Positions 1 through 64,000 of a stretch of 64,000 bases of DNA are shown here, piece by piece. The stretch's first letter is position 1. Each line of letters begins with the position of its first letter. This stretch comes from an uncultured Sediminibacterium sp. (GTDB lineage Bacteria; Bacteroidota; Bacteroidia; Chitinophagales; Chitinophagaceae), in contig NZ_CAMLMJ010000016.1 of assembly GCF_946481145.1 (NCBI RefSeq), positions 1 to 64,000 of the forward strand. The letters are read 5' to 3'. The notes under the pieces were generated by a model. It did no database searches. It was not told the DNA's origin and was given only the letters and a program-made list of their open reading frames with translations. The position numbers and the translations under genes were made by a program.

Positions 1-2360
1 TGCATGCCATGAAAGAAATGGATGATGGCCGCTTCAACAAAGTGGCAAACATCATTGGTCAGAGCATGCAATACCATCCACATGGAGATGCCAGTATCGG
101 GGATGCATTGGTGAACCTTGGTCAAAAAGATTTATTGATTGAAACCCAGGGTAACTGGGGCGATGTGCGCACTGGTGACGAGGCCGCCGCATCAAGGTAT
201 ATTGAAGCTCGTTTATCAAAATTCGCCCTCGATGTAGCTTTCAACCCCAAAACAACCACCTGGCAACTGAGTTATGATGGCCGGAAAAATGAGCCGGTTA
301 CCCTGCCCATGAAGTTTCCGTTATTGCTGGCCCAGGGAGCTGATGGTATTGCTGTAGGGTTATCTACAAAACTATTGCCACATAATTTCTGTGAACTCAT
401 AGATGCATCCATCAAATACCTAAAGGGTAAGAAGTTTGAAATATTTCCCGATTTTCAGACGGGTGGTATGATTGATGTTGCCAATTACAATGAAGGTAAA
501 CGTGGAGGCAAAGTAAGGGTTCGTGCACATATAGAAGAACTCGATAAAAAAACATTGGTAATCAGAGACGTGCCTTATGGGGTTACTACTACTCAGTTAA
601 TGGAGAGTATTACCAAAGCAAATGATCAAGGTAAAATAAAAATCAAAAAAGTTACGGATGTAACTGCGGCAGAAGTTGAAATACATATTGACCTCGCTAC
701 GGGCATTTCACCAGATATTACCATTGATGCACTTTATGCTTTCACCGATTGTGAAGTAAGTATTTCACCCAATGCCTGTGTAATTGTGGATCATAAACCA
801 CAATTTTTGGGTGTCCATGAATTGCTCAAAGTTTCTGCTGAAAATACAAAGGCACTACTCAAAAGAGAGTTGGAGATCCGACTTGCGGAACTGGAAGATA
901 AATGGCACTACACTTCGCTCGAAAAAATATTCTTTGAAGAAAAGATATATAAAGAGCTGGAACAAAAACATGCAACATGGGATGCTGTAATTGAAGCGAT
1001 CGACAAAGCATTCACGCCATTCAAGAAAAAACTCAAAAGGCCAATTGAAAGAGAAGATATATTGAAGCTTACGGAGAAACCTGTAAGAAGAATTTACCGA
1101 CTCGATATCAATGAATTGAATGAGCAGATTAAATCTATTGAAGCAGATATAAAACAGGTTCAATTTGATCTGGAACATCTTACAGATTTTGCAGTGGCTT
1201 ATTTCGAAAACCTACTTAAAAAATATGGCAAGGGCAGGGAACGTAAAACAGAGATCAAAGAATTTGATACCATACAGGTAAAACAGGTAGCCATTGCCAA
1301 TACCAAATTATACATCAACCGTTCAGAAGGTTTTATTGGTACGGGTTTAAAGAAAGATGAATTCCTGTGCGACTGTTCCGATTATGATGATATCATCGCA
1401 TTTACACGTTCCGGTACTATGAAAGTGGTAAAAGTTTCTGATAAGGTATTTATCGGGAAAGATATTCTCCATGCCGCTGTTTTTCAGAAAAATGATGAGC
1501 GTACCACCTACAACATGATATACCTTGATGGTGCCAGTGGAACTAGTTATGCCAAGCGTTTTAATGTAACCGGTATTACCCGCGATAAGGAATATGATTT
1601 AACCAAGGGCTCAGATAAAAGCAAAGTACATTATTTCACCGCTAACTTAAATGGAGAAGCGGAAGTAGTGAAAATTGTATTGAGTCCTAATTGTACGGCG
1701 AGAAATAAAGAGTTTGATTTTTATTTTGAAGAATTGGAAATCAAAGGCCGGGGAAGCATGGGTAACCAGGTGACCAAATATCCTATCAAAACAGTAAAAC
1801 TGAAAGAAGCAGGCAGAAGTACACTGGCCGGAAGAAAACTGTGGTTCGATGATAAATTCGGCCGACTGAATACAGAGGAAAAAGGTCAATACCTCGGAAG
1901 TTTTGAAGATGAAAAGTTATTGGTTGTATACCATGATGGGTCTTATGAATTAACCGATACAGAAATGACCCAGCGATTCGAACCAGAAAAAATCGCATTA
2001 ATTGAACGTTTTGATCCGGATAAGACTATCACAGCAGTTTATCTGGATAATGATAAGAAACAATATAATATCAAGCGTTTCAAAATAGAAACCAGCACGC
2101 TCAAAACCCAGTTCCTGTTTATTAAAGAAGGAGAGGGTAACCGCCTGGAAGCTGTTACTACAGAAGACGAGCCAATATTATCTGTTCAAACCGGAAAAGG
2201 TGCACAGGTTCGGAAGGCTAAATTTAAAGTGGCCAAAATGGTAGAAGTAATGGGCTGGAAAGCCGTTGGCGCCAAACTTACAGATTTCAATAAGAGCATC
2301 GAAATGGAATGGGAACAAAAATCCAAAGAAGACAATCCGCAGCAGGAGCTTTTTGAATAG
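1..2360 (+). CDS. parC: DNA topoisomerase IV subunit A, 5' end cut off by window
   Basis: This is the A subunit of a type IIA topoisomerase, which breaks and rejoins DNA and with ParE unlinks daughter chromosomes. The reading frame is open from base 3, so the start codon lies before the window; the ATG at 9 is internal. Seen: the YHPHGDASIGD segment, then AASRYIEARLS, whose Tyr (about residue 64 counted from the ATG at 9) is the family's DNA-attacking tyrosine. A coiled-coil/tower region follows, then a C-terminal beta-pinwheel. The pinwheel has a weak GyrA-box-like KGRGSMGNQV rather than the canonical box, which favours ParC over GyrA. The last residues (NPQQELFE) directly abut a word-repeat array. 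About 785 codons are present. A parE gene would be expected upstream. Confidence 0.93.
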   Translation, partial: HAMKEMDDGRFNKVANIIGQSMQYHPHGDASIGDALVNLGQKDLLIETQGNWGDVRTGDEAAASRYIEARLSKFALDVAFNPKTTTWQLSYDGRKNEPVTLPMKFPLLLAQGADGIAVGLSTKLLPHNFCELIDASIKYLKGKKFEIFPDFQTGGMIDVANYNEGKRGGKVRVRAHIEELDKKTLVIRDVPYGVTTTQLMESITKANDQGKIKIKKVTDVTAAEVEIHIDLATGISPDITIDALYAFTDCEVSISPNACVIVDHKPQFLGVHELLKVSAENTKALLKRELEIRLAELEDKWHYTSLEKIFFEEKIYKELEQKHATWDAVIEAIDKAFTPFKKKLKRPIEREDILKLTEKPVRRIYRLDINELNEQIKSIEADIKQVQFDLEHLTDFAVAYFENLLKKYGKGRERKTEIKEFDTIQVKQVAIANTKLYINRSEGFIGTGLKKDEFLCDCSDYDDIIAFTRSGTMKVVKVSDKVFIGKDILHAAVFQKNDERTTYNMIYLDGASGTSYAKRFNVTGITRDKEYDLTKGSDKSKVHYFTANLNGEAEVVKIVLSPNCTARNKEFDFYFEELEIKGRGSMGNQVTKYPIKTVKLKEAGRSTLAGRKLWFDDKFGRLNTEEKGQYLGSFEDEKLLVVYHDGSYELTDTEMTQRFEPEKIALIERFDPDKTITAVYLDNDKKQYNIKRFKIETSTLKTQFLFIKEGEGNRLEAVTTEDEPILSVQTGKGAQVRKAKFKVAKMVEVMGWKAVGAKLTDFNKSIEMEWEQKSKEDNPQQELFE

Positions 2361-2430
2361 CGAATAGTGAATTGTCAATTGTCAATGGTTAGTTTGTTTA
2401 TCATTCACCATTCACAATTGACAATTCACA
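2361..2430. repeat. Intergenic word-array inverted repeat (GAATTGTCAATTG words)
   Basis: The arms at 2367-2389 and 2407-2429 are complementary over 23 positions with one mismatch, and they are built from repeats of words such as AATTGTCAATTG. The array fills the gap between the convergent parC and the 2436-3377 gene, and its right end runs into the last codons of that gene. It could fold as a bidirectional terminator, but it has no good U-tract. Confidence 0.8.
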
Positions 2431-2435
2431 TCTGA

Positions 2436-3377
2436 CTATTCACCATTCACCCTGGCCTTTTTCTTCAACCTGATCGTGGCTGATTTATTCAGGTCGCTGG
2501 TGAGTATGAGTTCATGTCTTTTTTCACCGTCGTAAATAATCAATGCCGCTGTATTTGGGGGAATAGTGCCCAGGTTCTCAGCGAACATAGTGATCTCATT
2601 AAATTCACGGGTGCTGTCTAACAGGACGGTTTTTCGAATGGCTTTATGGTCCAGCTTTACTTTCGGAATTAATAATTGATCGTTCAGGTAAACTGACACT
2701 GAATCATAATCAATACTTCCATTATCGTATAACTGAAGTTTTAATGGTCCGCCAGATACTTCAATTTCTGTAACAAACTGTTTTTCTCTTGCTTTATAAA
2801 TGGGGTCTATTTTAATACTGTCTGCAGTTATTACAATGGGTGTTGTATCTACTGTTGTTATACTGGTATCTATTACTACTGGTATTGTTTCTGGTTCCTC
2901 TTTTGGATTAATGTTGCCTGGCAATGTATCTGATGATAAGCGGAAACGAAACTGGATAGCAGGGGTGGTGTATTTATGTGCCGCATCGGATTCAAATGCG
3001 CCATTCAAAATGGACTCTGTACGATTTACTATTAAAGTAAAATTGCCCGATAAAATGCAATCAATACCATTACTCGTACTTTTCGAGAGATAATAAATAA
3101 AGGGAATAGGTTTTAAAGTCAATAGTCTGCTATTATTGTTATACAAACCATTAACCTTTACTTTAAATAAGCTGTCGCGGAAATAGTATTGTAATTCTCC
3201 GGAAACTATCTTGCCCTTTTGCTTCAGTATAAGCTCAGCCATATAGGCACTATGTTCCCCAGCAACCATTACTTTTCCTACGCCATACCAATGTCCATTT
3301 ACCTGTTGTGCATTTGAGGACTTTTGTAAACTAAAAAGTAAAATCAGTGTATAAATTAATGGTTTTATCCGCTTCAT
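2436..3377 (-). CDS. Secreted protein of unknown function
   Basis: I do not recognise the family. The start chosen is MKRIKPLIYTLILLFSL (3377), which gives a standard Sec signal ending near SSNAQ; an ATG six codons upstream (3395) is possible. The mature part begins with a VNGHWYGVGKV segment followed by alternating beta-type sequence. Next comes a Thr/Asp/Pro-rich linker (around residues 165-195), then a C-terminal domain with ITMFAENLGTIPPNTA and LIIYDGEKRHELI. A segment of this type resembles C-terminal domains of other Bacteroidota secreted proteins, but I cannot name it. It is probably periplasmic or surface-exposed. The final codons (V-N-G-E-stop) lie inside repeat words (GGTGAATAG), so the true C-terminus seems set by the array. 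Confidence 0.75.
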   Translation of the reverse strand: MKRIKPLIYTLILLFSLQKSSNAQQVNGHWYGVGKVMVAGEHSAYMAELILKQKGKIVSGELQYYFRDSLFKVKVNGLYNNNSRLLTLKPIPFIYYLSKSTSNGIDCILSGNFTLIVNRTESILNGAFESDAAHKYTTPAIQFRFRLSSDTLPGNINPKEEPETIPVVIDTSITTVDTTPIVITADSIKIDPIYKAREKQFVTEIEVSGGPLKLQLYDNGSIDYDSVSVYLNDQLLIPKVKLDHKAIRKTVLLDSTREFNEITMFAENLGTIPPNTAALIIYDGEKRHELILTSDLNKSATIRLKKKARVNGE

Positions 3378-3469
3378 CACCCGCAAAATATTCAAAGCTG
3401 CTGAAGCAAAAACCTTAAAGTTGCTAACACTAGTGGAAAGACTTTAAATAGCGTCCAGATAGGTTAAAT

Positions 3470-3640
3470 TTGGCTGTTAGCTTTTGGCCATTAGCTGTTA
3501 GCCTTGATTGGTGCTCCATTTAGGATTTCTGCTATTTTAGAACACGAATTTTCAAGATCCATCATGATAAATCATGAAAATCTGCGTTCCTATCCTTCGC
3601 GTGCAGCCTGCAGCTTGAAGCTTGCAGCTTGCAGCTCAAT
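3470..3640. repeat. Composite intergenic repeat, copy 1 (core GCCTTGATTGGTGCT)
   Basis: This stretch between two genes has no ORF. It begins with GTTAGC/TTAGCTG words. A core at about 3501-3540 (GCCTTGATTGGTGCT, then TTTAGG and TTTCTGCTATT) comes next. A second module at 3541-3594 (AACACGAATTTT ... CATGAAAATCTGCGTTCC) follows, and the element closes with GCAGCTTGAAGCTTGCAGC words at 3604-3637. The same core occurs at 42693 and 63675 and the second module at about 42824, so this is a dispersed element. The promoter of the downstream S1 gene must lie in 3640-3728. Confidence 0.8.
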
Positions 3641-3728
3641 CCCCCACTGATAGCAATAAATCCAGCCCATATGTATAAATCTGTCCTTATCAGACAAACT
3701 AACCTATTTTTGCAGGATAAATTGTACT

Positions 3729-4577
3729 ATGGAGCAGGTTCAGGTGGGTAATTATAATACGTTAAAAGTATCCCGTAAAGTTGATTTTGGATTTTACCTT
3801 GAAGATGGGGGAGATGGTATTTTATTGCCGACCCGCTTTGCGCCAAAAGGACTTAAACCTGGAGATGAGATCACTGTATTCGTGTATCACGATTCTGACA
3901 ATCGGTTGATTGCCACCACCCAGAAAGCCAAAGCTTGCGTGGGAGAAGTGGTCAAAATGAAAGCTGTAGCAGTAACCAGGCAGGGGGCTTTTTTGGATTG
4001 GGGATTAATGAAAGATCTTTTCGTGCCTGCATCCAAACAATTAGGGGGCATGCGTGAGGGAGGGGAATACCTGGTGAAGCTCTATATAGACGAAATGACC
4101 GGAAGGGTTGCAGCCACTGAAAAGTTGGAGCAGTCGTTGAGTAATGACCAGCTAACAGTAAAAGAAATGGATCAGGTGGATCTGTTGGTCTATAGAAAAT
4201 CTGAACTCGGTTTTGTTGTAATCATCAATAACCTGCATACCGGTATTATACACCAGAATGAAATATTCGGGGATGTTCAAATTGGAGATAAACTAAAAGG
4301 TTTTGTAAAAAAGATATTACCCGGGAATAAAATAGATGTGGTACTTGGTAAGCCCGGCTTTCAGAAAGTGGAAGACGAGGCCGGAAAAATTATCCGGTTA
4401 CTTGAGGAGAACAACGGATACCTGCCTTACCATGATAAATCTGCTCCGGAAGAAATCTACGACTTCTTCGGTATGAGTAAGAAGACTTTCAAAATGACAA
4501 CCGGCAATTTGTATAAACAAAAAAGGATAGAATTTACCCAAACAGGAATTAAATTGGTAGACATGTCTACCAATTAG
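3729..4577 (+). CDS. cvfB: CvfB-like S1 RNA-binding protein
   Basis: This matches the CvfB/YitL family in length (282 residues) and architecture: an S1-like OB fold at the N-terminus (about 1-60), S1 repeats in the middle (about 70-130 and 145-210), and a C-terminal winged-helix segment (about 225-280, YDFFGMSKKTFKMTTGNLYKQ). Family members bind RNA and affect virulence or translation regulation in Firmicutes; the role in Bacteroidota is not established. The PTRFAPKGLKPGDEITVFVYHD segment is typical of the first OB domain. The stop codon overlaps the stop of the convergent gene 4574-5260 by 3 nt. It looks monocistronic. Confidence 0.85.
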   Translation: MEQVQVGNYNTLKVSRKVDFGFYLEDGGDGILLPTRFAPKGLKPGDEITVFVYHDSDNRLIATTQKAKACVGEVVKMKAVAVTRQGAFLDWGLMKDLFVPASKQLGGMREGGEYLVKLYIDEMTGRVAATEKLEQSLSNDQLTVKEMDQVDLLVYRKSELGFVVIINNLHTGIIHQNEIFGDVQIGDKLKGFVKKILPGNKIDVVLGKPGFQKVEDEAGKIIRLLEENNGYLPYHDKSAPEEIYDFFGMSKKTFKMTTGNLYKQKRIEFTQTGIKLVDMSTN

Positions 4578-5260
4578 TTGTACACCCTGTCTACATATTT
4601 GTTTTTATACTGCTGTAATACTTTAAGGAGTTGGGTTTTATAATCATCTACATTAGGCAGTAAATCGCTGTCAAGGAATGCATTTGATTGTGATGTTGTT
4701 CCGCTCGATAATAAGTATCCTCTGTTTTCTGGTCTCCTGTTTTTTGTAATTGAATCAACTACACGATTGTTGAAGCCATAAGAAGGCATATCTGTTTTTC
4801 GTTTCGTTATATAAACTGTGCTTCCTAGTTTAAACGAAAGCTGTTGATTTTTTCGGGTATGAATTAAAACAGTAAAATGAAACTCATGTGTGGCCTGGGA
4901 AAACTTGAGTCTGCCCAAAGAGCCACCGGAACTACTTGTTGAAGCAACGCCTCCATTCGGTGTATGTAAACGCTGGCTGTCGACCAGAAAGCCAATAATA
5001 AAATCAGGGTCTTCAAAACTTAAGGTTTTACCTTTTTTCAGGAAATGAAATACTTCAAAAAGTTTTCTTTGATGAAGCGGGCCTAATTTGAGCTTATCTG
5101 TTGACTCGAATGGAACAATATAAAGACTATAAGTCTTTAGTGGGTCAGTTATTTCCCTTAAAGTCCGGTAAATCTGTGCAAAGCTTGAATCATCCTGGGC
5201 ATTTGTTTGCAGATTAAACAAACAAATGAAAGAAAGAAGTATCAGGTATTTGTTTTTCAT
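4574..5260 (-). CDS. Secreted protein of unknown function, tandem paralogue B
   Basis: This 228-residue protein has a Sec signal (MKNKYLILLSFICLF ... NAQ). I recognise no domain. It is clearly paralogous to its upstream neighbour (5274-5942): both share the pattern F-x-x-x-Y-[KR]-T-x-REIT, then P-[FY]-[EG]-S, then VFHFLKKGK/VYHFLKRNK and DPDFIIG/NPDFIIG, and both end in YVDRV-[YD]-N. The genes are 13 nt apart on the same strand, so they are probably co-transcribed. The region after the FIIG block diverges most. A periplasmic or surface location is likely. Its stop overlaps that of the CvfB-like gene tail to tail. Confidence 0.75.
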   Translation of the reverse strand: MKNKYLILLSFICLFNLQTNAQDDSSFAQIYRTLREITDPLKTYSLYIVPFESTDKLKLGPLHQRKLFEVFHFLKKGKTLSFEDPDFIIGFLVDSQRLHTPNGGVASTSSSGGSLGRLKFSQATHEFHFTVLIHTRKNQQLSFKLGSTVYITKRKTDMPSYGFNNRVVDSITKNRRPENRGYLLSSGTTSQSNAFLDSDLLPNVDDYKTQLLKVLQQYKNKYVDRVYN

Positions 5261-5273
5261 ACAGACATTTTTA

Positions 5274-5942
5274 TTAGTTGTCTACTCTATCAACATAATA
5301 ATTGATAAACTTATCAAGTAGTTTAGATAATAAGGTTTTATAGTCTTCTTCCTGCATATGCAGATGGGCATACATAGGCGTTTGTGATTGTGCAACAGTT
5401 ATGGGTTGAGGTTGCGGTCTTAGTGAATAACCATTTCTACTTATTGAATCCCTTATTTCGTTAAAGGGCGTATTGGCCACCATTGTTTTTTCATGCACAA
5501 TATCGTCGCCAAGATTAAAGCGCAATTCTTTTCTTTCTTTGGTATGAATCAGAAAGTTGACCTTATAGTGGTAGGTGACTTTTATAATGTACTTATCGTA
5601 ATTCCCAAACTTGCCATCTGGTAATATTTCAGGTTCATCTATTTTCTGTTCGTCAATAAGTATGCCGATGATAAAGTCGGGGTTTTTGAAGTCTATCTCT
5701 TTATTGCGTTTTAAAAAGTGATACACTTTTGACAATCTATTTTGGTAGGTACCAGTAAGCCTTATTTTTTTTGATGATCCATAAGGAACCATGTATAAAG
5801 CATAGCTCTTTAATGAATCGGTGATCTCTCTGAAAGTTTTATAATTATCTACAAATGTATTATCGCCAGACTGTGCTGAAATAGTTTGGGTAAAGGAGAA
5901 TAGAAAAAATGCCAGTGGTAATACTTTTCTTCGCAAGGGCAT
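5274..5942 (-). CDS. Secreted protein of unknown function, tandem paralogue A
   Basis: This 222-residue protein has a signal peptide (MPLRRKVLPLAFFLFSFTQ ... SAQ). It is the first gene of a two-gene unit with 4574-5260 and its clear paralogue: NYKTFREITDSLKSYALYMV matches IYRTLREITDPLKTYSLYIV next door. The conserved elements are an N-terminal helix, the NPDFIIGILID strand, a central beta-rich part (KVNFLIHTKERKELRFNLGD) and the C-terminal YVDRVDN. The short, highly conserved C-terminus suggests a functional end rather than a linker. I recognise no catalytic motif and assign no function. Confidence 0.75.
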   Translation of the reverse strand: MPLRRKVLPLAFFLFSFTQTISAQSGDNTFVDNYKTFREITDSLKSYALYMVPYGSSKKIRLTGTYQNRLSKVYHFLKRNKEIDFKNPDFIIGILIDEQKIDEPEILPDGKFGNYDKYIIKVTYHYKVNFLIHTKERKELRFNLGDDIVHEKTMVANTPFNEIRDSISRNGYSLRPQPQPITVAQSQTPMYAHLHMQEEDYKTLLSKLLDKFINYYVDRVDN

Positions 5943-5995
5943 AATCCGGGTTTCTGGTAAAGCTTCAAATTTTATGCCAAAATATTAGAAATAAA

Positions 5996-6424
5996 CTAAT
6001 ATTTAAGCCTTTCGGTAAACCAGGTGGTATCTGTGGAGGAGCTATTGCCATTGGGTGCTTTAACAGTAGTAGTACCTACATAATAGTTGTCGGCAATTTC
6101 CTTCACTTCAAAATAAAGGAAACTGCTTTGGTAAAAAGTTTTCTCTTCTGCGGTTTTTGGCCCTGATCCTGTGAGGTAGGTAGCTACAAAGCGACAATCA
6201 CTGAGCCAGTCTAATTTCCAATAGGTAGTATCATGGGTGCTTGTGTTAATGTCTTGCTGCACCCCATTCATTCTGGTAATAATAATGTGTGCACCAGTTC
6301 GCTTACTATAACTATGAAATATTCCTTTTTTCAGTTGGGCACAATCAATGGTAGGAATCATGAAACTGGCAAGGAGTATGCCAGTAGATAGAACCAATAA
6401 ACTGTTAAACAGGCCCTTATACAT
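5996..6424 (-). CDS. Small secreted lipocalin-like protein of unknown function
   Basis: This 142-residue protein has an N-terminal hydrophobic signal (LLVLSTGILLASFMI). The mature part has C-x-x-L-K-x-G-x-F, an ITR strand, Q-x-x-I then W-x-L-D-WLSDC-R-F and a C-terminal strand. This layout (CxxLKxGxF ... Q-x-x-I ... W-x-x-DC) is one I associate with small Bacteroidota proteins that databases often mislabel as DNA topoisomerase IV. It is not a topoisomerase; it looks like a small beta-barrel protein. The two Cys in the mature part could form a disulfide. It lies 53 nt downstream of the 5274-5942 gene's start on the opposite side of a short gap, so it is probably transcribed separately. Confidence 0.65.
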   Translation of the reverse strand: MYKGLFNSLLVLSTGILLASFMIPTIDCAQLKKGIFHSYSKRTGAHIIITRMNGVQQDINTSTHDTTYWKLDWLSDCRFVATYLTGSGPKTAEEKTFYQSSFLYFEVKEIADNYYVGTTTVKAPNGNSSSTDTTWFTERLKY

Positions 6425-6519
6425 ACCATGATATTTTGGCTAAGATAAGTTGTATTGAATAGTTGGTAAAGGAAGGAATGAAATCTTAACGATGCTAACG
6501 ATTGTTAGTATGATTGCTT

Positions 6520-6527
6520 TATCTTTG
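6520..6527 (+). promoter_or_regulatory. Bacteroidota-type -7 box (TATCTTTG) for the thiolase gene
   Basis: TATCTTTG fits the TANNTTTG -7 consensus of the Bacteroidota primary sigma factor and ends 17 nt before the thiolase ATG. A TTG at 6502-6504 is the only -33 candidate, but its 15-nt spacing is shorter than usual. Confidence 0.55.
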
Positions 6528-6544
6528 CATTTCAAAATTATAAA

Positions 6545-7732
6545 ATGGCAACAAAAACTGTCTACATCGTTTCCGCTGTTCGTACGCCTATCGGTTCATT
6601 TGGTGGTAGTTTAAAAGATTTTACGGCCCCGCAACTTGGTGCTATCGTTATAAAGGCCGCTGTGGAGAGAGCGGGTATTCAGTCTGCCGATGTACAGGAA
6701 GTTTTAATGGGTTGCGTAATACAGGCCAATACAGGTCAGGCGCCCGCCAGACAAGCCGCTAAGTTTGCTGGCTTGCCTGATTCAGTGATATGTACTACGG
6801 TGAATAAGGTTTGTGCAAGTGGAATGAAAGCCATATCCCAGGGTGCACAGGCTATTTTATTAGGGGATGCCGATATTGTAGTGGCTGGAGGAATGGAGAG
6901 TATGAGTAATGTGCCATTTTACTCTGGCAACCTTCGTTGGGGAAATAAATATGGTAATGTTCAAATGATAGATGGATTGGCAAAAGACGGACTTACAGAC
7001 GTGTATCATAACTATGCCATGGGTAATGCTGCTGAATTATGTGCCAAGGAATGTAATATCTCACGAGAGGCGCAAGATGCATTTGCTATTGAAAGTTATA
7101 CCAGAAGTCAGGCAGCCTGGAACAATGGTTCTTTTGAAGCAGAAGTAGTGCCGGTATCTATTCCCCAGAGAAAAGGTGATCCGATATTGTTTAATAAAGA
7201 TGAAGACGCTTTTAATGTAAAATTCGATAAGATACCTGAATTAAAACCTGCTTTTATAAAAGACGGTACCGTTACTGCGGCAAATGCCTCAACCATGAAC
7301 GATGGGGCAGCAGCAGTGGTATTAATGAGTAAGGAAAAAGCAGATGCAATGGGCATTAAACCTCTTGCTGTTATTCGAAGTTATGCGGATGCAGAGCAGG
7401 CACCGGAATGGTTTACTACAACTCCTTCGCTCGCTTTGCCAAAAGCGGTGGACAAGGCTGGACTTACCATGAACGATATTGATTTTGTTGAATTGAATGA
7501 AGCCTTCTCTGTTGTGGGGATAGCCAATATCCAAAAAATGAACCTAGATGCCGCCAAAGTAAATGTACATGGCGGTGCGGTGTCTTTAGGACATCCACTT
7601 GGTTGCAGTGGAGCAAGAATCATTGTTACACTTGTTCATGTACTGAAACAGAAAGGTGGCAAAATCGGAGCAGCCGGTATTTGTAACGGAGGTGGTGGAG
7701 CCAGCGCAATGGTTATAGAAAATTGCGCATAA
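6545..7732 (+). CDS. Acetyl-CoA C-acetyltransferase (thiolase)
   Basis: This is a thiolase of the degradative/biosynthetic acetoacetyl-CoA type. It condenses two acetyl-CoA or cleaves 3-ketoacyl-CoA. Its 395 residues are the usual length. Seen: N-terminal IVSAVRTPIGSFGG; the acylated cysteine in NKVCASGMKA (about residue 90); the NEAFSVV block; GGAVSLGHPLGCSGARI with the catalytic His; and the C-terminal active-site Cys in GICNGGGGAS. All catalytic residues are present. It is followed after 6 nt by a GNAT gene, so the two are probably one transcript. Whether it serves beta-oxidation or acetoacetate metabolism cannot be told from the window, as no other fatty-acid gene is adjacent. Confidence 0.93.
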   Translation: MATKTVYIVSAVRTPIGSFGGSLKDFTAPQLGAIVIKAAVERAGIQSADVQEVLMGCVIQANTGQAPARQAAKFAGLPDSVICTTVNKVCASGMKAISQGAQAILLGDADIVVAGGMESMSNVPFYSGNLRWGNKYGNVQMIDGLAKDGLTDVYHNYAMGNAAELCAKECNISREAQDAFAIESYTRSQAAWNNGSFEAEVVPVSIPQRKGDPILFNKDEDAFNVKFDKIPELKPAFIKDGTVTAANASTMNDGAAAVVLMSKEKADAMGIKPLAVIRSYADAEQAPEWFTTTPSLALPKAVDKAGLTMNDIDFVELNEAFSVVGIANIQKMNLDAAKVNVHGGAVSLGHPLGCSGARIIVTLVHVLKQKGGKIGAAGICNGGGGASAMVIENCA

Positions 7733-7738
7733 ACCATT

Positions 7739-8263
7739 ATGAATATTACCATACGCAAAGCAGACGAAAAGGATGCCGGACTTATAGCCGCTATAAGTCG
7801 TGAGACTTTCTTCGACACATTTGCAGCAGATAATAGTGCGGCAGATATGGAAATGTTTATGGAAGAACAGTTTTCCATTTCAAAGCTGGAAGCAGAAGTG
7901 TATGATGAAGAAAATAAGTTCTTCCTTGCTTATGATGGTGATTTACCTGTAGGGTATTTTAAATTAAAGCACGACTCACACGCAGATTTACCACCATCGC
8001 TTCCTGCCATTGAATTGAGTCGCTTCTATGCACGTAAAAACAGCATTGGAAAAGGCGTCGGAAAAGCCATGATGCAGTTTGCCCTGAAAATGGCCGCAGC
8101 TATGAATGGAAAAATAGTTTGGCTTGGCGTATTTGAAAAAAATACAAGAGCCATTAAATTCTATGAGTCATTTGGCTTTCGAAAATTCTCAACCCAAAAA
8201 TTCATCCTCGGCAATGATATCCAGAATGACTGGGTGATGAAAAGAGAGGTGAGTGGTGAATAG
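7739..8263 (+). CDS. GNAT family N-acetyltransferase
   Basis: This 174-residue protein has the GNAT fold. The N-terminus is ITIRKADEKDAGLIAAI, the acetyl-CoA-binding motif A is around ELSRFYARKNSIGKGVGKAMMQFAL (R/K-x-x-G-x-G-K/A), and the last strand is NTRAIKFYESFGFRKF. It probably acetylates a small molecule or protein amine; the substrate is unknown. The start is 6 nt after the thiolase stop, which implies co-transcription. The last codons (E-V-S-G-E-stop) are encoded by repeat words (GTGAGTGGTGAATAG) of the following array, so the C-terminal tail is probably not under strong selection. Confidence 0.88.
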   Translation: MNITIRKADEKDAGLIAAISRETFFDTFAADNSAADMEMFMEEQFSISKLEAEVYDEENKFFLAYDGDLPVGYFKLKHDSHADLPPSLPAIELSRFYARKNSIGKGVGKAMMQFALKMAAAMNGKIVWLGVFEKNTRAIKFYESFGFRKFSTQKFILGNDIQNDWVMKREVSGE

Positions 8264-8352
8264 TGGGTAGGTTTTCAAATTCAAAATTCAAAATTCAAAA
8301 TTCATAAATCAGAGATCAGCGATCAGCGATCAGAAATCTGCTTTCTGCTATA
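8250..8352. repeat. Intergenic word array (AAATTCAAAATTC and GATCAGCGATCAG words)
   Basis: Tandem AATTCAAA words (8275-8305) are followed by ATCAGCGATCAG words (8306-8338) and CTGCT words. The array lies between the convergent GNAT and SDR genes. Both of their stop codons fall inside words (GTGAATAG on the left, AGACTATAGCAG on the minus strand on the right). Confidence 0.75.
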
Positions 8353-8992
8353 GTCTGCTGATTCCCACTCTTTGCCCTATATACTGGTTTTGTTGAATGC
8401 ATTGTAGCATACAATCTGCAAGGTCTCCGGCGGCGATTTGATAATGATTGGGTTGGGGGGCGAAATTTGCTGAAGTAATATATTGTTTGTTCCCAGGTAC
8501 ATTTAAAATGTCCGGAGAACAAATGAATGTCCATTGAAGTTTACTTGCTTCAAGACTGCGAAAAGCAGCGAGGTGTTCTAAGCCAACAGGTTTATATTGC
8601 TCCGGATAATCGGGTTGATCAATCAATAAACCATCTTCTGATTCAGCTGCATTTAAAATGCCCATTCCACCCAATGCAACGATTCTTGACAGTCCCGCTT
8701 TTTCCATTTGGGCGACGATATTTTTCATTCCCAGGCTCCTGGTATGATCTTTCCCGTCGAATGCTCCACCAAGTACAGAAATTACGGCATCACTGCCTTC
8801 GATAGCGCCAAAAACATCCGACTCGTCAAAAATATATCCCTTAATGGCGGTTAGCTTTTCATTGTTATTGTCTTTGTCTATCAAAGACTCAATTGAACGG
8901 CCAAAAGCCCGAACCGAATACCCCATTGCGAGGGACTGCGCTACAACATATTTGCCTACCTGTCCGGTTGCACCAAATACAGTGATGGTCAT
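8348..8992 (-). CDS. NAD(P)-binding atypical SDR protein
   Basis: The Rossmann-fold N-terminus MTITVFGATGQVGKYVV contains the G-A-T-G-x-x-G dinucleotide motif of the NmrA/HSCARG-like atypical short-chain dehydrogenases. It is followed by AVISVLGGAFDG and a RIVALGGMGIL strand. The start at 8992 places the motif at the extreme N-terminus as in relatives. A longer frame to 9076 exists, but its extra residues are translated from the CCATGG word repeat and are not credible. The length is 214 residues. It probably acts as a redox sensor or NAD(P)H-dependent reductase; the substrate is unknown. The catalytic YxxxK of classical SDRs is not obvious. The C-terminal ISRL-stop is encoded in repeat words. 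Confidence 0.82.
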   Translation of the reverse strand: MTITVFGATGQVGKYVVAQSLAMGYSVRAFGRSIESLIDKDNNNEKLTAIKGYIFDESDVFGAIEGSDAVISVLGGAFDGKDHTRSLGMKNIVAQMEKAGLSRIVALGGMGILNAAESEDGLLIDQPDYPEQYKPVGLEHLAAFRSLEASKLQWTFICSPDILNVPGNKQYITSANFAPQPNHYQIAAGDLADCMLQCIQQNQYIGQRVGISRL

Positions 8993-9037
8993 AAGCTCAA
9001 TTTGAAGCAATATACTGAAAGTAAGGATTTGGCTTAC

Positions 9038-9086
9038 CCATGGTCTATGGACTATGGTCCATGGTCCATAGACCATAGTCCATGGG
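9038..9086. repeat. Near-palindromic CCATGGTCTATGG word array
   Basis: This 49-nt stretch is made almost entirely of CCATGG/CTATGG/CCATAG words and reads nearly the same on both strands (about 17 of 21 positions pair). The same words recur at 37454-37499. It lies between two same-strand genes. The YtxJ stop (ACATAG) at its right edge continues into CATAGTCC-type words. Confidence 0.8.
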
Positions 9087-9090
9087 AAGA

Positions 9091-9423
9091 CTATGTTGCG
9101 GCCTGCTCTATTATTTCATCCATTTGAATCCCCTGGTGGCTTTCGTCGTAGATGCATTCTCCATTTTTGATGAGTAATACCTGTGGTGATTCGTGGTATA
9201 CATCGAATGTGCTGGCAATTTGGTTGGAAATGTCACGGTGCGAAAGCAAATCGAGTAGGTAGAAATCAATTTTTTCGGGTGTATCACTTCTTCCCAATCT
9301 GTTTAACACCATTGAACTGATGCTGCAGCGGGTACTGTGTTTGAATATAACCTGGGGTTGCTGGTAAGAAGCGGCTTTAATTGCGGCTATTTGCTCTTGG
9401 GAGCTGAGTGTAATCCAATTCAT
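9091..9423 (-). CDS. ytxJ: Bacillithiol-system thioredoxin-like protein YtxJ
   Basis: This 110-residue thioredoxin-fold protein contains the diagnostic FKHSTRCSISSMVLNR segment. Its single Cys (about residue 33, in TRCSIS) is the redox-active residue of YtxJ/BrxC proteins, which remove bacillithiol from modified protein thiols. The cis-Pro loop (ESPQVLLI) follows near residue 78. The monothiol site and full length support the assignment. Its presence suggests that the organism makes bacillithiol or a related thiol, as some Bacteroidota do; no bshABC gene is in this window. It lies upstream of the SDR gene on the same strand, separated by the CCATGG array. Confidence 0.85.
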   Translation of the reverse strand: MNWITLSSQEQIAAIKAASYQQPQVIFKHSTRCSISSMVLNRLGRSDTPEKIDFYLLDLLSHRDISNQIASTFDVYHESPQVLLIKNGECIYDESHQGIQMDEIIEQAAT

Positions 9424-9477
9424 CTTTTGCGAAACAATCCTACATTAAACAAATCATCATTCAATCCTGTTTAGTTA

Positions 9478-9597
9478 TCAGGGCTTAAAATAACGTGGGT
9501 TGGTAGTTGGGCAACCTCTGCTTTTAGAAGAAGTACAAGAGCTAACCAATGCGGAACTGAATAAAACCAGTAACAATAAAACGGTTATCTTTTTCAT
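9478..9597 (-). CDS. 39-residue lipoprotein of unknown function
   Basis: This small ORF starts with MKKITVLLLLVLFSSALVSS followed by CTSSKS, giving a lysine-rich start, a hydrophobic core and a lipobox Cys at residue 21. The mature part is only about 19 residues (CTSSKSRGCPTTNPRYFKP). It stops at TGA 9478-9480, 54 nt upstream of the ytxJ start, on the same strand. A TATCTTTA box at 9640-9647 lies 43 nt upstream and is a plausible -7 element. The signal is well formed and the gene sits where nothing else would explain the sequence, but at this length a chance ORF cannot be excluded. Confidence 0.6.
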   Translation of the reverse strand: MKKITVLLLLVLFSSALVSSCTSSKSRGCPTTNPRYFKP

Positions 9598-9727
9598 GTG
9601 AATTGTTTAAATGGGCGTTTTGACAGTATTTTCGCTATATAAAGATACGAATTATATCAGAATGTTGCCTAAGGCCCCGTTTTCGATAAGTTAATATGCA
9701 TAAAACGATTGTAATCAATTAATTATT

Positions 9728-11107
9728 ATGAGGGTTCACTTTATTTCTATTGGCGGAAGCGTAATGCACCAATTAGCCATTGCATTGCACAAAAAAGGAT
9801 ATCGGGTTACTGGTACAGACGATGAAATATTTGAACCAGCCAGAACCAATCTCCAAAAGGAGGGTTTATTGCCTGCTGAAATAGGCTGGCAGCCTTCTAT
9901 GATTGTTCCTGAATTGGATGCTGTAATCCTGGGTATGCATGCTAAACAGGATAATCCGGAATTGCAAAAAGCCATTGCACTTGGACTCAAAATATATTCT
10001 TTCCCAGAGTATATCTTCCATGAGAGCAGGGATAAAAAGCGGGTGGTGGTAGGAGGTAGTCATGGAAAGACCACCACTACCAGTATGATCATGCATGTGC
10101 TTAAATCATTGCATCAATCATTTGATTACCTGGTTGGTGCCAGGGTAGAAGGATTTGATCAATCCGTAAATATTACTGATGCCCCTGTCATTGTTTGTGA
10201 GGGCGACGAATACCCAGCAAGTGCCATTGAAAGAAAACCCAAATTTCATTTCTTATATCCACATATTGCGATATTAACTGGGATTGCCTGGGATCATATC
10301 AATGTGTTTCCAACATTCGATTTCTACCTGGAGCAATTCACCATTTTTATTAATAAAATTGAAAAAGGAGGTTTGCTCATCTATAATGAATCTGATGCTG
10401 TATTAAAAGAGTTGGTTACGACCAATCCGAGAACAGATATAAGCTACCAGCCTTATCAGATTCCTGCGCATGAAATCATCAACGGTAATACAACAGTTTC
10501 TATTGAAGGGGTAAGCGGATCATTAAAAGTATTTGGCAATCATAATCTGATGAATCTTTATGCAGCCTATTATGCCTGTAAAGCATTGGGTATATCGGCT
10601 GAAGCATTCGTTCCTGCAATCGGCAGTTTTACTGGTGCGGCCAAAAGGTTGGAATTACTGGCAAATGCGAGTGATTGTGCTATGTATCGCGATTTTGCAC
10701 ATGCTCCCAGTAAAGTAAAAGCAACGATAGATGCAGTTAAGCATCAGTTCCCGGAAAGAAAACTAATTGGTGTACTTGAGCTGCATACCTATAGTAGTTT
10801 AAATGAAGCCTTTATGAAGGAATATAATGGCGCACTGGAGCAGGCCGATGAAGCAGTGGTTTTTTATTCGAAGCATGCCCTTGAATTGAAGAAACTTCCG
10901 GATTTATCTGCCGACGCAGTAAAGAATGGTTTTAATAAAAAAGAACTGATTGTACTTACCGATAGTAAGGCTTTGGATGAATGGTTACATACAAGAAATT
11001 ATCACCATTCGAATCTTTTATTAATGAGCAGTGGTAACTACGACGGATTAGATATTCCTGCTTTAACAAAAGAACTGATGGAACATCACCAAAATCTCAG
11101 GAATTAA
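9728..11107 (+). CDS. mpl: Mpl-like UDP-MurNAc:peptide ligase
   Basis: Mur ligases of the Mpl type attach recycled murein tripeptide to UDP-MurNAc. This 459-residue protein starts with the Rossmann-like MRVHFISIGGSVMHQLAIAL, as in MurC/Mpl. It carries the ATP P-loop GGSHGKTTTTSMI (about residue 113), an EGDEYPAS segment, the HINVFPTF region and a C-terminal LEQADEAVVFY/LLMSSGNYDGLD domain. The GSHGKTTT loop and the GNYDG end favour Mpl over MurC, which has a longer C-terminus and different N-motif. It is separated from the next gene by 24 nt, so read-through to the exonuclease gene is likely. Confidence 0.85.
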   Translation: MRVHFISIGGSVMHQLAIALHKKGYRVTGTDDEIFEPARTNLQKEGLLPAEIGWQPSMIVPELDAVILGMHAKQDNPELQKAIALGLKIYSFPEYIFHESRDKKRVVVGGSHGKTTTTSMIMHVLKSLHQSFDYLVGARVEGFDQSVNITDAPVIVCEGDEYPASAIERKPKFHFLYPHIAILTGIAWDHINVFPTFDFYLEQFTIFINKIEKGGLLIYNESDAVLKELVTTNPRTDISYQPYQIPAHEIINGNTTVSIEGVSGSLKVFGNHNLMNLYAAYYACKALGISAEAFVPAIGSFTGAAKRLELLANASDCAMYRDFAHAPSKVKATIDAVKHQFPERKLIGVLELHTYSSLNEAFMKEYNGALEQADEAVVFYSKHALELKKLPDLSADAVKNGFNKKELIVLTDSKALDEWLHTRNYHHSNLLLMSSGNYDGLDIPALTKELMEHHQNLRN

Positions 11108-11131
11108 CAATTAAAGTATTTACTTCGCAAG

Positions 11132-11902
11132 ATGAAATTGCAACTTACCCGCCCAATCGCATTTATTGATCTCGAGACAACAGGGGTTAATATCAGTATC
11201 GATCGTATTGTTGAGATAGCTATTGTAAAAATCAATCCTGATGGAAGCAGGCAGGTAAAAAGAAAGTTGATTAATCCACTCATGCCCATTCCTCAATCCT
11301 CGAGTGATGTGCATGGCATTACGGATGAAATGGTTAAAGATGCTCCCAGTTTTAAACAGGTGGCAAATGAAATTAAACAGTTTATTGAATTGTGCGATAT
11401 AGGAGGCTATAATAGTAATCGCTTTGATATACCCATGCTTATTGAAGAGTTTTTAAGGGTTGGAATCGATTTTTCTGTAGATGGAAGAAAATTGGTGGAT
11501 GTGCAGAAAGTATTTCATATGATGGAACAACGCACCCTGAGTGCTGCCTATAAATTTTATTGCCAGAAAACCCTCGAAGGAGCACATAGTGCAGAAGCCG
11601 ATGCAACTGCAACCTGGGAAGTGCTGGAAGCTCAGGTAGAGAAATACCCTCAAATTGGAAATACGGTTGAAAGTATTGTGAAATTTACCGGTGAAGATGA
11701 TATTGTTGACTTTGCCCGCCGCTTTGTAAAAGAGAAAGGAGTAGAAGTATTCAATTTTGGAAAACACAAGGGAAAGCCAGTGGTACAGGTTTTAAAAGAA
11801 GAACCTCAATACTACGATTGGATGATGAAAGGTGATTTTCCCATGAATACCAAACAAAAACTCACTGAGATACTGAACAGAACCTTGTTAAAAAAAGGAT
11901 AA
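11132..11902 (+). CDS. DnaQ-like 3'-5' exonuclease
   Basis: This 256-residue protein has an N-terminal DEDD exonuclease domain. ExoI is AFIDLETTGVNISIDRIVEIA (D-x-E), ExoII is GGYNSNRFDIPML (N-x-x-x-D), and ExoIII is AHSAEADATATWEVLEA (H-x-A-x-x-D), i.e. the DEDDh type. A C-terminal extension (about 195-256, FNFGKHKGKPVVQVLKEEPQYY) resembles the small putative DNA-binding tail common to Bacteroidota exonucleases of this kind. It could be a polymerase proofreading subunit or a stand-alone exonuclease. The start at 11132 puts the ExoI motif at residue about 10. It lies 24 nt after mpl. Confidence 0.88.
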   Translation: MKLQLTRPIAFIDLETTGVNISIDRIVEIAIVKINPDGSRQVKRKLINPLMPIPQSSSDVHGITDEMVKDAPSFKQVANEIKQFIELCDIGGYNSNRFDIPMLIEEFLRVGIDFSVDGRKLVDVQKVFHMMEQRTLSAAYKFYCQKTLEGAHSAEADATATWEVLEAQVEKYPQIGNTVESIVKFTGEDDIVDFARRFVKEKGVEVFNFGKHKGKPVVQVLKEEPQYYDWMMKGDFPMNTKQKLTEILNRTLLKKG

Positions 11903-11964
11903 GTCTGTAGTATTTACAAAGTATTTACCGCATTTCTGCTGATGATAATGCGTACAATCATTCT

Positions 11965-12747
11965 GTGTTGTATTTTAGCGTAGCAACCTGTACTGCCTTG
12001 GAAAAGTTAGTTATCATACCAACCTATAATGAAAAAGACAATATCGCTGCTATTATTGCGGCTGTATTTGATTTGCAGGCAGGGTATCATGTGCTTGTAA
12101 TAGATGATGGCTCACCAGATGGTACGGCGGATATTGTGAAGTCGTTGATGGTACAAAACCAGCATCAATTATTTCTCGAAGAAAGAAAAGGTAAACTTGG
12201 TTTAGGCACCGCATATATTCATGGCTTTAAATGGGGTATTCAAAAAGGGTATCATTTCATTTTTGAAATGGATGCCGATTTCTCCCATAATCCCAAAGAC
12301 CTGGAGCGTTTATACGATGCCTGTAAAAATGGGGGTGCTGATATTGCAGTTGGTAGCCGTTATGTTCCCGGTGGTAAGACAGAAAACTGGCCTTGGGATC
12401 GTCAACTTTATTCTCGGGGAGGTGCTTTATATACACGCTTACTCACATGGATGCCGGTAAATGACCCAACGGCAGGCTTTGTTTGTTATAAAAGACAGGT
12501 ACTGGAAGCAATTAATCTTGATGAAATTGAATTTGTCGGTTATGCATTCCAGATTGAAATGAAATTTGTGGCATGGAAACTTGGTTTCCGCATAAAGGAA
12601 GTGCCCATCACTTTTGTTGACCGGAAAATTGGTGTCAGCAAAATGAGCAAGGGAATCATTAAAGAAGGAGTTCTCGGGGTACTGAAAATACAATGGCATA
12701 GCTTATTCAGGAACTACCGTAAGCGAGTGGCCAATAGTGCAGAATAA
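11965..12747 (+). CDS. Polyprenol-phosphate mannosyltransferase-like GT2
   Basis: This family 2 glycosyltransferase resembles polyprenol-monophosphomannose synthase. The N-terminus is KLVIIPTYNEKDNIAAII, followed by VLVIDDGSPDGTADIV, the FEMDADFSHNPKDL donor-binding motif (D-A-D) and the GSRYVPGG loop. There is a C-terminal acceptor region but no long membrane anchor. No ATG exists upstream of the conserved start. The candidates are a GTG at 11965 or, more naturally for the family, a TTG at 11998 giving EKLVIIPTYNE directly. It transfers a sugar, probably mannose, from GDP-sugar to a lipid carrier at the inner face of the membrane. The substrate is inferred from family similarity only. Confidence 0.85.
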   Translation: MLYFSVATCTALEKLVIIPTYNEKDNIAAIIAAVFDLQAGYHVLVIDDGSPDGTADIVKSLMVQNQHQLFLEERKGKLGLGTAYIHGFKWGIQKGYHFIFEMDADFSHNPKDLERLYDACKNGGADIAVGSRYVPGGKTENWPWDRQLYSRGGALYTRLLTWMPVNDPTAGFVCYKRQVLEAINLDEIEFVGYAFQIEMKFVAWKLGFRIKEVPITFVDRKIGVSKMSKGIIKEGVLGVLKIQWHSLFRNYRKRVANSAE

Positions 12748-12803
12748 GTTTTTTTCAGCCATACCTTTTTCCTACTTTCAGCATATAATCCCACCAGTAC
12801 TGC

Positions 12804-13685
12804 ATGAGAGATGCCCTGATTAAACTACATATTTCCGTTTTTTTAGCCGGTTTTACAGGAGTGCTTGGGGAACTTATTCAACTCAATGAAGGATTACTGG
12901 TTTGGTACAGAATCATGATTACGGTTGTTAGCCTGCTTTTTTTACTACAGGTTAAAAAACAGTTTCAGCGTATTCCAGCCTCAATGGTTTGGAAATTGCT
13001 CGGCATCGGCACACTGATAGCCTTGCATTGGGTGTTTTTTTATGGCAGCATAAAAATGGCCAATGTTTCTATCGGTCTGGTATGTTTTGCTTCAACGGGT
13101 TTATTCACTGCTCTATTGGAACCTGTATTCAACCATAAAAAAATCAATTTTTGGGATATTGGTTTGGGATTATTAAGCTTATTGGGAATTCTATTGATTT
13201 TTCAATTTCATCAGCATTATCGGGAAGGTATTATCGCTGGCATTATTTCGGCCATACTTGCAGCTTTATTTACCGTACTCAATAAGAGACAGGTAAATAA
13301 AGTTGAGCCAAGGGTTATGATGGTATATGAACTTAGTGGAGGCTTATTGCTGTTAACCTTATTGATGCCTTTGTACCTGCATTATTATCCCGTAGCATCT
13401 ATACTGCCTACATTAACAGACTGGCTCTGGTTACTGATGTTAGGCTGGCTTTGTACTGTGCTGGCCATGGATTTGATGCTTCAGGCATTGAAAAAAGTGT
13501 CTGCGTTTACACAGAATCTAAGCCTGAATTTGGAACCAGTTTATGGTGTAATACTGGCATTCGTTTTATTTGGAGAACAAAAGTATCTGGGCGATAGCTT
13601 TTACATTGGGGTATCCCTGATTATTCTTTCGGTTGTATTACAAATGATCAGGGTAATCAGAAAGCATAAACAACAAAAAACCTAA
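12804..13685 (+). CDS. EamA/DMT-family transporter
   Basis: This 293-residue membrane protein has about ten predicted helices arranged as two EamA repeats (about 5-135 and 145-285). The second repeat contains SLNLEPVYGVILAFVLFGEQ, the typical EPVxxxxxxxxxxGE signature of this family of drug/metabolite exporters. The N-terminal helix begins IKLHISVFLAGFTGVLGEL. The substrate is not predictable. It starts 56 nt after the glycosyltransferase gene on the same strand and converges with the PAS gene. Confidence 0.87.
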   Translation: MRDALIKLHISVFLAGFTGVLGELIQLNEGLLVWYRIMITVVSLLFLLQVKKQFQRIPASMVWKLLGIGTLIALHWVFFYGSIKMANVSIGLVCFASTGLFTALLEPVFNHKKINFWDIGLGLLSLLGILLIFQFHQHYREGIIAGIISAILAALFTVLNKRQVNKVEPRVMMVYELSGGLLLLTLLMPLYLHYYPVASILPTLTDWLWLLMLGWLCTVLAMDLMLQALKKVSAFTQNLSLNLEPVYGVILAFVLFGEQKYLGDSFYIGVSLIILSVVLQMIRVIRKHKQQKT

Positions 13686-13689
13686 CGAG

Positions 13690-15024
13690 TTATTCATGTC
13701 TGGTGTTGTAAACAATTTGCTGGATCACTTTATCCAACCTTTCTGCACTTTCATTCAGATGATCAAGAACAAGTAAAATTTCGGGATCATTGGTTTTGTC
13801 TGTATACAACATCAATACATTAATCAGTCCGAGAATATTACTAAGTGGCGCCCTGGCTTCATGCGATTGGAGGTAGGCTATTTCGCGCATTTTATCGTAT
13901 TGCTGCAGTAGTTTCATTTCAGCCTTTTTCTTCGCATCAATATTGGTAATATTCATGGCTACGCCCATCATATCGCCGGTATCATTGTAAACCGGATAAT
14001 ATAAAAACTTAAACCAAATCGCATCACCATTTGGTATTACTACAGGTCGCTCTGAGGTGAGTTGTTCACCTGATAATGCGGCTCTAAAATGCTCTTTAAA
14101 TGAATCCCTGAGTTCAGGCATCACATAATCCATAAAATCGGCATCGAACTTAAGATTGGTATTAAAGTAGGTTTCAGCAAGTTGATCAGCCGTTCGGTTA
14201 AAATTCATGATGCGCATATCCGGACTGATCATGATATTAATATCTGTGGTACTATCCAGTATGGCTTTGAGTTTTATTTCGTTGGCCAATAGTTCTAGTT
14301 GTTGTTTTTTCTGAAGTGAAATATCAATGAAGTAGCAAATGATACCTTCCTTAGATGGACTTGCAGAAACCGCGAAATGATAGGCTGGCGGCCAGGGTTG
14401 TTCAAAAGTGATGGTTTGGTTTTCATCGAAAGCCTTACGCATTGCATTGGCATAAGGTTGATCAGGAGAATCAGGAAAAATATCCCAGAAATTTTTACCG
14501 ATCATTTCTTCTCTTTTCATACCGGTAACCTTCTCAAAAAATCGGTTTATTCTGGTGAAAACCCAATTGCGGTTAAGGGCGAAAAAACCATCTTGTACAC
14601 CATCCAGGTACTCATTAAATTGCTCTGCATATCGGGTGGCAGCAAATTCTTCGAGCGGTTCTCCTGATAACAAAAGACCAAAACCAACTATTGACTTTTC
14701 ATGACCCACGAAAGATCCGGATAGTTCCCATTGTATGGTATAGGTTTTATCATCAAAAATATACCGAACCGATACGGTAGATTTTTGTCCCGGATGATTC
14801 AGACTGTCTGCACATGCTTGCCTAAACAGTTCTTTGTCTGCATAATGGATATGTTCATCGGCTTTTGAGTTTGGTAGGTTATTTAGTTCCCATCCTGCTA
14901 ATGCTGCAAATTTTTCATTGATATAAATATAATAGCCAGCTTCATTTACAACCATGAAGGGAAATAAACCGGAATGTTGCATTATTCCAATAAGTTCCTG
15001 AATACTATGGACGCTATTATTCAT
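13690..15024 (-). CDS. PAS-domain protein with histidine-kinase H-box but no ATPase domain
   Basis: This 444-residue soluble protein has three PAS domains (about 10-115, 135-235 and 250-365). They are visible as FFALNRNWVFTRINRFFEKVTG, NFWDIFPD and PAC-type ends (GVAMNITNIDAKKK). A dimerisation helix follows with an H-box, YLQSHEARAPLSNILGLI, in which His is about residue 388. The protein ends about 56 residues later, directly before the convergent EamA gene, so the HATPase_c domain is absent and there is no room for it in another frame. It is likely a phosphotransfer partner or a regulator of another kinase, or a pseudokinase. No response regulator is adjacent. Confidence 0.85.
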   Translation of the reverse strand: MNNSVHSIQELIGIMQHSGLFPFMVVNEAGYYIYINEKFAALAGWELNNLPNSKADEHIHYADKELFRQACADSLNHPGQKSTVSVRYIFDDKTYTIQWELSGSFVGHEKSIVGFGLLLSGEPLEEFAATRYAEQFNEYLDGVQDGFFALNRNWVFTRINRFFEKVTGMKREEMIGKNFWDIFPDSPDQPYANAMRKAFDENQTITFEQPWPPAYHFAVSASPSKEGIICYFIDISLQKKQQLELLANEIKLKAILDSTTDINIMISPDMRIMNFNRTADQLAETYFNTNLKFDADFMDYVMPELRDSFKEHFRAALSGEQLTSERPVVIPNGDAIWFKFLYYPVYNDTGDMMGVAMNITNIDAKKKAEMKLLQQYDKMREIAYLQSHEARAPLSNILGLINVLMLYTDKTNDPEILLVLDHLNESAERLDKVIQQIVYNTRHE

Positions 15025-15134
15025 TTACAATAAATGCAATTATCTGCTAAATTGGTGACAAGCGGGGAGTGTTCACCAAATTGAAATTTCAGTCTTTTAG
15101 GGATAACAATATCGCACAAAAGATTAAAATGGCC

Positions 15135-15968
15135 TTAATTATTATTTATCTGGTACGCCATGACCGAATTTTTAAAAAATGTTGGCACATAAACAATTTT
15201 ATTTTTTACATCATAACCGATATCAGCCGTATTTATTTTTTCATTTCTGCTATCGAGCAATATCGTTTTCTGACCATTGTCGTGTACATAATATATGACC
15301 CCACTCCAGCAGCTTACGATAAATTCCCTGGGTTTTACCATTTCAATACCATCTGTACTAGGATCCATACCATCTGCTATTTTTGATAGTTGTCCACTGG
15401 CACTTAACTTCAATAAACTTCCTTTATCCAAAATAAATAACCCATCTTTTACGGCCAACAAACCGTTAGGTCCCTGTAATTTGTCGATTAGCAGGAATAC
15501 GGTGCCCTTTTCGATTTTATGCAGTTTGAATGTTCTGGAATCAGTTACATAAACGGTTCCTTTTGCATCAATACTTATATCATTGAGGAATACGGATTCC
15601 GGAACAGGGATTTTTTCAATTATTGTTCCTTTTTTGATATCAATTACCACTACTTCCGTTAAATCAGCTACATAAAGCTTGCCTTTGTATATTCCCATTC
15701 CCTTTGGAGCGTTCAATCCATCAACCCAATTGGGATTAATGATTTTACCATCTAATGCAACTTTGGCAATAGAACCTTTGCCATCTTTATCTCCCGACTG
15801 CCCATCTATGCATGATACATATAGTAGCTTATTACCCTCATCTAATAAAACTGATTCAGGCACTTTTAGGGTAGTATCGGTGGTCCAGATGAGCTCAAGT
15901 TTTGGTCCCTGGGCCAGCAATAAGCTGCTAAAAAGGGTTGCTAATACAGTAAATGCCTGTTTTTTCAT
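15135..15968 (-). CDS. Secreted SMP-30/NHL-type beta-propeller protein
   Basis: This protein has a signal peptide (MKKQAFTVLATLFSSLLLAQG). The start at 15968 is preferred over an ATG six codons upstream because it gives a standard signal. The mature chain consists of repeated beta-propeller blades: PESVLLDEGNKLLYVSCIDG, APKGMGIYKGKLYVADL, VFLNDISIDAKGTVYVTD, GPNGLLAVKDGLFILD and VYVPTFFKNSVMAYQI. This is the layout of SMP-30/gluconolactonase-like and NHL proteins. Whether the metal-binding residues of a lactonase are complete cannot be judged by eye, so I do not assign enzymatic activity. It is periplasmic or extracellular and stands alone between divergent neighbours. Confidence 0.78.
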   Translation of the reverse strand: MKKQAFTVLATLFSSLLLAQGPKLELIWTTDTTLKVPESVLLDEGNKLLYVSCIDGQSGDKDGKGSIAKVALDGKIINPNWVDGLNAPKGMGIYKGKLYVADLTEVVVIDIKKGTIIEKIPVPESVFLNDISIDAKGTVYVTDSRTFKLHKIEKGTVFLLIDKLQGPNGLLAVKDGLFILDKGSLLKLSASGQLSKIADGMDPSTDGIEMVKPREFIVSCWSGVIYYVHDNGQKTILLDSRNEKINTADIGYDVKNKIVYVPTFFKNSVMAYQINNN

Positions 15969-16100
15969 ATTAGATAATTTATACAAAAATAGCCATACAA
16001 TGGGTTATCTGTGTTATTCACCCACTGGTCATTTTCCTGGGAATGCCTAATCTGGTAATCAATGGTTTAGTTATCTTCGGAAGATATAAAAACTACTGCT

Positions 16101-19022
16101 ATGAAAAAACTACTGCTGGCTATGCTTTTATTGCCGGCTTTACAAGTACTTGCTCAGAAAAAGCCATTGGATCATACTGTTTATGACGGATGGGAGGCTT
16201 TGGGCGAAAGAGCCATCAGTAATGATGGAAAATACCTCGCTTATGCTGTAAACCCCCAGGAAGGGGATGGTGTACTTTATATTCAGTCCGTTGCCGGCGA
16301 TTATAAAGTTGTGATACCCCGGGGCTATAGTGTAAGTATCACTGAAGATAATCGCTATGCAATATGTCGCATTAAACCCTTTTACAAGGATACCAGAGAT
16401 GCCAGAATAAAAAGAAGGCGTCCGGATGATATGCCAAAAGATAGTCTGGCTATAGTGGAACTTGGTAAAACCAATGTGCAGAAAATACCCAGAATTAAAA
16501 GCTACAAAGTGCCTGATGAGTCTGGTACCTGGCTTGCCTACCTGCTAGATAAAGCCTTGCCAGAAACCAATCGTCCACGAACCCCAGATTCACTTACCAG
16601 AATCAATAATCTTCTTACAATGGCTGATAGCCTTATGCGTGTGGCTGATAGTATTCGCAATAAGGCCAATCTGGCTAAAACAAACGGATTGGCAGTGCTA
16701 CAGCCGGCAAGAGGAACAAGGCCAGCAGTGCGCCCACCCGCAGAGCCGGTAGAAGAAGGCACAGAGCTGGTACTTCGAAATTTATCTACAGGGGAAGAAC
16801 GCAGGTTTACATTGGTGAAAGATTATTTCTTTAATAAAACAGGCGATGTTTTATTAATTGAAACAACCAGGAAAAATAATGACGAATCAGTAGCAGCAAG
16901 TGTTGTTAAGCTGAACCTTAAAAGCAATACAACAACGACTATCTTCAAAAAATTCAACGAAGCCAAAAGCTATCGTATGGATGAAGCAGGAACACAGGTT
17001 GCATTTGTAGCAGAAAGAGACAGTAGCAGTAAAGCTTTACAGAAATTCTTTAAATTATATTACTATAAAGACGGGATGGATAGTGCCCGTTTATTGGCCG
17101 ATAAAACAACCAAGGGTGTACCTGCTGATTGGACTATCAGCGACAACCCTGGTAGTATTACTTTTAGTAAATCGGGCAACAGGTTATTTCTGGGTACTTT
17201 ACCGATATGGCCAGTGAAAGATACTACCGTACCTGAAATCGACAGGGTAAATGTAGATATCTGGCATTATAACGATGATTATATACAACCTATGCAGTTG
17301 CGTAATCTGAATAATGAACTGCGTAGAAGTTATACGGCCTTTTTTGATATGTCGAAAAATGAAGTGGTACAATTAGGGAATGAAAAACTTAGAACCATTG
17401 TTCCTACCGAAGAAGGTGATGGGTCTGTTTTTTATGCTGTATCTGATTTTGGTAAACGCGTTGCTACCCAATGGCAAGGATTTACTTTAAATGATGTGTT
17501 TAAAGTAAACCCGCTTACAGGCGAGGCAAGTATAATCAGGAAAGATTTAAAAGGTGGCAATCTTCAACCATCTTATACTGGTAAATACCTGATGTTCTTT
17601 GATGAAATAAAGCAACAGTATTTTGTCTATAACAATGTAACACAACAGTTATATCAGGTGGCAAAAGATATTAAAACATCTTTAGTTGACGAAGAGAATG
17701 ATGTGCCGGATGATCCTAATCCTTATGGTATTGTAAAATGGCATGCAGATGATCAATATGTTTATATCTACGACCGTTATGATATCTGGCAGGTAGATCC
17801 TGAAGGAAAAGCTGCATCAGTTTGTTTAACAACGGGCCGCAAGGATAAAGTAAGCTTCCGTTATATTAATACCGATCGCGAAGAGCGTTTTATTAAACAC
17901 GGACAAACCCTGCTTTTACGCATGTTCGACGAACGCGATAAAAGCGCAGGACTTGCAACACTTAATCTTTTCAATAAAACAGTTAGCCTGGTATTTAAAG
18001 AAAAAGTTAGTGTGAGCCCGGCAGTGCAAAAAGCAAAAGATGCCAATGTAGTTGCCTACACAAAAGAAACTTACCAGCAGTCGCCGAATCTTTTTGTACA
18101 GTCATTCGAAGGACCTGCAAAACAATTATCAAATACCAATCCTCAACAGGCAAATTATAATTGGGGAACTGCAGAGTTGTTTAAATGGAAAGCATACACT
18201 GGTAAGGAAGCAGAAGGTATTGTTTATAAACCGGAAGACTTTGATCCAAAGAAAAAATATCCCATGATTGTATATTTCTATGAGAGAAGCAGTCAGGGTT
18301 TATATGGATATAATGCTCCGTCTCCAACGCCTTCCAGATTGAATATCTCCTTTTTTGTAAGCAGGGGATATGTCGTATTCGTTCCGGATATCTGGTATAA
18401 GAAAGGTTATCCGGGCCAGGGTGCTTATGACTATATCTTAAGCGGAACAAGAGCTGTCGTAAAACAGGGATATGTTGATAGTACTAAATTAGGTTTGCAG
18501 GGACAAAGCTGGGGAGGGTATCAGATAGCTTATCTGATAACAAGAACCAATTTATACGCTGCTGCATGGGCCGGTGCTCCTGTGGTTAACATGACAAGCG
18601 CTTATGGCGGTATTCGTTGGGGTTCGGGAATGAATAGACAGTTCCAGTATGAAAAAACACAAAGTCGTATTGGTGCTACCTTATGGGAAAAACCCAATTT
18701 ATACATCGAAAACTCTGCACTGTTCCAGTTGCCTAAAGTGAAAACACCTCTGGTAATTATGGCAAACGATGCAGATGATGCTGTACCCTGGTATCAGGGC
18801 ATAGAATATTATACTGCTATGCGCAGACTAGGCAAAAAAGTATGGATGTTGAACTACAACAATGAGGCGCATAACCTGGTAGAACGCAAAAACAGAAAAG
18901 ACATACAAATCCGTGAACAACAGTTCTTCGACTACCTCCTGAAAGGCGACAAACCCGCTAAATGGATCACAGAAGGAGTACCTGCAACTATGAAAGGGAA
19001 AGACATGGGGCTCGGATACTAA
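16101..19022 (+). CDS. Secreted S9-family (prolyl oligopeptidase-type) peptidase
   Basis: This 973-residue serine peptidase has a 19-residue signal peptide (MKKLLLAMLLLPALQVLAQ). Its N-terminal two thirds form a beta-propeller with WD-like segments, and the C-terminal alpha/beta-hydrolase domain starts near residue 690. The catalytic triad is visible: Ser in GLQGQSWGGYQIAY (about residue 803), Asp in ANDADDAVPWYQG and His in YNNEAHNLVERKN. It hydrolyses peptides, probably releasing di- or tripeptides in the periplasm. A low-complexity segment rich in Pro/Ala (about 200-220) sits within the propeller. A TATCTTCG sequence at 16072-16079 is a possible -7 box. A second S9 enzyme lies at 58479. 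Confidence 0.92.
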   Translation: MKKLLLAMLLLPALQVLAQKKPLDHTVYDGWEALGERAISNDGKYLAYAVNPQEGDGVLYIQSVAGDYKVVIPRGYSVSITEDNRYAICRIKPFYKDTRDARIKRRRPDDMPKDSLAIVELGKTNVQKIPRIKSYKVPDESGTWLAYLLDKALPETNRPRTPDSLTRINNLLTMADSLMRVADSIRNKANLAKTNGLAVLQPARGTRPAVRPPAEPVEEGTELVLRNLSTGEERRFTLVKDYFFNKTGDVLLIETTRKNNDESVAASVVKLNLKSNTTTTIFKKFNEAKSYRMDEAGTQVAFVAERDSSSKALQKFFKLYYYKDGMDSARLLADKTTKGVPADWTISDNPGSITFSKSGNRLFLGTLPIWPVKDTTVPEIDRVNVDIWHYNDDYIQPMQLRNLNNELRRSYTAFFDMSKNEVVQLGNEKLRTIVPTEEGDGSVFYAVSDFGKRVATQWQGFTLNDVFKVNPLTGEASIIRKDLKGGNLQPSYTGKYLMFFDEIKQQYFVYNNVTQQLYQVAKDIKTSLVDEENDVPDDPNPYGIVKWHADDQYVYIYDRYDIWQVDPEGKAASVCLTTGRKDKVSFRYINTDREERFIKHGQTLLLRMFDERDKSAGLATLNLFNKTVSLVFKEKVSVSPAVQKAKDANVVAYTKETYQQSPNLFVQSFEGPAKQLSNTNPQQANYNWGTAELFKWKAYTGKEAEGIVYKPEDFDPKKKYPMIVYFYERSSQGLYGYNAPSPTPSRLNISFFVSRGYVVFVPDIWYKKGYPGQGAYDYILSGTRAVVKQGYVDSTKLGLQGQSWGGYQIAYLITRTNLYAAAWAGAPVVNMTSAYGGIRWGSGMNRQFQYEKTQSRIGATLWEKPNLYIENSALFQLPKVKTPLVIMANDADDAVPWYQGIEYYTAMRRLGKKVWMLNYNNEAHNLVERKNRKDIQIREQQFFDYLLKGDKPAKWITEGVPATMKGKDMGLGY

Positions 19023-19023
19023 T

Positions 19024-19258
19024 GATATGTCAGATGGCAGATGTCAGATGGCAGATTTATGGCTGATGTCTGATGGCAGATGTCAGATTTATGTCTGATG
19101 TCTGATGTCGGATGTCGGATTTAAGATTTTATATATTCAATAAGAAAAGCTGAACAACTTAATTGGGTTCAGCTTTCTTATTAAATCAAATCCGACATCT
19201 GACATCTGCCATCTGACATCCGACATCAGCGATCCGCCATCAGACATCAGAAATCGTG
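19024..19258. repeat. Large word-array inverted repeat (GATGTCAGATGGCA words)
   Basis: The left half (19024-19122) is built of GTCAGATGGCAGAT/TCTGATGTCGGAT words and the right half (about 19186-19258) of the complementary ATCTGACATCTGCCATC words. The central A+T-rich part holds a separate hairpin (19139-19183). The array fills the convergent gap and supplies the stop codon (TGA in GATGTCTGATGG on the minus strand) of the gene ending at 19240. Confidence 0.85.
19139..19183. terminator. Hairpin at centre of the convergent gap
   Basis: AATAAGAAAAGCTGAAC (19139-19155) pairs with GTTCAGCTTTCTTATTA (19167-19183) with one bulged A. The stem is flanked by A- and T-rich sequence on both sides, so it could terminate transcription from both neighbouring genes. 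Confidence 0.6.
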
Positions 19259-19983
19259 CTTATGTACCGGACGAGGCTTCTCTTTACAATGGGTAGCAAT
19301 GTTTCTTCGAGTGGTATACTTAATGGTGTTTCAACTGCGTATACTGCTGGGTTGGGTAGGTCGGAGCGATTGCGTATTAATTCGGCTTTGATGTTTTGGT
19401 AGGAGTTTACGATGTTCCTTTGCCATACATCTACGAATTCGGTTTTTATGCTCCGGTATTTCTCGTCGTGTTTTTCAAATATGCTTAAACGGTACTGATA
19501 AACCCAGGTGTTTTTGCAGGTGCCCTCGCACAGCAGGAAATAGCCTTCATTATGGTCCAGTGGTACCAGACCGATCGGTTCTATGGTTAATTTGTTTTCT
19601 ACAAACTCATAAATTTCTGTACCACTACTGATGGCTTGTTTCATGTTAAGGGAAGCATACTGAATTATTTCCTCCAGTTCCTGCATCAACTCGTCATCTT
19701 CCACCATTGATTCATAAAGGAGTTGCAATTTTTCAATTTGTATGCCGGTTAAACGTTTGGGGAATTGCTCCTGCAGGTATTGTTTATTTTCTTTAAAAGC
19801 AACCAGGTTATTATAATGGAAAATGAGGTCTGCCAGTTGTGGGTATAATTTGTTCTGGCAAAAGTGATGGTTGATTTCCTGAAGATAGGCGAGAAGGGTA
19901 TACTTCTTCAATTCAAAATCAATATAGCCATCTGCAAACCAAGTTTGTGATAAGGTCTTCATACTGATCCGTTTTGTTTCCAT
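19240..19983 (-). CDS. Conserved-looking protein of unknown function
   Basis: I do not recognise this 247-residue protein. There is no signal peptide or membrane segment, so it is probably cytoplasmic. The N-terminus (MKTLSQTWFADGYIDFELKKYTLLAYLQEI, with an alternative start at residue 8) is helical, and the middle is helix-rich and acidic (ESMVEDDELMQELEEIIQ). The second half has the beta-type segments IGLVPLDHNEGYFLL and YQYRLSIFEKHDEKYRSI, then SLPL/SIPLEETLLPIVKR. The C-terminal TISDV-stop lies in the word array, so the chain probably ended a few residues earlier in the ancestor. The gene stands alone. Confidence 0.7.
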   Translation of the reverse strand: METKRISMKTLSQTWFADGYIDFELKKYTLLAYLQEINHHFCQNKLYPQLADLIFHYNNLVAFKENKQYLQEQFPKRLTGIQIEKLQLLYESMVEDDELMQELEEIIQYASLNMKQAISSGTEIYEFVENKLTIEPIGLVPLDHNEGYFLLCEGTCKNTWVYQYRLSIFEKHDEKYRSIKTEFVDVWQRNIVNSYQNIKAELIRNRSDLPNPAVYAVETPLSIPLEETLLPIVKRSLVRYISTISDV

Positions 19984-20046
19984 AATTTACAAAGAGTTGA
20001 AAACAAAAACAGCATTTGTTTATTAACAGGATGTGAAAATTAGGGA

Positions 20047-20132
20047 GAAGTCCGAAAGTCCGGAAGACCGAGAGAAGTTTTATTGGAGTTATGCCTCGTC
20101 GGTCTATCGGACTTCCGGACCTTCGGTCTTCC
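20047..20132. repeat. Word-array inverted repeat (AGTCCGGAAGACCG words)
   Basis: GTCCGAAAGTCCGGAAGACCGA on the left and TCGGTCTATCGGACTTCCGGAC on the right pair with few mismatches across a short A+T-rich loop. The same word family recurs at 56975-57005. Confidence 0.75.
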
Positions 20133-20163
20133 AATAAAAAAGGCCCGCCAATTTTGGCGGGCC
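20133..20163 (-). terminator. Intrinsic terminator of the Cys-rich gene pair
   Basis: On the minus strand GGCCCGCC and GGCGGGCC form an 8-bp G+C stem with an A/T loop, followed by a run of T. It begins 21 nt after the stop of the gene at 20184-20372. Confidence 0.9.
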
Positions 20164-20183
20164 ACCTATATCATGCTAAATGA

Positions 20184-20372
20184 TTAGCATTTTTTTGTAC
20201 AACCAGGAGGTGTGCAGGATTTTTTACAATCTTTTTTATCCTTACAAACCTTTTTGTCGCATACTTCTTTAGATGCTTTGCTGGTTTCTTTTTTATTGTT
20301 GTTGTTGCCTGAAGCTATAGTTATGCCGCTGATCAGGGTAAAAGCGATCAGGGCCATCATTGTTTTTTTCAT
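20184..20372 (-). CDS. Small secreted Lys/Cys-rich protein
   Basis: This 62-residue protein has a signal peptide (MKKTMMALIAFTLISGITIA). The mature peptide of about 40 residues carries six Cys in C-x4-C, C-x4-C and C-x4-C spacings (VCDKKVCKDKKDCKKSCTPPGCTKKC), very rich in Lys. The regular pairs suggest metal binding or disulfide cross-links. I know no family name. It is downstream of the Cys-rich gene 20418-20768 on the same strand, about 45 nt apart, and both share one terminator, so they are probably one operon; a role in metal or redox stress is only a guess. Confidence 0.7.
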   Translation of the reverse strand: MKKTMMALIAFTLISGITIASGNNNNKKETSKASKEVCDKKVCKDKKDCKKSCTPPGCTKKC

Positions 20373-20414
20373 TTGATGGTAATTAATGTGTTTAATAAAA
20401 TGGATTGGCTTATA

Positions 20415-20768
20415 TCAAATAAAAAGAACTTCGGGAGGCTGCCAGCAGTCTGATAAATAGCCCGAAACAGGCCTTTCAGTATAGTGAGGGGGTATTTGTT
20501 TGAGTGATTCAGACCAACCATTTTTACAGTTGGTTTCTTCTGCAGGTAAATATTGATAAACGAAACAACAGGAACTGGTATTACATCTGGTAGTAGTATC
20601 GCAGTTCTTATCAGGAGTGTTTTTTTGGTTGGATTTATTTTCACCGCACACTTTCCTGCAGGCATTAACAGATTCGCAGGAATCTGTTGTCTGAGGATAC
20701 ATCATTACCAATGGCCTTATTGTAAAGAAGCCGGTTAGCATGAGTAATATGCTGGCTACTACTTTCAT
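20415..20768 (-). CDS. Small Cys-rich secreted or membrane-anchored protein
   Basis: The 117-residue form starting at MKVVASILLMLTGFF (20768) is preferred; an ATG three codons upstream gives 120 residues. An N-terminal hydrophobic helix is followed by a Cys-rich stretch (DSCESVNACRKVCGENKS, then CDTTTRC, SSCCF and TNCKNG). The C-terminus contains PPHYTERPVSGYLSDCWQPPE. About nine Cys lie outside the signal region. I do not recognise the family. Its pairing with the 62-residue Cys-rich gene and the shared terminator suggest a joint function. A 98-residue frame overlapping it at 20369-20665 is only its shadow. Confidence 0.68.
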   Translation of the reverse strand: MKVVASILLMLTGFFTIRPLVMMYPQTTDSCESVNACRKVCGENKSNQKNTPDKNCDTTTRCNTSSCCFVYQYLPAEETNCKNGWSESLKQIPPHYTERPVSGYLSDCWQPPEVLFI

Positions 20769-20828
20769 TGCATGCAAGTTAATTACCCGCCTGTATCCGC
20801 AAAACCGTTCATCAAAAACAACAATTGA

Positions 20829-22268
20829 TTAGAGATATTGAAACCATTGTCTTTCAGCATCCCATTTCTCAAATTCTTTTGCTACATCTGTAAGGAAGCT
20901 GGCTCCGATACTTCCATCTACAATACGATGGTCGTAACTTAAGGAGAGATACATCATATGTCTGATGCCAATGGTATCGCCTTCTTTTGTTTCAATAACC
21001 ATTGGACGCTTCTTAATAGCACCTACTGCTAAAATGGCTACCTGTGGTTGAGAAATAATCGGGGTTCCCATCAGGCTTCCAAAAGTACCTACATTAGTAA
21101 GTGTAAAAGTGCCCCCATTGGTATCATCAGGTTTGAGACGGTTATTACGGGCCGCATCTGCAAGTCCGTTTACCGCTTTGCTTAGTCCAACAATATTCAA
21201 TTGATTGGCTCCTTTGATAACAGGAACAATAAGGTTGCCGGATGGCAGGGCCGTAGCCATACCAATATTGATATCTTTCTTGATGATTATTTTATCACCA
21301 TCCAGTGAACAGTTGATCAGGGGATAACGCTCAATTACTTTTGCAATGCACTCCACAAACATCGGTGTGAAAGTGAGTTTGGTGCCTTCTCTTTTCTCAA
21401 ATTCTACTTTTACCTTCTCGCGCCACTGAACCATATTGGTAACATCTGCTTCTGCAAAACTGGTGACATGCGGACTGGTATGTTTGCTGTCTACCATGTG
21501 CTTGGCAATCAGCTTACGCATACGATCCATCTCTACAATTTCTGTATTTCCACTCACAACTACAGCCGATGGGTCACTAAGTTTGCCAGAGCCGGATTGA
21601 ATGGCAATAGGAGCAGAACTTGATTCAGTTACTTTTATAGCAGCAGATTCAAATCTTGGTGCAGCCTGAACCGGAGCGGCAGTTGTTGGAGCAGGCGCTA
21701 CTTTGCCTGATTTTTTATCCGCAACATAAGCCAGTATGTCTTTTTTGCTTACTCTTCCGTCGGTACCAGTACCTGGTATTCTTTCCAATTCGCTCAAGCT
21801 AACGCCTTCGCTATTGGCTATATTCAGTACAAGTGGGGAATAGAAACGATTGGTTGCTGCTTTTTCGAGCAGTACAGACGCTTCAGCTGGTACATAAGGT
21901 ATTTCAGCAACAGGAGGCTCTGCAACTGGTTCTGCAATGGGAGCAGTGGTTACTACCTGTGTTGGTACTTCAATAGGTTTAGGCGTTTCAACAGGGGCTG
22001 GCTCTTCCACAACAGCAACGTTGTCTCCAGCAGTATTAATTCTGGCGATAACCGTACCGATAGGTACTACATCATTTACATTGAATAATATTTCTGTAAT
22101 AACACCTTCTGCAGTAGAAGGTACTTCACTATCAACCTTATCTGTTGCAATATCCAACACAGTCTCATCCTGCTTCACATGGTCGCCCACTTTTTTATTC
22201 CATTTCAGGATGGTCGCTTCCATAATACTTTCGCCCAATTTGGGCATCACCAGTTCAGCAATAGCCAT
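20829..22268 (-). CDS. 2-oxoacid dehydrogenase E2 (dihydrolipoamide acyltransferase)
   Basis: This is the core subunit of a 2-oxoacid dehydrogenase complex, transferring acyl groups from lipoyl-lysine to CoA. Its 479 residues comprise three parts. A single lipoyl domain has the lipoylated Lys in TDKVDSEVPS (about residue 44). A Pro/Val-rich linker (85-125) and a peripheral subunit-binding domain (YSPLVLNIANSEGVSLSELE...GTGTDGRVSKKDIL, about 143-187) follow. The C-terminal catalytic domain ends in SLSYDHRIVDGSIGASFL with the active-site His and Asp. A single lipoyl domain and the linker composition fit branched-chain or generic E2. It is not next to pdhA (41546), so the specific complex is not settled. 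Confidence 0.92.
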   Translation of the reverse strand: MAIAELVMPKLGESIMEATILKWNKKVGDHVKQDETVLDIATDKVDSEVPSTAEGVITEILFNVNDVVPIGTVIARINTAGDNVAVVEEPAPVETPKPIEVPTQVVTTAPIAEPVAEPPVAEIPYVPAEASVLLEKAATNRFYSPLVLNIANSEGVSLSELERIPGTGTDGRVSKKDILAYVADKKSGKVAPAPTTAAPVQAAPRFESAAIKVTESSSAPIAIQSGSGKLSDPSAVVVSGNTEIVEMDRMRKLIAKHMVDSKHTSPHVTSFAEADVTNMVQWREKVKVEFEKREGTKLTFTPMFVECIAKVIERYPLINCSLDGDKIIIKKDINIGMATALPSGNLIVPVIKGANQLNIVGLSKAVNGLADAARNNRLKPDDTNGGTFTLTNVGTFGSLMGTPIISQPQVAILAVGAIKKRPMVIETKEGDTIGIRHMMYLSLSYDHRIVDGSIGASFLTDVAKEFEKWDAERQWFQYL

Positions 22269-22498
22269 ACAATTCGTAGTGTTTAATATAAATGATCAAA
22301 AAACCGGTTCTTTTACAATTTATCCTATCTAAAACTTACACCCGTTTGTTTTCGGGGGCAATATTAATGAGAAAATAAACAATTCAGGGCCGAAAACCGA
22401 AAAAACTAGCCTGTGTTTATGCACAACCTACTTAATTACCAGTGATTTATGTATTTAATGTATTAATTTATTCAAATATATAAGCTATTTGAAAGAAA

Positions 22499-23755
22499 TT
22501 ATGACTTTTCAATTATCAATTGTCTTAACAGGTTTAGGGCATTAGTAGCTGTAAGTGCAATATTTCTTTCCCTGTCGAAGCGAAATTGAAACAACTGGGC
22601 AATGGTTTTTTCAGCAGAACTTATGGCGATCCAAACAGTTCCTACAGGTTTAGTTGGACTCCCACCATCTGGTCCCATAATACCACTTACTGCGATGGCA
22701 TAATCTGTTTGCATAATCTCCCTTACTTTTTCAGCCATCTGCCGTACCGTTTCTTCACTAACGGCCCCTACGGTATTCAATATTTCTGTGGGTACTTTCA
22801 GCAGGTTTTCTTTTATTCGGTTGTCGTAACTCACTACCGATCCAATATAATAGGCAGAAGCACCACTGTGTTTGGTGATTTGGTGTGCAATATAACCACC
22901 GGTACAACTTTCAGCAGTAGCAAGGGTTTGTTTTCTCTCCTTTAATAATTTACCTACTACCAGTTCCATTGGAAGATCTTCATCAATAACCAGGAATTCT
23001 TTGGTTCTTTCGGTGAGTTGATTAAAGTAAAATGCAAGTTCCTTTTCTAATACCTCGGCCGATGTTCCAGAACCAGTTAAACGTAGTCTTACCATGCCGT
23101 AATTAGGCAGGTAAGCTAATTTAATATGTGCAGGTAATGTATGCTCAATATCCTGTATCAATTCTGCCAGAAATGATTCGCCAATTCCTGCAGTTAGCAA
23201 TGTTTTGTGTTGTACAACACCTCTGGTAAATTTTTTCTCAATGACGGGGATCACCTGATTTTCCATCAGCCATTTCATTTCGTGTGGGACACCCGGCATT
23301 GAAAAAAATAATACACCATCTTTCTCAAACAACATACCCGGCGCAGTTCCCCGGACATTTTTCAATACGGTACATATATCGGGTACTTCCGCCTGCTTTC
23401 TGTTTCTTTCAATCATCGGTCTTTTGAATACAGTTTCGAAAAGATAGGTAACATGCGCAAGGGTAACTTCATCTATTACCATCTTCCCGCCAAAGTATTC
23501 GCAAAGCAATGGTTTGGTGATATCGTCTGCTGTAGGACCTAAGCCACCGGTAATCAACACGATCTTCGATTTTTTGCTTTCTTCGTCCAGGGCATTCCAT
23601 ATATCTTCCCAAACATCGCCAACTGCAACCCTCTGTTTTACGGTAACACCAATCTTGTTTAATGCCTGTGCTATCCAGGCGCTGTTGGTATCAATAACCT
23701 GACCAATCAGTAATTCGTCGCCGATTGTTATAATTGAGGCAAAAACTTTTTCCAT
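22499..23755 (-). CDS. cinA: CinA-family nicotinamide-nucleotide amidohydrolase
   Basis: This 418-residue protein has the two-domain CinA layout. The N-terminal MoCF/COG1058 domain has IITIGDELLIGQVIDTNSAWIA and LITGGLGPTADDITK. The C-terminal CinA domain (from about 255) has TLATAESCTGGYIAHQIT and SGIMGPDGGSPTKPVGTVWIA. The family converts nicotinamide mononucleotide to nicotinate mononucleotide and may hydrolyse ADP-ribose, so it recycles the pyridine ring for NAD. It may be relevant that tryptophan-derived NAD precursors could be made by the kynurenine enzymes further on. The gene faces dacB head to head with about 42 nt between starts. Confidence 0.93.
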   Translation of the reverse strand: MEKVFASIITIGDELLIGQVIDTNSAWIAQALNKIGVTVKQRVAVGDVWEDIWNALDEESKKSKIVLITGGLGPTADDITKPLLCEYFGGKMVIDEVTLAHVTYLFETVFKRPMIERNRKQAEVPDICTVLKNVRGTAPGMLFEKDGVLFFSMPGVPHEMKWLMENQVIPVIEKKFTRGVVQHKTLLTAGIGESFLAELIQDIEHTLPAHIKLAYLPNYGMVRLRLTGSGTSAEVLEKELAFYFNQLTERTKEFLVIDEDLPMELVVGKLLKERKQTLATAESCTGGYIAHQITKHSGASAYYIGSVVSYDNRIKENLLKVPTEILNTVGAVSEETVRQMAEKVREIMQTDYAIAVSGIMGPDGGSPTKPVGTVWIAISSAEKTIAQLFQFRFDRERNIALTATNALNLLRQLIIEKS

Positions 23756-23797
23756 ACTTTACAGGCGCTTAATTTTAATGCAAGGTAAAACGCATTT

Positions 23798-25183
23798 ATG
23801 AGAAGACTTGTTTACAGTTGTGTTAGTTTGATTTTTTTTATGTCCGGTTTACATGGACAATCTGTTAAGGATAAGCTGGAAAAAGCGGTTCAGCAGTTGC
23901 TTGCCGATTCGCAGATGCGCTATGGAACCCTTGGCTTTTCCGTTATAAACAGCGAGACCGGAGCAGTTGTGTATGAATACAATGCAAATACTGGTCTGGC
24001 CCCAGCCAGTTGCCAGAAAATAGTCACCAGTGCGGCTTCTTTTGATTTACTGGGACAAGCATTTACTTATAAAACCCAGTTGGCTTATGATGGAACAATT
24101 ACCAATGGCAAACTCAATGGAAACCTGCATATCATAGGTTCAGGGGATCCTACTCTTGGTAGCTGGCGATACAGTAAGACCAGCGATACCCTGCTTTTGC
24201 GTGAGTGGAAAGTATTGTTGGGAAAAGCAGGCATCAAATCAATTTCCGGAAATATTATCACCCATAGCGATCAGTGGGAGACATCATCCGTGCCGGGAGG
24301 ATGGCCATGGGATGATATGGGGAACTATTATGGGGCGGGTGCTTATGGCCTCAATTGGAGGGAGAACCAGTATGATGTAGTACTGAAATCAGGTTTGAAT
24401 ACGGGAGATGCTGTTCATATTGTTAAGACCGTTCCTAAATTATACAACCTGCTTTTTACGAATGAATTGAAAGCAGGGAAAAAGGGGAGTGGAGATAATG
24501 CCTATATATTTTCCGCGCCTTACAATGAAAGGGTTTTTATCAGGGGAACAATTCCTCCGGCTCAGCAAAGGTTTACTATTTCAGGATCCATGACCGATCC
24601 TCAACAACAACTCGCTTACAGTTTGGCGGCCCAGCTTGTTTCTGCAGGTAAAACGCCTGGCGTTAGGGTTAAATCGGGCACCGCAAAGATGACGGCCCTG
24701 CACACACAGGAATCACCAACTTTAGATAGTGTGATTTATTGGTTCATGAAAAAAAGCATAAACCTTTATGGAGAAAGTCTGGTAAAAACAATCGCCTGGC
24801 AGCAAAAAGGCTTCGGTTCTACTGATGAAGGTCTTACCATTATGAAAGATTTCTGGAAGGAGAAAGGTATTGATCCTGCGTCACTTAGAATGATTGATGG
24901 AAGTGGATTATCGCCACAAAACCGGGTAACTACCAGTGCATTGGTTAAAGTATTGCAATATGCACGAACAAAAGACTGGTTCAAATATTATCAGGATGCT
25001 TTTCCTGAATATAATAAAATGAAATTAAAGAGTGGAACAATCGGAGGATCAAAGGGTTTTGCGGGTTATCATACTTCAAAGGAAGGTATTAATTATACCA
25101 TTGCCATGCTTGTAAATAACTATGACGGATCTGCCAGTGAAATCGTAAAGAAAATGTTTCTTGTACTCGATGAACTAAAATAA
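23798..25183 (+). CDS. dacB: D-alanyl-D-alanine carboxypeptidase/endopeptidase, PBP4 (DacB) type
   Basis: This 461-residue S13-family penicillin-binding protein trims peptidoglycan peptides in the periplasm. It has a signal peptide (MRRLVYSCVSLIFFMSGLHGQ). The catalytic motif SxxK is S-C-Q-K in GLAPASCQKIV (Ser about 71), the second motif SxN is in KKSINLYGE, and the third is KSG in MKLKSGTIGGSKGFAGY in place of KTG. The long insertion between the first two motifs, characteristic of PBP4, is present. Full length. It is probably monocistronic, followed by a hairpin-rich word array at 25190-25290. Confidence 0.93.
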   Translation: MRRLVYSCVSLIFFMSGLHGQSVKDKLEKAVQQLLADSQMRYGTLGFSVINSETGAVVYEYNANTGLAPASCQKIVTSAASFDLLGQAFTYKTQLAYDGTITNGKLNGNLHIIGSGDPTLGSWRYSKTSDTLLLREWKVLLGKAGIKSISGNIITHSDQWETSSVPGGWPWDDMGNYYGAGAYGLNWRENQYDVVLKSGLNTGDAVHIVKTVPKLYNLLFTNELKAGKKGSGDNAYIFSAPYNERVFIRGTIPPAQQRFTISGSMTDPQQQLAYSLAAQLVSAGKTPGVRVKSGTAKMTALHTQESPTLDSVIYWFMKKSINLYGESLVKTIAWQQKGFGSTDEGLTIMKDFWKEKGIDPASLRMIDGSGLSPQNRVTTSALVKVLQYARTKDWFKYYQDAFPEYNKMKLKSGTIGGSKGFAGYHTSKEGINYTIAMLVNNYDGSASEIVKKMFLVLDELK

Positions 25184-25189
25184 CCTCCG

Positions 25190-25290
25190 CGTAACCTCCG
25201 CACTCTCTCGTTCTCTGCGGTCCCTTCCTTCGTCAGGGTGACGTGAGGAACCCCACCGCAGAGAAAGAGAGATCACTAGGTTTGCGCAGG
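25190..25290. repeat. Word-array inverted repeat (CTCTGCGG words)
   Basis: CTCTCTCGTTCTCTGCGGT (25203-25221) pairs with ACCGCAGAGAAAGAGAG (25255-25271); the outer CTCCGCGTAACCTCCGC words add partial pairing. It fits between dacB and the DUF6526-like gene on the same strand and could act as a terminator, but lacks a U-tract. Confidence 0.75.
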
Positions 25291-25310
25291 GAACTTTAAA
25301 ATAACATATT

Positions 25311-25739
25311 ATGAAAGAACAAAACTTTAGTAACCATACACGCTATGTACCTGTATGGCATTTTTTTGTGGCGCCAGCCCTTCTTTGTTTGTTGATAGGT
25401 GCTTTTATCAATCTGGCAGATGCTTCTGATGATAACCTGTATTCGGCATCACTCATCTGTTTGATCAGTGTTGTGCTTGGGTTTATCTACTGGTATGTGC
25501 GGGCATTTGCCTTAAAAGCGCAAGACAGGGCCATTAGGGCAGAAGAACAATTCCGTCATTTTATACTAACAGGAAAGCCACTGCCCGGTAATTTGCGATT
25601 AAGACAAATTATTGCGCTGCGTTTTGCTTCCGATGAGGAATTGCCTGCATTGGCTGAAAGGGCCTCAAAAGAAATGCTGGGCAGTAAAGATATTAAAGCT
25701 GCCATTCAGCACTGGCGCCCTGATTATAACAGACTTTGA
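25311..25739 (+). CDS. DUF6526-like membrane protein
   Basis: This 142-residue protein has two closely spaced helices (about 17-34 and 44-62) and a cytoplasmic C-terminal tail with LKAQDRAIRAEEQFRHF and LRLRQIIALRFASDEEL. The N-terminus NFSNHTRYVPVWHF matches my memory of the Bacteroidota DUF6526 family, for which no function is known. Confidence in the family name is moderate. It overlaps the stop of the convergent thioesterase gene by 16 nt. Confidence 0.72.
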   Translation: MKEQNFSNHTRYVPVWHFFVAPALLCLLIGAFINLADASDDNLYSASLICLISVVLGFIYWYVRAFALKAQDRAIRAEEQFRHFILTGKPLPGNLRLRQIIALRFASDEELPALAERASKEMLGSKDIKAAIQHWRPDYNRL

Positions 25740-26149
25740 TCCGCAAAATAGGGGCTTAGTTTTTCATATAAAGCAACGGGCATTTGTGTTTTTTTGCCGG
25801 TATTGCTGTCAATAAAGTACAAGGTTACTTTTCCCGTGGTGAGCAATTTATTTTGCTCATTGTATACTTCATTGTAAAAACTGATGCTGTGATCGGTGGG
25901 TAATTCCTTAAGGATTGTCTTAATGGTTATAAGGTCGTCGTAATGCGCAGGCCTTAAAAAACGTGCTTCCATCGCCACCACGGGCATATGAATACCCATC
26001 TCTTCCATTTTTTTATAGGTAAATCCCAGTTCCCTTATCGACTCGGCCCTGCCTACTTCAAAGTACTGTGCATAGTTGCCGTAATACACGATATCCATCT
26101 GGTCGGTTTCTGCATACCTTATCCTTACCGTAGTGCTGTGCGTGTACAT
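25724..26149 (-). CDS. YbgC-type acyl-CoA thioesterase
   Basis: This 141-residue hot-dog-fold protein has a 4HBT signature: RIRYAETDQMDIVYYGNYAQYFEVGR, where Asp (about residue 17) is the family's catalytic residue. RFLRPAHYDDLITIKTIL and GKVTLYFIDSNTGK follow. The family hydrolyses acyl-CoA or acyl-ACP thioesters; the chain specificity is unknown. In many bacteria a homologue sits in the tol-pal cluster, but here the gene stands alone. It overlaps the 3' end of the convergent DUF6526-like gene. Confidence 0.9.
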   Translation of the reverse strand: MYTHSTTVRIRYAETDQMDIVYYGNYAQYFEVGRAESIRELGFTYKKMEEMGIHMPVVAMEARFLRPAHYDDLITIKTILKELPTDHSISFYNEVYNEQNKLLTTGKVTLYFIDSNTGKKTQMPVALYEKLSPYFADQSLL

Positions 26150-26309
26150 AGTTATCCTGATTTGTTGACAAACTTACGCTCTTGATCTGTTTTTCCACAA
26201 ATACCTGTTAAGCCTTTCCTTACAAAACGCTAATACTACCTTTAAATAAGGTTTTTCGCTTTTCATTAAGAAAGAAACAGAAATCTTTGTCATTAAGCAG
26301 TCGCAATCT

Positions 26310-29300
26310 ATGAACAGATTCCTATCCATAAGCCTCACTGTAGCCATACTAGCATTGCATAGCGGCACAAAGGCACAGATAACACAATTGTTGCAGGATC
26401 CTGATGCCGAATTCAAGCAGGCAAAGGAATTGTTTCAAAACGACCAATATGGTCTGGCATATCCTGTATTCAAAAAAATATATAGTAATGGTGCGGTAAA
26501 CAGTAACCTGCCAATGGCGGTTCAGCTTGAATCGAAATACTACTATATACTTTGTGGTTTAAAGATTAACGATTCAACCGCTGCGCCGATGGCAGTTGAT
26601 TTTGTTGAGAAAGAATACGATGTACCACATGTACAAATGATGCACTTTCATCTGGGGGAGTATTATTACCGAAGAAAAATGTTGCAGGAAGCAGTCGCCA
26701 GCTATGAAAAAACCAATATTGCCAACCTCAGCAACCGTGAAATTGCAGACATGAAATTCCATCAGGCTTATGGATATTTTACCATGGCGCAGTTTGATAA
26801 AGCCAGACCGCTGTTTAATTCCATTCGCCAGATCCCAGAAGATCCCAACTATGTAGATGCGAACTATTATTATGGCTTTATAGCATTTAATGAGAAAAAA
26901 TATGGGGAAGCCATTACAAGCTTCCAGATTGCAGAACAATCTCCCGATTACCAGAACGTCATACCTTTTTACCTTACTGAAATTTACTATTTCAATGGAG
27001 AGCGCGACAAAGCATTATCCTATGGCGAAGCTGCGCTGAAAAAAGGGGGGCAATATTATGATCTTCAATTAAGACAGTTGGTTGGTCATCTCTGGTTTGA
27101 AAAAAGACAATATGCCAATGCGCTTCCATATCTCGAAAAATATGTTGCAGGTAACCAAAAAGTGAGAAGGGAGGATCTATATGAATTATCGTACTGTTAT
27201 TATGAAGCAAAGAACTGGACCAAATCTATCGATGGATTTAAACAGTTAGGTGGGGGAGAAGATTCTCTGGCACAAAATAGTATGTACCTGTTGGCCGATG
27301 CGTATTTGAAAACGAACGACAAAACAAATGCAAGGAATGCATTTCAATTTTGTGCGGCCAATAACAGCAATGCTTTACAAAAGGAAGTATCAGCTTTCAA
27401 TTACGCCAAACTTTCTTATGAGTTAGGATTTATGGATGCAGCACAAAAAGGGTTTCAGTCTTTTACCGCAGCATACCCTACCTCTACAATGCTACAGGAA
27501 GCAAGAGAATTGCTGGTGAGCACGCTTGCTAATACCAGCAACTACAAAGATGGGCTTGCATTGTATGAAAGCTTACCTGTGCGCAGTGAGAACGCCATGA
27601 AAGTATATCCCAGATTACTTTATGGACGTTCGGTAGAACTCATCAATGACCAGCAATTGTCGCAGGCCGATCCACTGTTAAGTCGCTTACTGGAAGTGCC
27701 TTATAATAATACCCTTATATCATTGGCCCGTTTCTGGAAAGGTGAAATTGGATACCGTAATGGAAATAATGAGTCTGCAATAGCATTCTTCACTGATTAC
27801 CTTAAAAACCCTGTTTCGAATGGGGAAGTGAATACATTGAATGCCAGGTATAACCTTGGATATGCTTTGTTGAAAACGGAAAATTATCCTGCTGCAAAGG
27901 AGCAGTTTGAGCTGATTGCGAAAAATATCGGATCCTCATCTACAGCCATAGAAAAGGATGCTTACCTGCGTTCAGGCGATTGTTATTTTATGAATAAGGA
28001 TTATCGTCAGGCCTTAAAAATTTACGATCAGGTTATGGCTTTGCAAATGAATGGCGCCGATTATGCACTGTTCCAAAAAGCAATTATCGCAGGTGCGATG
28101 AACCAGAATGCCGAAAAACTTACCTTATTAAAGAGTATAGATATTAAGTACCCAAGTTCTCCATTCACGACAGATGCTGCACTCGAAATGGCCAATACTT
28201 ATATAGCGGATGAAAATTATGAGGCAGCCCTGGTGCCATTGAATAAACTCATCAAAGGAAATAAAGCCGCATCTTTAAAACCAGAAGCTTACCTGAAAGC
28301 CGGTATCGCCTATTTTAACCTTGATAAAAACGAAGAATCACTTACGCAGTTTAAAACACTTGTATCAACATATCCCAATGCAAAGGAAACGGATGGAGCT
28401 ATTGAGTATATCCGAAATTTATTTGTAGAGCGCCAGCAGCCCGGAGAATTTGCTGCCTTTATGCGAGCCAATGGCAGACCAGTTACTTATAACGAGGAAG
28501 ATTCTTTAACGTTTAAGTCGGCCATGTTACGATACGATGTGAAGGATATGGTGGGCGCAAAAAATGGGTACAAAGATTATTTGTCAAAATTCCCCGATGG
28601 ACGATACCAGATTGAAGCCAATTATTTTACGGCAGAAATACTGGTGAATGAAAAAGCCCTGAAAGAAGCACTTCCATTTTATGTTGCGGTAGCAGGGAAG
28701 GGGGTAAGTACTTTTGCGGAGAGAAGCGTTTTGCAAGCTGCACGCATTTATTATTTTGAATTGAAGGATTATGAACAGGCTGAAAAATATTTCACTCAAC
28801 TAAAACCTATTGCCACACAGCAGGAAAATAAACTGGAGGCCATGCGCGGATTACTGCGTTGCCAGTTCAGAGCACAGAAATGGGCGGAAGCAGCCCCTAA
28901 CGCGGAAGAATTGCTGAAAGCATCTGGTATTGCCACAGATGATAGAATGATGGCAAGTCTGGTAGTAGCAAAAAATCATCAGTTAAATAATGAACCTGAT
29001 CAGGCAATAAATGCTTATAAGCAAGTTATTGCAACTGGTAAATCTGAGTATGGTGCAGAATCACAGTACCGTATCGCTGAAATATTATTCCAGCAGGATA
29101 AACTGGCAGATGCCGAGAAATCTGCTTTTGAGGTTATTAAAAAATCAGGATCCTATGAATTTTGGGTAACAAAAAGTTACCTGCTCCTGGGTGATATATA
29201 TTTCAAACAAAAAGACCTGTTTAATGCGGAAGCCACTTTTAAAAGTATTGTAGACAATGGTACGATAGCTGAACTAAAAACAGAGGCACAGCAAAAACTT

Positions 29301-29351
29301 ACGCAGGTGCTTGCGGAAAAAGCGAAAACTAATCAGGTTGAACAAGAATAA
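26310..29351 (+). CDS. Large secreted TPR-repeat protein
   Basis: This 1013-residue protein has a signal peptide (MNRFLSISLTVAILALHSGTKAQ). The rest is tetratricopeptide-like helices repeated throughout (for example QFDKARPLFNSIRQIPEDPNYVDANYYYGFIAF, then AEKYFTQLKPIATQQENKLEAMRGLLRC). Repeated A-x-x-x-Y-x-x-[AG] patterns give at least 20 TPR-type hairpins. It is likely a periplasmic scaffold for protein assembly. It starts a tight operon with an outer-membrane barrel protein (10 nt downstream), an HU-CCDC81 protein and a methyltransferase, so it may help build or support that barrel. Confidence 0.88.
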   Translation: MNRFLSISLTVAILALHSGTKAQITQLLQDPDAEFKQAKELFQNDQYGLAYPVFKKIYSNGAVNSNLPMAVQLESKYYYILCGLKINDSTAAPMAVDFVEKEYDVPHVQMMHFHLGEYYYRRKMLQEAVASYEKTNIANLSNREIADMKFHQAYGYFTMAQFDKARPLFNSIRQIPEDPNYVDANYYYGFIAFNEKKYGEAITSFQIAEQSPDYQNVIPFYLTEIYYFNGERDKALSYGEAALKKGGQYYDLQLRQLVGHLWFEKRQYANALPYLEKYVAGNQKVRREDLYELSYCYYEAKNWTKSIDGFKQLGGGEDSLAQNSMYLLADAYLKTNDKTNARNAFQFCAANNSNALQKEVSAFNYAKLSYELGFMDAAQKGFQSFTAAYPTSTMLQEARELLVSTLANTSNYKDGLALYESLPVRSENAMKVYPRLLYGRSVELINDQQLSQADPLLSRLLEVPYNNTLISLARFWKGEIGYRNGNNESAIAFFTDYLKNPVSNGEVNTLNARYNLGYALLKTENYPAAKEQFELIAKNIGSSSTAIEKDAYLRSGDCYFMNKDYRQALKIYDQVMALQMNGADYALFQKAIIAGAMNQNAEKLTLLKSIDIKYPSSPFTTDAALEMANTYIADENYEAALVPLNKLIKGNKAASLKPEAYLKAGIAYFNLDKNEESLTQFKTLVSTYPNAKETDGAIEYIRNLFVERQQPGEFAAFMRANGRPVTYNEEDSLTFKSAMLRYDVKDMVGAKNGYKDYLSKFPDGRYQIEANYFTAEILVNEKALKEALPFYVAVAGKGVSTFAERSVLQAARIYYFELKDYEQAEKYFTQLKPIATQQENKLEAMRGLLRCQFRAQKWAEAAPNAEELLKASGIATDDRMMASLVVAKNHQLNNEPDQAINAYKQVIATGKSEYGAESQYRIAEILFQQDKLADAEKSAFEVIKKSGSYEFWVTKSYLLLGDIYFKQKDLFNAEATFKSIVDNGTIAELKTEAQQKLTQVLAEKAKTNQVEQE

Positions 29352-29361
29352 ATCAGCATAC

Positions 29362-31119
29362 ATGATTCATCAAACATATAAAGGAGTTTTAGTTGCACTG
29401 ATGTTGCTGTCGGTACTTACATCCGATGCACAACGCCGACGTACTGTAAAAAAGAAAACTACTCCTAAAAAGACAACCGCCGTTAAAAAAACTACGGCTC
29501 CCAGCGAGCAGGCTGAATCTATTGCCAATAGGGAAGCACTAGGAGATACTTCCGCTCCCAAGGTAGTAACGGTTACATCTGCCTTCAAACCTTCTTTAAA
29601 GAATGCAGCCAAAATAAATTTTACCGCTGCGTCTCCATTTGTTGATTCATCAAGAACACCAGTTACTTATACCGTGCCGGCACAGAACCTGTTTTTTTCT
29701 TATCAGCCGGTACCGATTAAACCACTTGCACTTCCGGTTGATACTGGTTTTCACTGGCAGAATGACCATTCCGTAAAAGTTGGTCTGGGTAATTTCAATA
29801 GCTTCCTGCTATCCGGGGCTTTCTCATTCGGTGATGGTGTAAAAAGCAATACTATTGTAACCGCTGATTACCTCACTAATAAAGGAAATCTTTTTGCCCA
29901 ACAATATGCAAACCTGGGTTTAAGTGTGCTATCTGTATTTAATACAAACAATAATAACGAGTGGACCACTAAAGCCTGGTATAAAAATACTACCCGCTAT
30001 TATTATGGCTATGATTCTACATTGTACCATTATAGTAAAAGCTCTTTACTTAGAAGGTTTAATGATGCCGGGATTGAAATTGGTTTGCGCAACAAGAAAG
30101 CCAATGCTTTCAATATTACCTATGCACCGAAACTGAGCCTGCATTATTTCAGTGATAACCGTTCAAATAAAGAATACAACTTAATCTTGAATGCGCCATT
30201 AAAGAAGAAATTCGGAGAGCATTTTGCCATCGATCTTGGTGTAACTGCTGATATTGCCAGCACCGATTTTGAAGTAACTGGAATTGGATCAAGGTGGAAA
30301 CAAACCAATAACCTTTTCTATGTTAGTCCTTCCATCGAATATGTAAGCAAAGGCTTCAAACTTTCTGGAGGTATCAGACCATCCTGGGATAATGGAAAAT
30401 TTGCTACCCTGCCTAATATCACAGCAGAAGTAAAAGTTCCGGAAACCCCTCTGGTGGCAGAGGCAGGCTGGGTTGGCTATTTTAATAAGAATAGTTACCG
30501 AAGTATAGCCGATTTTAATCCATGGATCAATACGCCGATGTTGATGCTTAGGAATACAAAAGTTATGGAGCAGTACGCGGGTATCAAAGGAGCTGCAGGA
30601 AACCACTTAACTTATAGGGCAAGAATTTCCTTTCAACAATTGAATAACCAGCCAGTATTCCCCAATTCCGTTACCGATGGCAAAGATTTTTCTGTTTTGT
30701 ATGAAACTTCTATGAATGTTGTACAGATTCATGGAGAACTCGGTTATACATTACAGGAGAAACTCTCTTTATTAGCTGGTGCCACTTTTCGTAAATATTC
30801 CAATTTGCCCAATTATGAGCCCTGGGGCTTATTGCCTTTTGAAGTAACAGGTACTTTAAAATGGAAAATATTAAAGGATCTTCAACTGAAAGCGGATGCA
30901 TTTTTCTGGGATGGCAGTAAATACCGCGATGTAAACCTCAATACCTTCAAACTTAAACCGGCTGCAGATATTAATCTTGGAGCTGAGTTTTCTGTGATGC
31001 CAAAACTGAATTTATGGGTACAATTAAATAATGTACTTAATAATAAATACCAGCGTTGGAACCAATATGAAGTATTAGGATTGAATGTTTTGGGGGGAGT
31101 TGTATATTCGTTCCGGTAA
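29362..31119 (+). CDS. Outer-membrane beta-barrel protein, TonB-receptor-like
   Basis: The start at 29362 is chosen because MIHQTYKGVLVALMLLSVLTSDAQ is a good signal peptide; a longer frame back to 29311 overlaps the upstream gene. The mature N-terminus is very basic (RRRTVKKKTTPKKTTAVKK, then Ala/Thr/Pro-rich), unusual for a barrel. From about residue 120 the chain alternates in amphipathic strands (NFNSFLLSGAFSFGDGVKS and VKVGLGNF) and ends in a barrel-type strand with aromatic/Arg ending (GGVVYSFR). I see no plug domain or TonB box, so it is a barrel protein rather than a complete TonB receptor. It is the second gene of the TPR operon, 10 nt after the stop. Confidence 0.82.
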   Translation: MIHQTYKGVLVALMLLSVLTSDAQRRRTVKKKTTPKKTTAVKKTTAPSEQAESIANREALGDTSAPKVVTVTSAFKPSLKNAAKINFTAASPFVDSSRTPVTYTVPAQNLFFSYQPVPIKPLALPVDTGFHWQNDHSVKVGLGNFNSFLLSGAFSFGDGVKSNTIVTADYLTNKGNLFAQQYANLGLSVLSVFNTNNNNEWTTKAWYKNTTRYYYGYDSTLYHYSKSSLLRRFNDAGIEIGLRNKKANAFNITYAPKLSLHYFSDNRSNKEYNLILNAPLKKKFGEHFAIDLGVTADIASTDFEVTGIGSRWKQTNNLFYVSPSIEYVSKGFKLSGGIRPSWDNGKFATLPNITAEVKVPETPLVAEAGWVGYFNKNSYRSIADFNPWINTPMLMLRNTKVMEQYAGIKGAAGNHLTYRARISFQQLNNQPVFPNSVTDGKDFSVLYETSMNVVQIHGELGYTLQEKLSLLAGATFRKYSNLPNYEPWGLLPFEVTGTLKWKILKDLQLKADAFFWDGSKYRDVNLNTFKLKPAADINLGAEFSVMPKLNLWVQLNNVLNNKYQRWNQYEVLGLNVLGGVVYSFR

Positions 31120-31128
31120 AAGGGAACT

Positions 31129-31647
31129 ATGATACAAGATTTACTGTACAAATACCTCATTTTAAACGGCCGTTTGGGCATACCTGAAATAGGAGGGTTT
31201 GCCATTTACCGTACACCTGCATCCGTACAGGAAGATGGAACGGTAATGCAGGCGCCTGTACAGCAAATATTGTTTGAAGAAAAGCCGGTTACAGCCGATA
31301 AGAATCTCTTTCAGTTCCTTGCGCATGAAATGTCGACAGATGAAATTGCCGCAATAGGCTCATTTAACACCTGGGTATCATCCATCCGGGAACAACTTAC
31401 ACGGGATGCTTTTGTGAAACTGCCTTTTATTGGTACGCTTGAACAAACAACAGAAGGGGTTATTGGTTTTATACCTGCGACACCCGCAATTAAACCCTCA
31501 TCCATTGACCTGCCTTATGGTATTGTTTGGCAGACTGATGAGACTGCTGAAGATGCATCAGTTGACAAAAATGATTCTGGTTGGTGGATCTATGCCATCA
31601 TCCTTTTACTTTTAGGCATTGCAGCCATAGCCTACCGTTATCTCTAA
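31129..31647 (+). CDS. HU-CCDC81 domain protein with C-terminal membrane helix
   Basis: This 172-residue protein starts with MIQDLLYKYLILNGRLGIPEIGGFAIYR and continues with the two-part HU-like fold of the HU-CCDC81 bacterial domains (NTWVSSIREQLTRDAFVKLPFIGTLEQ). It is followed by an acidic linker and a single C-terminal transmembrane helix (WWIYAIILLLLGIAAIAYRYL). Relatives usually carry a SPOR domain after the HU pair; that domain is absent here and a TM helix is present instead. The HU part may bind DNA or peptidoglycan-related ligands; the function is not known. Third gene of the operon, 9 nt after the barrel gene. Confidence 0.8.
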   Translation: MIQDLLYKYLILNGRLGIPEIGGFAIYRTPASVQEDGTVMQAPVQQILFEEKPVTADKNLFQFLAHEMSTDEIAAIGSFNTWVSSIREQLTRDAFVKLPFIGTLEQTTEGVIGFIPATPAIKPSSIDLPYGIVWQTDETAEDASVDKNDSGWWIYAIILLLLGIAAIAYRYL

Positions 31648-31659
31648 AGTTTAGCATGC

Positions 31660-32562
31660 ATGAGCGCCTCTATTGTGAATTATACCCATTGTCTTTTTTG
31701 TAACAGTGATGCCATTCATCCAATAATGGCAGCTAAGGATTATACTGTAAGCAATACCGCATTCGAAATATGGCATTGCGATACCTGTACCAATAGATTT
31801 ACCCAATCAGTTCCGGATATCCATCATATAGGTGCCTATTATCAGTCTGCGGCATATATTTCTCATTCAGATACTGCTAAAGGATTGATCAATAAATTAT
31901 ACCATTGGGTCAGAGGGTATACGCTTGGTCGCAAAAAAAGATTGATACAGAAAGTCAGCGGATTAAACCATGGGGCATTACTGGATATCGGTGCCGGAAC
32001 AGGTGCTTTTGTTACAACTATGTTGCAGGCTGGCTGGACAGTAACCGGATTGGAGCCGGATAGCATTGCCAGGGAAAATGCCAAACAAAAACACGGTATT
32101 GAGTTAAGGTCTGCAGATGATATTTACAGCCTGCCGCAATCATCATTCAATGTTATTACGCTATGGCATGTATTGGAGCATGTACATGATTTGCATGGCT
32201 ATTTCAGGCAGTTTGTTGCATTGCTTAAACCGGGAGGTAAACTGGTGATTGCAGTGCCTAATTATACCAGTAAAGATGCTTCAGCTTATGGTGCGCAATG
32301 GGCAGCGTGGGATGTTCCCAGGCATTTATATCATTTCTCACCTAAAGGGATGGAACAACTCGCAAAGCAACATGGATTTAACCTGGAATCGATTCATCCC
32401 ATGTGGTTCGATGCATTTTATGTGTCAATGCTCAGTGAGCAATACAAAAATGGGAAACCTAACTTGCCAGGAGCTTTATTAAGCGGTATTTCATCAAACC
32501 TAACCGCATTAGGCGATAAGCGTCGCTGCAGTTCCCTGATCTACGTGTTTAATTTAATTTGA
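31660..32562 (+). CDS. Class I SAM-dependent methyltransferase with N-terminal Cys motif
   Basis: This 300-residue protein begins with a putative zinc knuckle (CLFCNSDAI ... CDTCTNRF; C-x2-C ... C-x2-C). It is followed by a class I methyltransferase domain: LLDIGAGTGAFVTTML binds SAM, with NVITLWHVLEHVHDLHGYF and GGKLVIAVPNY. It belongs to the Methyltransf_23 group that often modifies sugars or small molecules. It is the last gene of the TPR/barrel operon (13 nt after the HU-CCDC81 stop) and overlaps the convergent glutaminyl cyclase stop by 14 nt. Its substrate is unknown. Confidence 0.87.
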   Translation: MSASIVNYTHCLFCNSDAIHPIMAAKDYTVSNTAFEIWHCDTCTNRFTQSVPDIHHIGAYYQSAAYISHSDTAKGLINKLYHWVRGYTLGRKKRLIQKVSGLNHGALLDIGAGTGAFVTTMLQAGWTVTGLEPDSIARENAKQKHGIELRSADDIYSLPQSSFNVITLWHVLEHVHDLHGYFRQFVALLKPGGKLVIAVPNYTSKDASAYGAQWAAWDVPRHLYHFSPKGMEQLAKQHGFNLESIHPMWFDAFYVSMLSEQYKNGKPNLPGALLSGISSNLTALGDKRRCSSLIYVFNLI

Positions 32563-33364
32563 TCTCGTACAAAGCAGGCCATTTTTTGCCTGTTATGTAA
32601 AAACTTTGGGTAGCAGCATTGTAGGCAATGCCATTCAATACATACCCTTTTTCCATAAAAATATTTTCATCAAAAGGCTGATTGGTTCTTTTTAGGAGGT
32701 TTGAAAAGTCCATCCGGCTTTCTACCAACCCTGTTTCCGGATTTATTTTTACAATAATATCTGTTAGATACACATTTGCATAAATACTTCCATTCACAAA
32801 TTCAAGCTCATTGAGGTTAGCGAGGTATCCATTATTGTCAAATACACCAAGTGTTTTTTCGATGGCAAAAGTTTCAGGGTTCACAAAGTATAAATTACTT
32901 GAGCCTGTGCTTACAATTAATTGTTTGCCATTGTGTGTAATTCCCCAGCCTTCCATGTCCCAGGTAAATTCTTTGACCTTCTTAAAAGTAGCGAGATCAT
33001 ACACAAACACTTTATGGTTCATCCAGGTAAGCTGATAAATTTTATCATTCAAGATAGTAATGCCTTCACCAAAATAATCTTTTGCGAGATCCAATTTCTG
33101 GTTGTATTTACCTGATTCAAGGTCAACTTTCACTAACCTGCTTTCGCCTTCAAGGCCTGTGCCTTCATAAAGGGCATTATTGTGCCATATTAAGCCTTCT
33201 GTAAAATAGCTGGTGTCGTGCGGATATACTTTTACAATCGCGTAATTAAGGTTTGTTGGAGCAGGTATAGCGGTGTTATTGTTATTGTCCTGGTTATTGT
33301 CTGTCTTGTTATCAGCACAAGAGGCGATTAAAATAAATGCCAGTAAATAGGGATAAAATTTCAT
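32549..33364 (-). CDS. Glutaminyl-peptide cyclotransferase-like lipoprotein
   Basis: This 271-residue lipoprotein (signal MKFYPYLLAFILIASC with lipobox Cys at about 16, followed by an Asn-rich linker) has the beta-propeller glutaminyl cyclase fold of the plant/bacterial type. YFTEGLIWHNNALYEGTGLEG, AKDYFGEGITILNDKIYQLTW, YANVYLTDIIVKINPETG and FMEKGYVLNGIAYNAATQSFYITGK match the five-bladed layout. The family converts N-terminal Gln to pyroglutamate. Full length by comparison. It is anchored to a periplasm-facing membrane. It overlaps the convergent methyltransferase gene. Confidence 0.87.
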   Translation of the reverse strand: MKFYPYLLAFILIASCADNKTDNNQDNNNNTAIPAPTNLNYAIVKVYPHDTSYFTEGLIWHNNALYEGTGLEGESRLVKVDLESGKYNQKLDLAKDYFGEGITILNDKIYQLTWMNHKVFVYDLATFKKVKEFTWDMEGWGITHNGKQLIVSTGSSNLYFVNPETFAIEKTLGVFDNNGYLANLNELEFVNGSIYANVYLTDIIVKINPETGLVESRMDFSNLLKRTNQPFDENIFMEKGYVLNGIAYNAATQSFYITGKKWPALYEIKLN

Positions 33365-33411
33365 CTGCTAAAGTTCAGGCTAAAATAATGAATTGGTAAA
33401 AAATAAATGCA

Positions 33412-34548
33412 TTAATAATGTGAAAGTATATCACCGGCAAAGCTTTCGGCAATAACAGGTGTTAATGCAACACCCATGCCATTGCAGGCAATTGCAACAA
33501 AAAACTCACCTTTAAAGGTGGTGATAGGCTGCCGGGTATCTGTAAATGCCATGATGCCGCTCCACGACTGTTCAATATTATATTGAATAGAAGGATGCAT
33601 GTGGTGCCTTAGAAAAACTTCTAAAGCAGTTTTGATAACGGAAGAGCCCTCCATGTTTGTAGTGGTTTCGCCTTCAAAATCGAGGTTTCTGCCACCGCCG
33701 AGTAATATTCTGTTGCCCAGGTTTCTCCAGTAATAATATCCTTCATCAAAATGAAATGTTCCCTTCATTGGGAGATTAGGTATGGGAGAGGTGAGGATGA
33801 TCTGTCCCCGGCCTGGAGTAACTTCACTATCCGGAATCAGGGAAGGTGTAAATGCATTGGTACAAAGAACAGTACGCCATGCTTTAATTCGTTCTCCCTC
33901 TGATGAAATCAGTTCAATATCATTTGCACTTGAATTCCAGTCTTTCAATTCGAAATCATAGAGAATCTGTACGCCTTTTGAAATAACCAGTTTCGTTAAA
34001 ACCTGTATCAGTTTGCCGCTATGTAAAGCTGCTTCGGTATTGTTTTCAACCAGGGTATCGAAATGCTGTAGTCCGAGGCTATCCAGTTTGTTGCCTGCAT
34101 ACGTAAACACAGATCTTTTGCCGGTAATATCTTTCAGTAATTTGTTGAGATGGCTGATTCTGTCGTCAAGTGCAGGCCAGTGCCTGGAGTCTTTATTGAT
34201 GCATTCATATCCGCCACATGGGTCAAAGTCAATCTGCTCATCAGTAAAATACTGTCGAATTTTTTCAATGCCCTTATAGCGCATTTCTACAATGCGTAAC
34301 ATATCATCTTTTCCGATGGTTTCCAGGTTGTTGAATAATTCAGTGGGACTACCAAAACACGCAAATCCTGCATTACGTGTGGATGCTCCAAGAGGAGTCT
34401 TGTTTTTTTCGAGGATGGTAATACGAACGCGGGGATTTTTTTCTTTCAGTGAGAGTGCTGTCCATAACCCCATTAATCCCGCGCCTACAATGGCAATATC
34501 GCAGGGAGCGTAAAAAGATTCTTTTTCCCAAATAGACAAGCTAACCAT
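33412..34548 (-). CDS. FAD-dependent oxidoreductase (DAO family)
   Basis: This 378-residue protein has the FAD-binding motif CDIAIVGAGLMGLWTALSLKEKN near the N-terminus (G-x-G-x-x-G), then GASTRNAGFACFGSPTELF (the DAO family R-N-A-G-F). RTVLCTNAFTPSLIP and the C-terminal EQSWSGIMAFTDTRQPI-GVALTP segments follow. This is the D-amino acid oxidase/glycine oxidase/sarcosine oxidase superfamily; the substrate amine is not determinable. The start is the ATG of MVSLSIWEKESFYAP; other starts are possible but the motif needs this N-terminus. The gene is alone. Confidence 0.87.
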   Translation of the reverse strand: MVSLSIWEKESFYAPCDIAIVGAGLMGLWTALSLKEKNPRVRITILEKNKTPLGASTRNAGFACFGSPTELFNNLETIGKDDMLRIVEMRYKGIEKIRQYFTDEQIDFDPCGGYECINKDSRHWPALDDRISHLNKLLKDITGKRSVFTYAGNKLDSLGLQHFDTLVENNTEAALHSGKLIQVLTKLVISKGVQILYDFELKDWNSSANDIELISSEGERIKAWRTVLCTNAFTPSLIPDSEVTPGRGQIILTSPIPNLPMKGTFHFDEGYYYWRNLGNRILLGGGRNLDFEGETTTNMEGSSVIKTALEVFLRHHMHPSIQYNIEQSWSGIMAFTDTRQPITTFKGEFFVAIACNGMGVALTPVIAESFAGDILSHY

Positions 34549-34679
34549 TCAGCGAAAGTACAAAATCCTGCACGGGAATTAGTTCAAGGGTACGGATATT
34601 ATACATGGTATTAGGTAGAATAGTATCAAACCCTTATTTGAATTGGTTTTGCAACCGGCCTTAGAAAAAAAGCGTTAAG

Positions 34680-34910
34680 AAATTCATGTAATGAAGCGTA
34701 AAGCAATGGATGATGCTTGGCTATGTACAACAGATGAAGCGCAGCTTCGCCCCATCAATGTACTAAAAGCTTGGCTTTAGACTTCATCCATTGTAGCGTA
34801 ATGGAATGAATTTTAGCTTTTTTTCTGAAGCCTTGACTTTTTTTGTTACTTTTTTGTTTGCCCGCCTTTGGAGGGTGTCAAGACAAAAAAGTAAACGGAG
34901 GGAAATGCTT
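34680..34910. repeat. Intergenic hairpin region with TTACTTTTTTGT inverted repeat
   Basis: The 400-base gap 34549-34949 holds no credible gene. It contains GAAGCGCAGCTTC (a 6-bp stem), CAATGGATGA / TCATCCATTG partial pairing, and a marked element near 34832-34894. There CTTGAC...TTACTTTTTTGT pairs with ACAAAAAAGTAA, with CCCGCC...GGGTGTCAAG between. A similar T-rich hairpin is common in Bacteroidota intergenic DNA. The ORF 34691-34780 (29 codons) in this stretch is not convincing. Confidence 0.65.
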
Positions 34911-34949
34911 TACAAGTAAGGGTTTGATGCTATTCTATCTAATCCTATA

Positions 34950-36053
34950 TTATACATTGAAACGGAAATGCATTACATCGCCATCTTTTACGATGTATTC
35001 CTTTCCTTCAATCCTTAATCTGCCATTATCGCGACAAGCAGCTTCACTACCATATTTTATAAAGTCTTCATAAGCGATTACTTCCGCTTTAATGAATCCT
35101 TTTTCAAAATCAGTGTGAATAACACTTGCTGCCTGCGGCGCTTTCCATCCTTTATGAATGGTCCAGGCCCTTACTTCCTGCACACCTGCAGTGAAATAAG
35201 TATCGAGGTTCAATAATTTATATGCAGTGCGGATAAGTCTGTTTAAGGCAGGTTCTGTCATTTTATATTCTTCCATGAACATCTGCTTATCTTCCTCTGA
35301 ATCCATTTCAGCAATCTGGGCTTCAATATTGTTACACATCACAATCATTTCGGCGCCTTCTGCTGCTGCAACGGCTTTCAATTGTTCTGAGAACTTATTA
35401 CCTGTATGCATGCTGGCTTCATCTACATTGGCCACGTATAGTACAGGTTTATCTGTCAGCAAAAAAAGATCAGCAACCGCTGCTTTTTCTTCCTTGCTTA
35501 GTCCAAGTGAGAATATGCTTTTGCCTTTTTCGAGGTGTGACTTACAACGCGACAATATTTCAAATTCGGCTTTTGCTTTTACATCAGTACCAACCCTGGC
35601 CATTTTCTCTACCCGTTGCATTTTCTTTTCTACACTTTCCAGGTCTTTCAATTGCAATTCGGTATCGATAATTTCTTTATCGCTAACAGGATTAATGGCT
35701 CCTTCTTCACGTAATACGTTCTCGTCTTCAAAACAACGGATCACGTGGATGATGGCATCTACTTCACGGATATTTCCAAGGAATTTGTTGCCAAGTCCTT
35801 CACCCTTACTGGCACCTTTAACAAGACCTGCGATATCCACTATTTCCATTTGAGTAGGAACAATCCTATCCGGAACCACCAGTTCTGCCAGTTTCGCAAG
35901 TCGCTCATCCGGAACATCTACCAGGCCCACATTGGGTTCAATGGTACAGAAACGGTAATTGCTAGCCTGTGCTTTGGCACTATTGCTAACTGCATTAAAA
36001 AGGGTTGATTTTCCAACATTGGGTAATCCTACAATACCTGCTTGTAAAGCCAT
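34950..36053 (-). CDS. ychF: Ribosome-binding GTPase/ATPase YchF
   Basis: YchF is an ATP-binding Obg-family protein associated with ribosomes and stress. The start at 36053 gives MALQAGIVGLPNVGKSTLFNAV, the expected N-terminus with the P-loop G-x-P-N-V-G-K-S-T. A longer frame (to 36188) is encoded by the AGTAGTGAG word repeats and is rejected. Seen after the P-loop: DVPDERLAKLAELV, DIAGLVKGASKGEGLGNKFLG (G2/G3 region) and YVANVDEAS. A C-terminal TGS domain ends in YIVKDGDVMHFRFNV. The length of 367 residues is normal. A TATATTTG -7 box lies 20 nt upstream of the ATG. Confidence 0.95.
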   Translation of the reverse strand: MALQAGIVGLPNVGKSTLFNAVSNSAKAQASNYRFCTIEPNVGLVDVPDERLAKLAELVVPDRIVPTQMEIVDIAGLVKGASKGEGLGNKFLGNIREVDAIIHVIRCFEDENVLREEGAINPVSDKEIIDTELQLKDLESVEKKMQRVEKMARVGTDVKAKAEFEILSRCKSHLEKGKSIFSLGLSKEEKAAVADLFLLTDKPVLYVANVDEASMHTGNKFSEQLKAVAAAEGAEMIVMCNNIEAQIAEMDSEEDKQMFMEEYKMTEPALNRLIRTAYKLLNLDTYFTAGVQEVRAWTIHKGWKAPQAASVIHTDFEKGFIKAEVIAYEDFIKYGSEAACRDNGRLRIEGKEYIVKDGDVMHFRFNV

Positions 36054-36072
36054 AATCCGATTTTTCGAGCGG

Positions 36073-36080
36073 CAAATATA
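36073..36080 (-). promoter_or_regulatory. -7 box (TATATTTG) for ychF
   Basis: On the minus strand TATATTTG matches the TANNTTTG consensus and lies 19 nt before the ychF ATG. The -33 region falls into the adjacent word array and shows no clear TTG. Confidence 0.6.
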
Positions 36081-36098
36081 GCGCTTTGGGGGGAGATT

Positions 36099-36196
36099 AG
36101 TGAATAGTGAGTAGTGAGTAGTCAGTAGTGAATTTAGGGGAATATAATATTCAAAAGTTTTAGGGACTACTGACCACTGACTACTCACTATTCACT
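36099..36196. repeat. Word-array inverted repeat in a divergent promoter region (AGTAGTGAG words)
   Basis: The left arm 36099-36131 (AGTGAATAGTGAGTAGTGAG and so on) pairs with the right arm 36165-36196 over about 32 positions with few mismatches. It sits between the divergent starts of ychF (36053) and the SpmAB gene (36221), so it cannot serve as a terminator for either. Confidence 0.85.
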
Positions 36197-36220
36197 ATTT
36201 TCACGATCTAATTCAACACC

Positions 36221-37453
36221 ATGGCCCTTAACATCGTATGGATAGCATTTTTTATCGTTGCGTTTGTAATAGCACTGTATAAATTCATCTTTCTGCATGA
36301 TACCGATGTTTTTAAGACCCTGGTGGATGGGATGTTTGATAGTGCCAAAAGTTCTGTGATAGATGTAGCCTTTCCTTTAACAGGAGCAATGGTATTTTTT
36401 CTTGGACTGATGAATATTGCTGAAAAAGCCGGAGCTATTAACTGGCTTGCTAAAATACTCAATCCATTTTTGAAGCGACTTTTTCCTGAAGTTCCTGAAA
36501 AGCATCCTGCGATGGGACAAATGGTGATGAATTTCAGCGCCAATATGCTGGGGTTGGATAATGCTGCTACGCCGTTTGGCTTAAAGGCGATGGAAGGACT
36601 CCAATCCATCAATCCGGAAAAAGAAAAAGCTTCCAATGCACAGATCATGTTTTTGGTATTACATACCAGTGGACTCACCTTAATTCCCTTAACCATTATC
36701 TCTTACAGGCTTGCTGCAGGCTCTAAGGAAGCGGCGAGTGTGTTTATACCACTTGTTCTTGCTACGATTTGTACAACGCTGGCATCCATTTTTGTAGTAG
36801 GGATGAAGCAAAAACTAAAATGGGATAGGGTGATGTTTGGATGGATAGGGAGTTTGTTATTAGTGGTGGCCCTTATGTTATTCTGGGTGCAGGGTATGCA
36901 ACCTGAACAAAGGGAAGTATTCAGTAAAATCACAGGTAATTTCTTATTGCTTTTAATTGTTGTAGCAATTATTGTTGGGGCGATGTGGAAAAAAGTGAAT
37001 GTTTTTGATGCTTTTGTAGAAGGAGCTAAAGGAGGATTTGATGTTATCATTAAAATCATTCCCTATCTGGTAGGAATGTTGGTGGCTATTCGTGTGTTTC
37101 GCGATAGCGGCGCATTGGGTTATTTGGTAGATGCAATAACCTGGTTGCTGATGCAGACAGGTGTAAATACAGACTTTACAGCGGCACTTCCTGTTGCCAT
37201 CATGAAACCATTCAGTGGCAGTGGTGCCAGAGGGTTAATGCTCGATGCAATGCAGGTTCATGGCCCGGATTCTTTTGTCGGCAAACTGGCATCCACCTTC
37301 CAAGGTTCTGCTGATACCACATTCTATATCATTGCACTTTATTTCGGCAGCGTAGGAATAAAAAAAGTACGCTACGCCATCTGGACAGGCATGCTGGCAG
37401 ATATAATTGGCGTTGTAATGGCCATTATTATCGGCTATATTTTCTTTCATTAG
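36221..37453 (+). CDS. SpmA-SpmB fusion, nucleoside-recognition (Gate) domain protein
   Basis: This 410-residue membrane protein has two halves. The N-terminal half (about 1-195) carries DTDVFKTLVDGMFDSAKSSVIDVAFPLTGAMVFFLGL and NMLGLDNAATPFGLKAM, as in SpmA. The C-terminal half (about 225-410) carries FDVIIKIIPYLVGMLVAIRVFRDSGAL, AIMKPFSGSGARG and STFQGSADTTFYIIALYFG, as in SpmB. In spore formers these are two proteins of unknown role in spore maturation; fusions are usual in non-sporulating Bacteroidota. It is probably a transporter-like membrane protein; the substrate is unknown. Its stop is followed at once by a word array, facing the sirtuin gene. Confidence 0.88.
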   Translation: MALNIVWIAFFIVAFVIALYKFIFLHDTDVFKTLVDGMFDSAKSSVIDVAFPLTGAMVFFLGLMNIAEKAGAINWLAKILNPFLKRLFPEVPEKHPAMGQMVMNFSANMLGLDNAATPFGLKAMEGLQSINPEKEKASNAQIMFLVLHTSGLTLIPLTIISYRLAAGSKEAASVFIPLVLATICTTLASIFVVGMKQKLKWDRVMFGWIGSLLLVVALMLFWVQGMQPEQREVFSKITGNFLLLLIVVAIIVGAMWKKVNVFDAFVEGAKGGFDVIIKIIPYLVGMLVAIRVFRDSGALGYLVDAITWLLMQTGVNTDFTAALPVAIMKPFSGSGARGLMLDAMQVHGPDSFVGKLASTFQGSADTTFYIIALYFGSVGIKKVRYAIWTGMLADIIGVVMAIIIGYIFFH

Positions 37454-37499
37454 GATAGACCATGGACCATGGACTATGGTCTATGGACTATCGTCTATC
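37454..37499. repeat. CCATGGACTATGG word array
   Basis: GATAGACCATGGACCATGG and CTATGGACTATCGTCTATC are complementary word sets with shifted order. The array begins one base after the SpmAB stop and covers the last codons and stop (GACGATAG) of the sirtuin gene. The words are nearly the same as at 9038-9086. Confidence 0.8.
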
Positions 37500-38210
37500 T
37501 GCTAGTAGCTCCTTCAGCCTGCTTACCCCTTCTGAGGCTGGGGCTTCAATTTTGGTAAGATGCTTTATTGAGGGTGTTGTTGGGATATGCTTGTCGATGA
37601 TATATTTCGGGATATGTGCTGGTGCAATATCCAATAAGCCAGCAGCAGGATATACTACCAGGGATGTGCCAATAACAACAAAGATGTCTGCCTGTGAAGT
37701 TATACGGGCTGCTTCGGTAATCATTGGTACGGGTTCTTCGAACCAAACGATATAAGGCCTGAGCTGATGGTGATCTTCAGCAGTATCGCCAAGGTTTATA
37801 TCGCCTCGGATGGCATAAATCAATGATTCATCATGCTCGCTTCTCATTTTAAATATCTCACCATGCAGGTGTAAGACTTTTGTGCTTCCACCACGTTCAT
37901 GCAGATCATCGATATTTTGTGTGATGATATGAACATCATACGCTTTTTCAAGTTCTGCAAGACCAGTATGGGCTGCATTCGGATTAGCATTGGCAATATC
38001 TTTTCTTCTTAGGTTATAAAATTCAAGCACCAGTCCTGGATTTTTCTTCCAGCCCCTGGGGGAAGCCACTTCATAAACATCGTGGCCCTCCCAGAGTCCG
38101 TCGCTATCGCGAAATGTTTTGATACCACTTTCAGCACTGATGCCAGCACCAGTGAGTATTACCAGTTTTGGTTTTATTTTTTGAGTACCTGTATTTTTCT
38201 GCGTTTCCAT
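37488..38210 (-). CDS. cobB: Sir2-family NAD-dependent protein deacylase, zinc-site cysteines absent
   Basis: Sirtuins remove acyl groups from lysine using NAD. Seen: KLVILTGAGISAESGIKTFRD, ITQNIDDLHERGG and VLHLHGEIF with the catalytic His (around residue 114). EFYNLRR has the Y-x-x-R pair that in class III sirtuins (CobB/SIRT5) reads succinyl or malonyl groups. The 240-residue chain contains no Cys at all, so the four-Cys zinc site is missing. No internal ATG lies before the NAD motif, so the start at 38210 overlaps the end of the DUF4349 gene by 37 nt. The final residues (D-R-R-stop) are encoded by repeat words. Likely cytoplasmic. Confidence 0.88.
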   Translation of the reverse strand: METQKNTGTQKIKPKLVILTGAGISAESGIKTFRDSDGLWEGHDVYEVASPRGWKKNPGLVLEFYNLRRKDIANANPNAAHTGLAELEKAYDVHIITQNIDDLHERGGSTKVLHLHGEIFKMRSEHDESLIYAIRGDINLGDTAEDHHQLRPYIVWFEEPVPMITEAARITSQADIFVVIGTSLVVYPAAGLLDIAPAHIPKYIIDKHIPTTPSIKHLTKIEAPASEGVSRLKELLADRR

Positions 38211-39058
38211 AAAAATCCGATCAATAGTCCTGATAAAATTAAGGGCCAGATACGAATGCCTATCAGTATAATTTCCACCAATATATCACCACCTTCAGCA
38301 AAACCATCTTTTAATCTTGTCCAGAAAGGGTTTGGTTTTGATGTTATGGAAGTAGCTGTGATGAATGAATAGTAATTGAGGTGTATTGTGCTGTAAGCAG
38401 ACTGATGCGATAAATAATTCAACCGTCCATTGGCCGACTCCAATTGTTCCTGAATATTATTGATCTCCTGTTCAACTTTTAATATATCGTCCATTTTCTT
38501 TGCATCCTGTAAGAGTTGTACATAACGATCTCTAATTTTTTTTCTGGCTTCAATTCTAGACCGGCTATCATACATTTCAGCGGTTACATCTTCTGTGCCT
38601 ACGTTTTTCTGTATGATACGAACACTGTCTGAAGCAAAACTGTTGAGTAAAGATTCGAATTCGGCAACGGGCACTTTGATGGTCATCTGGTTTTGTTTTC
38701 TTTCCTCTGAAAATGTCTGTTCTTCAGATGCGATGTAAGCCCCATATCTTTTCAGGTTCTGCCGGATATCCTGATCGAAACGCGTATAGTTATTCGCTTC
38801 AATGGTGATATTGGCTGTTTTAATCAGCTTCTTATCCCAATCAGTATAGGTTGGTTTACCAGATATGTTTTTAGGTTTTGCAGGTTCATCCTGTGTAGGT
38901 ATATCGGCTATATTATCTGTAGCCGCATTGGTCGAATCAGCTACCGTTGCAGGTTCCATTTGAATAGTGGTGGCGATATCGGCTCTTTCAGTTGAACCGC
39001 TGTTACAGGCAATAGCAAACAGTATGGCCATAGAGGCCATGAATGAAATGGTCTTCAT
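38174..39058 (-). CDS. DUF4349-domain lipoprotein with membrane helix
   Basis: This 294-residue protein starts with a lipobox-type signal (MASMAILFAIACNSGS). A Thr/Ala/Asp-rich linker precedes the DUF4349 domain, seen as KLIKTANITIEANNYTRFDQDIRQNL, EEQTFSEERKQNQMTIKVPVAEFESLL and VEQEINNIQEQLESANGRLNYLSHQSAYSTIHL. The middle forms a long coiled coil. A C-terminal hydrophobic helix (ILVEIILIGIRIWPLILSGLLIGFLW) anchors it in a membrane. The function is unknown; some members are associated with envelope processes. Its 3' end overlaps the start of the sirtuin gene by 37 nt, suggesting coupled translation. Confidence 0.87.
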   Translation of the reverse strand: MKTISFMASMAILFAIACNSGSTERADIATTIQMEPATVADSTNAATDNIADIPTQDEPAKPKNISGKPTYTDWDKKLIKTANITIEANNYTRFDQDIRQNLKRYGAYIASEEQTFSEERKQNQMTIKVPVAEFESLLNSFASDSVRIIQKNVGTEDVTAEMYDSRSRIEARKKIRDRYVQLLQDAKKMDDILKVEQEINNIQEQLESANGRLNYLSHQSAYSTIHLNYYSFITATSITSKPNPFWTRLKDGFAEGGDILVEIILIGIRIWPLILSGLLIGFLWKRRKIQVLKK

Positions 39059-39172
39059 AAAAATGTTTATTATTTAGATGCAGTGAAGTAAAAAATGCAC
39101 AGGCCTGTAACCATGAATACCATTCACGTGTAAAAAGTAACCCGGGAAGAATTGTTAAAACTCAGCAGTAAA

Positions 39173-39583
39173 TTATTTGGTGCCTGAAAGTTCCAGGATG
39201 ATTTTCCATTCTTCATCTGTAACTGGCTGTACCGATAGACGGCCTAAACGTACCAAAGCCATATTGGATAGTCTTTTGTCTGACTTTATTTGAGCAAGAG
39301 AAACGGGTGTCTTTAGTTTTTTAAATGGGGCGAAGTCAACTGCTGACCATGTATCATCATCTGCAGTAGGGTCGGGGTATGCTTCTTTGATAACTTTAGC
39401 GATACCTACTATTTCAAGTCCTTCATTGCTATGGTACCAAAATGCCTGGTCGCCTTTCTTCATCGCACGCAGGTGATTTCGGGCTGCATAATTACGTACG
39501 CCATCCCAGAAAGTAGATTTATCTTTTTCAAATTGATCCCAACTGTATTTAAAGGGTTCTGATTTAATAAGCCAGTAAGCCAT
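39173..39583 (-). CDS. EVE-domain protein
   Basis: This 136-residue protein is a full-length EVE-domain protein: MAYWLIKSEPFKYSWDQFEKDKSTFWDGVRNYAARNHLRAMKKGDQAFWYHS is the typical first half, followed by IVGIAKVIKEAYPDPT and GRLSVQPVTDEEW. The EVE fold (PUA-like) recognises modified bases in DNA or RNA, and stand-alone proteins of this type occur widely; the ligand here is unknown. It lies 18 nt downstream of the lutA-like gene on the same strand, so the two may be co-transcribed. Confidence 0.9.
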   Translation of the reverse strand: MAYWLIKSEPFKYSWDQFEKDKSTFWDGVRNYAARNHLRAMKKGDQAFWYHSNEGLEIVGIAKVIKEAYPDPTADDDTWSAVDFAPFKKLKTPVSLAQIKSDKRLSNMALVRLGRLSVQPVTDEEWKIILELSGTK

Positions 39584-39600
39584 AATAAGTTATATGGGGT

Positions 39601-40317
39601 TTAAAATGAAGCAAGTACATCTGCAAGGTGTACAACTTTTAATCCTGATCCTTTGTGTTTAATACAACCATCAATATGCATAAGACAGCTCATATCTGTG
39701 CTGATAATATATTCAGCACCCGTTGCGGTTGCGTTCGTGATTTTCTGATCTGCCATTGCTACGCTGATGGGTTCAAATTTCACCGCGAAGCTACCACCAA
39801 ATCCGCAGCAGGTTTCATTATCCGCCATTTCTATCAGTTCAAGTCCTTTTACCTGCTGTAACAATTTCCTGGGTTCCTGTTTCAATCCACATTCACGCAG
39901 TGCTGCGCAACTATCATGATAAGTAGCTTTTCCTTCAAAGCTTGCACCCAGGTTTTCAACCTTTAAAATATTTACCAGGAAATCTGAAAGTTCAAAAATT
40001 CTTTCGCTAAGTTTTCGGGCCACTTGTTGTTGTGAAGATTGTTCGTACAGTTTACTGTAATAGTTCTTTACAAAACCAACACAACTTGCACTGGGAGCCA
40101 CAATATAATCAGAGCCACTAAAGTCTTCGATAAATTTGTTGCAGACATCTTTGGCTTCACCCCAGAAGCCTGCGTTAAAAGCTGGTTGACCACAACAGGT
40201 TTGGTTGGCATTATAATCAACTTCACAACCTGCTTTCTCCAGTACTTTTACCATGCTGAACCCCACACCGGGGTAGAGTTGGTCTATAAAACAGGGTATG
40301 AAAATCTGTACGCGCAT
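39601..40317 (-). CDS. lutA: CCG-domain Fe-S oxidoreductase subunit (LutA/LldE-like)
   Basis: This 238-residue protein has two CCG domains: the first with NQTCCGQPAFNAG (about residue 40) and the second with NETCCGFGGSFAVKF (about 175). An internal APSASCVGFVKNYY is also present. These Cys bind a heterodisulfide reductase-type [4Fe-4S] cluster. The family includes LutA/LldE, the membrane-associated or soluble subunit of lactate or glycolate oxidation. Partner genes lutB and lutC are not next to it here, so the substrate remains open. It lies between ribH and the EVE gene, all on the same strand. Confidence 0.85.
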   Translation of the reverse strand: MRVQIFIPCFIDQLYPGVGFSMVKVLEKAGCEVDYNANQTCCGQPAFNAGFWGEAKDVCNKFIEDFSGSDYIVAPSASCVGFVKNYYSKLYEQSSQQQVARKLSERIFELSDFLVNILKVENLGASFEGKATYHDSCAALRECGLKQEPRKLLQQVKGLELIEMADNETCCGFGGSFAVKFEPISVAMADQKITNATATGAEYIISTDMSCLMHIDGCIKHKGSGLKVVHLADVLASF

Positions 40318-40326
40318 AAACTAGTA

Positions 40327-40818
40327 TTAAGACTTGGCGTTCATCAGTTTACGGTTAAGGGCAATCATCTTGATGGCTGTTATGGCTGCTTCTTCACCTT
40401 TATGGCCATGACTGCCTCCAATTCTGTCTATTGCCTGTTGCTCGTTGTCAACGGTCAACACACCAAAAATAACAGGCACATCGAGTGAAAGGTTCAATTG
40501 TAAAACACCATCGGTTACTGATTTACATACATAATCAAAATGTGGTGTATCCCCCCTGATAACGGCGCCCAGAGTGATATAAGCGTCAGGAAGGGTTTTG
40601 CTGTAAGCATAATGGTTCTTAACAGCAAAAGGGATCTCTACAGCACCAGGAACTACAATGCTCACAACTTTGATTCCCTGGGCTTTAAAAATCTTTTTTG
40701 CACCTGCTTCCAGTTTATTAATGATGTGGGCGTTCCACTCGGTTTTAATGATAACAACAAAGGCATCCTTTAGGGTGGGGATGCCTTTGTTTAATGAGGT
40801 ATTTCCTTTAGTTGCCAT
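40327..40818 (-). CDS. ribH: 6,7-dimethyl-8-ribityllumazine synthase
   Basis: The penultimate enzyme of riboflavin synthesis, condensing the ribityl pyrimidine with 3,4-dihydroxybutanone phosphate. At 163 residues it is of the usual length. Seen: FVVIIKTEWNAHI, VPGAVEIPFAVKNH, ITLGAVIRGDTPHFDYVCKSVTDG with the catalytic His, and PVIFGVLTVDNEQQAIDRIGG. It starts at 40818, where its ATG overlaps the stop of the TPR gene (TAATG). Together with the lutA-like and EVE genes downstream it may form an operon. Confidence 0.95.
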   Translation of the reverse strand: MATKGNTSLNKGIPTLKDAFVVIIKTEWNAHIINKLEAGAKKIFKAQGIKVVSIVVPGAVEIPFAVKNHYAYSKTLPDAYITLGAVIRGDTPHFDYVCKSVTDGVLQLNLSLDVPVIFGVLTVDNEQQAIDRIGGSHGHKGEEAAITAIKMIALNRKLMNAKS

Positions 40819-41507
40819 TAGTTAGCTCCCAGGTCATTTTTTTCAATGCTTAAACGATAGATATATCTCTCAGCCTGAAAACCTTTATCGGTTTTAGGGA
40901 ATTTCTCTTTGATCTCTTTGTAAAGAGCCAGTGCTTCATCCTGCTTACCTTTTGTTTCGAGAAGAAGGGCCGCACGGAACAGATATTCTGCAGAGTTATT
41001 GTCGTCTTTTTCGAAAGTGCTTCCAGCTTTTTTATAATAACTGATGGCATCATCAAATTTGTTTTGCTCTGCATAAGCATCTCCTAAAGCACCGTAAGCC
41101 AATAATTGAATTTGTTTGGCATCGGTAGAGAAATCTTTCAGGTATTTAACCGCATTATTGAAATCGCCAAGCTTAAGATAGCTAACACCAGCATAAAAAT
41201 GTGCAAGGTTGGCAGCTTTTGTTCCACCAAAGTTTTTAATTACGTAGAGGGCACCACGAAATTGACCATCACCATTTAAGGCAAGGTTGGCAGAGTCCAT
41301 ACGGAAATACTCTTCAGCTTTGAATAAAGCTTCAGCAGCTTTCTCTTCTTTTGGTTTTACAATGAACTCATTGTAGCCATACCAGCCACCAAAACCAATC
41401 ACAACAACTGCAACGGCCCCAATGATTATTTTTTGGTATTGTTTCCAGAAACCTTGTGCTTTGGCCAGGGTCTGCTGATCGTGCGTCACTTCGTGCTTAT
41501 CACTCAT
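40818..41507 (-). CDS. YfgM-like TPR membrane protein
   Basis: This 229-residue protein has an N-terminal helix (YQKIIIGAVAVVVIGFGGWYGYNEFI) that may anchor it in the inner membrane, followed by TPR repeats (FYAGVSYLKLGDFNNAVKYL, YGALGDAYAEQNKFDDAISYYKKAG, EYLFRAALLLETKGKQDEALALY). The layout resembles YfgM/TPR_21, chaperone-associated proteins of the periplasmic side. The stop overlaps the ribH start, suggesting translational coupling. It is downstream of pdhA by about 38 nt, so it could be read from the pdhA promoter. Confidence 0.82.
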   Translation of the reverse strand: MSDKHEVTHDQQTLAKAQGFWKQYQKIIIGAVAVVVIGFGGWYGYNEFIVKPKEEKAAEALFKAEEYFRMDSANLALNGDGQFRGALYVIKNFGGTKAANLAHFYAGVSYLKLGDFNNAVKYLKDFSTDAKQIQLLAYGALGDAYAEQNKFDDAISYYKKAGSTFEKDDNNSAEYLFRAALLLETKGKQDEALALYKEIKEKFPKTDKGFQAERYIYRLSIEKNDLGAN

Positions 41508-41545
41508 GGGAAATTGATTATTCGAGTTTATAGGTGTTTATTAAA

Positions 41546-42541
41546 TTAATCTACTATGAAAGGATAGTTCTGGTCGATGTATACATCTTTCAGCACTTCG
41601 CTATCATCTGGCCATGGACTGTCTTCTGCAAAACGAACACTTTCTTCTACAACAGCGTCAATACGTTTGTCTATTTCAGTCAGGAATTCTTCTGTAGCAA
41701 ATCCGTTTTCAAGAATGGTATTACGCACCTGTGTAATTGGATCTTGCTCTTTGTATTCATCTACTTCTTCCTTAGAACGATATTTCTGAGGGTCGGAAAT
41801 AGAGTGTCCTTTGTAGCGATAGGTTTTCATCTCAAGCAGGGTTGGACCATCGCCTTCTCTTGCTCTTTTTACAGCCCTTGCCACGCCTTCGTGAACAGCT
41901 TCAGCCGACATACCATCGATTTTATCAGCAGGCATATCGTAAGCATCGGCAAGTTTATAGATATCGGTTACGTTACTGGTACGTTCAATGGAAGTACCCA
42001 TCGCGTAATTATTGTTTTCGCAAATAAAAATTACCGGTAATTTCCAGGTCATTGCCAGGTTAAATGTTTCATGCAACATACCTTGTCTGGCAGCCCCATC
42101 TCCAAAATAACAAAGCACCACATTATTAGACCCCCTGTATTTTTCAGCGAATGCTAGTCCGGCACCAGTACCGATCTGGGCTCCTACGATACCATGACCA
42201 CCAAAAAACTTGTGTTCTACACTGAAAAAGTGCATACTACCCCCTTTTCCTTTGGCGCAACCGGTTGCTTTGCCATATAGCTCGGCCATACAGGCATTGG
42301 CACTAACCCCTTTGGCAAGGGCAAGACCGTGGTCTCTGTAGGCAGTAATAAAAGGATCGTCTTGCTGAGTGGCGGTCATGCATCCGGCTGCAATTGCTTC
42401 CTGGCCTACATAGGCATGGAAGAATCCGCGGATCTTACCCGCCATTTTATACATTTCCTCGGCTTTCAGCTCAAACTGGCGAATAAGCTGCATCAGCTCA
42501 TACCAGTATAAATATGTTTCTTTAGAAAATTTGGTTGGCAC
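41546..42541 (-). CDS. pdhA: Pyruvate dehydrogenase E1 alpha subunit
   Basis: The thiamine-pyrophosphate subunit of the pyruvate dehydrogenase complex, alpha chain. The GTG at 42541 is the preferred start, giving VPTKFSKETYLYWYELMQL; no ATG is nearby, and the longer frame to 42685 has an unrelated N-terminus. Seen: GKIRGFFHAYVGQEAIAAG, GGSMHFFSVEHKFFGGHGIVG, CYFGDGAARQGMLHETFNLA with the TPP pyrophosphate motif GDG ... NN in CENNNYAMG, and the TYRYKGHSISDPQKYR loop. The length of 331 residues is normal. The partner beta subunit is not adjacent. A TATATTTG -7 box lies about 20 nt upstream. A 5' copy of this gene lies at 44670. Confidence 0.93.
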   Translation of the reverse strand: MPTKFSKETYLYWYELMQLIRQFELKAEEMYKMAGKIRGFFHAYVGQEAIAAGCMTATQQDDPFITAYRDHGLALAKGVSANACMAELYGKATGCAKGKGGSMHFFSVEHKFFGGHGIVGAQIGTGAGLAFAEKYRGSNNVVLCYFGDGAARQGMLHETFNLAMTWKLPVIFICENNNYAMGTSIERTSNVTDIYKLADAYDMPADKIDGMSAEAVHEGVARAVKRAREGDGPTLLEMKTYRYKGHSISDPQKYRSKEEVDEYKEQDPITQVRNTILENGFATEEFLTEIDKRIDAVVEESVRFAEDSPWPDDSEVLKDVYIDQNYPFIVD

Positions 42542-42560
42542 TTGGTCAAATTTTGAGGAG

Positions 42561-42568
42561 CAAATATA
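42561..42568 (-). promoter_or_regulatory. -7 box (TATATTTG) for pdhA
   Basis: TATATTTG on the minus strand, 19 nt upstream of the GTG start, matches TANNTTTG. The duplicated copy at 44870-44877 reads TAAACTTG, so the box is degraded there. Confidence 0.55.
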
Positions 42569-42629
42569 GGGGTTATACGGCAAAAATTGAGGGGCGGCCC
42601 TGGGATGGGTATAAAGAGTAAGAAAGCTG

Positions 42630-42940
42630 CTAAAAGGGAGCTTCTGGCTGTTAGGGGAAATTAGGCTGCATGCTTCAAGCTGCAAGCTGCAAGCCTTGAT
42701 TGGTGCTTGGTTTAGGTTTTCTGCGATTATTTAAATAAGTGAGGGTTTTGCGTATTAGGTCATGTAAAATCAGCTGGATTAATGAATGTTTGATGGCTAT
42801 TCATGCACTATCCGTCTATAATAAAACACGGATTTTTACGATCTATCTTGATAAACCATGAAAATCATGAAAATCTGTGTTCCATAAAACCCATGATATA
42901 CAACCCGTAGCTAAATTCCCCAATAAAGCCTGCAGCCAAC
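42630..42940. repeat. Composite intergenic repeat, copy 2
   Basis: This gap of about 400 bases has no gene. TGCTTCAAGCTGCAAGCTGCAA words (42669-42692) are followed by the core GCCTTGATTGGTGCTTGGTT (42693 onward, to about 42732). A spacer and the second module (AACACGGATTTTTACGATC ... CATGAAAATCTGTGTTCC, about 42824-42888) come next, then AGCCTGCAGCC near 42930. Order and content match copy 1 at 3470-3640, with a longer spacer. Confidence 0.8.
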
Positions 42941-42947
42941 AGATTTT

Positions 42948-43424
42948 CTAGGCTTCTATCAACTCCAATTCCTTGCCAGGTTCAAAAGTGGGAATTTCAA
43001 TGGAATCGATGAGTTTTTCTTCCAACAGGGTGGCGTATGTTTCAAAATAGAGGATTACATGATCACGCTCGTTTCTTTTAAGCCACCTGAACCCACCTGG
43101 CAATGCATTCAGCACCTCCCGGTCATCCAGGTATTCGAGGTGGTGAATATCAGTTGGCGTAAGACCTGTTTCCTGTAATTTTTTGAGTAATAAACTTACC
43201 GGCGCATTGGTTACCCCACAATAGTCTTCTGCGAGCTCAGTCCATTCTCCGATACCCGTTTGTGCATAAGTTAGGATTTCTTCTTTCGATAAATCTGTAA
43301 TAACCTGCAAAAGGTTGCCACAATTACAGGAGCCATGATTGCCCCATGCATAATGTGCGCCCTCACGTAAACGGTTTGCGGTGTTACGCAAGGCTTCAAT
43401 CAATGTTAAGTTGGGATTTGCCAT
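42948..43424 (-). CDS. Conserved-looking protein of unknown function
   Basis: This 158-residue protein (MANPNLTLIEALRNTANRLREG) has no signal peptide. HYAWGNHGSCNCGNLLQVITDLS contains a C-x-C-x2... cluster that could bind metal. Further segments are GEWTELAEDYCGVTNAPVSLLLKKLQ, HHLEYLDDREVLNAL and VILYFETYATLLEEKL. I have seen this type of sequence in Bacteroidota without a known function. It belongs to the first unit of the pdhA-pruA duplication and has no copy in the second. Confidence 0.72.
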   Translation of the reverse strand: MANPNLTLIEALRNTANRLREGAHYAWGNHGSCNCGNLLQVITDLSKEEILTYAQTGIGEWTELAEDYCGVTNAPVSLLLKKLQETGLTPTDIHHLEYLDDREVLNALPGGFRWLKRNERDHVILYFETYATLLEEKLIDSIEIPTFEPGKELELIEA

Positions 43425-43672
43425 TTTTTATACTTTAAGGATATACCAATCTAATCGGTTTACTATTCCTGATTATATCAAAATACAATTTACGGATTTG
43501 ATTTGTTGAAATTCTCAAAGCAGTTCCCGGCTTTTTTAATACTGTTTAAGCTGTAGGGGTGGTTCAATTCAATCTATTAAACGGCACTGTTAAAAAAACG
43601 AAAAAGAAAAAATTAATTGAACCCTTTTGTCTGCAGCACTGTATTGGTAGTATAAAAACTAAAACGACAAAT

Positions 43673-44185
43673 ATGAAAATGAAATTTTTCTCTCTGGCTT
43701 TCGCGTTAATGATGGGTGCATTTATTACCGTGTCTGCTCAAAAAACAGTTGTAGATGTAGCAGTAGGTTCTAAAGATCACAGCACATTAGTTGCCGCTGT
43801 TAAAGCCGCTGGTTTGGTTGAAACATTACAAGGTGCTGGTCCATTTACTGTATTCGCACCAGTAAATCAGGCTTTTAGTAAATTACCTGCAGGTACTGTA
43901 GAGAATTTATTGAAACCAGAAAACAAAGCACAACTCGCTAAAATACTCACTTACCATGTAGTTGCCGGTAACCTGGATGCTGCTGCAGTTGTAAAAGCTA
44001 TAACAGATGGCGGTGGAAAAGCGGTAGTGAAAACAGTTAGCGGCGGAACACTCACAGCATCAATCAGCAATGGCAAAGTAATCCTGACCGATGAAAATGG
44101 CGGTACTGCAACGGTTACTGCTACCGACCTGAAAGCTGGTAACGGTGTGATTCATGTGATTGATGGAGTAGTATTGCCGAAGTAA
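43673..44185 (+). CDS. Secreted fasciclin (FAS1) domain protein
   Basis: This 170-residue protein starts at the ATG 43673, which gives a standard signal peptide (MKMKFFSLAFALMMGAFITVSAQ). A longer frame to 43559 is possible but its N-terminus is not signal-like. The single FAS1 domain shows DHSTLVAAVKAAGLVETLQGAGPFTVFAPVNQAFSKLPAGTVENLL and ILTYHVVAGNLD (the H1 and H2 conserved blocks), ending in NGVIHVIDGVVLPK. FAS1 proteins are extracellular and mediate adhesion or matrix binding. It is monocistronic, followed by a clear terminator at 44287. The TAA stop continues into a GGAATAAG word array. Confidence 0.9.
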   Translation: MKMKFFSLAFALMMGAFITVSAQKTVVDVAVGSKDHSTLVAAVKAAGLVETLQGAGPFTVFAPVNQAFSKLPAGTVENLLKPENKAQLAKILTYHVVAGNLDAAAVVKAITDGGGKAVVKTVSGGTLTASISNGKVILTDENGGTATVTATDLKAGNGVIHVIDGVVLPK

Positions 44186-44189
44186 GAAA

Positions 44190-44240
44190 AAGAATAAGAA
44201 ATAAGAAATATGGAATAAGGAATAAGAAAGGATTTGTTTG
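44190..44240. repeat. GGAATAAGAAATAAG word array after the fasciclin gene
   Basis: Tandem AAGAAATAAG/GGAATAAGG words follow the fasciclin stop by a few bases; the matching reverse-complement words (ATTCCTTATTCC and CATATTTCATATTTC types) lie at 44372-44473. Together they could pair across the terminator at 44287. Confidence 0.8.
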
Positions 44241-44286
44241 AATGATGAAATTTTCCCCCAGAATCTCCGATTTCTCATGTGCATGA

Positions 44287-44312
44287 AAAAGCCTCCAAAT
44301 GGAGGCTTTTTT
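44287..44312 (+). terminator. Intrinsic terminator of the fasciclin gene
   Basis: AAAAGCCTCC pairs with GGAGGCTTTT around a 4-nt AAAT loop, with a T-run after the stem. It lies about 100 nt past the stop. Confidence 0.85.
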
Positions 44313-44371
44313 AATATCGAATGATAAATGAATAATTCATAAAGAAATATTAGTAAAAACTACACCCTCAC

Positions 44372-44473
44372 TTCCTTATTCCTTATTCCATATTCCATAT
44401 TCCATATTCCATATTCCATATTTCATATTTCATATTTCTTATTTCTTATTTCTTATTTCATATTCCTTATTCC
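44372..44473. repeat. CCATATTCC / CTTATTTC word array
   Basis: ATTCCATATTCC repeated about five times, then TTCATATTTCATATTTC and TTATTTCTTATTTC words. It ends one base before the stop codon of the pruA fragment. Confidence 0.85.
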
Positions 44474-44885
<412 letters not shown>

Positions 44886-45218
44886 GGGCAAACCTGAGTT
44901 AGACTTAGTTTAATATTAAAGGCAAACGCATCTTTTTTTTTGACTTTGGCAAAATCAATCTGGTCATATGTCTGCAAAAGATCAATTTGTATTGTATTCG
45001 AAAGTGTATTTATCTAGATGTCTTTGCCTTGGCTTGATATTGCAGTTTCGTATCTTCTTCGTTAAGTATTTATGTGTTACTAGTGTATAAACTCGGTATT
45101 TATCTGAGTTCTCGGGGATTAATATATAGTTCAAATATACAATATTTTCTACATGTGCAACTGTGTCTTTTCTCAGTTACTTTAATAATCCTTATTCCAT
45201 ATTTTAAAAAAAAAATAT
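44886..45218. other. AT-rich leader of the lipoprotein cassette
   Basis: This 330-base stretch has no credible gene and no clear -33/-7 pair. A T10 run (44933) and an A10 run (45205) flank it, and CCTTATTCCATATTTT at the right is a word of the 44372-44473 type. Homology to pdhA stops at about 44885. A 72-codon frame at 45074-45292 overlaps the lipoprotein start and is not credited. Confidence 0.5.
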
Positions 45219-46079
45219 ATGAAATTTTTAACCAATTTTACAAAAAACATTACAGTAGTATTAGCCCTTCTTTGTTTTATTTCCGGGTGTAAAAAAAGTG
45301 AAACAGGAGGAGTGATATCAGTTTCATCAGATGAAAAAATTCGTTTGCAACAAATAAGTGTTAAAATAAAAGAGGCACAACTACAGGCAAAAGAATGGTA
45401 TGAAAAAGCTATTCATAATATAAAGAGTGGTAAATATGATTATTTAAAACTTGTTAAAGTTCAACGATCAGATGATGGAGGTGTTGGCGGTAATGAAAGT
45501 TTGGTTACTGATACAGCTTTTGTTGGTTTGTTATATTCTACTATATATAATGGGTTAGAAAACTACGATTATTATGTTCATAGTATGGGTACAACAGCGT
45601 ATAATAGCTTTGTTGCTGAAGCGATGTCTGCAAATGCAGATATGAGTTCGTTATTTACAAGTTATGGGCAATTTGAAGATCCTTTTCTTGAAAATTCAGC
45701 AGCAGTTTTTGCAAATGCAGCCTTAGTCATGAATAACAATGCAGATTTTGCTAACTTAGATCCTGTATCTCAAAAAGCTGTTCTTGAAGAAAGTATCGGA
45801 TTTTATTTTGAAAACGACCCGGTCTTATCTACTCCCCCTTCAGGCATACAAGTAAGTAGTATATTAAGTGACGTAACTTCATGCTTATGGGACGCCGTAG
45901 GAGGGTACTTAATAGGGAATGCTAGAATAATTAGAGATATAGTTGGTGCTATTAACGGATCGTCTATGGGATATGCATTTATTTATGCAATGGCAGGAAA
46001 AATACTAAAACAGACATTTGTAAACGCCGGGGGATGGTTTGGTATTGCAGCAGGCTTTGCTTGGTGTATGATTTTTTAA
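45219..46079 (+). CDS. Lipoprotein with glycine-rich hydrophobic C-terminus, unknown function
   Basis: This 286-residue protein has a lipoprotein signal (lipobox I-S-G-C, Cys about 24; MKFLTNFTKNITVVLALLCF). The middle (25-215) is acidic and helix-rich with YDYLKLVKVQ, SAAVFANAALVMNNNADFA and VLEESIGFYFENDPV. The C-terminal 65 residues (Cys 222 to the end) are hydrophobic and Gly-rich (AVGGYLIGNARIIRDIVGAI, MAGKILKQTFVNAGGWFGI) with Cys at 222 and 283, which could form a disulfide. The composition resembles pore-forming or bacteriocin-like tails, but I recognise no family. Hand counts of three 60-base lines in this gene gave 32-37 percent G+C, lower than much of the surrounding coding DNA. 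It is followed after 16 nt by a small membrane-protein gene. Confidence 0.72.
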   Translation: MKFLTNFTKNITVVLALLCFISGCKKSETGGVISVSSDEKIRLQQISVKIKEAQLQAKEWYEKAIHNIKSGKYDYLKLVKVQRSDDGGVGGNESLVTDTAFVGLLYSTIYNGLENYDYYVHSMGTTAYNSFVAEAMSANADMSSLFTSYGQFEDPFLENSAAVFANAALVMNNNADFANLDPVSQKAVLEESIGFYFENDPVLSTPPSGIQVSSILSDVTSCLWDAVGGYLIGNARIIRDIVGAINGSSMGYAFIYAMAGKILKQTFVNAGGWFGIAAGFAWCMIF

Positions 46080-46095
46080 ATAGTAATTCAATTTT

Positions 46096-46392
46096 ATGGA
46101 TAAAATCAGAAGAGCTGTACAAGTCGCGCTAATTGTTATTTGTTTTGTTAGCTTAAAACGAACAGAGAATTTTTCCCTAAAGCTAACATTGTATATAGTA
46201 TGTGTTTCATTATTGGTACAAGAATTTTTAAAAATATTTAATGCAGAAATGGATGAGAATGTGCAGTTGAAAGGTGATAAATATAAATATTTACGCTTAT
46301 TCGGAATAGTAGTGGTCGAGTTATTAATATTATTAGGAGTATACTATTTATCTACATTGCTCATGTTCGAAAAAAATATTAGTAAACATTGA
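46096..46392 (+). CDS. Small membrane protein with three predicted helices, unknown function
   Basis: This 98-residue protein has predicted transmembrane helices around residues 6-22, 27-47 and 68-91 (IVVVELLILLGVYYLSTLLM), and a short charged loop of MDENVQLKGDKYKY between the last two. It contains no recognised motif. It is 16 nt downstream of the lipoprotein gene and shares a single terminator with it, so the two are almost certainly one transcript. Small polytopic proteins next to hydrophobic-tailed secreted proteins are often immunity or export partners; that is only an inference here. AT-rich codon use matches the lipoprotein. Confidence 0.7.
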   Translation: MDKIRRAVQVALIVICFVSLKRTENFSLKLTLYIVCVSLLVQEFLKIFNAEMDENVQLKGDKYKYLRLFGIVVVELLILLGVYYLSTLLMFEKNISKH

Positions 46393-46491
46393 GAATTAGC
46401 GTAGTTAAGGAATCTAAATTGCATCTTTCAAGTGGATATAAATCCTGAGAAAAGAAGACAAGTACAGAATTTTTAGATCATGGCGGATATA

Positions 46492-46527
46492 AAGAGGTTG
46501 TCTGAAATTTTAGACAACCTCTTTTTC
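46492..46527 (+). terminator. Intrinsic terminator of the lipoprotein cassette
   Basis: AAGAGGTTGTCT pairs with AGACAACCTCTT around an 8-nt A/T loop, then a T-run. It lies about 100 nt past the stop of the 46096-46392 gene, with no other gene between. Confidence 0.9.
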
Positions 46528-46593
46528 TTAGCAACCAGAATGAATAGAGGTTAAATGTTTTTTGTATTTTAATGTCTGTCGTTTTTTGCGTCA

Positions 46594-48225
46594 TTAAATC
46601 TCGCCTAAAAACGGATACTTGTAGTCCACTGGGGGATTGTAAGTTTCTTTGATGGTACGGGCACTTAACCAGCGATAAAGGTTCAGCATGCTGCCGGCTT
46701 TATCATTGGTTCCAGAAGCTCTTGCTCCACCAAATGGTTGTTGACCAACTACCGCTCCGGTAGGTTTGTCGTTGATGTAGAAATTACCCGCTGCATTACG
46801 CAATTTATTGGTAGCTAATTCAACCGCTGCTCTGTCTTGCGATAATACGGCTCCCGTTAAAGCATATGCAGAAGTGCTGTTAACCAAATCAAGCGTTTTT
46901 TCAAAATCCGCTGCTTTATAGGTATAGATGGTTAATACAGGTCCAAAAATTTCTTCGCACATTGTTCTGTATTTCGGATCGGTGGTTTCAATGATAGTAG
47001 GTTCAATAAAGTAACCTGCTTTCTTACTATAGTTACCGCCGGCTATAATTTTTGCCTTTTTATCTTTCTTAGCGCCATCGATATATTTAGTGATACTGTT
47101 GAAAGCTTTTTCATCAATTACCGCATTAATGAAATTGGTGAAATCTTCCACAGTTCCCATTTTCATGGTCTTTATTGTAGCAACCAGTTTTTGTTTTACT
47201 TCAGCAGCAATATTATCTGGCAGGTAAGCGCGTGAGGCGGCTGAACATTTTTGACCCTGATATTCAAAAGCTCCACGTGCCAAAGCAGTTACCACCGCAT
47301 CTACATCCGCACTTGAATGGGCTATTACAAAGTCTTTACCACCCGTTTCGCCAACAATACGGGGATAGGATTTGTATTTTGCAATATTCTCTCCTATAAC
47401 CTTCCACATATTATTGAATACGCCTGTAGAACCAGTGAAATGTACACCAGCAAAATCGGCATGTCCAAAACAAACTTTACCAATGGTTGGTCCATCAACA
47501 TAAATCAGGTTAATAACACCATCTGGTAATCCTGCTTCTTTTAAAATGCGCATAAATAGTTGGGCAGAATAAATTTGCGTATTGGCTGGTTTCCAAACAA
47601 CAACGTTACCGCACATTGCGGCAGAAGTGGGTAGGTTACCGCCAATGGCTGTAAAATTAAATGGAGTAACAGCCAGTACAAATCCTTCTAAAGCGCGCCA
47701 TTCCATGCGGTTGTGCATGCCAGGAGCAGAAATAGGCTGTTGTTTATAGATTTCACTTAAGAAATGCACATTAAAACGTAAAAAATCGATCAGTTCGCAA
47801 GTACTATCAATCTCAGACTGGTAGGCGTTCTTGCTTTGTCCAAGCATAGTACTGGCATTCATAGTATAACGATACTTTGTAGCCAGCAGGTCTGCTGCTT
47901 TTAAGAAGATATGTGCCCTGTTCTCCCAACTCATAGCCGCCCATGCCTCTTTTGCTTTTAAAGCTGCATCAATTGCCTGATGTACATGTTTTTCTTCACC
48001 GGAATGGAAATAACCAAGTGTATGTGCTATTTCATGAGGTGGGTGGATAGCAACTTTATTGCCTGTTTTAACTGACTTACCACCGATATACATCGGAATA
48101 TCCAGTGACTTCTTTTTCAGATCGGCGATTGCTTTTTTAAGTGCCGCTTTTTCTGGTGTGCCGGGGGCATAACTGTTAACAGGCTCATTGGCCGGAATCG
48201 GGTAGGAGAAAGTACCAAAGCTCAT
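46594..48225 (-). CDS. pruA: L-glutamate gamma-semialdehyde (1-pyrroline-5-carboxylate) dehydrogenase
   Basis: This is the aldehyde dehydrogenase that oxidises glutamate semialdehyde to glutamate in proline and ornithine breakdown. Its 543 residues are normal for the stand-alone form. Seen: AVTPFNFTAIGGNLPTSAAM, VVWKPANTQIYSAQL, the catalytic Glu in RIVGETGGKDFVI, the catalytic Cys in YQGQKCSAASRAYLP, and EEIFGPVLTIYTYK. A C-terminal [25 protein letters not shown] motif is shared with PutA-like enzymes. No proline dehydrogenase is adjacent. The last 65 codons have a duplicate at 44474-44669. Confidence 0.95.
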   Translation of the reverse strand: MSFGTFSYPIPANEPVNSYAPGTPEKAALKKAIADLKKKSLDIPMYIGGKSVKTGNKVAIHPPHEIAHTLGYFHSGEEKHVHQAIDAALKAKEAWAAMSWENRAHIFLKAADLLATKYRYTMNASTMLGQSKNAYQSEIDSTCELIDFLRFNVHFLSEIYKQQPISAPGMHNRMEWRALEGFVLAVTPFNFTAIGGNLPTSAAMCGNVVVWKPANTQIYSAQLFMRILKEAGLPDGVINLIYVDGPTIGKVCFGHADFAGVHFTGSTGVFNNMWKVIGENIAKYKSYPRIVGETGGKDFVIAHSSADVDAVVTALARGAFEYQGQKCSAASRAYLPDNIAAEVKQKLVATIKTMKMGTVEDFTNFINAVIDEKAFNSITKYIDGAKKDKKAKIIAGGNYSKKAGYFIEPTIIETTDPKYRTMCEEIFGPVLTIYTYKAADFEKTLDLVNSTSAYALTGAVLSQDRAAVELATNKLRNAAGNFYINDKPTGAVVGQQPFGGARASGTNDKAGSMLNLYRWLSARTIKETYNPPVDYKYPFLGEI

Positions 48226-48529
48226 GTTTCAAGATTTTGAGGATGCAAGGTAGGAAATAAGAAATAAGGAATATGAAATAAGGAATAAGAAATGAAGAAA
48301 TGGGTTAGTTGTTGGGTAAATTCAGGTGAGGAAGAATTGATATTCCATTGTTTTATAAGGTATTTATGGTTGCTGGATTCTTATGCCATCTGTCAGTAAG
48401 CTATCCGGAAGCTATTAATGCAAATCAAGGGTTCAACCTAAATATGGGTAAAAAAATCCCGCCATTGGTCATCATTTATTATAGGGAAATCATATTAGTT
48501 CCGTAGTTTAAATCTCTAAAAATTACGCT
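48226..48529. repeat. Divergent gap with GGAATAAG word array
   Basis: About 300 bases separate the starts of pruA (48225) and the sulfurtransferase (48530). GAAATAAGAAATAAGG and GGAATAAGAAATG words occupy 48251-48300; the rest has no ORF or obvious promoter consensus. There is no inverse array here, so this one is a single-sided copy. Confidence 0.65.
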
Positions 48530-49402
48530 ATGCGTTACCCGCTGCTTTTTATTGCCATTCTGGTATCATCAGCCCTCTGTGCACAAACCAATCCCATTCT
48601 GGTTAATCCTAACTGGTTACAAGAGCATAAAGCGGATAAAAACATGGTGGTGCTGCAAACCAATTTCCTACGCCTCGATTTCGAAAGGGAACATATTCCG
48701 GGTGCCCGTTTTCTATGGCCCGACTGGCTGGCCGCGCATTCACCAGAGGGTAATTTTAATGTACCCGATCTGATATCGGCCAGGAAAATATTACAAACAC
48801 TGGGTATCAACCAAAATTCACATATCATATTAGCCTACACGCGCACTGATCTTACGGTTACGGCACGAATGTTTTTAACACTGGAACAGTTGGGACTTTA
48901 TGGCAAAGTGAGCCTGCTTGATGGCGGACTTGAAGAGTGGAAAAAAGCAGGCTTGCCACTGGAAATGGGGCCTTCGCCCACCGCAGGCAAAGGAAATATA
49001 GAACCCAAATACCAACAACTGCTGGTTGATAAGAATTATGTACAGAAAGCATTGACAGGAACAGATAAAATGGTGGTAGATGCAAGACTAAAAAGATTCT
49101 ATGATGGAGATGTTACGGGTAATCCCCGCGACGGACATATCACCGGTGCCCTTAACCTGCCTTATCCCGACCTGCTAGACAGTACCATGAAATTTAAGCC
49201 GGTGCAGCAGTTGGCAAATTATTTTAATGCAGTAAACAAGGATAGGCAAAAAGAAATGATTGGTTATTGTTTTATCGGGCAAACTGCAAGTGTGGTTTAT
49301 CTCGCAGGAAGAATCCTTGGGTATCCGATGAAAATATATGACGGTTCATTACAGGAGTGGAGCAGGTTGCCGGAGTTACCGATGGAGAAAACCAGTCAGT
49401 AA
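48530..49402 (+). CDS. Secreted two-domain sulfurtransferase (rhodanese family)
   Basis: This 290-residue protein has a signal peptide (MRYPLLFIAILVSSALCAQ) and two rhodanese domains (about 25-150 and 165-285). The first has DFEREHIPGARFLWPDWL and ILAYTRTDLTVTARMF (no Cys at the active-loop position). The second has MVVDARLKRFYDGDVTGNPRDGHITGALNLPY and the active-site Cys in IGYCFIGQTASVVYLAG. This is the 3-mercaptopyruvate/thiosulfate sulfurtransferase layout, with the first domain inactive as usual. The periplasmic location implied by the signal is unusual for this enzyme class. The 3' end overlaps the convergent membrane-protein gene by 27 nt. Confidence 0.88.
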   Translation: MRYPLLFIAILVSSALCAQTNPILVNPNWLQEHKADKNMVVLQTNFLRLDFEREHIPGARFLWPDWLAAHSPEGNFNVPDLISARKILQTLGINQNSHIILAYTRTDLTVTARMFLTLEQLGLYGKVSLLDGGLEEWKKAGLPLEMGPSPTAGKGNIEPKYQQLLVDKNYVQKALTGTDKMVVDARLKRFYDGDVTGNPRDGHITGALNLPYPDLLDSTMKFKPVQQLANYFNAVNKDRQKEMIGYCFIGQTASVVYLAGRILGYPMKIYDGSLQEWSRLPELPMEKTSQ

Positions 49403-50128
49403 TTCAATGGCCCTTTCGGCTGCTTGAACAGCATCTTGAGGAACTGGAATCCGGATCTCTTCAAATGCAAAACCACCCTTTCTTAATTTCCATTCATACC
49501 TCACTTCTAGCAAAAGGTCTGATTGGGTTTTAATGAACTTCGCTGCAGCAACACGCATGCCAGAAGTGTTTAAAGGATATATGGTTTGGTTAAAAGCTGC
49601 TGATTCAGGTGTGATGATAATACGAACAGCATCGCCAATTTTGGGTAGTTTTGAAACCAGCGTTCGATATTTTATTAAGTAATAAATGACAGCAATCGGA
49701 AAGGAGAAGAATAAACTCATTTGAAAATTAACGGGTCTCGAAAAAATCAGGATGACACTTCCTACTATTATGATCAAACCCGATTCAAACAAAAGCCCCT
49801 TGGTTCTTCTGGCTTTTTCTGTGTTTAAGAAATGATTCCATTCAGTAGTATTGAGTTGCCAACTCACCGCATCTTCCGGTAAAACTGGGGATTGCGAAAC
49901 CTGTATATGTTTTTGTTCAATTGCCGTTATTTCTGCTCTCTGCAAAAAACCACGGATAAAGGCCACAAGACAACTGATGCCAGTAAGCAACATAACAAGT
50001 CCGCCCAATAATACCAGTCCATCGGCAGAAATAACCACCATTATCGACATGGGAAGCAGTAGTATCGCCAAAAGGAGATAGATAATGCTTGTAATGCGTG
50101 AGGTTTGTTTAAAGCTTTGTTGATCCAT
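49376..50128 (-). CDS. Membrane protein of unknown function
   Basis: This 250-residue protein has four predicted transmembrane helices in two pairs (about 11-35 and 37-62; 108-127 and 132-152), followed by a soluble C-terminal domain of about 95 residues (KIGDAVRIIITPESAAFNQTIYPLN, LLLEVRYEWKLRKGGFAFEEIRIPVPQDAVQAAERAIELL). The C-terminal half resembles a YcxB/SMODS-like membrane-regulatory layout, but I do not claim a family. The start lies only 4 nt after the base of a strong terminator hairpin (50133-50169). It overlaps the sulfurtransferase gene tail to tail. Confidence 0.7.
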   Translation of the reverse strand: MDQQSFKQTSRITSIIYLLLAILLLPMSIMVVISADGLVLLGGLVMLLTGISCLVAFIRGFLQRAEITAIEQKHIQVSQSPVLPEDAVSWQLNTTEWNHFLNTEKARRTKGLLFESGLIIIVGSVILIFSRPVNFQMSLFFSFPIAVIYYLIKYRTLVSKLPKIGDAVRIIITPESAAFNQTIYPLNTSGMRVAAAKFIKTQSDLLLEVRYEWKLRKGGFAFEEIRIPVPQDAVQAAERAIELLTGFLHR

Positions 50129-50132
50129 AATA

Positions 50133-50169
50133 AAAAGCCCTCTAAATATAAGTTATTCAGAGGGCTTTT
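50133..50169 (-). terminator. Terminator of the M16 peptidase gene, abutting the next start
   Basis: On the minus strand AAAAGCCCTCT pairs with AGAGGGCTTTT around a 15-nt loop and the T-run continues to within 2 nt of the ATG of the 49376-50128 gene. It ends the M16 transcript; for the downstream gene it is the immediate 5' leader. Confidence 0.85.
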
Positions 50170-50189
50170 CATAAATTCTAAAGGTGATA

Positions 50190-52991
50190 TTATTGCTGCT
50201 CTGGTAACATAACCAATTTCACCATATTGTTTTCATTGAAAAGGCGGTTGGCCAGTTCTTTTGTTTTTTCAACAGTGATTAGTTTGATTTTGTCGCCTGC
50301 TTTCAATATTTCGGTTGGATCAGTTCCGCGGAACACATGCTGCTCCAGGCGGAAGCGCCAGTAATTGTTTTCCTTCACATCGTTTTCCAGGCTGCGTGTT
50401 TGTTCCGCAACCACTTTTTCAATATTTACTTCAGGTACACCATTTGCCTTGGTATTTTTAATTTCTTCCATAACAAGACTAATGAGTTTATCTACATTTT
50501 CTGGTGCGCATCCGAATTGAATGCTGATGCTATAGGTTTTGATGGGTTCTTTGCTGAAACCACCATTCACCCCAACACCATACACACCTCCTGCATCTTC
50601 CCTCAATACTTCTCGTAACTTAATGCCCATAGCTTTCGTTAACTGCCCGAGTTGCACTTCATCCATGTCATTGATTTCATTTACTTCACCTGTAAAGAAC
50701 AGGCGTACATTGGCTTTTGGTTCTTTCCCTTTGTAAATTGTTTTATTGATTACACCTTTAGGATAACGGATGCCAACATCTCTCCAGTTTTCTTTTTTTT
50801 CAGAAGAAGGCAGCGAAGCAATATATTTTTCAACCAATATTTTCATGCTGTCCAGGTTGAAGTTCCCTACAAATGTGAACACAAACTGACCACCATTGCT
50901 GAAGCGCTCTTTATAGATTTCAAAAGAACGATCAAGCTCCAACTGGCTGATACTTTCAACAGAGAAAGGCTTACGTCTGGGGTGGTAGTTCCCCATAATA
51001 TAGTTCACGGAATCTGCAAATACTGAACCGGGATCTTTGTCTTTATTTGCCATTTGCACTTGCATCTGTTGTTTCAATACTTCAAACATATTAGCATCCT
51101 TACGTGGCGCCACAAAGTATCCATGTAATATTTGCAAGGCAGTTTCCAGATCTTTTGTAGTGCTGCTGCCATTAAGTCCTTGCATATAGTTTGCAATAGA
51201 TGGGGAAACAAAACAGTTCTTGCCAGCCATTTCTTTTTGGAAAGCCTGAAAATCAAAGTCTCCAATACCTCCCAACATAGCAACATTTGATGCGGTGGTA
51301 GCATTGATAAAGTCTTTGTCTTCATATAATGAAGATCCACCCCAGCTTATAGCGGAGAACTGGATTTCATCGTTTTTGAAATTGGTTGGTTTTAAAACAA
51401 CTCTGGCGCCATTAGATAAGGTCCACTCAGTAGTTTCAATAGCAGGATATTTTTTCTCACCAACAATTCTTCCTGCAACCGGGGCAACTGGTAGAATAGA
51501 GCCTGTTGTAACCTTATCTTCATAAGGGATTAATTTTCCAACCGGCTTATTTAATAAGGCTGTTACCTGTGCTGAAGTTAACATATCCGCTTTTTCTTTT
51601 TCAGGAGCGGTAATTACAACAGATCTGTTCTGATTGGTGATCCATTGTTTAATCAGCGCATTAACTTCTGATAACTGAATGGTAGGCAGGTATTTTTGGT
51701 GCATTTCAAATTCCTTCTCAATACCTGGAATGGTTTCTCCTTTTAAATAGTTGCGAACATATTCCTGTAAGAGTTCAACCGACTTGGTTTTGTCGCGCTC
51801 ATTGTACATGTTTTCCATTCTCGACATAGTAGATTTTACTGCACGGTCGAGTTCTGATTGTACAAAACCAAATTGTTTCACACGCTCATTTTCTTTCAAG
51901 AGTGCTTCAATAGAAGCTGAAATAGTCTTTGCTGTTTTTGCAACGGCAATCAGACTAAAAGCATCTTTGTCGCCAATAAATGATCCATAACTACTGCTGC
52001 CAAAAAGGAATGGCGCATCAGGTTTTTGGGCGATTTCATCCAATCGGCTACTCATCATCTGGTTGAATACGCCTCGTACAATACTGGCGCGGTAGTCTTT
52101 TTCAGTTTTCGCTTGTGGAATTTCAGGTCTTAAATAATAAACCTGAATTACGTTATAGGGTTGCTCAGGGTCTGTAAGAATAGATGTTCTTGTTTCAGGA
52201 AAGGAGGGGACGCCAAATTTTGTGCGTGGACGTGGTGTTTTTACTGCCGGTATTTTACCGAAATGTTCACGAATCATCTGTTCTGTCTCAGCAATATCAA
52301 TATCCCCAACCACAATCACTGCCTGTAAATCTGGGCGATACCAATCTTTATAGAATTTGGTAAGTTGACTATACGGTGATTTTTCAATACTCTGTTTGGT
52401 GCCGATTGGAATGCGTTTTGCATATTGTGAACCCTTCAGGAGAACAGGGAAAAATTTATCACGCATACGTGCATCAGCGCCACGGCCAAGTCGCCATTCT
52501 TCCACAATAACACCTCTTTCCTTATCAATCTCAACCGGCTCAAAACTTACCTGATGTGCCCAGTCTTCCAGGATCTGCATGGCTTTTTTGAAAACCTGCA
52601 TACTGTCGGTGGGAACCTGCAGTTCGTAAACCGTTTCATCAAAACTGGTGTATGCATTCAGGTCGGCACCGAAGTTTACACCGCTTTTCTCCAGGAAATC
52701 AACCAGTTCCTGTTTTTTGAAATTTTTGGTGCCATTAAAAGCCATATGTTCCACGAAATGTGCCAGACCTAATTGCTGGTCTGATTCAAGAATGGAACCT
52801 GCATTTACCACCAGCCTGAGTTCGGCCCTGTTTTTAGGCTCTACATTCTTTCGCAGGTAGTAGGTAAGTCCATTACTTAATTTTCCAATTTTTACTTTGG
52901 GGTCAATGCCCAGTTTCTGGTCTGCTCCGGTTTGAGCATAAGTAAATGCTGCAACTAATAATAAGAGCAGGGTTTGTCTGATACGCAACAT
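50190..52991 (-). CDS. Secreted M16-family zinc metallopeptidase
   Basis: This 933-residue pitrilysin-family peptidase has a signal peptide (MLRIRQTLLLLLVAAFTYAQ). The zinc-binding inverse motif is in GLAHFVEHMAFNGTKNF (H-x-x-E-H, His at about 78 and 82, Glu about 81). The second half, from about residue 530, is a catalytically inactive homologue of the first, typical of the two-domain PqqL/Pitrilysin type. It degrades small peptides in the periplasm or at the surface. A possible -7 box TATCTTTA lies at 53087-53094 on this strand. Followed by a strong terminator at 50133-50169. Confidence 0.92.
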   Translation of the reverse strand: MLRIRQTLLLLLVAAFTYAQTGADQKLGIDPKVKIGKLSNGLTYYLRKNVEPKNRAELRLVVNAGSILESDQQLGLAHFVEHMAFNGTKNFKKQELVDFLEKSGVNFGADLNAYTSFDETVYELQVPTDSMQVFKKAMQILEDWAHQVSFEPVEIDKERGVIVEEWRLGRGADARMRDKFFPVLLKGSQYAKRIPIGTKQSIEKSPYSQLTKFYKDWYRPDLQAVIVVGDIDIAETEQMIREHFGKIPAVKTPRPRTKFGVPSFPETRTSILTDPEQPYNVIQVYYLRPEIPQAKTEKDYRASIVRGVFNQMMSSRLDEIAQKPDAPFLFGSSSYGSFIGDKDAFSLIAVAKTAKTISASIEALLKENERVKQFGFVQSELDRAVKSTMSRMENMYNERDKTKSVELLQEYVRNYLKGETIPGIEKEFEMHQKYLPTIQLSEVNALIKQWITNQNRSVVITAPEKEKADMLTSAQVTALLNKPVGKLIPYEDKVTTGSILPVAPVAGRIVGEKKYPAIETTEWTLSNGARVVLKPTNFKNDEIQFSAISWGGSSLYEDKDFINATTASNVAMLGGIGDFDFQAFQKEMAGKNCFVSPSIANYMQGLNGSSTTKDLETALQILHGYFVAPRKDANMFEVLKQQMQVQMANKDKDPGSVFADSVNYIMGNYHPRRKPFSVESISQLELDRSFEIYKERFSNGGQFVFTFVGNFNLDSMKILVEKYIASLPSSEKKENWRDVGIRYPKGVINKTIYKGKEPKANVRLFFTGEVNEINDMDEVQLGQLTKAMGIKLREVLREDAGGVYGVGVNGGFSKEPIKTYSISIQFGCAPENVDKLISLVMEEIKNTKANGVPEVNIEKVVAEQTRSLENDVKENNYWRFRLEQHVFRGTDPTEILKAGDKIKLITVEKTKELANRLFNENNMVKLVMLPEQQ

Positions 52992-53103
52992 GACAAGGTT
53001 TTAGAATGAAAGAAAAATAAACAGGGATAATGCCCTGTGGCATTTGTGCATTTATAGCTCCGCGAAAATCACGGATGGGGGTGTTATAAAGATACGAAAA
53101 AGA

Positions 53104-53150
53104 AGATTTATTGCCACAGAAAACACAGAATATCACTGAATTGACAGGTA
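53104..53150. repeat. CCACAGA-type intergenic element
   Basis: TTGCCACAGAAAACACAGAA followed by ATCACTGAATTGACAGG. The CCACAGA/ACACAGA words recur at 57016-57050 and are of a type common in Bacteroidota intergenic DNA. Confidence 0.55.
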
Positions 53151-53170
53151 TTTTTTGTGGTGAAACTTTA

Positions 53171-54250
53171 CTATAACTGAAAGCCCAGGTTCCGAATCAA
53201 TGAATCGGGTAATACAGGAAGTTTTCTTCTTTCTATCAGGTAAGTCGAAAGTCCGGAAAGGTCTCTGTACACAAAATGTTTACTCATTGCCCCTTCAAGG
53301 TATCCTGCTCCCGAGGTATTTCCTGTTCCTACGCGCATACCAATCATCCTGCGCACCATTACCAGGTGTTTATGTCGCCAGCTACTCATCAGGTGGTCAA
53401 TTTCAATCAAGCCATCCAATACCTGGTAAGAAGTTTGGAACAATGGAAAATCGCGGTAAAGCATGATAAATAAGGCTGATCGTAATGCCGCCGGAGAAAA
53501 TAAGGTTTTCATGGCTGCAACCTGCTCATCGGAATAATGTTCGGGTCTGTGTTCAAAAAATACAAGGTCGAAATCGTGGATTTTGTTCTTCTCTCTTTCT
53601 GTAAGTCCGGCCTCATAAATCGCGCGATAATCATTCCAGAAAGGATGCAGATTACCATTGTGTTTTGTCTGATAATCTTTCCAAAAATCTTCCCTGAAAA
53701 AAGGGATACGTTCCAGCCATTTATTAACCAGCTCTAATAAATTATGTCCTTCTTCAATTGCCGTGATATGCTGATAATCTTCCTTGGTAAATCCTCCTTC
53801 ATTCGTTCTTTTGTAATAGTCTTTATGGTGGCGATGATCCAATTCCAATCCCAATCTTGCTTCCAATAACCTGAACTGTTTACTTTGGAACCCGGAAGAG
53901 GGGGTAAGCAGGTTGCGAAACTCCAGGAAATCAAGTGGCGTCATCGTGTCGAGAATCTCTACTTGCTTATTGAGTAATTGAAGGATATGAATGATCCTGT
54001 GCAGTCTATGACGCACCAAGTTCATGTCTTCAGAATTATCATTAATTTTTTCTTTGCTGAAAACGCCGGTAATATAATCCAGTTCAAATAAAATCTGTTT
54101 GAACCATAGCTCATAAGCCTGGTGTATAATGATGAACAACATTTCATCATGAGCCGGTTCATTTCCCGGTTCGAAACTTACAGGGTGTTGTGCATTCAAA
54201 ACCTTATCAAGACCGAGGTAAGTACCGTAGTACATAGGTTGTTTTTCCAT
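53171..54250 (-). CDS. kynA: Tryptophan 2,3-dioxygenase
   Basis: This heme enzyme opens the indole ring of tryptophan to N-formylkynurenine, the first step of the kynurenine pathway. Its 359 residues match the bacterial TDO family. Seen: the N-terminal YYGTYLGLDKVLNAQHP, EPAHDEMLFIIIHQAYELWFKQILFELD, TPLDFLEFRNLLTPSSGFQSKQFRLLEA, and the heme-ligand region SSWRHKHLVMVRRMIGMRVGTGNTSGAGYLEG. The promoter region to the right contains the GGAATAAG word array. The next kynurenine enzyme in the window, kynureninase, lies 3 kb away behind pyrF, a phosphoesterase and an SGNH gene, so the two are not in one operon. Confidence 0.95.
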   Translation of the reverse strand: MEKQPMYYGTYLGLDKVLNAQHPVSFEPGNEPAHDEMLFIIIHQAYELWFKQILFELDYITGVFSKEKINDNSEDMNLVRHRLHRIIHILQLLNKQVEILDTMTPLDFLEFRNLLTPSSGFQSKQFRLLEARLGLELDHRHHKDYYKRTNEGGFTKEDYQHITAIEEGHNLLELVNKWLERIPFFREDFWKDYQTKHNGNLHPFWNDYRAIYEAGLTEREKNKIHDFDLVFFEHRPEHYSDEQVAAMKTLFSPAALRSALFIMLYRDFPLFQTSYQVLDGLIEIDHLMSSWRHKHLVMVRRMIGMRVGTGNTSGAGYLEGAMSKHFVYRDLSGLSTYLIERRKLPVLPDSLIRNLGFQL

Positions 54251-54263
54251 AGCAAGGCAAAGA

Positions 54264-54438
54264 AACAGAGAAATATGAAATAAGGAATAAGAAATAAGGA
54301 ATAAGGAATAAGAAAGTTGGGGTATAGTTTGTCTACCTGTATGGATTTATTTATGTATTATTCAATATCTATATTTTCTTATTCCTTATTTCATATTCCT
54401 TATTTCTTATTCTCTATTCCTTATTTCATATTTTTGTC
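54264..54438. repeat. GGAATAAG word-array inverted repeat in a divergent promoter region
   Basis: The left arm (about 54271-54316) has GAAATAAGGAATAAGAAATAAGG words and the right arm (about 54376-54433) has the complementary CTTATTCCTTATTTC words, separated by about 60 nt. It lies between the divergent kynA and pyrF starts. A TATTTTTG box at 54429-54436, inside the array, is a potential -7 element of pyrF. Confidence 0.85.
54429..54436 (+). promoter_or_regulatory. Possible -7 box (TATTTTTG) for pyrF
   Basis: TATTTTTG fits TANNTTTG and ends only 4 nt before the pyrF ATG, which would give a leaderless or nearly leaderless mRNA. It overlaps the repeat array, so it could also be a chance match. 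Confidence 0.35.
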
Positions 54439-54440
54439 CT

Positions 54441-55256
54441 ATGACCCGCCAACAACTTGTAGAACAGATAAAACTTAAAGGTTCTTATCTCTGTGTAGGA
54501 TTAGACACCGATATTGAAAAAATACCTGCTCATTTAAAAGGCAAGCCTGATGGGGTACTAACTTTTAATAAAGCCATTATTGATGCTACTAAAGACCATT
54601 GTGTATCCTATAAAATAAATACTGCATTTTACGAATCACAAGGATTGAAAGGGTGGGAAATCATGGCAGAAACACTGGCATATATTCCTGAAACCCATTT
54701 TACCATTGCAGATGCTAAACGCGGCGATATTGGGAATACTTCGGCGCAATATGCTAAAACATTTTTTGAGGTATTACCTTTCGATGCGGTTACTGTTGCG
54801 CCATATATGGGAGAAGACAGCGTACGCCCTTTTTTGGAGCATAAAGATAAATGGACGATCGTACTAGGATTAACCTCCAATGCCGGAAGTTTTAATTTTC
54901 AGCGATTAGTTCTGGAAGATAAGCAGGGTAAGCAATTGTATGAACAGGTATTGCAAACTACCTGTGAGTGGGGTACACCCGATAATCTGATGTTTGTTGT
55001 TGGTGCTACGAGGGCAAGCGATCTCGAATATATTAGAAGCATTATTCCAGATCATTTCTTGCTTGTACCAGGTGTAGGTGCCCAGGGAGGTAGTTTGGAA
55101 GGAGTGTCGAAATATGGACTGAATAAAGATGCCGGCCTGTTAGTAAATGCCAGCAGGGCCGTAATTTTTGCCAGCAGCGGAGAGGATTTTGCCGAAGCAG
55201 CAAAAAAAGTAGCACAGGATTATCAGCATGAAATGAAATCTTATCTAACCATTTAA
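54441..55256 (+). CDS. pyrF: Orotidine 5'-phosphate decarboxylase (type 2)
   Basis: The last enzyme of UMP synthesis, decarboxylating OMP. The 271-residue length matches the type 2 family of Bacteroidota and Actinobacteria. Seen: LCVGLDTDIEKIPAHL, SYKINTAFYESQGLKG, and the catalytic D-A-K-R-G-D in FTIADAKRGDIGNTSAQYA. VAPYMGEDSVRPFLE, VGATRASDLEYIRS and FLLVPGVGAQGGSLE follow. It starts 36 nt upstream of the next gene's partner and shares the divergent region with kynA. There is a 34-nt gap to the phosphoesterase gene on the same strand, so the two are probably co-transcribed. Confidence 0.96.
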   Translation: MTRQQLVEQIKLKGSYLCVGLDTDIEKIPAHLKGKPDGVLTFNKAIIDATKDHCVSYKINTAFYESQGLKGWEIMAETLAYIPETHFTIADAKRGDIGNTSAQYAKTFFEVLPFDAVTVAPYMGEDSVRPFLEHKDKWTIVLGLTSNAGSFNFQRLVLEDKQGKQLYEQVLQTTCEWGTPDNLMFVVGATRASDLEYIRSIIPDHFLLVPGVGAQGGSLEGVSKYGLNKDAGLLVNASRAVIFASSGEDFAEAAKKVAQDYQHEMKSYLTI

Positions 55257-55290
55257 GTGAATTCATACCCCAATCCTTAAAATACCCATC

Positions 55291-56217
55291 ATGGAGAGAA
55301 GGAAATTTTTACAGCAAGGAGCTTTGTCGGCTGCGGCTGTAGCTGCGTTGCCGATAGCATCTGCTGCAGAAACCAATGCTAAACCCTCTATTCGGGTAGC
55401 ATTTATATCCGATGTACATGTTAAGACAGGTGAAATACCGGAGCGCGGCATGCAGCAGGCATTTAAACATGTGAATGCGCTTAAGCCTTCTGTAGACTTT
55501 ATCATCAACGGCGGTGATGCTATTATGGATGCTATGAAAGCTACAAAGGCTAAAACACAGGAGCAATGGGATTTGTGGAATAAGATACTCAACGCAGAAA
55601 ATAAACTGCCCATCTATCATTGTATTGGTAACCATGATGCATGGGGTTGGCAAATGACTGAACCGGAAATTAAGAATGATCCGCTCTATAATAAAGCCTG
55701 GGCCGTAAAACAACACCAGATGCCTGGTAGGTTTTATAGTTTCACCCATAAGAACTGGAAATTTATCATTCTCGACAGTGCGCATGAAAACAATGGGGGA
55801 TATATAGCCAAAATAGATGAAGAGCAATGGATATGGCTGGAAAATGAATTAAAAAATACAGATGCGGATACGCATATTTGTATTGCCTCGCATATTCCTA
55901 TCGTTTCTTATGTGTCTGGATTCTTTTTTGATAAAACAGAAGATAACGGCGACAGAAAAATATCCCGCGCCTTATTACATACGGATTCATTCAAATTAAC
56001 AGAACTCTTCCGAAACTTTAAAAATATACGTTGCTGTCTTAGTGGACATATTCATTTACAGGATATGGTTGAATATCGCGGTATACACTACTACTGTAAC
56101 GGCGCAATAAGCGGAAACTGGTGGGGCGGAGCCTTCAAAGGATTTGCACCTGCCTATGCTGTTTTTGAATTCTTTAAAGACGGGACTTTAAGTAGGAAGA
56201 TGGTGGAATATTCGTAA
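55291..56217 (+). CDS. Secreted calcineurin-like metallophosphoesterase
   Basis: This 308-residue protein begins MERRKFLQQGALSAAAVAALPIA, a twin-arginine-type signal (R-R-K-F-L). The metallophosphoesterase motifs follow: VAFISDVHVKTGE (D-x-H), NGGDAIMD (G-D), HCIGNHDAWGW (G-N-H-D), CIASHIPIV and CLSGHIHLQDMVEY (G-H-I-H). The complete dinuclear metal site is visible. It probably folds in the cytoplasm and is exported; the substrate phosphate ester is unknown. It is probably in an operon with pyrF. The stop is followed at once by an AATTTGGAAATTTG word array. Confidence 0.9.
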   Translation: MERRKFLQQGALSAAAVAALPIASAAETNAKPSIRVAFISDVHVKTGEIPERGMQQAFKHVNALKPSVDFIINGGDAIMDAMKATKAKTQEQWDLWNKILNAENKLPIYHCIGNHDAWGWQMTEPEIKNDPLYNKAWAVKQHQMPGRFYSFTHKNWKFIILDSAHENNGGYIAKIDEEQWIWLENELKNTDADTHICIASHIPIVSYVSGFFFDKTEDNGDRKISRALLHTDSFKLTELFRNFKNIRCCLSGHIHLQDMVEYRGIHYYCNGAISGNWWGGAFKGFAPAYAVFEFFKDGTLSRKMVEYS

Positions 56218-56328
56218 TTTGGAAATTTGGAAATTTGAAAATTTGAAAATGAGATTATGGTAAAATTTGATTACCTCAAAACTAACACTCATCATTTCCA
56301 AATTTCCAAATTTTCAAATTTTCAAATT
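56216..56328. repeat. Word-array inverted repeat (AATTTGGAAATTTG words)
   Basis: AATTTGGAAATTTGGAAATT words (56216-56253) and the complementary CATTTCCAAATTTCC/AATTTTCAAATTTTC words (56293-56328) are separated by about 35 nt. The array starts at the phosphoesterase stop and its right end carries the stop (TGA) of the SGNH gene on the minus strand. Confidence 0.85.
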
Positions 56329-56930
56329 ATTCTCTCAATAACCCCCGCAACTTTCTCCGCCCATACTGCATGTGATTTGGCGGAATAGTGAAGTTGGTCG
56401 CTGGCTAAAAGTGTTGTGTCGTTTTTTGCGAGACGGGTTTGTGGAGTGATGTTTATATAATGACCACCCAACTGTTTGGTAGCTTCTTCGCAAACTTTAT
56501 TGAAATCATCTATTGCATGGCTGATTGAGTTGGTGTCTTTGCCCGATGCAAAAGGAGTTACTCCCCAATCCGGAATAGATAGTACAATAACCCTTTCTGG
56601 TTTATTGTCAGCTAAATGAATTGCTTTTTTGAGCAGGTATTGAAATTCTTCTTTAAAATCAGCAACAGGTAATCCACGGTATTGATTATTTACACCAATC
56701 AATAAACTAACAAAATCATATTGTTCATTGAGTGTAGTGTGTAAAATATGGTCAGCAAGCTCGAAGCTGGTCCATCCCGTTTTGGCAACAACTTCCGGTG
56801 CATGAAAATGAATTCCTTTTTTGCGAAGCAATTGAACCACCTGATAAGGGAAACCTTCATGCAAGGGTACCGATTCGCCGATGGTGTAAGAATCGCCTAA
56901 AGCGAGATAGCTGAAATAATGACGTGTCAT
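56322..56930 (-). CDS. SGNH/GDSL-family hydrolase
   Basis: This 202-residue hydrolase shows block I YLALGDSYTIGESVPLH with the nucleophilic Ser, block III LIGVNNQYRG (the Asn), and block V near the end with D-x-x-H in SDQLHYSAKSHAVWAEKV. The family cleaves ester or acyl groups from sugars or lipids; the substrate is not assignable. There is no signal peptide, so it is probably cytoplasmic. The stop codon (TGA) lies inside the adjacent word array. The gene is probably separate from kynureninase upstream, as the gap contains word repeats. Confidence 0.9.
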   Translation of the reverse strand: MTRHYFSYLALGDSYTIGESVPLHEGFPYQVVQLLRKKGIHFHAPEVVAKTGWTSFELADHILHTTLNEQYDFVSLLIGVNNQYRGLPVADFKEEFQYLLKKAIHLADNKPERVIVLSIPDWGVTPFASGKDTNSISHAIDDFNKVCEEATKQLGGHYINITPQTRLAKNDTTLLASDQLHYSAKSHAVWAEKVAGVIERII

Positions 56931-56939
56931 AACAGAATT

Positions 56940-57050
56940 TTTCTGTGCCTTTCAGTGTATTCAGTGGCAATCTTCACCGGACTTTCGGTCTTTCTGACTT
57001 TCGGACTAATTTAATTTGCCACAGAATACACAGATTAACACTGAGTAAGA
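56940..57050. repeat. Nested inverted repeat (CAGTGTATTC and CCGGACTTTCGG words)
   Basis: TTTCAGTGTATTCAGTGGCAA (56950-56970) pairs with TTGCCACAGAATACACAGATT (57016-57036), and inside it CCGGACTTTCGGTC and CTGACTTTCGGAC words (56979-57004) recur. The inner word family is that of 20047-20132, the outer that of 53104-53150. Confidence 0.7.
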
Positions 57051-58313
57051 TTAGAAATTATTTTTCAGTATTTCATAGAAACGATATACATCTTCAAAAC
57101 TACAATACATCGGAGCAGGGGCAACGCGAATGACGCCGGGTTCACGGTAGTCAACAATGATTCCGCTGCTGATCATTTTATCGTGGATGGCACGTCCATT
57201 TTCTTTAAAATACAAACATAGTTGTGCCCCACGCTGTTCCGGGTCCGCAGGAGTGATGATCTCAAAATTAATATGCTTCAATTCTTTTAATAAATATTCA
57301 AGATAGGCAGTGAGGTGAATACTTTTTTTGCGAAGCCTGTCGATGCCCGCTGTCTCAAAAAGTTCCAATGAAGCTTTTAGACAAACCGTATTAAATACCT
57401 GTGAGGTACTGATATTCCATCCTGTTGCATTGGTTTTAGGAATAAAACCTTTCTCCATTTTGAAGCGGGTTTGTTCATCATTTCCCCACCATCCGGCTAA
57501 TCGGGGCGTGGCTGCATTCGATGCGTGTTTTTCATGTACAAATACGCCACCAATGGCTCCTGGTCCGGCATTCAGGTATTTATAGCTGCACCATACAGCG
57601 AAGTCTGCGTCTATATCATGAAGCTGCATCGGAACATTGCCCGCTACATGCGCAAGATCAAATCCGGCAATTGCCCCTATTTGATGTGCTGTTTGAGTTA
57701 TTGCTGCCAAATCATATAGCTGCCCAGTATAATAATTAATACCTCCGAAAAGGATCATTGCCACAGACGCTCCAGCCTGTTTAATTGTTTCAATAATATC
57801 TTCTGTATGAAGTAATTTTTCTCCTGGTTTTGGTTTTATTTCTATGATTGCTTCATCAGGGTTAAGGCCAAAATGTTTTACCAGTGTTTCAACTGCATAT
57901 TGATCCGATGGGAAAGCGCCTGCTTCCATGATTATTTTATAGCGGGTAGCCGAAGGCTTATAAAAACTCAGCATGAGCAGGTGTAAGTTTACCGTGAGGG
58001 CATTCATAACGGTAACTTCAGACTCCTTACATCCCATCATTTTAGCGAGGGCAGGTGTGCAGAATTGGTGATATTTTAACCATGGATTGGTTCCTCCAAA
58101 ATATCCTCCGACTGCCAGGTTACGCCAGCTTTCCAACTCGGTTTCAATGGCTGCTGCTGTATTGTGGGGCTGTAACCCTAATGAATTACCACAGAAATAG
58201 ATCACATCTTTACCATCATGCAGTGGAAAATGAAACATTTGTTTAAAGCCAGCCAATTCATCTGATGCATCGGCTTGTATGGCATAATTGATATCCGTAT
58301 TAAAAGCAAACAT
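57051..58313 (-). CDS. kynU: Kynureninase
   Basis: This PLP enzyme cleaves kynurenine or 3-hydroxykynurenine to (hydroxy)anthranilate and alanine. The start at 58313 gives MFAFNTDINYAIQADASDELAGF (420 residues); a longer frame to 58373 adds 20 unlikely residues. Seen: VIYFCGNSLGLQPHNTA, FGGTNPWLKYHQFCTPALAKMMG, IAGFDLAHVAGNVPMQLHDIDADFAVWCSYKYLNAGPGAIGGVFVHEKH with the PLP Lys in CSYKYLN, GWWGNDEQTRFKM and FNTVCLKASLELF. With kynA it allows tryptophan breakdown; no formamidase or 3-hydroxyanthranilate dioxygenase is in the window. Confidence 0.95.
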   Translation of the reverse strand: MFAFNTDINYAIQADASDELAGFKQMFHFPLHDGKDVIYFCGNSLGLQPHNTAAAIETELESWRNLAVGGYFGGTNPWLKYHQFCTPALAKMMGCKESEVTVMNALTVNLHLLMLSFYKPSATRYKIIMEAGAFPSDQYAVETLVKHFGLNPDEAIIEIKPKPGEKLLHTEDIIETIKQAGASVAMILFGGINYYTGQLYDLAAITQTAHQIGAIAGFDLAHVAGNVPMQLHDIDADFAVWCSYKYLNAGPGAIGGVFVHEKHASNAATPRLAGWWGNDEQTRFKMEKGFIPKTNATGWNISTSQVFNTVCLKASLELFETAGIDRLRKKSIHLTAYLEYLLKELKHINFEIITPADPEQRGAQLCLYFKENGRAIHDKMISSGIIVDYREPGVIRVAPAPMYCSFEDVYRFYEILKNNF

Positions 58314-58478
58314 TATGAACAATTTGCTGCTAAAGTAACGTAAATGAGAGATTCTGTACTTCCCCTTAAACATGGTCTACAGGGATGGAGAGGTAGTCTT
58401 CACCGAATTTTCATCAAACTTTGTCGGTGAATTGATCGCTTTGGCCTAATTTTCAGGCACCCAAAACGTTATAACTGT

Positions 58479-61016
58479 ATGAGAAAATTCATGCTGTTGT
58501 CGGTGTGCATGCTATTTGCATTTGCCACTTTTGCACAACATCCCCCCGTTACCAAGGCCAACTATGCATTGGCGGCACGTTTCTCACCAAAGAAACTGAG
58601 TAAAATGATCTTCAGCACCAATGTGGATCCACACTGGTTGAAGAACTCTGAAAAATTCTGGTATGTGTATGAAACTACCGAAGGTAAAAAATGGTATATC
58701 GTTGATCCTGTAAAAGGAGAGAAGAAGGTAATGTTCGACAATGCCGACCTTGCAGCCAAAATTACCCGTGTAGTTAAAGACCCTTTTGATGCCCAAAATC
58801 TGGGGTTAGACAGCATGCGTTTTGTACGTGACGAAAACTGGATCCAGTTTGAAGTGAAAAGCACACAGGATGAAGTGAAAAAAGATTCAGCAGCTACAAC
58901 AACAACTGGCCGTCGTGGTGCAGGAGGTGCTGCAGCGGCTTCAACCACAAGTAAAAAAGTATTCTATTTTGAATACAATCTTACCACAGGTGAACTCGTA
59001 GAACTTCCAGATTTCAAAAAACCAAAAAGAAAACCCAACTGGGCGAATATTTCTCCGGATGGCAATACAATCATCTTTGGTAAGAACTACAATATTTACT
59101 GGATGGATAAGGCTAACTACGAAAAGGCCTTAAAAAATGAAAATGATTCTACCATTGTTGAAAATGCCCTTACAAAAGATGGATTCGATGGATATGGTTA
59201 TTATAATGATGGTAATCTTTCAGGAAGTGGCATGACGGATGAAGACAAAGAAAAAGAAGCTAAAAGAAGAAGACCTGTATTTGCTTTATGGTCGCCGGAT
59301 TCGAAATATTTCTCCATGCGCAGGGTAGATAACCGTAAAGTGAAAAATCTTTGGGTAATTAATAGTGTGGCAAACCCACGCCCAACACTCGAAACGTATA
59401 AATACTGGATGCCTGGTGAAAAAGAAGCACCGGTAGATCATCTTTATTTGTTTGATATTACCAGCAAAACCAGCAAAGAGTTAAATGTATCTGCATTCAA
59501 AGACCAGGGTGTTGGTACCTGGGCAATGCCTGCAAAAGTGAATACACGCGACGACGATTGGAGACCAAGCATCTGGTTGGGAACAAAAGATAAATTCTAC
59601 TTTACCCGTACAGGTCGCGATCAGAAACGTATAGATGTATGCGTAGTTGATGTTGCTACAGGTACAGTTAAAGCCCTTGTAGAAGAGCGTTTTAACTCAT
59701 TCATTGAAGTTAATCAGATAGCGCTTGTTAATGGGGGTAAGGAATTTATTCACTGGAGTGAGCGCGACGGATGGGCACATTTTTATCTCTATGATGAAAA
59801 TGGCAAACTGAAAAATCAAATTACCAGCGGTGCTTTCCATTGTGAAGATATCCTGGGAGTTGATGAAACCAAACGTGTACTGTATTTCTCTGCAAACGGT
59901 AAAGAAGCTGGAGAAGATCCATATTATTTACATGCTTACCGCATTAATTTCGATGGTACAGGAATGAAATTGCTGAACAGCGGCGATTTTGATCATGCTA
60001 TGCGTATGAATGACGGTAATAGCTTTTTCATCGATAATTTTTCACGGGTTAATACAGTACCTAAATCAGTATTGTATAATGCTGATGGTAAAAAAATACT
60101 CGATCTTGAAACGGCTGATTTCACTTCATTATTTGCATCAGGATACAAGTTCCCTGAAATTTTCAAAGCAAAAGCAGACGATGGTATTACAGATATCTAT
60201 GGTGTAATGTATAAGCCTTTTGATTTCGACAGCACCAAACAATATCCATTAATTGAGTACGTATATCCTGGTCCGCAAACTGAAGCGGTGAATAAGGCAT
60301 TTGGACGTGGATTCGATCGCACAGACCGCCTTGCACAAATGGGTTTTGTGGTTATCACATTGGGTAATCGCGGCGGACACCCTTCGCGCAGTAAATGGTA
60401 CCACAATTTTGGTTATGGTAACCTGCGTGATTATGGTTTAGCTGATAAAAAAGCAGTAGCAGAACAGTTGGCCGATAGGTTCAAATACATCGACATCAAC
60501 CGTGTAGGTATTCATGGTCACTCCGGAGGAGGCTTTATGAGTACTGCTGCTATGCTGGTATATCCTGATTTCTTTAAAGTTGCTGTATCATCTGCAGGTA
60601 ACCACGATAACTCAGTATACAACAGATGGTGGAGCGAGCAACACCATGGTGTGAAAGAAGTAATCAGTGATAAAGGAGATACATCATTCCTCTACAGCAT
60701 TGAGAAAAACCCAGACCTGGCCAAAAACCTGAAAGGTAAACTCATGTTATCTCATGGGGATATTGATAACAACGTACATCCCGCCAATACCATCCGTATG
60801 GCCAATGCACTGATCCGTGCCAATAAACGTTTTGATCTGGTAGTATTACCTGGTCAGCGTCATGGTTATGGCGATATGACTGAATACTTCTTCTGGAGAC
60901 AAGCTGATTATTTCGCAGAACACCTGTTAGGCGATAAAACTGGTCGTACAGAAACGGATATTGAGGAAATGAATAAGGAAGTAGAGCAGAATGGAAGAGC
61001 AGGGAGAAGGAATTAG
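58479..61016 (+). CDS. Secreted DPP4-type S9B peptidase
   Basis: This 845-residue serine peptidase has a signal peptide (MRKFMLLSVCMLFAFATFAQ). Its N-terminal 8-bladed propeller is of the DPP4 type (YFEYNLTTGELVELPDF, FALWSPDSKYFSMRRVDNRKV). The C-terminal catalytic domain has YVYPGPQTEAVNKAFG, Ser in VGIHGHSGGGFMSTAAM (about residue 680), Asp in LSHGDIDNNVHPANT and His in PGQRHGYGDMTEYF. It removes dipeptides with Pro or Ala at position 2. An Ala-rich insertion (GRRGAGGAAAAS, about 147-158) sits between blades. The C-terminal NGRAGRRN-stop is followed by a GGAAATAAG word array and a good terminator at 61068. Confidence 0.93.
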   Translation: MRKFMLLSVCMLFAFATFAQHPPVTKANYALAARFSPKKLSKMIFSTNVDPHWLKNSEKFWYVYETTEGKKWYIVDPVKGEKKVMFDNADLAAKITRVVKDPFDAQNLGLDSMRFVRDENWIQFEVKSTQDEVKKDSAATTTTGRRGAGGAAAASTTSKKVFYFEYNLTTGELVELPDFKKPKRKPNWANISPDGNTIIFGKNYNIYWMDKANYEKALKNENDSTIVENALTKDGFDGYGYYNDGNLSGSGMTDEDKEKEAKRRRPVFALWSPDSKYFSMRRVDNRKVKNLWVINSVANPRPTLETYKYWMPGEKEAPVDHLYLFDITSKTSKELNVSAFKDQGVGTWAMPAKVNTRDDDWRPSIWLGTKDKFYFTRTGRDQKRIDVCVVDVATGTVKALVEERFNSFIEVNQIALVNGGKEFIHWSERDGWAHFYLYDENGKLKNQITSGAFHCEDILGVDETKRVLYFSANGKEAGEDPYYLHAYRINFDGTGMKLLNSGDFDHAMRMNDGNSFFIDNFSRVNTVPKSVLYNADGKKILDLETADFTSLFASGYKFPEIFKAKADDGITDIYGVMYKPFDFDSTKQYPLIEYVYPGPQTEAVNKAFGRGFDRTDRLAQMGFVVITLGNRGGHPSRSKWYHNFGYGNLRDYGLADKKAVAEQLADRFKYIDINRVGIHGHSGGGFMSTAAMLVYPDFFKVAVSSAGNHDNSVYNRWWSEQHHGVKEVISDKGDTSFLYSIEKNPDLAKNLKGKLMLSHGDIDNNVHPANTIRMANALIRANKRFDLVVLPGQRHGYGDMTEYFFWRQADYFAEHLLGDKTGRTETDIEEMNKEVEQNGRAGRRN

Positions 61017-61060
61017 GAAATAAGAAATAAGTAATAAGAAATAACAAATTAGAAAGTAAG
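61014..61060. repeat. GGAAATAAG word array after the DPP4 gene
   Basis: TTAGGAAATAAGAAATAAG and AAGTAATAAGAAATAAC words overlap the stop codon of the upstream gene (AATTAGG) and continue up to the terminator. There is no inverse array downstream, so this is a single-sided copy. Confidence 0.75.
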
Positions 61061-61067
61061 TGTATGA

Positions 61068-61098
61068 CCGTGGCCTCCAAAGGAGGCCACGGTTTTTT
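61068..61098 (+). terminator. Intrinsic terminator of the DPP4 gene
   Basis: CCGTGGCCTCC pairs with GGAGGCCACGG around a 3-nt loop, followed by T6. Strong canonical terminator. Confidence 0.95.
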
Positions 61099-61285
61099 GT
61101 GGAGGGTTGGCTAGTAAAGATGATAATGAGGAGATTTACATGATTGATTTGATTGATCAAGTATTTAGAAAAGTTGCCTTGCATTATTCAGACAATGGCA
61201 GAAGAACGGATTGTTGATTGTCGATTTTAGTTCCTAACTTTCATTAGCCGATCTTACTTTTCGATTTTAGCTTAATTTTTAACCT

Positions 61286-62005
61286 ATGGCAACTGCAGAA
61301 AGAAATATCACCTTTGAAAACTATCTAGAGAGTCATTATATCCACCGCAGTAACTGGTTACGCGCAGCAGTACTGGGTGCAAATGATGGTATTATTTCCG
61401 TTTCAAGTTTGGCCATTGGGGTTGCTACGGCAAGTACAACCAGAGATCCTATCTTATTGGCAAGTATTGCCGGACTGGTTGCAGGGGCATTGTCGATGGC
61501 GGCAGGGGAATATGTTTCAGTAAGCTCGCAGACTGATATTGAAAAGGCAGATATAGCAAGAGAAAAAGAGGAGTTGGAAGAAATGCCCGAAGAAGAATTA
61601 CATATCCTTGCTCAGATCTATGAAAAACGTGGCTTAAAAAAAGAAACCGCAATGCAGGTGGCCATTGAACTCACCGAATTTGATGCGCTGGGCACACATG
61701 TTAGAGACGAATTGGGGATTAATGAAGTTAGTCAGGCAAAACCGATCCAGGCCGCATTTGCTTCTGGAGCAGCATTTACGGCAGGGGGATTATTACCCGT
61801 GCTTGTAACAGTATTTGCACCTGTACAACAAATGGAATATTTTCTTTATTGCTTTACCATTCTTTCACTGATAATACTAGGCGCCGTTGCTGCAAAAACA
61901 GGAGGCTCTGGTATTGGTAAAGCAATTCTGCGCATCGTTATATGGGGGACCATTGCAATGGTAATATCTGCATTGGTCGGATATTTATTTGGCGTGAAAG
62001 TCTAG
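61286..62005 (+). CDS. VIT1/CCC1-family transporter
   Basis: This 239-residue membrane protein begins YIHRSNWLRAAVLGANDGIISVSSLAIGVA, the signature of the VIT1/CCC1 family, which transports iron or manganese into storage compartments in plants and yeast. In bacteria similar proteins export Fe/Mn. Five transmembrane helices are predicted (about 26-44, 50-70, 150-172, 178-200 and 205-235). A central cytosolic domain (EELEEMPEEELHILAQIYEKRGL) holds the acidic residues typical of the metal-binding region. Full length for the family. The gene stands alone after the DPP4 terminator. Confidence 0.92.
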   Translation: MATAERNITFENYLESHYIHRSNWLRAAVLGANDGIISVSSLAIGVATASTTRDPILLASIAGLVAGALSMAAGEYVSVSSQTDIEKADIAREKEELEEMPEEELHILAQIYEKRGLKKETAMQVAIELTEFDALGTHVRDELGINEVSQAKPIQAAFASGAAFTAGGLLPVLVTVFAPVQQMEYFLYCFTILSLIILGAVAAKTGGSGIGKAILRIVIWGTIAMVISALVGYLFGVKV

Positions 62006-62056
62006 CAGATTTCCTTATTGAAAATTGAATATTGGACATTCGTTATTAAATAAGCT

Positions 62057-63052
62057 TTACCTGGTAGTTCTATCCCAGCTTTTAGTCATTTTCACTTTAC
62101 GGATACTACCATCAGCTTCAAAATACAACCTGTCAATACAGGTAACCCGATGATCTCTGTCAAGGTTAGGAATAGGGCGGCGGTGATAAACAATATACCA
62201 TTCATCTGTACCAGGAATGTTTATCACTGAATGATGCCCGGCGCCAGTTGCAACCGAAGAATCAGATTCCAATATGGTGCTTTCTCTTTCAAAAGGTCCG
62301 TATAAACTATTAGACCTCGCATAAGCAACTTTATAAGTGCCGTTTGTCCAACCACCTTCCGACCACATAAAATAGTACATGCCGTTTCTGATAAACATTG
62401 TTGGACCTTCCACATATCCCTTCGGCGTTATTTCTTTTACCAGTTGCCCATTTTCAAAAGGAACAAGTGCGGTAAAGTCTTTATTCAACTTACCAATATT
62501 ACATCGACCCCAACCGCCATAGATGATATAATACGCTCCGTCTTTATCCTGAAAAACATACTGGTCTATTGGTTGTGCATCATTATAAAACTGGTTAATT
62601 AATGGCTTGCCGAGGTGGTCCTTATAAGGGCCTTCAGGTTTACTTGCAACAGCAATACCGATGCCTCCATTATGGTCGTCTTGTACACCATTCCTTTTTT
62701 TACTCTGTATATCATTGGCAGAGAAAAATAAAAAGTATTGGTTGTCTTTTTTCACAATTGATGGCGCCCACATTGCCATATAGGCCCATTTGATGATACT
62801 CGTATCAATCACCCTGGGATGTTTTTGCCAATGTGCCATATCTGTTGATGAAAAAGCATCCATGAAAACCTGATCCTTGTACTTGGCAGAGAATGTAGGG
62901 AAAATCCAGTATTGATTGTTGAATATTACCCCCTCCGGATCTGCGTACCACCCTTCAATAACCGGATTGACGACTTTTTGCGCCTGTAATATGGGCATCA
63001 CTAAAAAAAATAGAATGATAACAAGGGTAATTTTCTTGAATAAGTATATCAT
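62057..63052 (-). CDS. Secreted glycoside hydrolase family 43 enzyme
   Basis: This 331-residue protein has a signal peptide (LVIILFFLVMPILQAQ). It shows the five-bladed GH43 propeller with the catalytic residues in place: Asp in EGWYADPEGVIF (base), Asp around DVIIYGGWGR-type strands (pKa modulator) and Glu in KGYVEGPTMFIRNGMYY (acid). Family members are beta-xylosidases, arabinanases or galactosidases. The substrate cannot be named here, but arabinan or xylan side chains are typical. No SusC/SusD pair is in the window, so it is not part of a visible utilisation locus. Confidence 0.9.
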   Translation of the reverse strand: MIYLFKKITLVIILFFLVMPILQAQKVVNPVIEGWYADPEGVIFNNQYWIFPTFSAKYKDQVFMDAFSSTDMAHWQKHPRVIDTSIIKWAYMAMWAPSIVKKDNQYFLFFSANDIQSKKRNGVQDDHNGGIGIAVASKPEGPYKDHLGKPLINQFYNDAQPIDQYVFQDKDGAYYIIYGGWGRCNIGKLNKDFTALVPFENGQLVKEITPKGYVEGPTMFIRNGMYYFMWSEGGWTNGTYKVAYARSNSLYGPFERESTILESDSSVATGAGHHSVINIPGTDEWYIVYHRRPIPNLDRDHRVTCIDRLYFEADGSIRKVKMTKSWDRTTR

Positions 63053-63195
63053 GATCTAAAATAGGCATAAATATAATAGCTCTGTAAATTCCAGGGCATG
63101 TTAAATGCAGGGTTATTAGTAGTTGCTTTCTTCAGGGATTAATAATACATTTATCCTGCATCAATTTTAGTCCGATTAAAATTAAATACAAGATT

Positions 63196-63597
63196 ATGGC
63201 ATTGCATCAGGAGGAGGCTTTAACACCTAAAGTAACGGGCGTAGGAGGTATCTTTTTCTTTTCAAACGATCCTTCAGCTATGAGAGAATGGTATGAAAAA
63301 AATCTCGGAATCGTATCGAGTGAATATGGAACAAGTTTTGAATCCAGGAATATGGATAATCCGGAAGAAGTAAATACCCTTCAATGGTGTTTATTTAAAC
63401 AGGGGAGTGAATATTTTGCTCCGTCGAAAAAGGAATTTATGATCAATTACCGGGTACAGAATATTGAAGGGATGGTTAATAAGCTGAAAGAAAATGGTGT
63501 TACCATACTGGATGATATTGTTACCTACGACTACGGAAAGTTTGTACATATTATGGATGCCGAGGGAAATAAAATTGAACTTTGGGAACCCAGTTAA
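63196..63597 (+). CDS. VOC-superfamily (glyoxalase-like) protein
   Basis: This 133-residue protein has one vicinal-oxygen-chelate domain: KVTGVGGIFFFSNDPSAMREWYEKNLGI at the start and YGKFVHIMDAEGNKIELWEPS at the end. In between are VNTLQWCLFKQGSEYFAP and INYRVQNIEGMVNKLKENGV. Proteins of this kind act as lyases, dioxygenases or resistance enzymes. The metal-binding residues cannot be confirmed by eye (the C-terminal Glu in KIELWEP is present). The gene is followed by composite repeat copy 3. Confidence 0.88.
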   Translation: MALHQEEALTPKVTGVGGIFFFSNDPSAMREWYEKNLGIVSSEYGTSFESRNMDNPEEVNTLQWCLFKQGSEYFAPSKKEFMINYRVQNIEGMVNKLKENGVTILDDIVTYDYGKFVHIMDAEGNKIELWEPS

Positions 63598-63639
63598 ATA
63601 CAAAACCATGTCTACGCTTTTTAATCAGTACTGCCGGGG

Positions 63640-63860
63640 AAAATTGGCTGCTAGCTTCTAGCCTCTAGCTGCAAGCCTTGATTGGTGCTTGTTTTAGGTC
63701 TTCTGCTATTATTTGAATAAATGACAGGGCTGGCGAATTTGTTTGGTAAAAACCTAATGAAATAAATATTTAATTACCACATCCAAGCTTGTGGATGGTT
63801 AAATTAATAGCAAAAAAAAACTTGTAGCTAGCAGCTAGAGGCTAGAAGCTGTTTTTTCTC
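63640..63860. repeat. Composite intergenic repeat, copy 3
   Basis: AGCTTCTAGCCTCTAGCTG (63653-63671) and its reverse complement CAGCTAGAGGCTAGAAGCT (63832-63850) flank a core of about 160 bases. The core begins GCCTTGATTGGTGCTTGTTT at 63675 and continues with TTCTGCTATTATTTGAATAA, as in copies 1 and 2. The AACACG module is not evident here. Confidence 0.85.
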
Positions 63861-63869
63861 CGGACAACA

Positions 63870-64000
63870 ATGCTTTTTAATCAAACCGACGTGAATGAAT
63901 TGATTCAGCGAATCAATAACCTGAAACCTGACAGTGAAAAAAAATGGGGTAAAATGACCGTATCCCAAATGCTAGCCCACAATTGCAAGGGTTTAGAAAC
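63870..64000 (+). CDS. DUF1569-like (DinB-superfamily) protein, 3' end cut off by window
   Basis: The first 43 codons read MLFNQTDVNELIQRINNLKP and continue DSEKKWGKMTVSQMLAHNCKGLE up to the window edge. The W-G-K-M-T-V-x-Q-M-L-A-H segment with His is typical of DUF1569 proteins, which adopt the DinB-like four-helix fold with a metal-binding His. The frame stays open to base 64000. It starts 19 nt after the inverted arm of composite repeat copy 3. Confidence 0.75.
   Translation, partial: MLFNQTDVNELIQRINNLKPDSEKKWGKMTVSQMLAHNCKGLE

Follow-up and report, generated by a model that had tools for sequence, protein, structure and literature searches.

Transformation of Streptococcus pneumoniae yields heterozygous merodiploids, and the duplications described in that report are mostly large and repeat-bounded; one clone carries a 3,276-bp codY+/codY::trim duplication with no flanking repeats (Johnston et al. 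2013, PMC3784515). In Vibrio cholerae, T6SS effector-immunity modules are displaced, and homology-facilitated illegitimate recombination has been proposed (Kirchberger et al. 2017, PMC5361080). Here, we describe a locus that resembles a scar left by gene exchange, in which a newcomer was added and the resident was kept. It lies in a stretch of 64,000 nucleotides from an uncultured Sediminibacterium sp. (the window), where two unrelated gene pairs stand between pdhA and pruA and one stub of each flanking gene divides them. The arrangement recalls the pneumococcal merodiploids, in which a resident copy and a copy from incoming DNA lie in tandem, and the codY clone has the same architecture and scale. 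In contrast to those duplications, which as reported were laboratory-selected and observed fresh (PMC3784515), the window would hold a fossil, found in a wild genome, whose stubs have decayed. The features are as follows.

41546 to 42541, minus strand: complete pdhA, coding for pyruvate dehydrogenase E1 alpha, to the left of the cargo site; PF00676 E 7e-92, TIGR03182 452 bits above cut-off; start set at the GTG corresponding to the stub GTG at 44849
42948 to 43424, minus strand: unk158, resident cargo gene 1, without known family; homologue in 30 of 147 congeneric genomes
43673 to 44185, plus strand: fasciclin-domain protein, resident cargo gene 2; PF02469 E 3e-34; same position in 16 of 20 fetched relatives, complete over the site
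44474 to 44669, minus strand: pruA 3' stub, 196 nt with stop codon; 26 differences from intact pruA
44669 to 44670, no strand: junction of pruA stub and pdhA stub; overlap of about 1 base
44670 to 44892, minus strand: pdhA 5' stub, 180 nt coding (GTG at 44849) plus 43 nt leader; 93.3% to 42361-42584
45219 to 46079, plus strand: new cargo gene 1, 286-aa predicted lipoprotein; C-terminus conserved, hydrophobic and glycine-rich (alignment A1)
46096 to 46392, plus strand: new cargo gene 2, 98-aa membrane protein; its homologue in genome G023 (44% over 94 aa) adjoins the lipoprotein homologue
46594 to 48225, minus strand: complete pruA, coding for L-glutamate gamma-semialdehyde dehydrogenase, to the right of the cargo site; TIGR01236 766 bits above cut-off
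46594 to 46696, minus strand: 3' end of intact pruA (103 nt), unlike the stub at 25 of 103 sites; probably swapped in with the new cargo

When the whole window is compared with itself by BLAST, the top matches are the two repeat pairs that connect the stubs to their parents. Positions 44669-44892 match 42361-42584 in the same orientation (224 nt, 93.3%, 15 differences, E 1.8e-92), and 44487-44669 match 46607-46789 (183 nt, 90.2%, E 2e-66); the pruA homology runs on to the stop codon, with 26 differences over the 196 nt of 44474-44669 and 46594-46789. The repeats, of 224 and 196 nt, are in register at spacings of 2308 and 2120 nt. A reading made from the sequence only had placed the join at 44669/44670, with both pieces oriented as in their parents, and had deduced a head-to-tail segment, its limits and units of 2.31 and 2.12 kb; all of this agrees with our comparison, as does its view that the interiors have no visible similarity, since only short or simple-repeat matches link unit 1 with unit 2. 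There are, then, two tandem copies of one chromosomal interval with common limits, which is the layout of a heterozygous tandem duplication (merodiploid). On the gene strand the junction reads CAGCAAGGGTAATTTC, the pdhA parent CAGCAAGACG and the pruA parent CAGCGGGTAATTTC; at the joint the parents have one base in common and a CAGC four-mer displaced by two bases. Such a join, almost free of homology (about 1 base at 44669/44670), is a mark of homology-facilitated illegitimate recombination. A fusion protein was considered and ruled out, because the pdhA-stub frame reaches a stop just after the joint, two codons beyond the last matching glutamines.

The content of the pdhA-pruA gap varies across the genus. 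A single-copy order pruA-fasciclin-unk158-pdhA is found in 16 of the 20 relatives fetched, and two further ones, cut by a contig end, are consistent with it. Moreover, each of the five nearest relatives readable over the site (G108, G124, G085, G116 and G119) has one unk158 and fasciclin copy between pdhA and pruA, and no other cargo there, and G095, in which a contig end cuts the site, conforms as far as it can be read. This gene order marks unit 1 as ancestral, and the interior of unit 2, with the predicted lipoprotein and the small membrane protein, is the newcomer, which bears out one of the two possibilities that the sequence-only reading had raised, namely that one interior is new. As in a merodiploid, one copy is resident (unit 1 as in relatives) and the other differs in content. 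In TPR, pdhA and pruA the window is more similar to G108 and G124 than it is to G085, G095, G116 and G119; for unk158 and fasciclin this is not so, and the idea that unit 1 came from a G108-like strain is unsupported. No match to unk158 was found in Pfam, NCBIfam or PADLOC, or in the plasmid collection.

The lipoprotein is represented by seven database clusters, its own included, and its gene is matched in two of 147 congeneric genomes, clearly in G023 and weakly, over the C-terminal part only, in G089, which has a weaker and more divergent version of the pair. In G023 the pair sits at a locus unrelated to pdhA-pruA, and the corresponding site is empty in two relatives, G043 and G072. At the pdhA-pruA site itself the cassette is present in none of 16 complete relatives, and a family-wide search with a lipoprotein profile, run without a positive control, gave no hit in 394 genomes.

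The pruA repeat is a mosaic. Over the 93 nt beside the junction, stub and intact gene differ at a single site, but over the 103 nt that run to the stop codon they differ at 25, which puts a breakpoint about 93 nt away from the junction (best split p 3.3e-7; none of 2000 permutations was equally strong); one of the two pruA 3' ends has therefore been exchanged. Homologous exchange at one end is also what homology-facilitated illegitimate recombination leaves. Because 18 of the 21 differing codons are synonymous, both ends must have evolved in working genes. The exchanged end is probably that of the intact pruA, which faces the newcomer: the stub end agrees with G108 and G124 at 17 sites, against 7 for the other end, is 91% identical to G108 and 89% to G124 over 101 nt, and encodes no amino-acid difference from G124 over 65 codons (three from the window's own pruA). 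A heptamer array adjoins the stub; in G108 and G124, similar arrays separate pruA from fasciclin. Which end is native is an inference, because the exchanged end is likewise nearest to G124 (87%) and G108 (85%, both over about 90 nt) and because 4 of 19 relatives side more with the intact end at the sites that discriminate, with one tied. No donor locus for the intact pruA 3' end was found, the best match being 87%, and the naming of an outside donor was dropped, the best matches being again G124 and G108.

The window's pdhA and the pdhA stub have nine sites in common against both G108 and G124, and the stub therefore belongs to this lineage. It differs from the intact gene by 8 non-synonymous and 4 synonymous codons, has 8 sites that are private among 20 relatives, and its leader is damaged. 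Non-synonymous codons number 8 in 182 nt in the pdhA stub, counted against the window's pdhA, versus 0 in 196 nt in the pruA stub, counted against the different reference G124 (Fisher p 0.003; p 0.006 with only the 7 private pdhA-stub changes). Since the pdhA stub has decayed and the pruA stub encodes exactly the residues of G124, the two halves appear to differ in history, and this inequality would speak against a single exchange event unless a later refresh happened. The earlier description of the locus as a preserved tandem duplication thus stands for the two-copy layout and is too simple otherwise, the pruA repeat being mosaic, with its breakpoint about 93 nt from the junction, and the stubs unequally decayed.

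We propose, with roughly an even chance of being right, that recombination between two cargo alleles of a variable pdhA-pruA site produced a stacked pair. The resident allele would be pdhA-unk158-fasciclin-pruA, and the second pdhA-lipoprotein-membrane protein-pruA, in which the final ~103 nt of pruA had a sequence of their own. Arriving as DNA of a close strain, the second allele would have been joined beside the resident, which it did not replace, by homologous recombination inside pruA at one end and, at the opposite end, by an illegitimate joining of pdhA and pruA; the outcome would be a miniature heterozygous tandem duplication. An extra step is needed because the stubs decayed unequally, which one event leaves unexplained: possibly, decay of the pdhA stub had begun while it was still in the donor, or wild-type DNA restored the pruA stub afterwards. 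A crossover between the two pdhA repeats would then lose the old cargo, and one between the pruA repeats the new one. Stacking of alleles thus predicts single-cargo strains and segregation by either repeat; the allele pdhA-lipoprotein cassette-pruA was not found in the genomes compared, among which the window's own species is not represented. The locus appears to show a cargo swap caught midway in a wild genome, with an order of events that can be read from the repeats, the pruA breakpoint and the unequal decay. More tentatively, and at a probability that we consider low, the interval may be an integrase-free cassette site for which the flanking housekeeping genes serve as recombination handles, its stacked two-cassette state being bistable, that is, resolvable to either cargo. 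If so, a competition cassette and the old cargo would coexist until homologous recombination deletes one, and the differing decay of the stubs would be the trace of wild-type DNA having been exchanged here more than once.

It is also possible, if somewhat unlikely, that duplication came first: the segment pdhA(5')-unk158-fasciclin-pruA(3') would have been duplicated in tandem within the lineage by illegitimate recombination, and the interior of unit 2 later replaced by homologous crossovers near the leader of the pdhA stub and within the final ~103 nt of pruA. This sequence of events accords with the lineage's own pdhA stub (the nine common sites), with pruA copies that are near-identical over the 93 nt beside the junction, as a duplication leaves them, and with the ancestral segment order. 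The two stubs should, however, have decayed alike, yet they differ by 8 versus 0 non-synonymous codons (a difference that stays significant when private changes alone are counted), so that the pruA stub would have to have been refreshed afterwards. An assembly or binning chimera, in which the assembler joined two haplotypes of the locus, is improbable. The junction hardly overlaps either parent, and its pattern, with up to 3 mismatches allowed, occurs in none of the 147 congeneric genomes, as a chimera would have it; the private sites and damaged leader of the pdhA stub, however, are not expected from two working haplotypes, and assemblers join at shared sequence, of which there is about one base here. 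The other possibility of the sequence-only reading, that all four cargo genes lay in the ancestral segment, whose duplication was followed by complementary deletions, would give the present order without import, but is disfavoured by the relatives' gene order (no cassette at the site in the 16 complete ones) and by the rarity of the lipoprotein (in 147 genomes, only G023, elsewhere in the genome, and the partial G089 match), and we regard it as very improbable. Just as improbable is a mobile element with its own recombinase that captured pieces of pdhA and pruA, which would suit the unrelated G023 site and the empty sites in G043 and G072, but against which stand the lack of a recombinase among the unit 2 ORFs tested (a 72-aa ORF at 45074-45292 was left out), the lack of a close match to 40000-49500 in the plasmid collection, viral contigs with six pattern matches and no confirmed lipoprotein relative, and a stub order that is the one given by the flanking genes.

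Under the proposed stacking of two alleles, the locus resembles the V. cholerae modules in that an incoming two-gene module has a homology anchor on one side and an illegitimate join on the other, with gene remnants left behind and orphan immunity-like genes (PMC5361080). Unlike the modules described there, it has no secretion cluster, its anchors are housekeeping genes, and its resident cargo, which is intact, does not form a toxin-immunity pair. For the new cargo, searches of Pfam, NCBIfam and PADLOC gave no family above threshold, PDB gave no sequence match, and a toxin family was not recognised. The structure model of the lipoprotein is poor (pLDDT 57) and gave no fold match at E <= 0.001, and assignment of a function from structure was abandoned. 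The new cargo nonetheless resembles a toxin-immunity-type pair, with the lipoprotein as the proposed toxin and the 98-aa membrane protein as its putative immunity partner. As in such pairs, the two adjacent genes are retained together at independent loci (the window and G023), and the immunity-like partner also occurs apart: relatives of the membrane protein are found in 4 of 147 genomes, three of them without a lipoprotein match at E 1e-3 (neighbouring genes were read in G017 only). This two-gene cassette, matched by none of the Pfam, NCBIfam and PADLOC families, may represent a bacterial competition system. By description, and as a lead only, it can possibly be likened to Caulobacter Cdz, a cell-surface glycine-zipper bacteriocin (PMC5380434): the lipoprotein is a surface-type protein with GxxxG spacings and, in the window, adjoins the small membrane protein.

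When the window is compared with itself, the partial extra copies (stubs) of pruA and pdhA that meet at 44669/44670 give, with their parents, the top-ranking matches (pdhA, 93.3% identity over 224 nt, E 1.8e-92; pruA, 90.2% over 183 nt, E 2e-66). We regard the locus as a genuine scar, left by cargo exchange at an intergenic site of variable content. The features are:

41546-42541, minus strand, intact pdhA, flank of the duplicated region
44474-44669, pruA 3' stub, 196 nt
44670-44892, pdhA 5' stub with leader, joined to the pruA stub
45219-46079, gene 1 of the new cargo, predicted lipoprotein of 286 aa (lipobox read by eye)
46096-46392, gene 2 of the new cargo, 98-aa protein with hydrophobic stretches
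46594-48225, minus strand, intact pruA, flank of the duplicated region

The sequence-only reading had proposed two units at pdhA-pruA, with stubs oriented like their parents; both points are borne out, the orientation for the pruA and pdhA pieces alike, and the repeats are spaced by 2308 nt (pdhA pair) and 2120 nt (pruA pair). Overlap with both parents amounts to about 1 base, besides a CAGC at an offset of two bases, and the stub reading frame stops shortly beyond the joint; the junction is an illegitimate join that forms no fusion gene.

The relatives belong to one Chitinophagaceae genus (147 genomes, G-numbers), reached by a PruA scan. G108 and G124 are nearest to the window (PdhA 97% and PruA 96% identical in amino acids, DNA about 86% and 83%), followed by G085, G116, G119 and G095. 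Loci were fetched from 20 relatives with a close pdhA or with unk158, a gene that shares the interior of unit 1 with fasciclin. Sixteen of the 20 have the single-copy order pruA - fasciclin - unk158 - pdhA - TPR - ribH, two are truncated by contig ends and consistent with it, and in two pdhA and pruA are adjacent without cargo. In the 33 loci searched, neither the pdhA 5' region nor the pruA 3' region was matched twice, and none of the 147 congeneric genomes contains the junction pattern, with up to 3 mismatches allowed. On these grounds unit 1 keeps the ancestral order, and what lies inside unit 2 is the newcomer.

The pdhA-pruA site is variable in content. Among 89 genomes tabulated out of 101 searched, 82 have both genes on the same contig. 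The gap there measures 200 nt or less in 60 genomes, 201-700 nt in 1, 701-2000 nt in 20 (14 of them carrying unk158) and 5.3 kb in one more. It holds a fasciclin-like gene and nothing else in G009 and G064, two large ORFs (853 and 781 aa) in G041 (locus L167), and, in four genomes (G104, G068, G089 and G094; loci L168, L169, L171 and L172), ORFs of 410-476 aa that are thioredoxin-like and by eye show a CGPC motif; no ORF of at least 50 aa was found in the gap of G079. Locus L017 has unk158 and no fasciclin match. Homologues of unk158 (42948-43424) occur in 30 of the 147 genomes, and it has no match to Pfam, NCBIfam or PADLOC families.

Compared with intact pruA, the stub shows 1 difference in the junction-proximal 93 nt and 25 in the final 103 nt (best split, p 3.3e-7; equally strong splits in 0 of 2000 permutations), which marks a breakpoint within the pruA repeat. 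Since 18 of the 21 differing codons are synonymous, both 3' ends evolved inside working genes. Discriminating sites favour the stub over intact pruA by 17 to 7, in G108 and in G124 alike; of 19 relatives, 14 lean to the stub and 4 to the intact gene, with 1 tie. The protein end encoded by the stub (LFRW...LNEA) is identical to that of G124, and the intact end, on the side facing the new cargo, reads LYRW...LGEI. The stub's stop codon sits at the border of a heptamer array. Among 20 relatives' loci scanned, those of G108 and G124 likewise have such arrays in the pruA-fasciclin gap, and the remaining 18 have none. As to the direction of exchange, we infer that the stub is the resident pruA 3' end and that the end of the intact gene arrived together with the new cargo. 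However, the intact end too is closest, among the 147 genomes, to G124 and G108 (87% and 85% over about 90 nt), which the stub end matches at 91% and 89% over 101 nt; its donor therefore probably belonged to the same clade.

Of 182 coding sites, 13 differ between the pdhA stub and pdhA; among the codons affected, 8 changes are non-synonymous and 4 synonymous. At 8 of the 13 the stub base occurs in none of 20 relatives, 13 to 20 of which keep the base of the window's gene, and 7 of these private sites are non-synonymous. The stub's leader reads TAAACTTG, that of pdhA and the 20 aligned relatives TATATTTG (by eye), which we take to be a putative Bacteroidota -7 promoter element. In amino acids the pruA stub is identical to G124, whose residue it matches at each of its 3 amino-acid differences from the window's own pruA; it carries one private silent change, not in intact pruA. 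With the window's pdhA and G124's pruA as references, Fisher's test gives p 0.003 (8/182 in the pdhA stub against 0/196 in the pruA stub), or 0.006 with the 7 private pdhA-stub changes; private sites of any kind give p 0.016 (8/182 against 1/196), and all differences from the own intact copy p 0.04 (13/182 against 1/93). Either the two stubs dropped out of functional genes at separate times, or wild-type DNA refreshed the pruA stub through recombination. The pdhA stub itself stems from the window's lineage, because at 9 sites it agrees with the window's pdhA where both G108 and G124 differ, and the opposite holds at 1.

Inside unit 2 the DNA is AT-rich: 400-nt windows spanning 44800-46599 have a GC content of 28.5-37%, against 36.5-47% in pdhA and pruA. 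No family or fold was recognised for the new cargo, and the structure model was poor. Gene 1 matches 7 database clusters, its own included; when 8 members are aligned, 31 of 56 invariant columns fall within the C-terminal 65 residues, a hydrophobic stretch in which each member has 2 to 5 GxxxG spacings. Gene 2 is 97% identical to a cluster of other origin and has homologues in 4 of the 147 genomes, 3 of these with no lipoprotein match. G023 carries homologues of both side by side in an unrelated place, with 46% and 44% identity; in G089 the C-terminus of gene 1 is matched weakly (28% over 67 aa, E 5e-4), and a hydrophobic protein of 104 aa comes next. In keeping its two genes adjacent at independent loci, in having orphan partners and in its conserved hydrophobic terminus, the new cargo resembles a toxin-immunity pair, its toxicity being putative. 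A second variable cargo site of the genus is flanked by a protein of 217 aa and a sensor-kinase-like one of 387 aa (L165 8452-9714, L180 757-1495, L178 1075-1467). It holds the lipoprotein cassette in G023, a 130-aa ORF in G069, and this ORF with a gene 2 homologue, gene 1 being absent, in G017; it is empty in G043 (gap 52 nt) and G072 (8 nt), G124 has a gap of unread content, and the neighbour gene was not found in G108.

The most likely course is that two cargo alleles from close strains recombined at pdhA-pruA, where homologous exchange inside pruA and an illegitimate pdhA-to-pruA join would have kept both in tandem. Duplication first, with replacement afterwards, is the chief rival; this course, too, needs a refreshed pruA stub. 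An assembly chimera is unlikely, given a junction without overlap and a decayed pdhA stub. The stacked structure should be able to resolve to a single cargo, exchange between the pdhA repeats leaving the new one and between the pruA repeats the old. The nearest published case that we found, in the accessible part of its source, is a 3,276-bp resident/incoming duplication in pneumococcal transformation, described there as having no flanking repeats (PMC3784515). The displacement proposed for Vibrio effector modules is similar as far as the available part of that report goes, and it involves both remnants and immunity genes left as orphans (PMC5361080). The locus offers a readable order of events, and its cargo is a cassette outside recognised families.

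Other repeats occur in the window. An interspersed intergenic repeat lies at 42654-42742, 63636-63724 and 3493-3536 (two copies 85% identical over 89 nt, the third 84% over 44 nt), with zero matches in the fetched relatives' loci. Long imperfect palindromes, about 74% self-complementary, lie at 19063-19250 and 56215-56329, and intergenic heptanucleotide arrays of TTCCATA / TTTCTTA type (5-15 units) at 44195-44229, 44372-44476, 48251-48292, 54274-54315 and 54375-54409.
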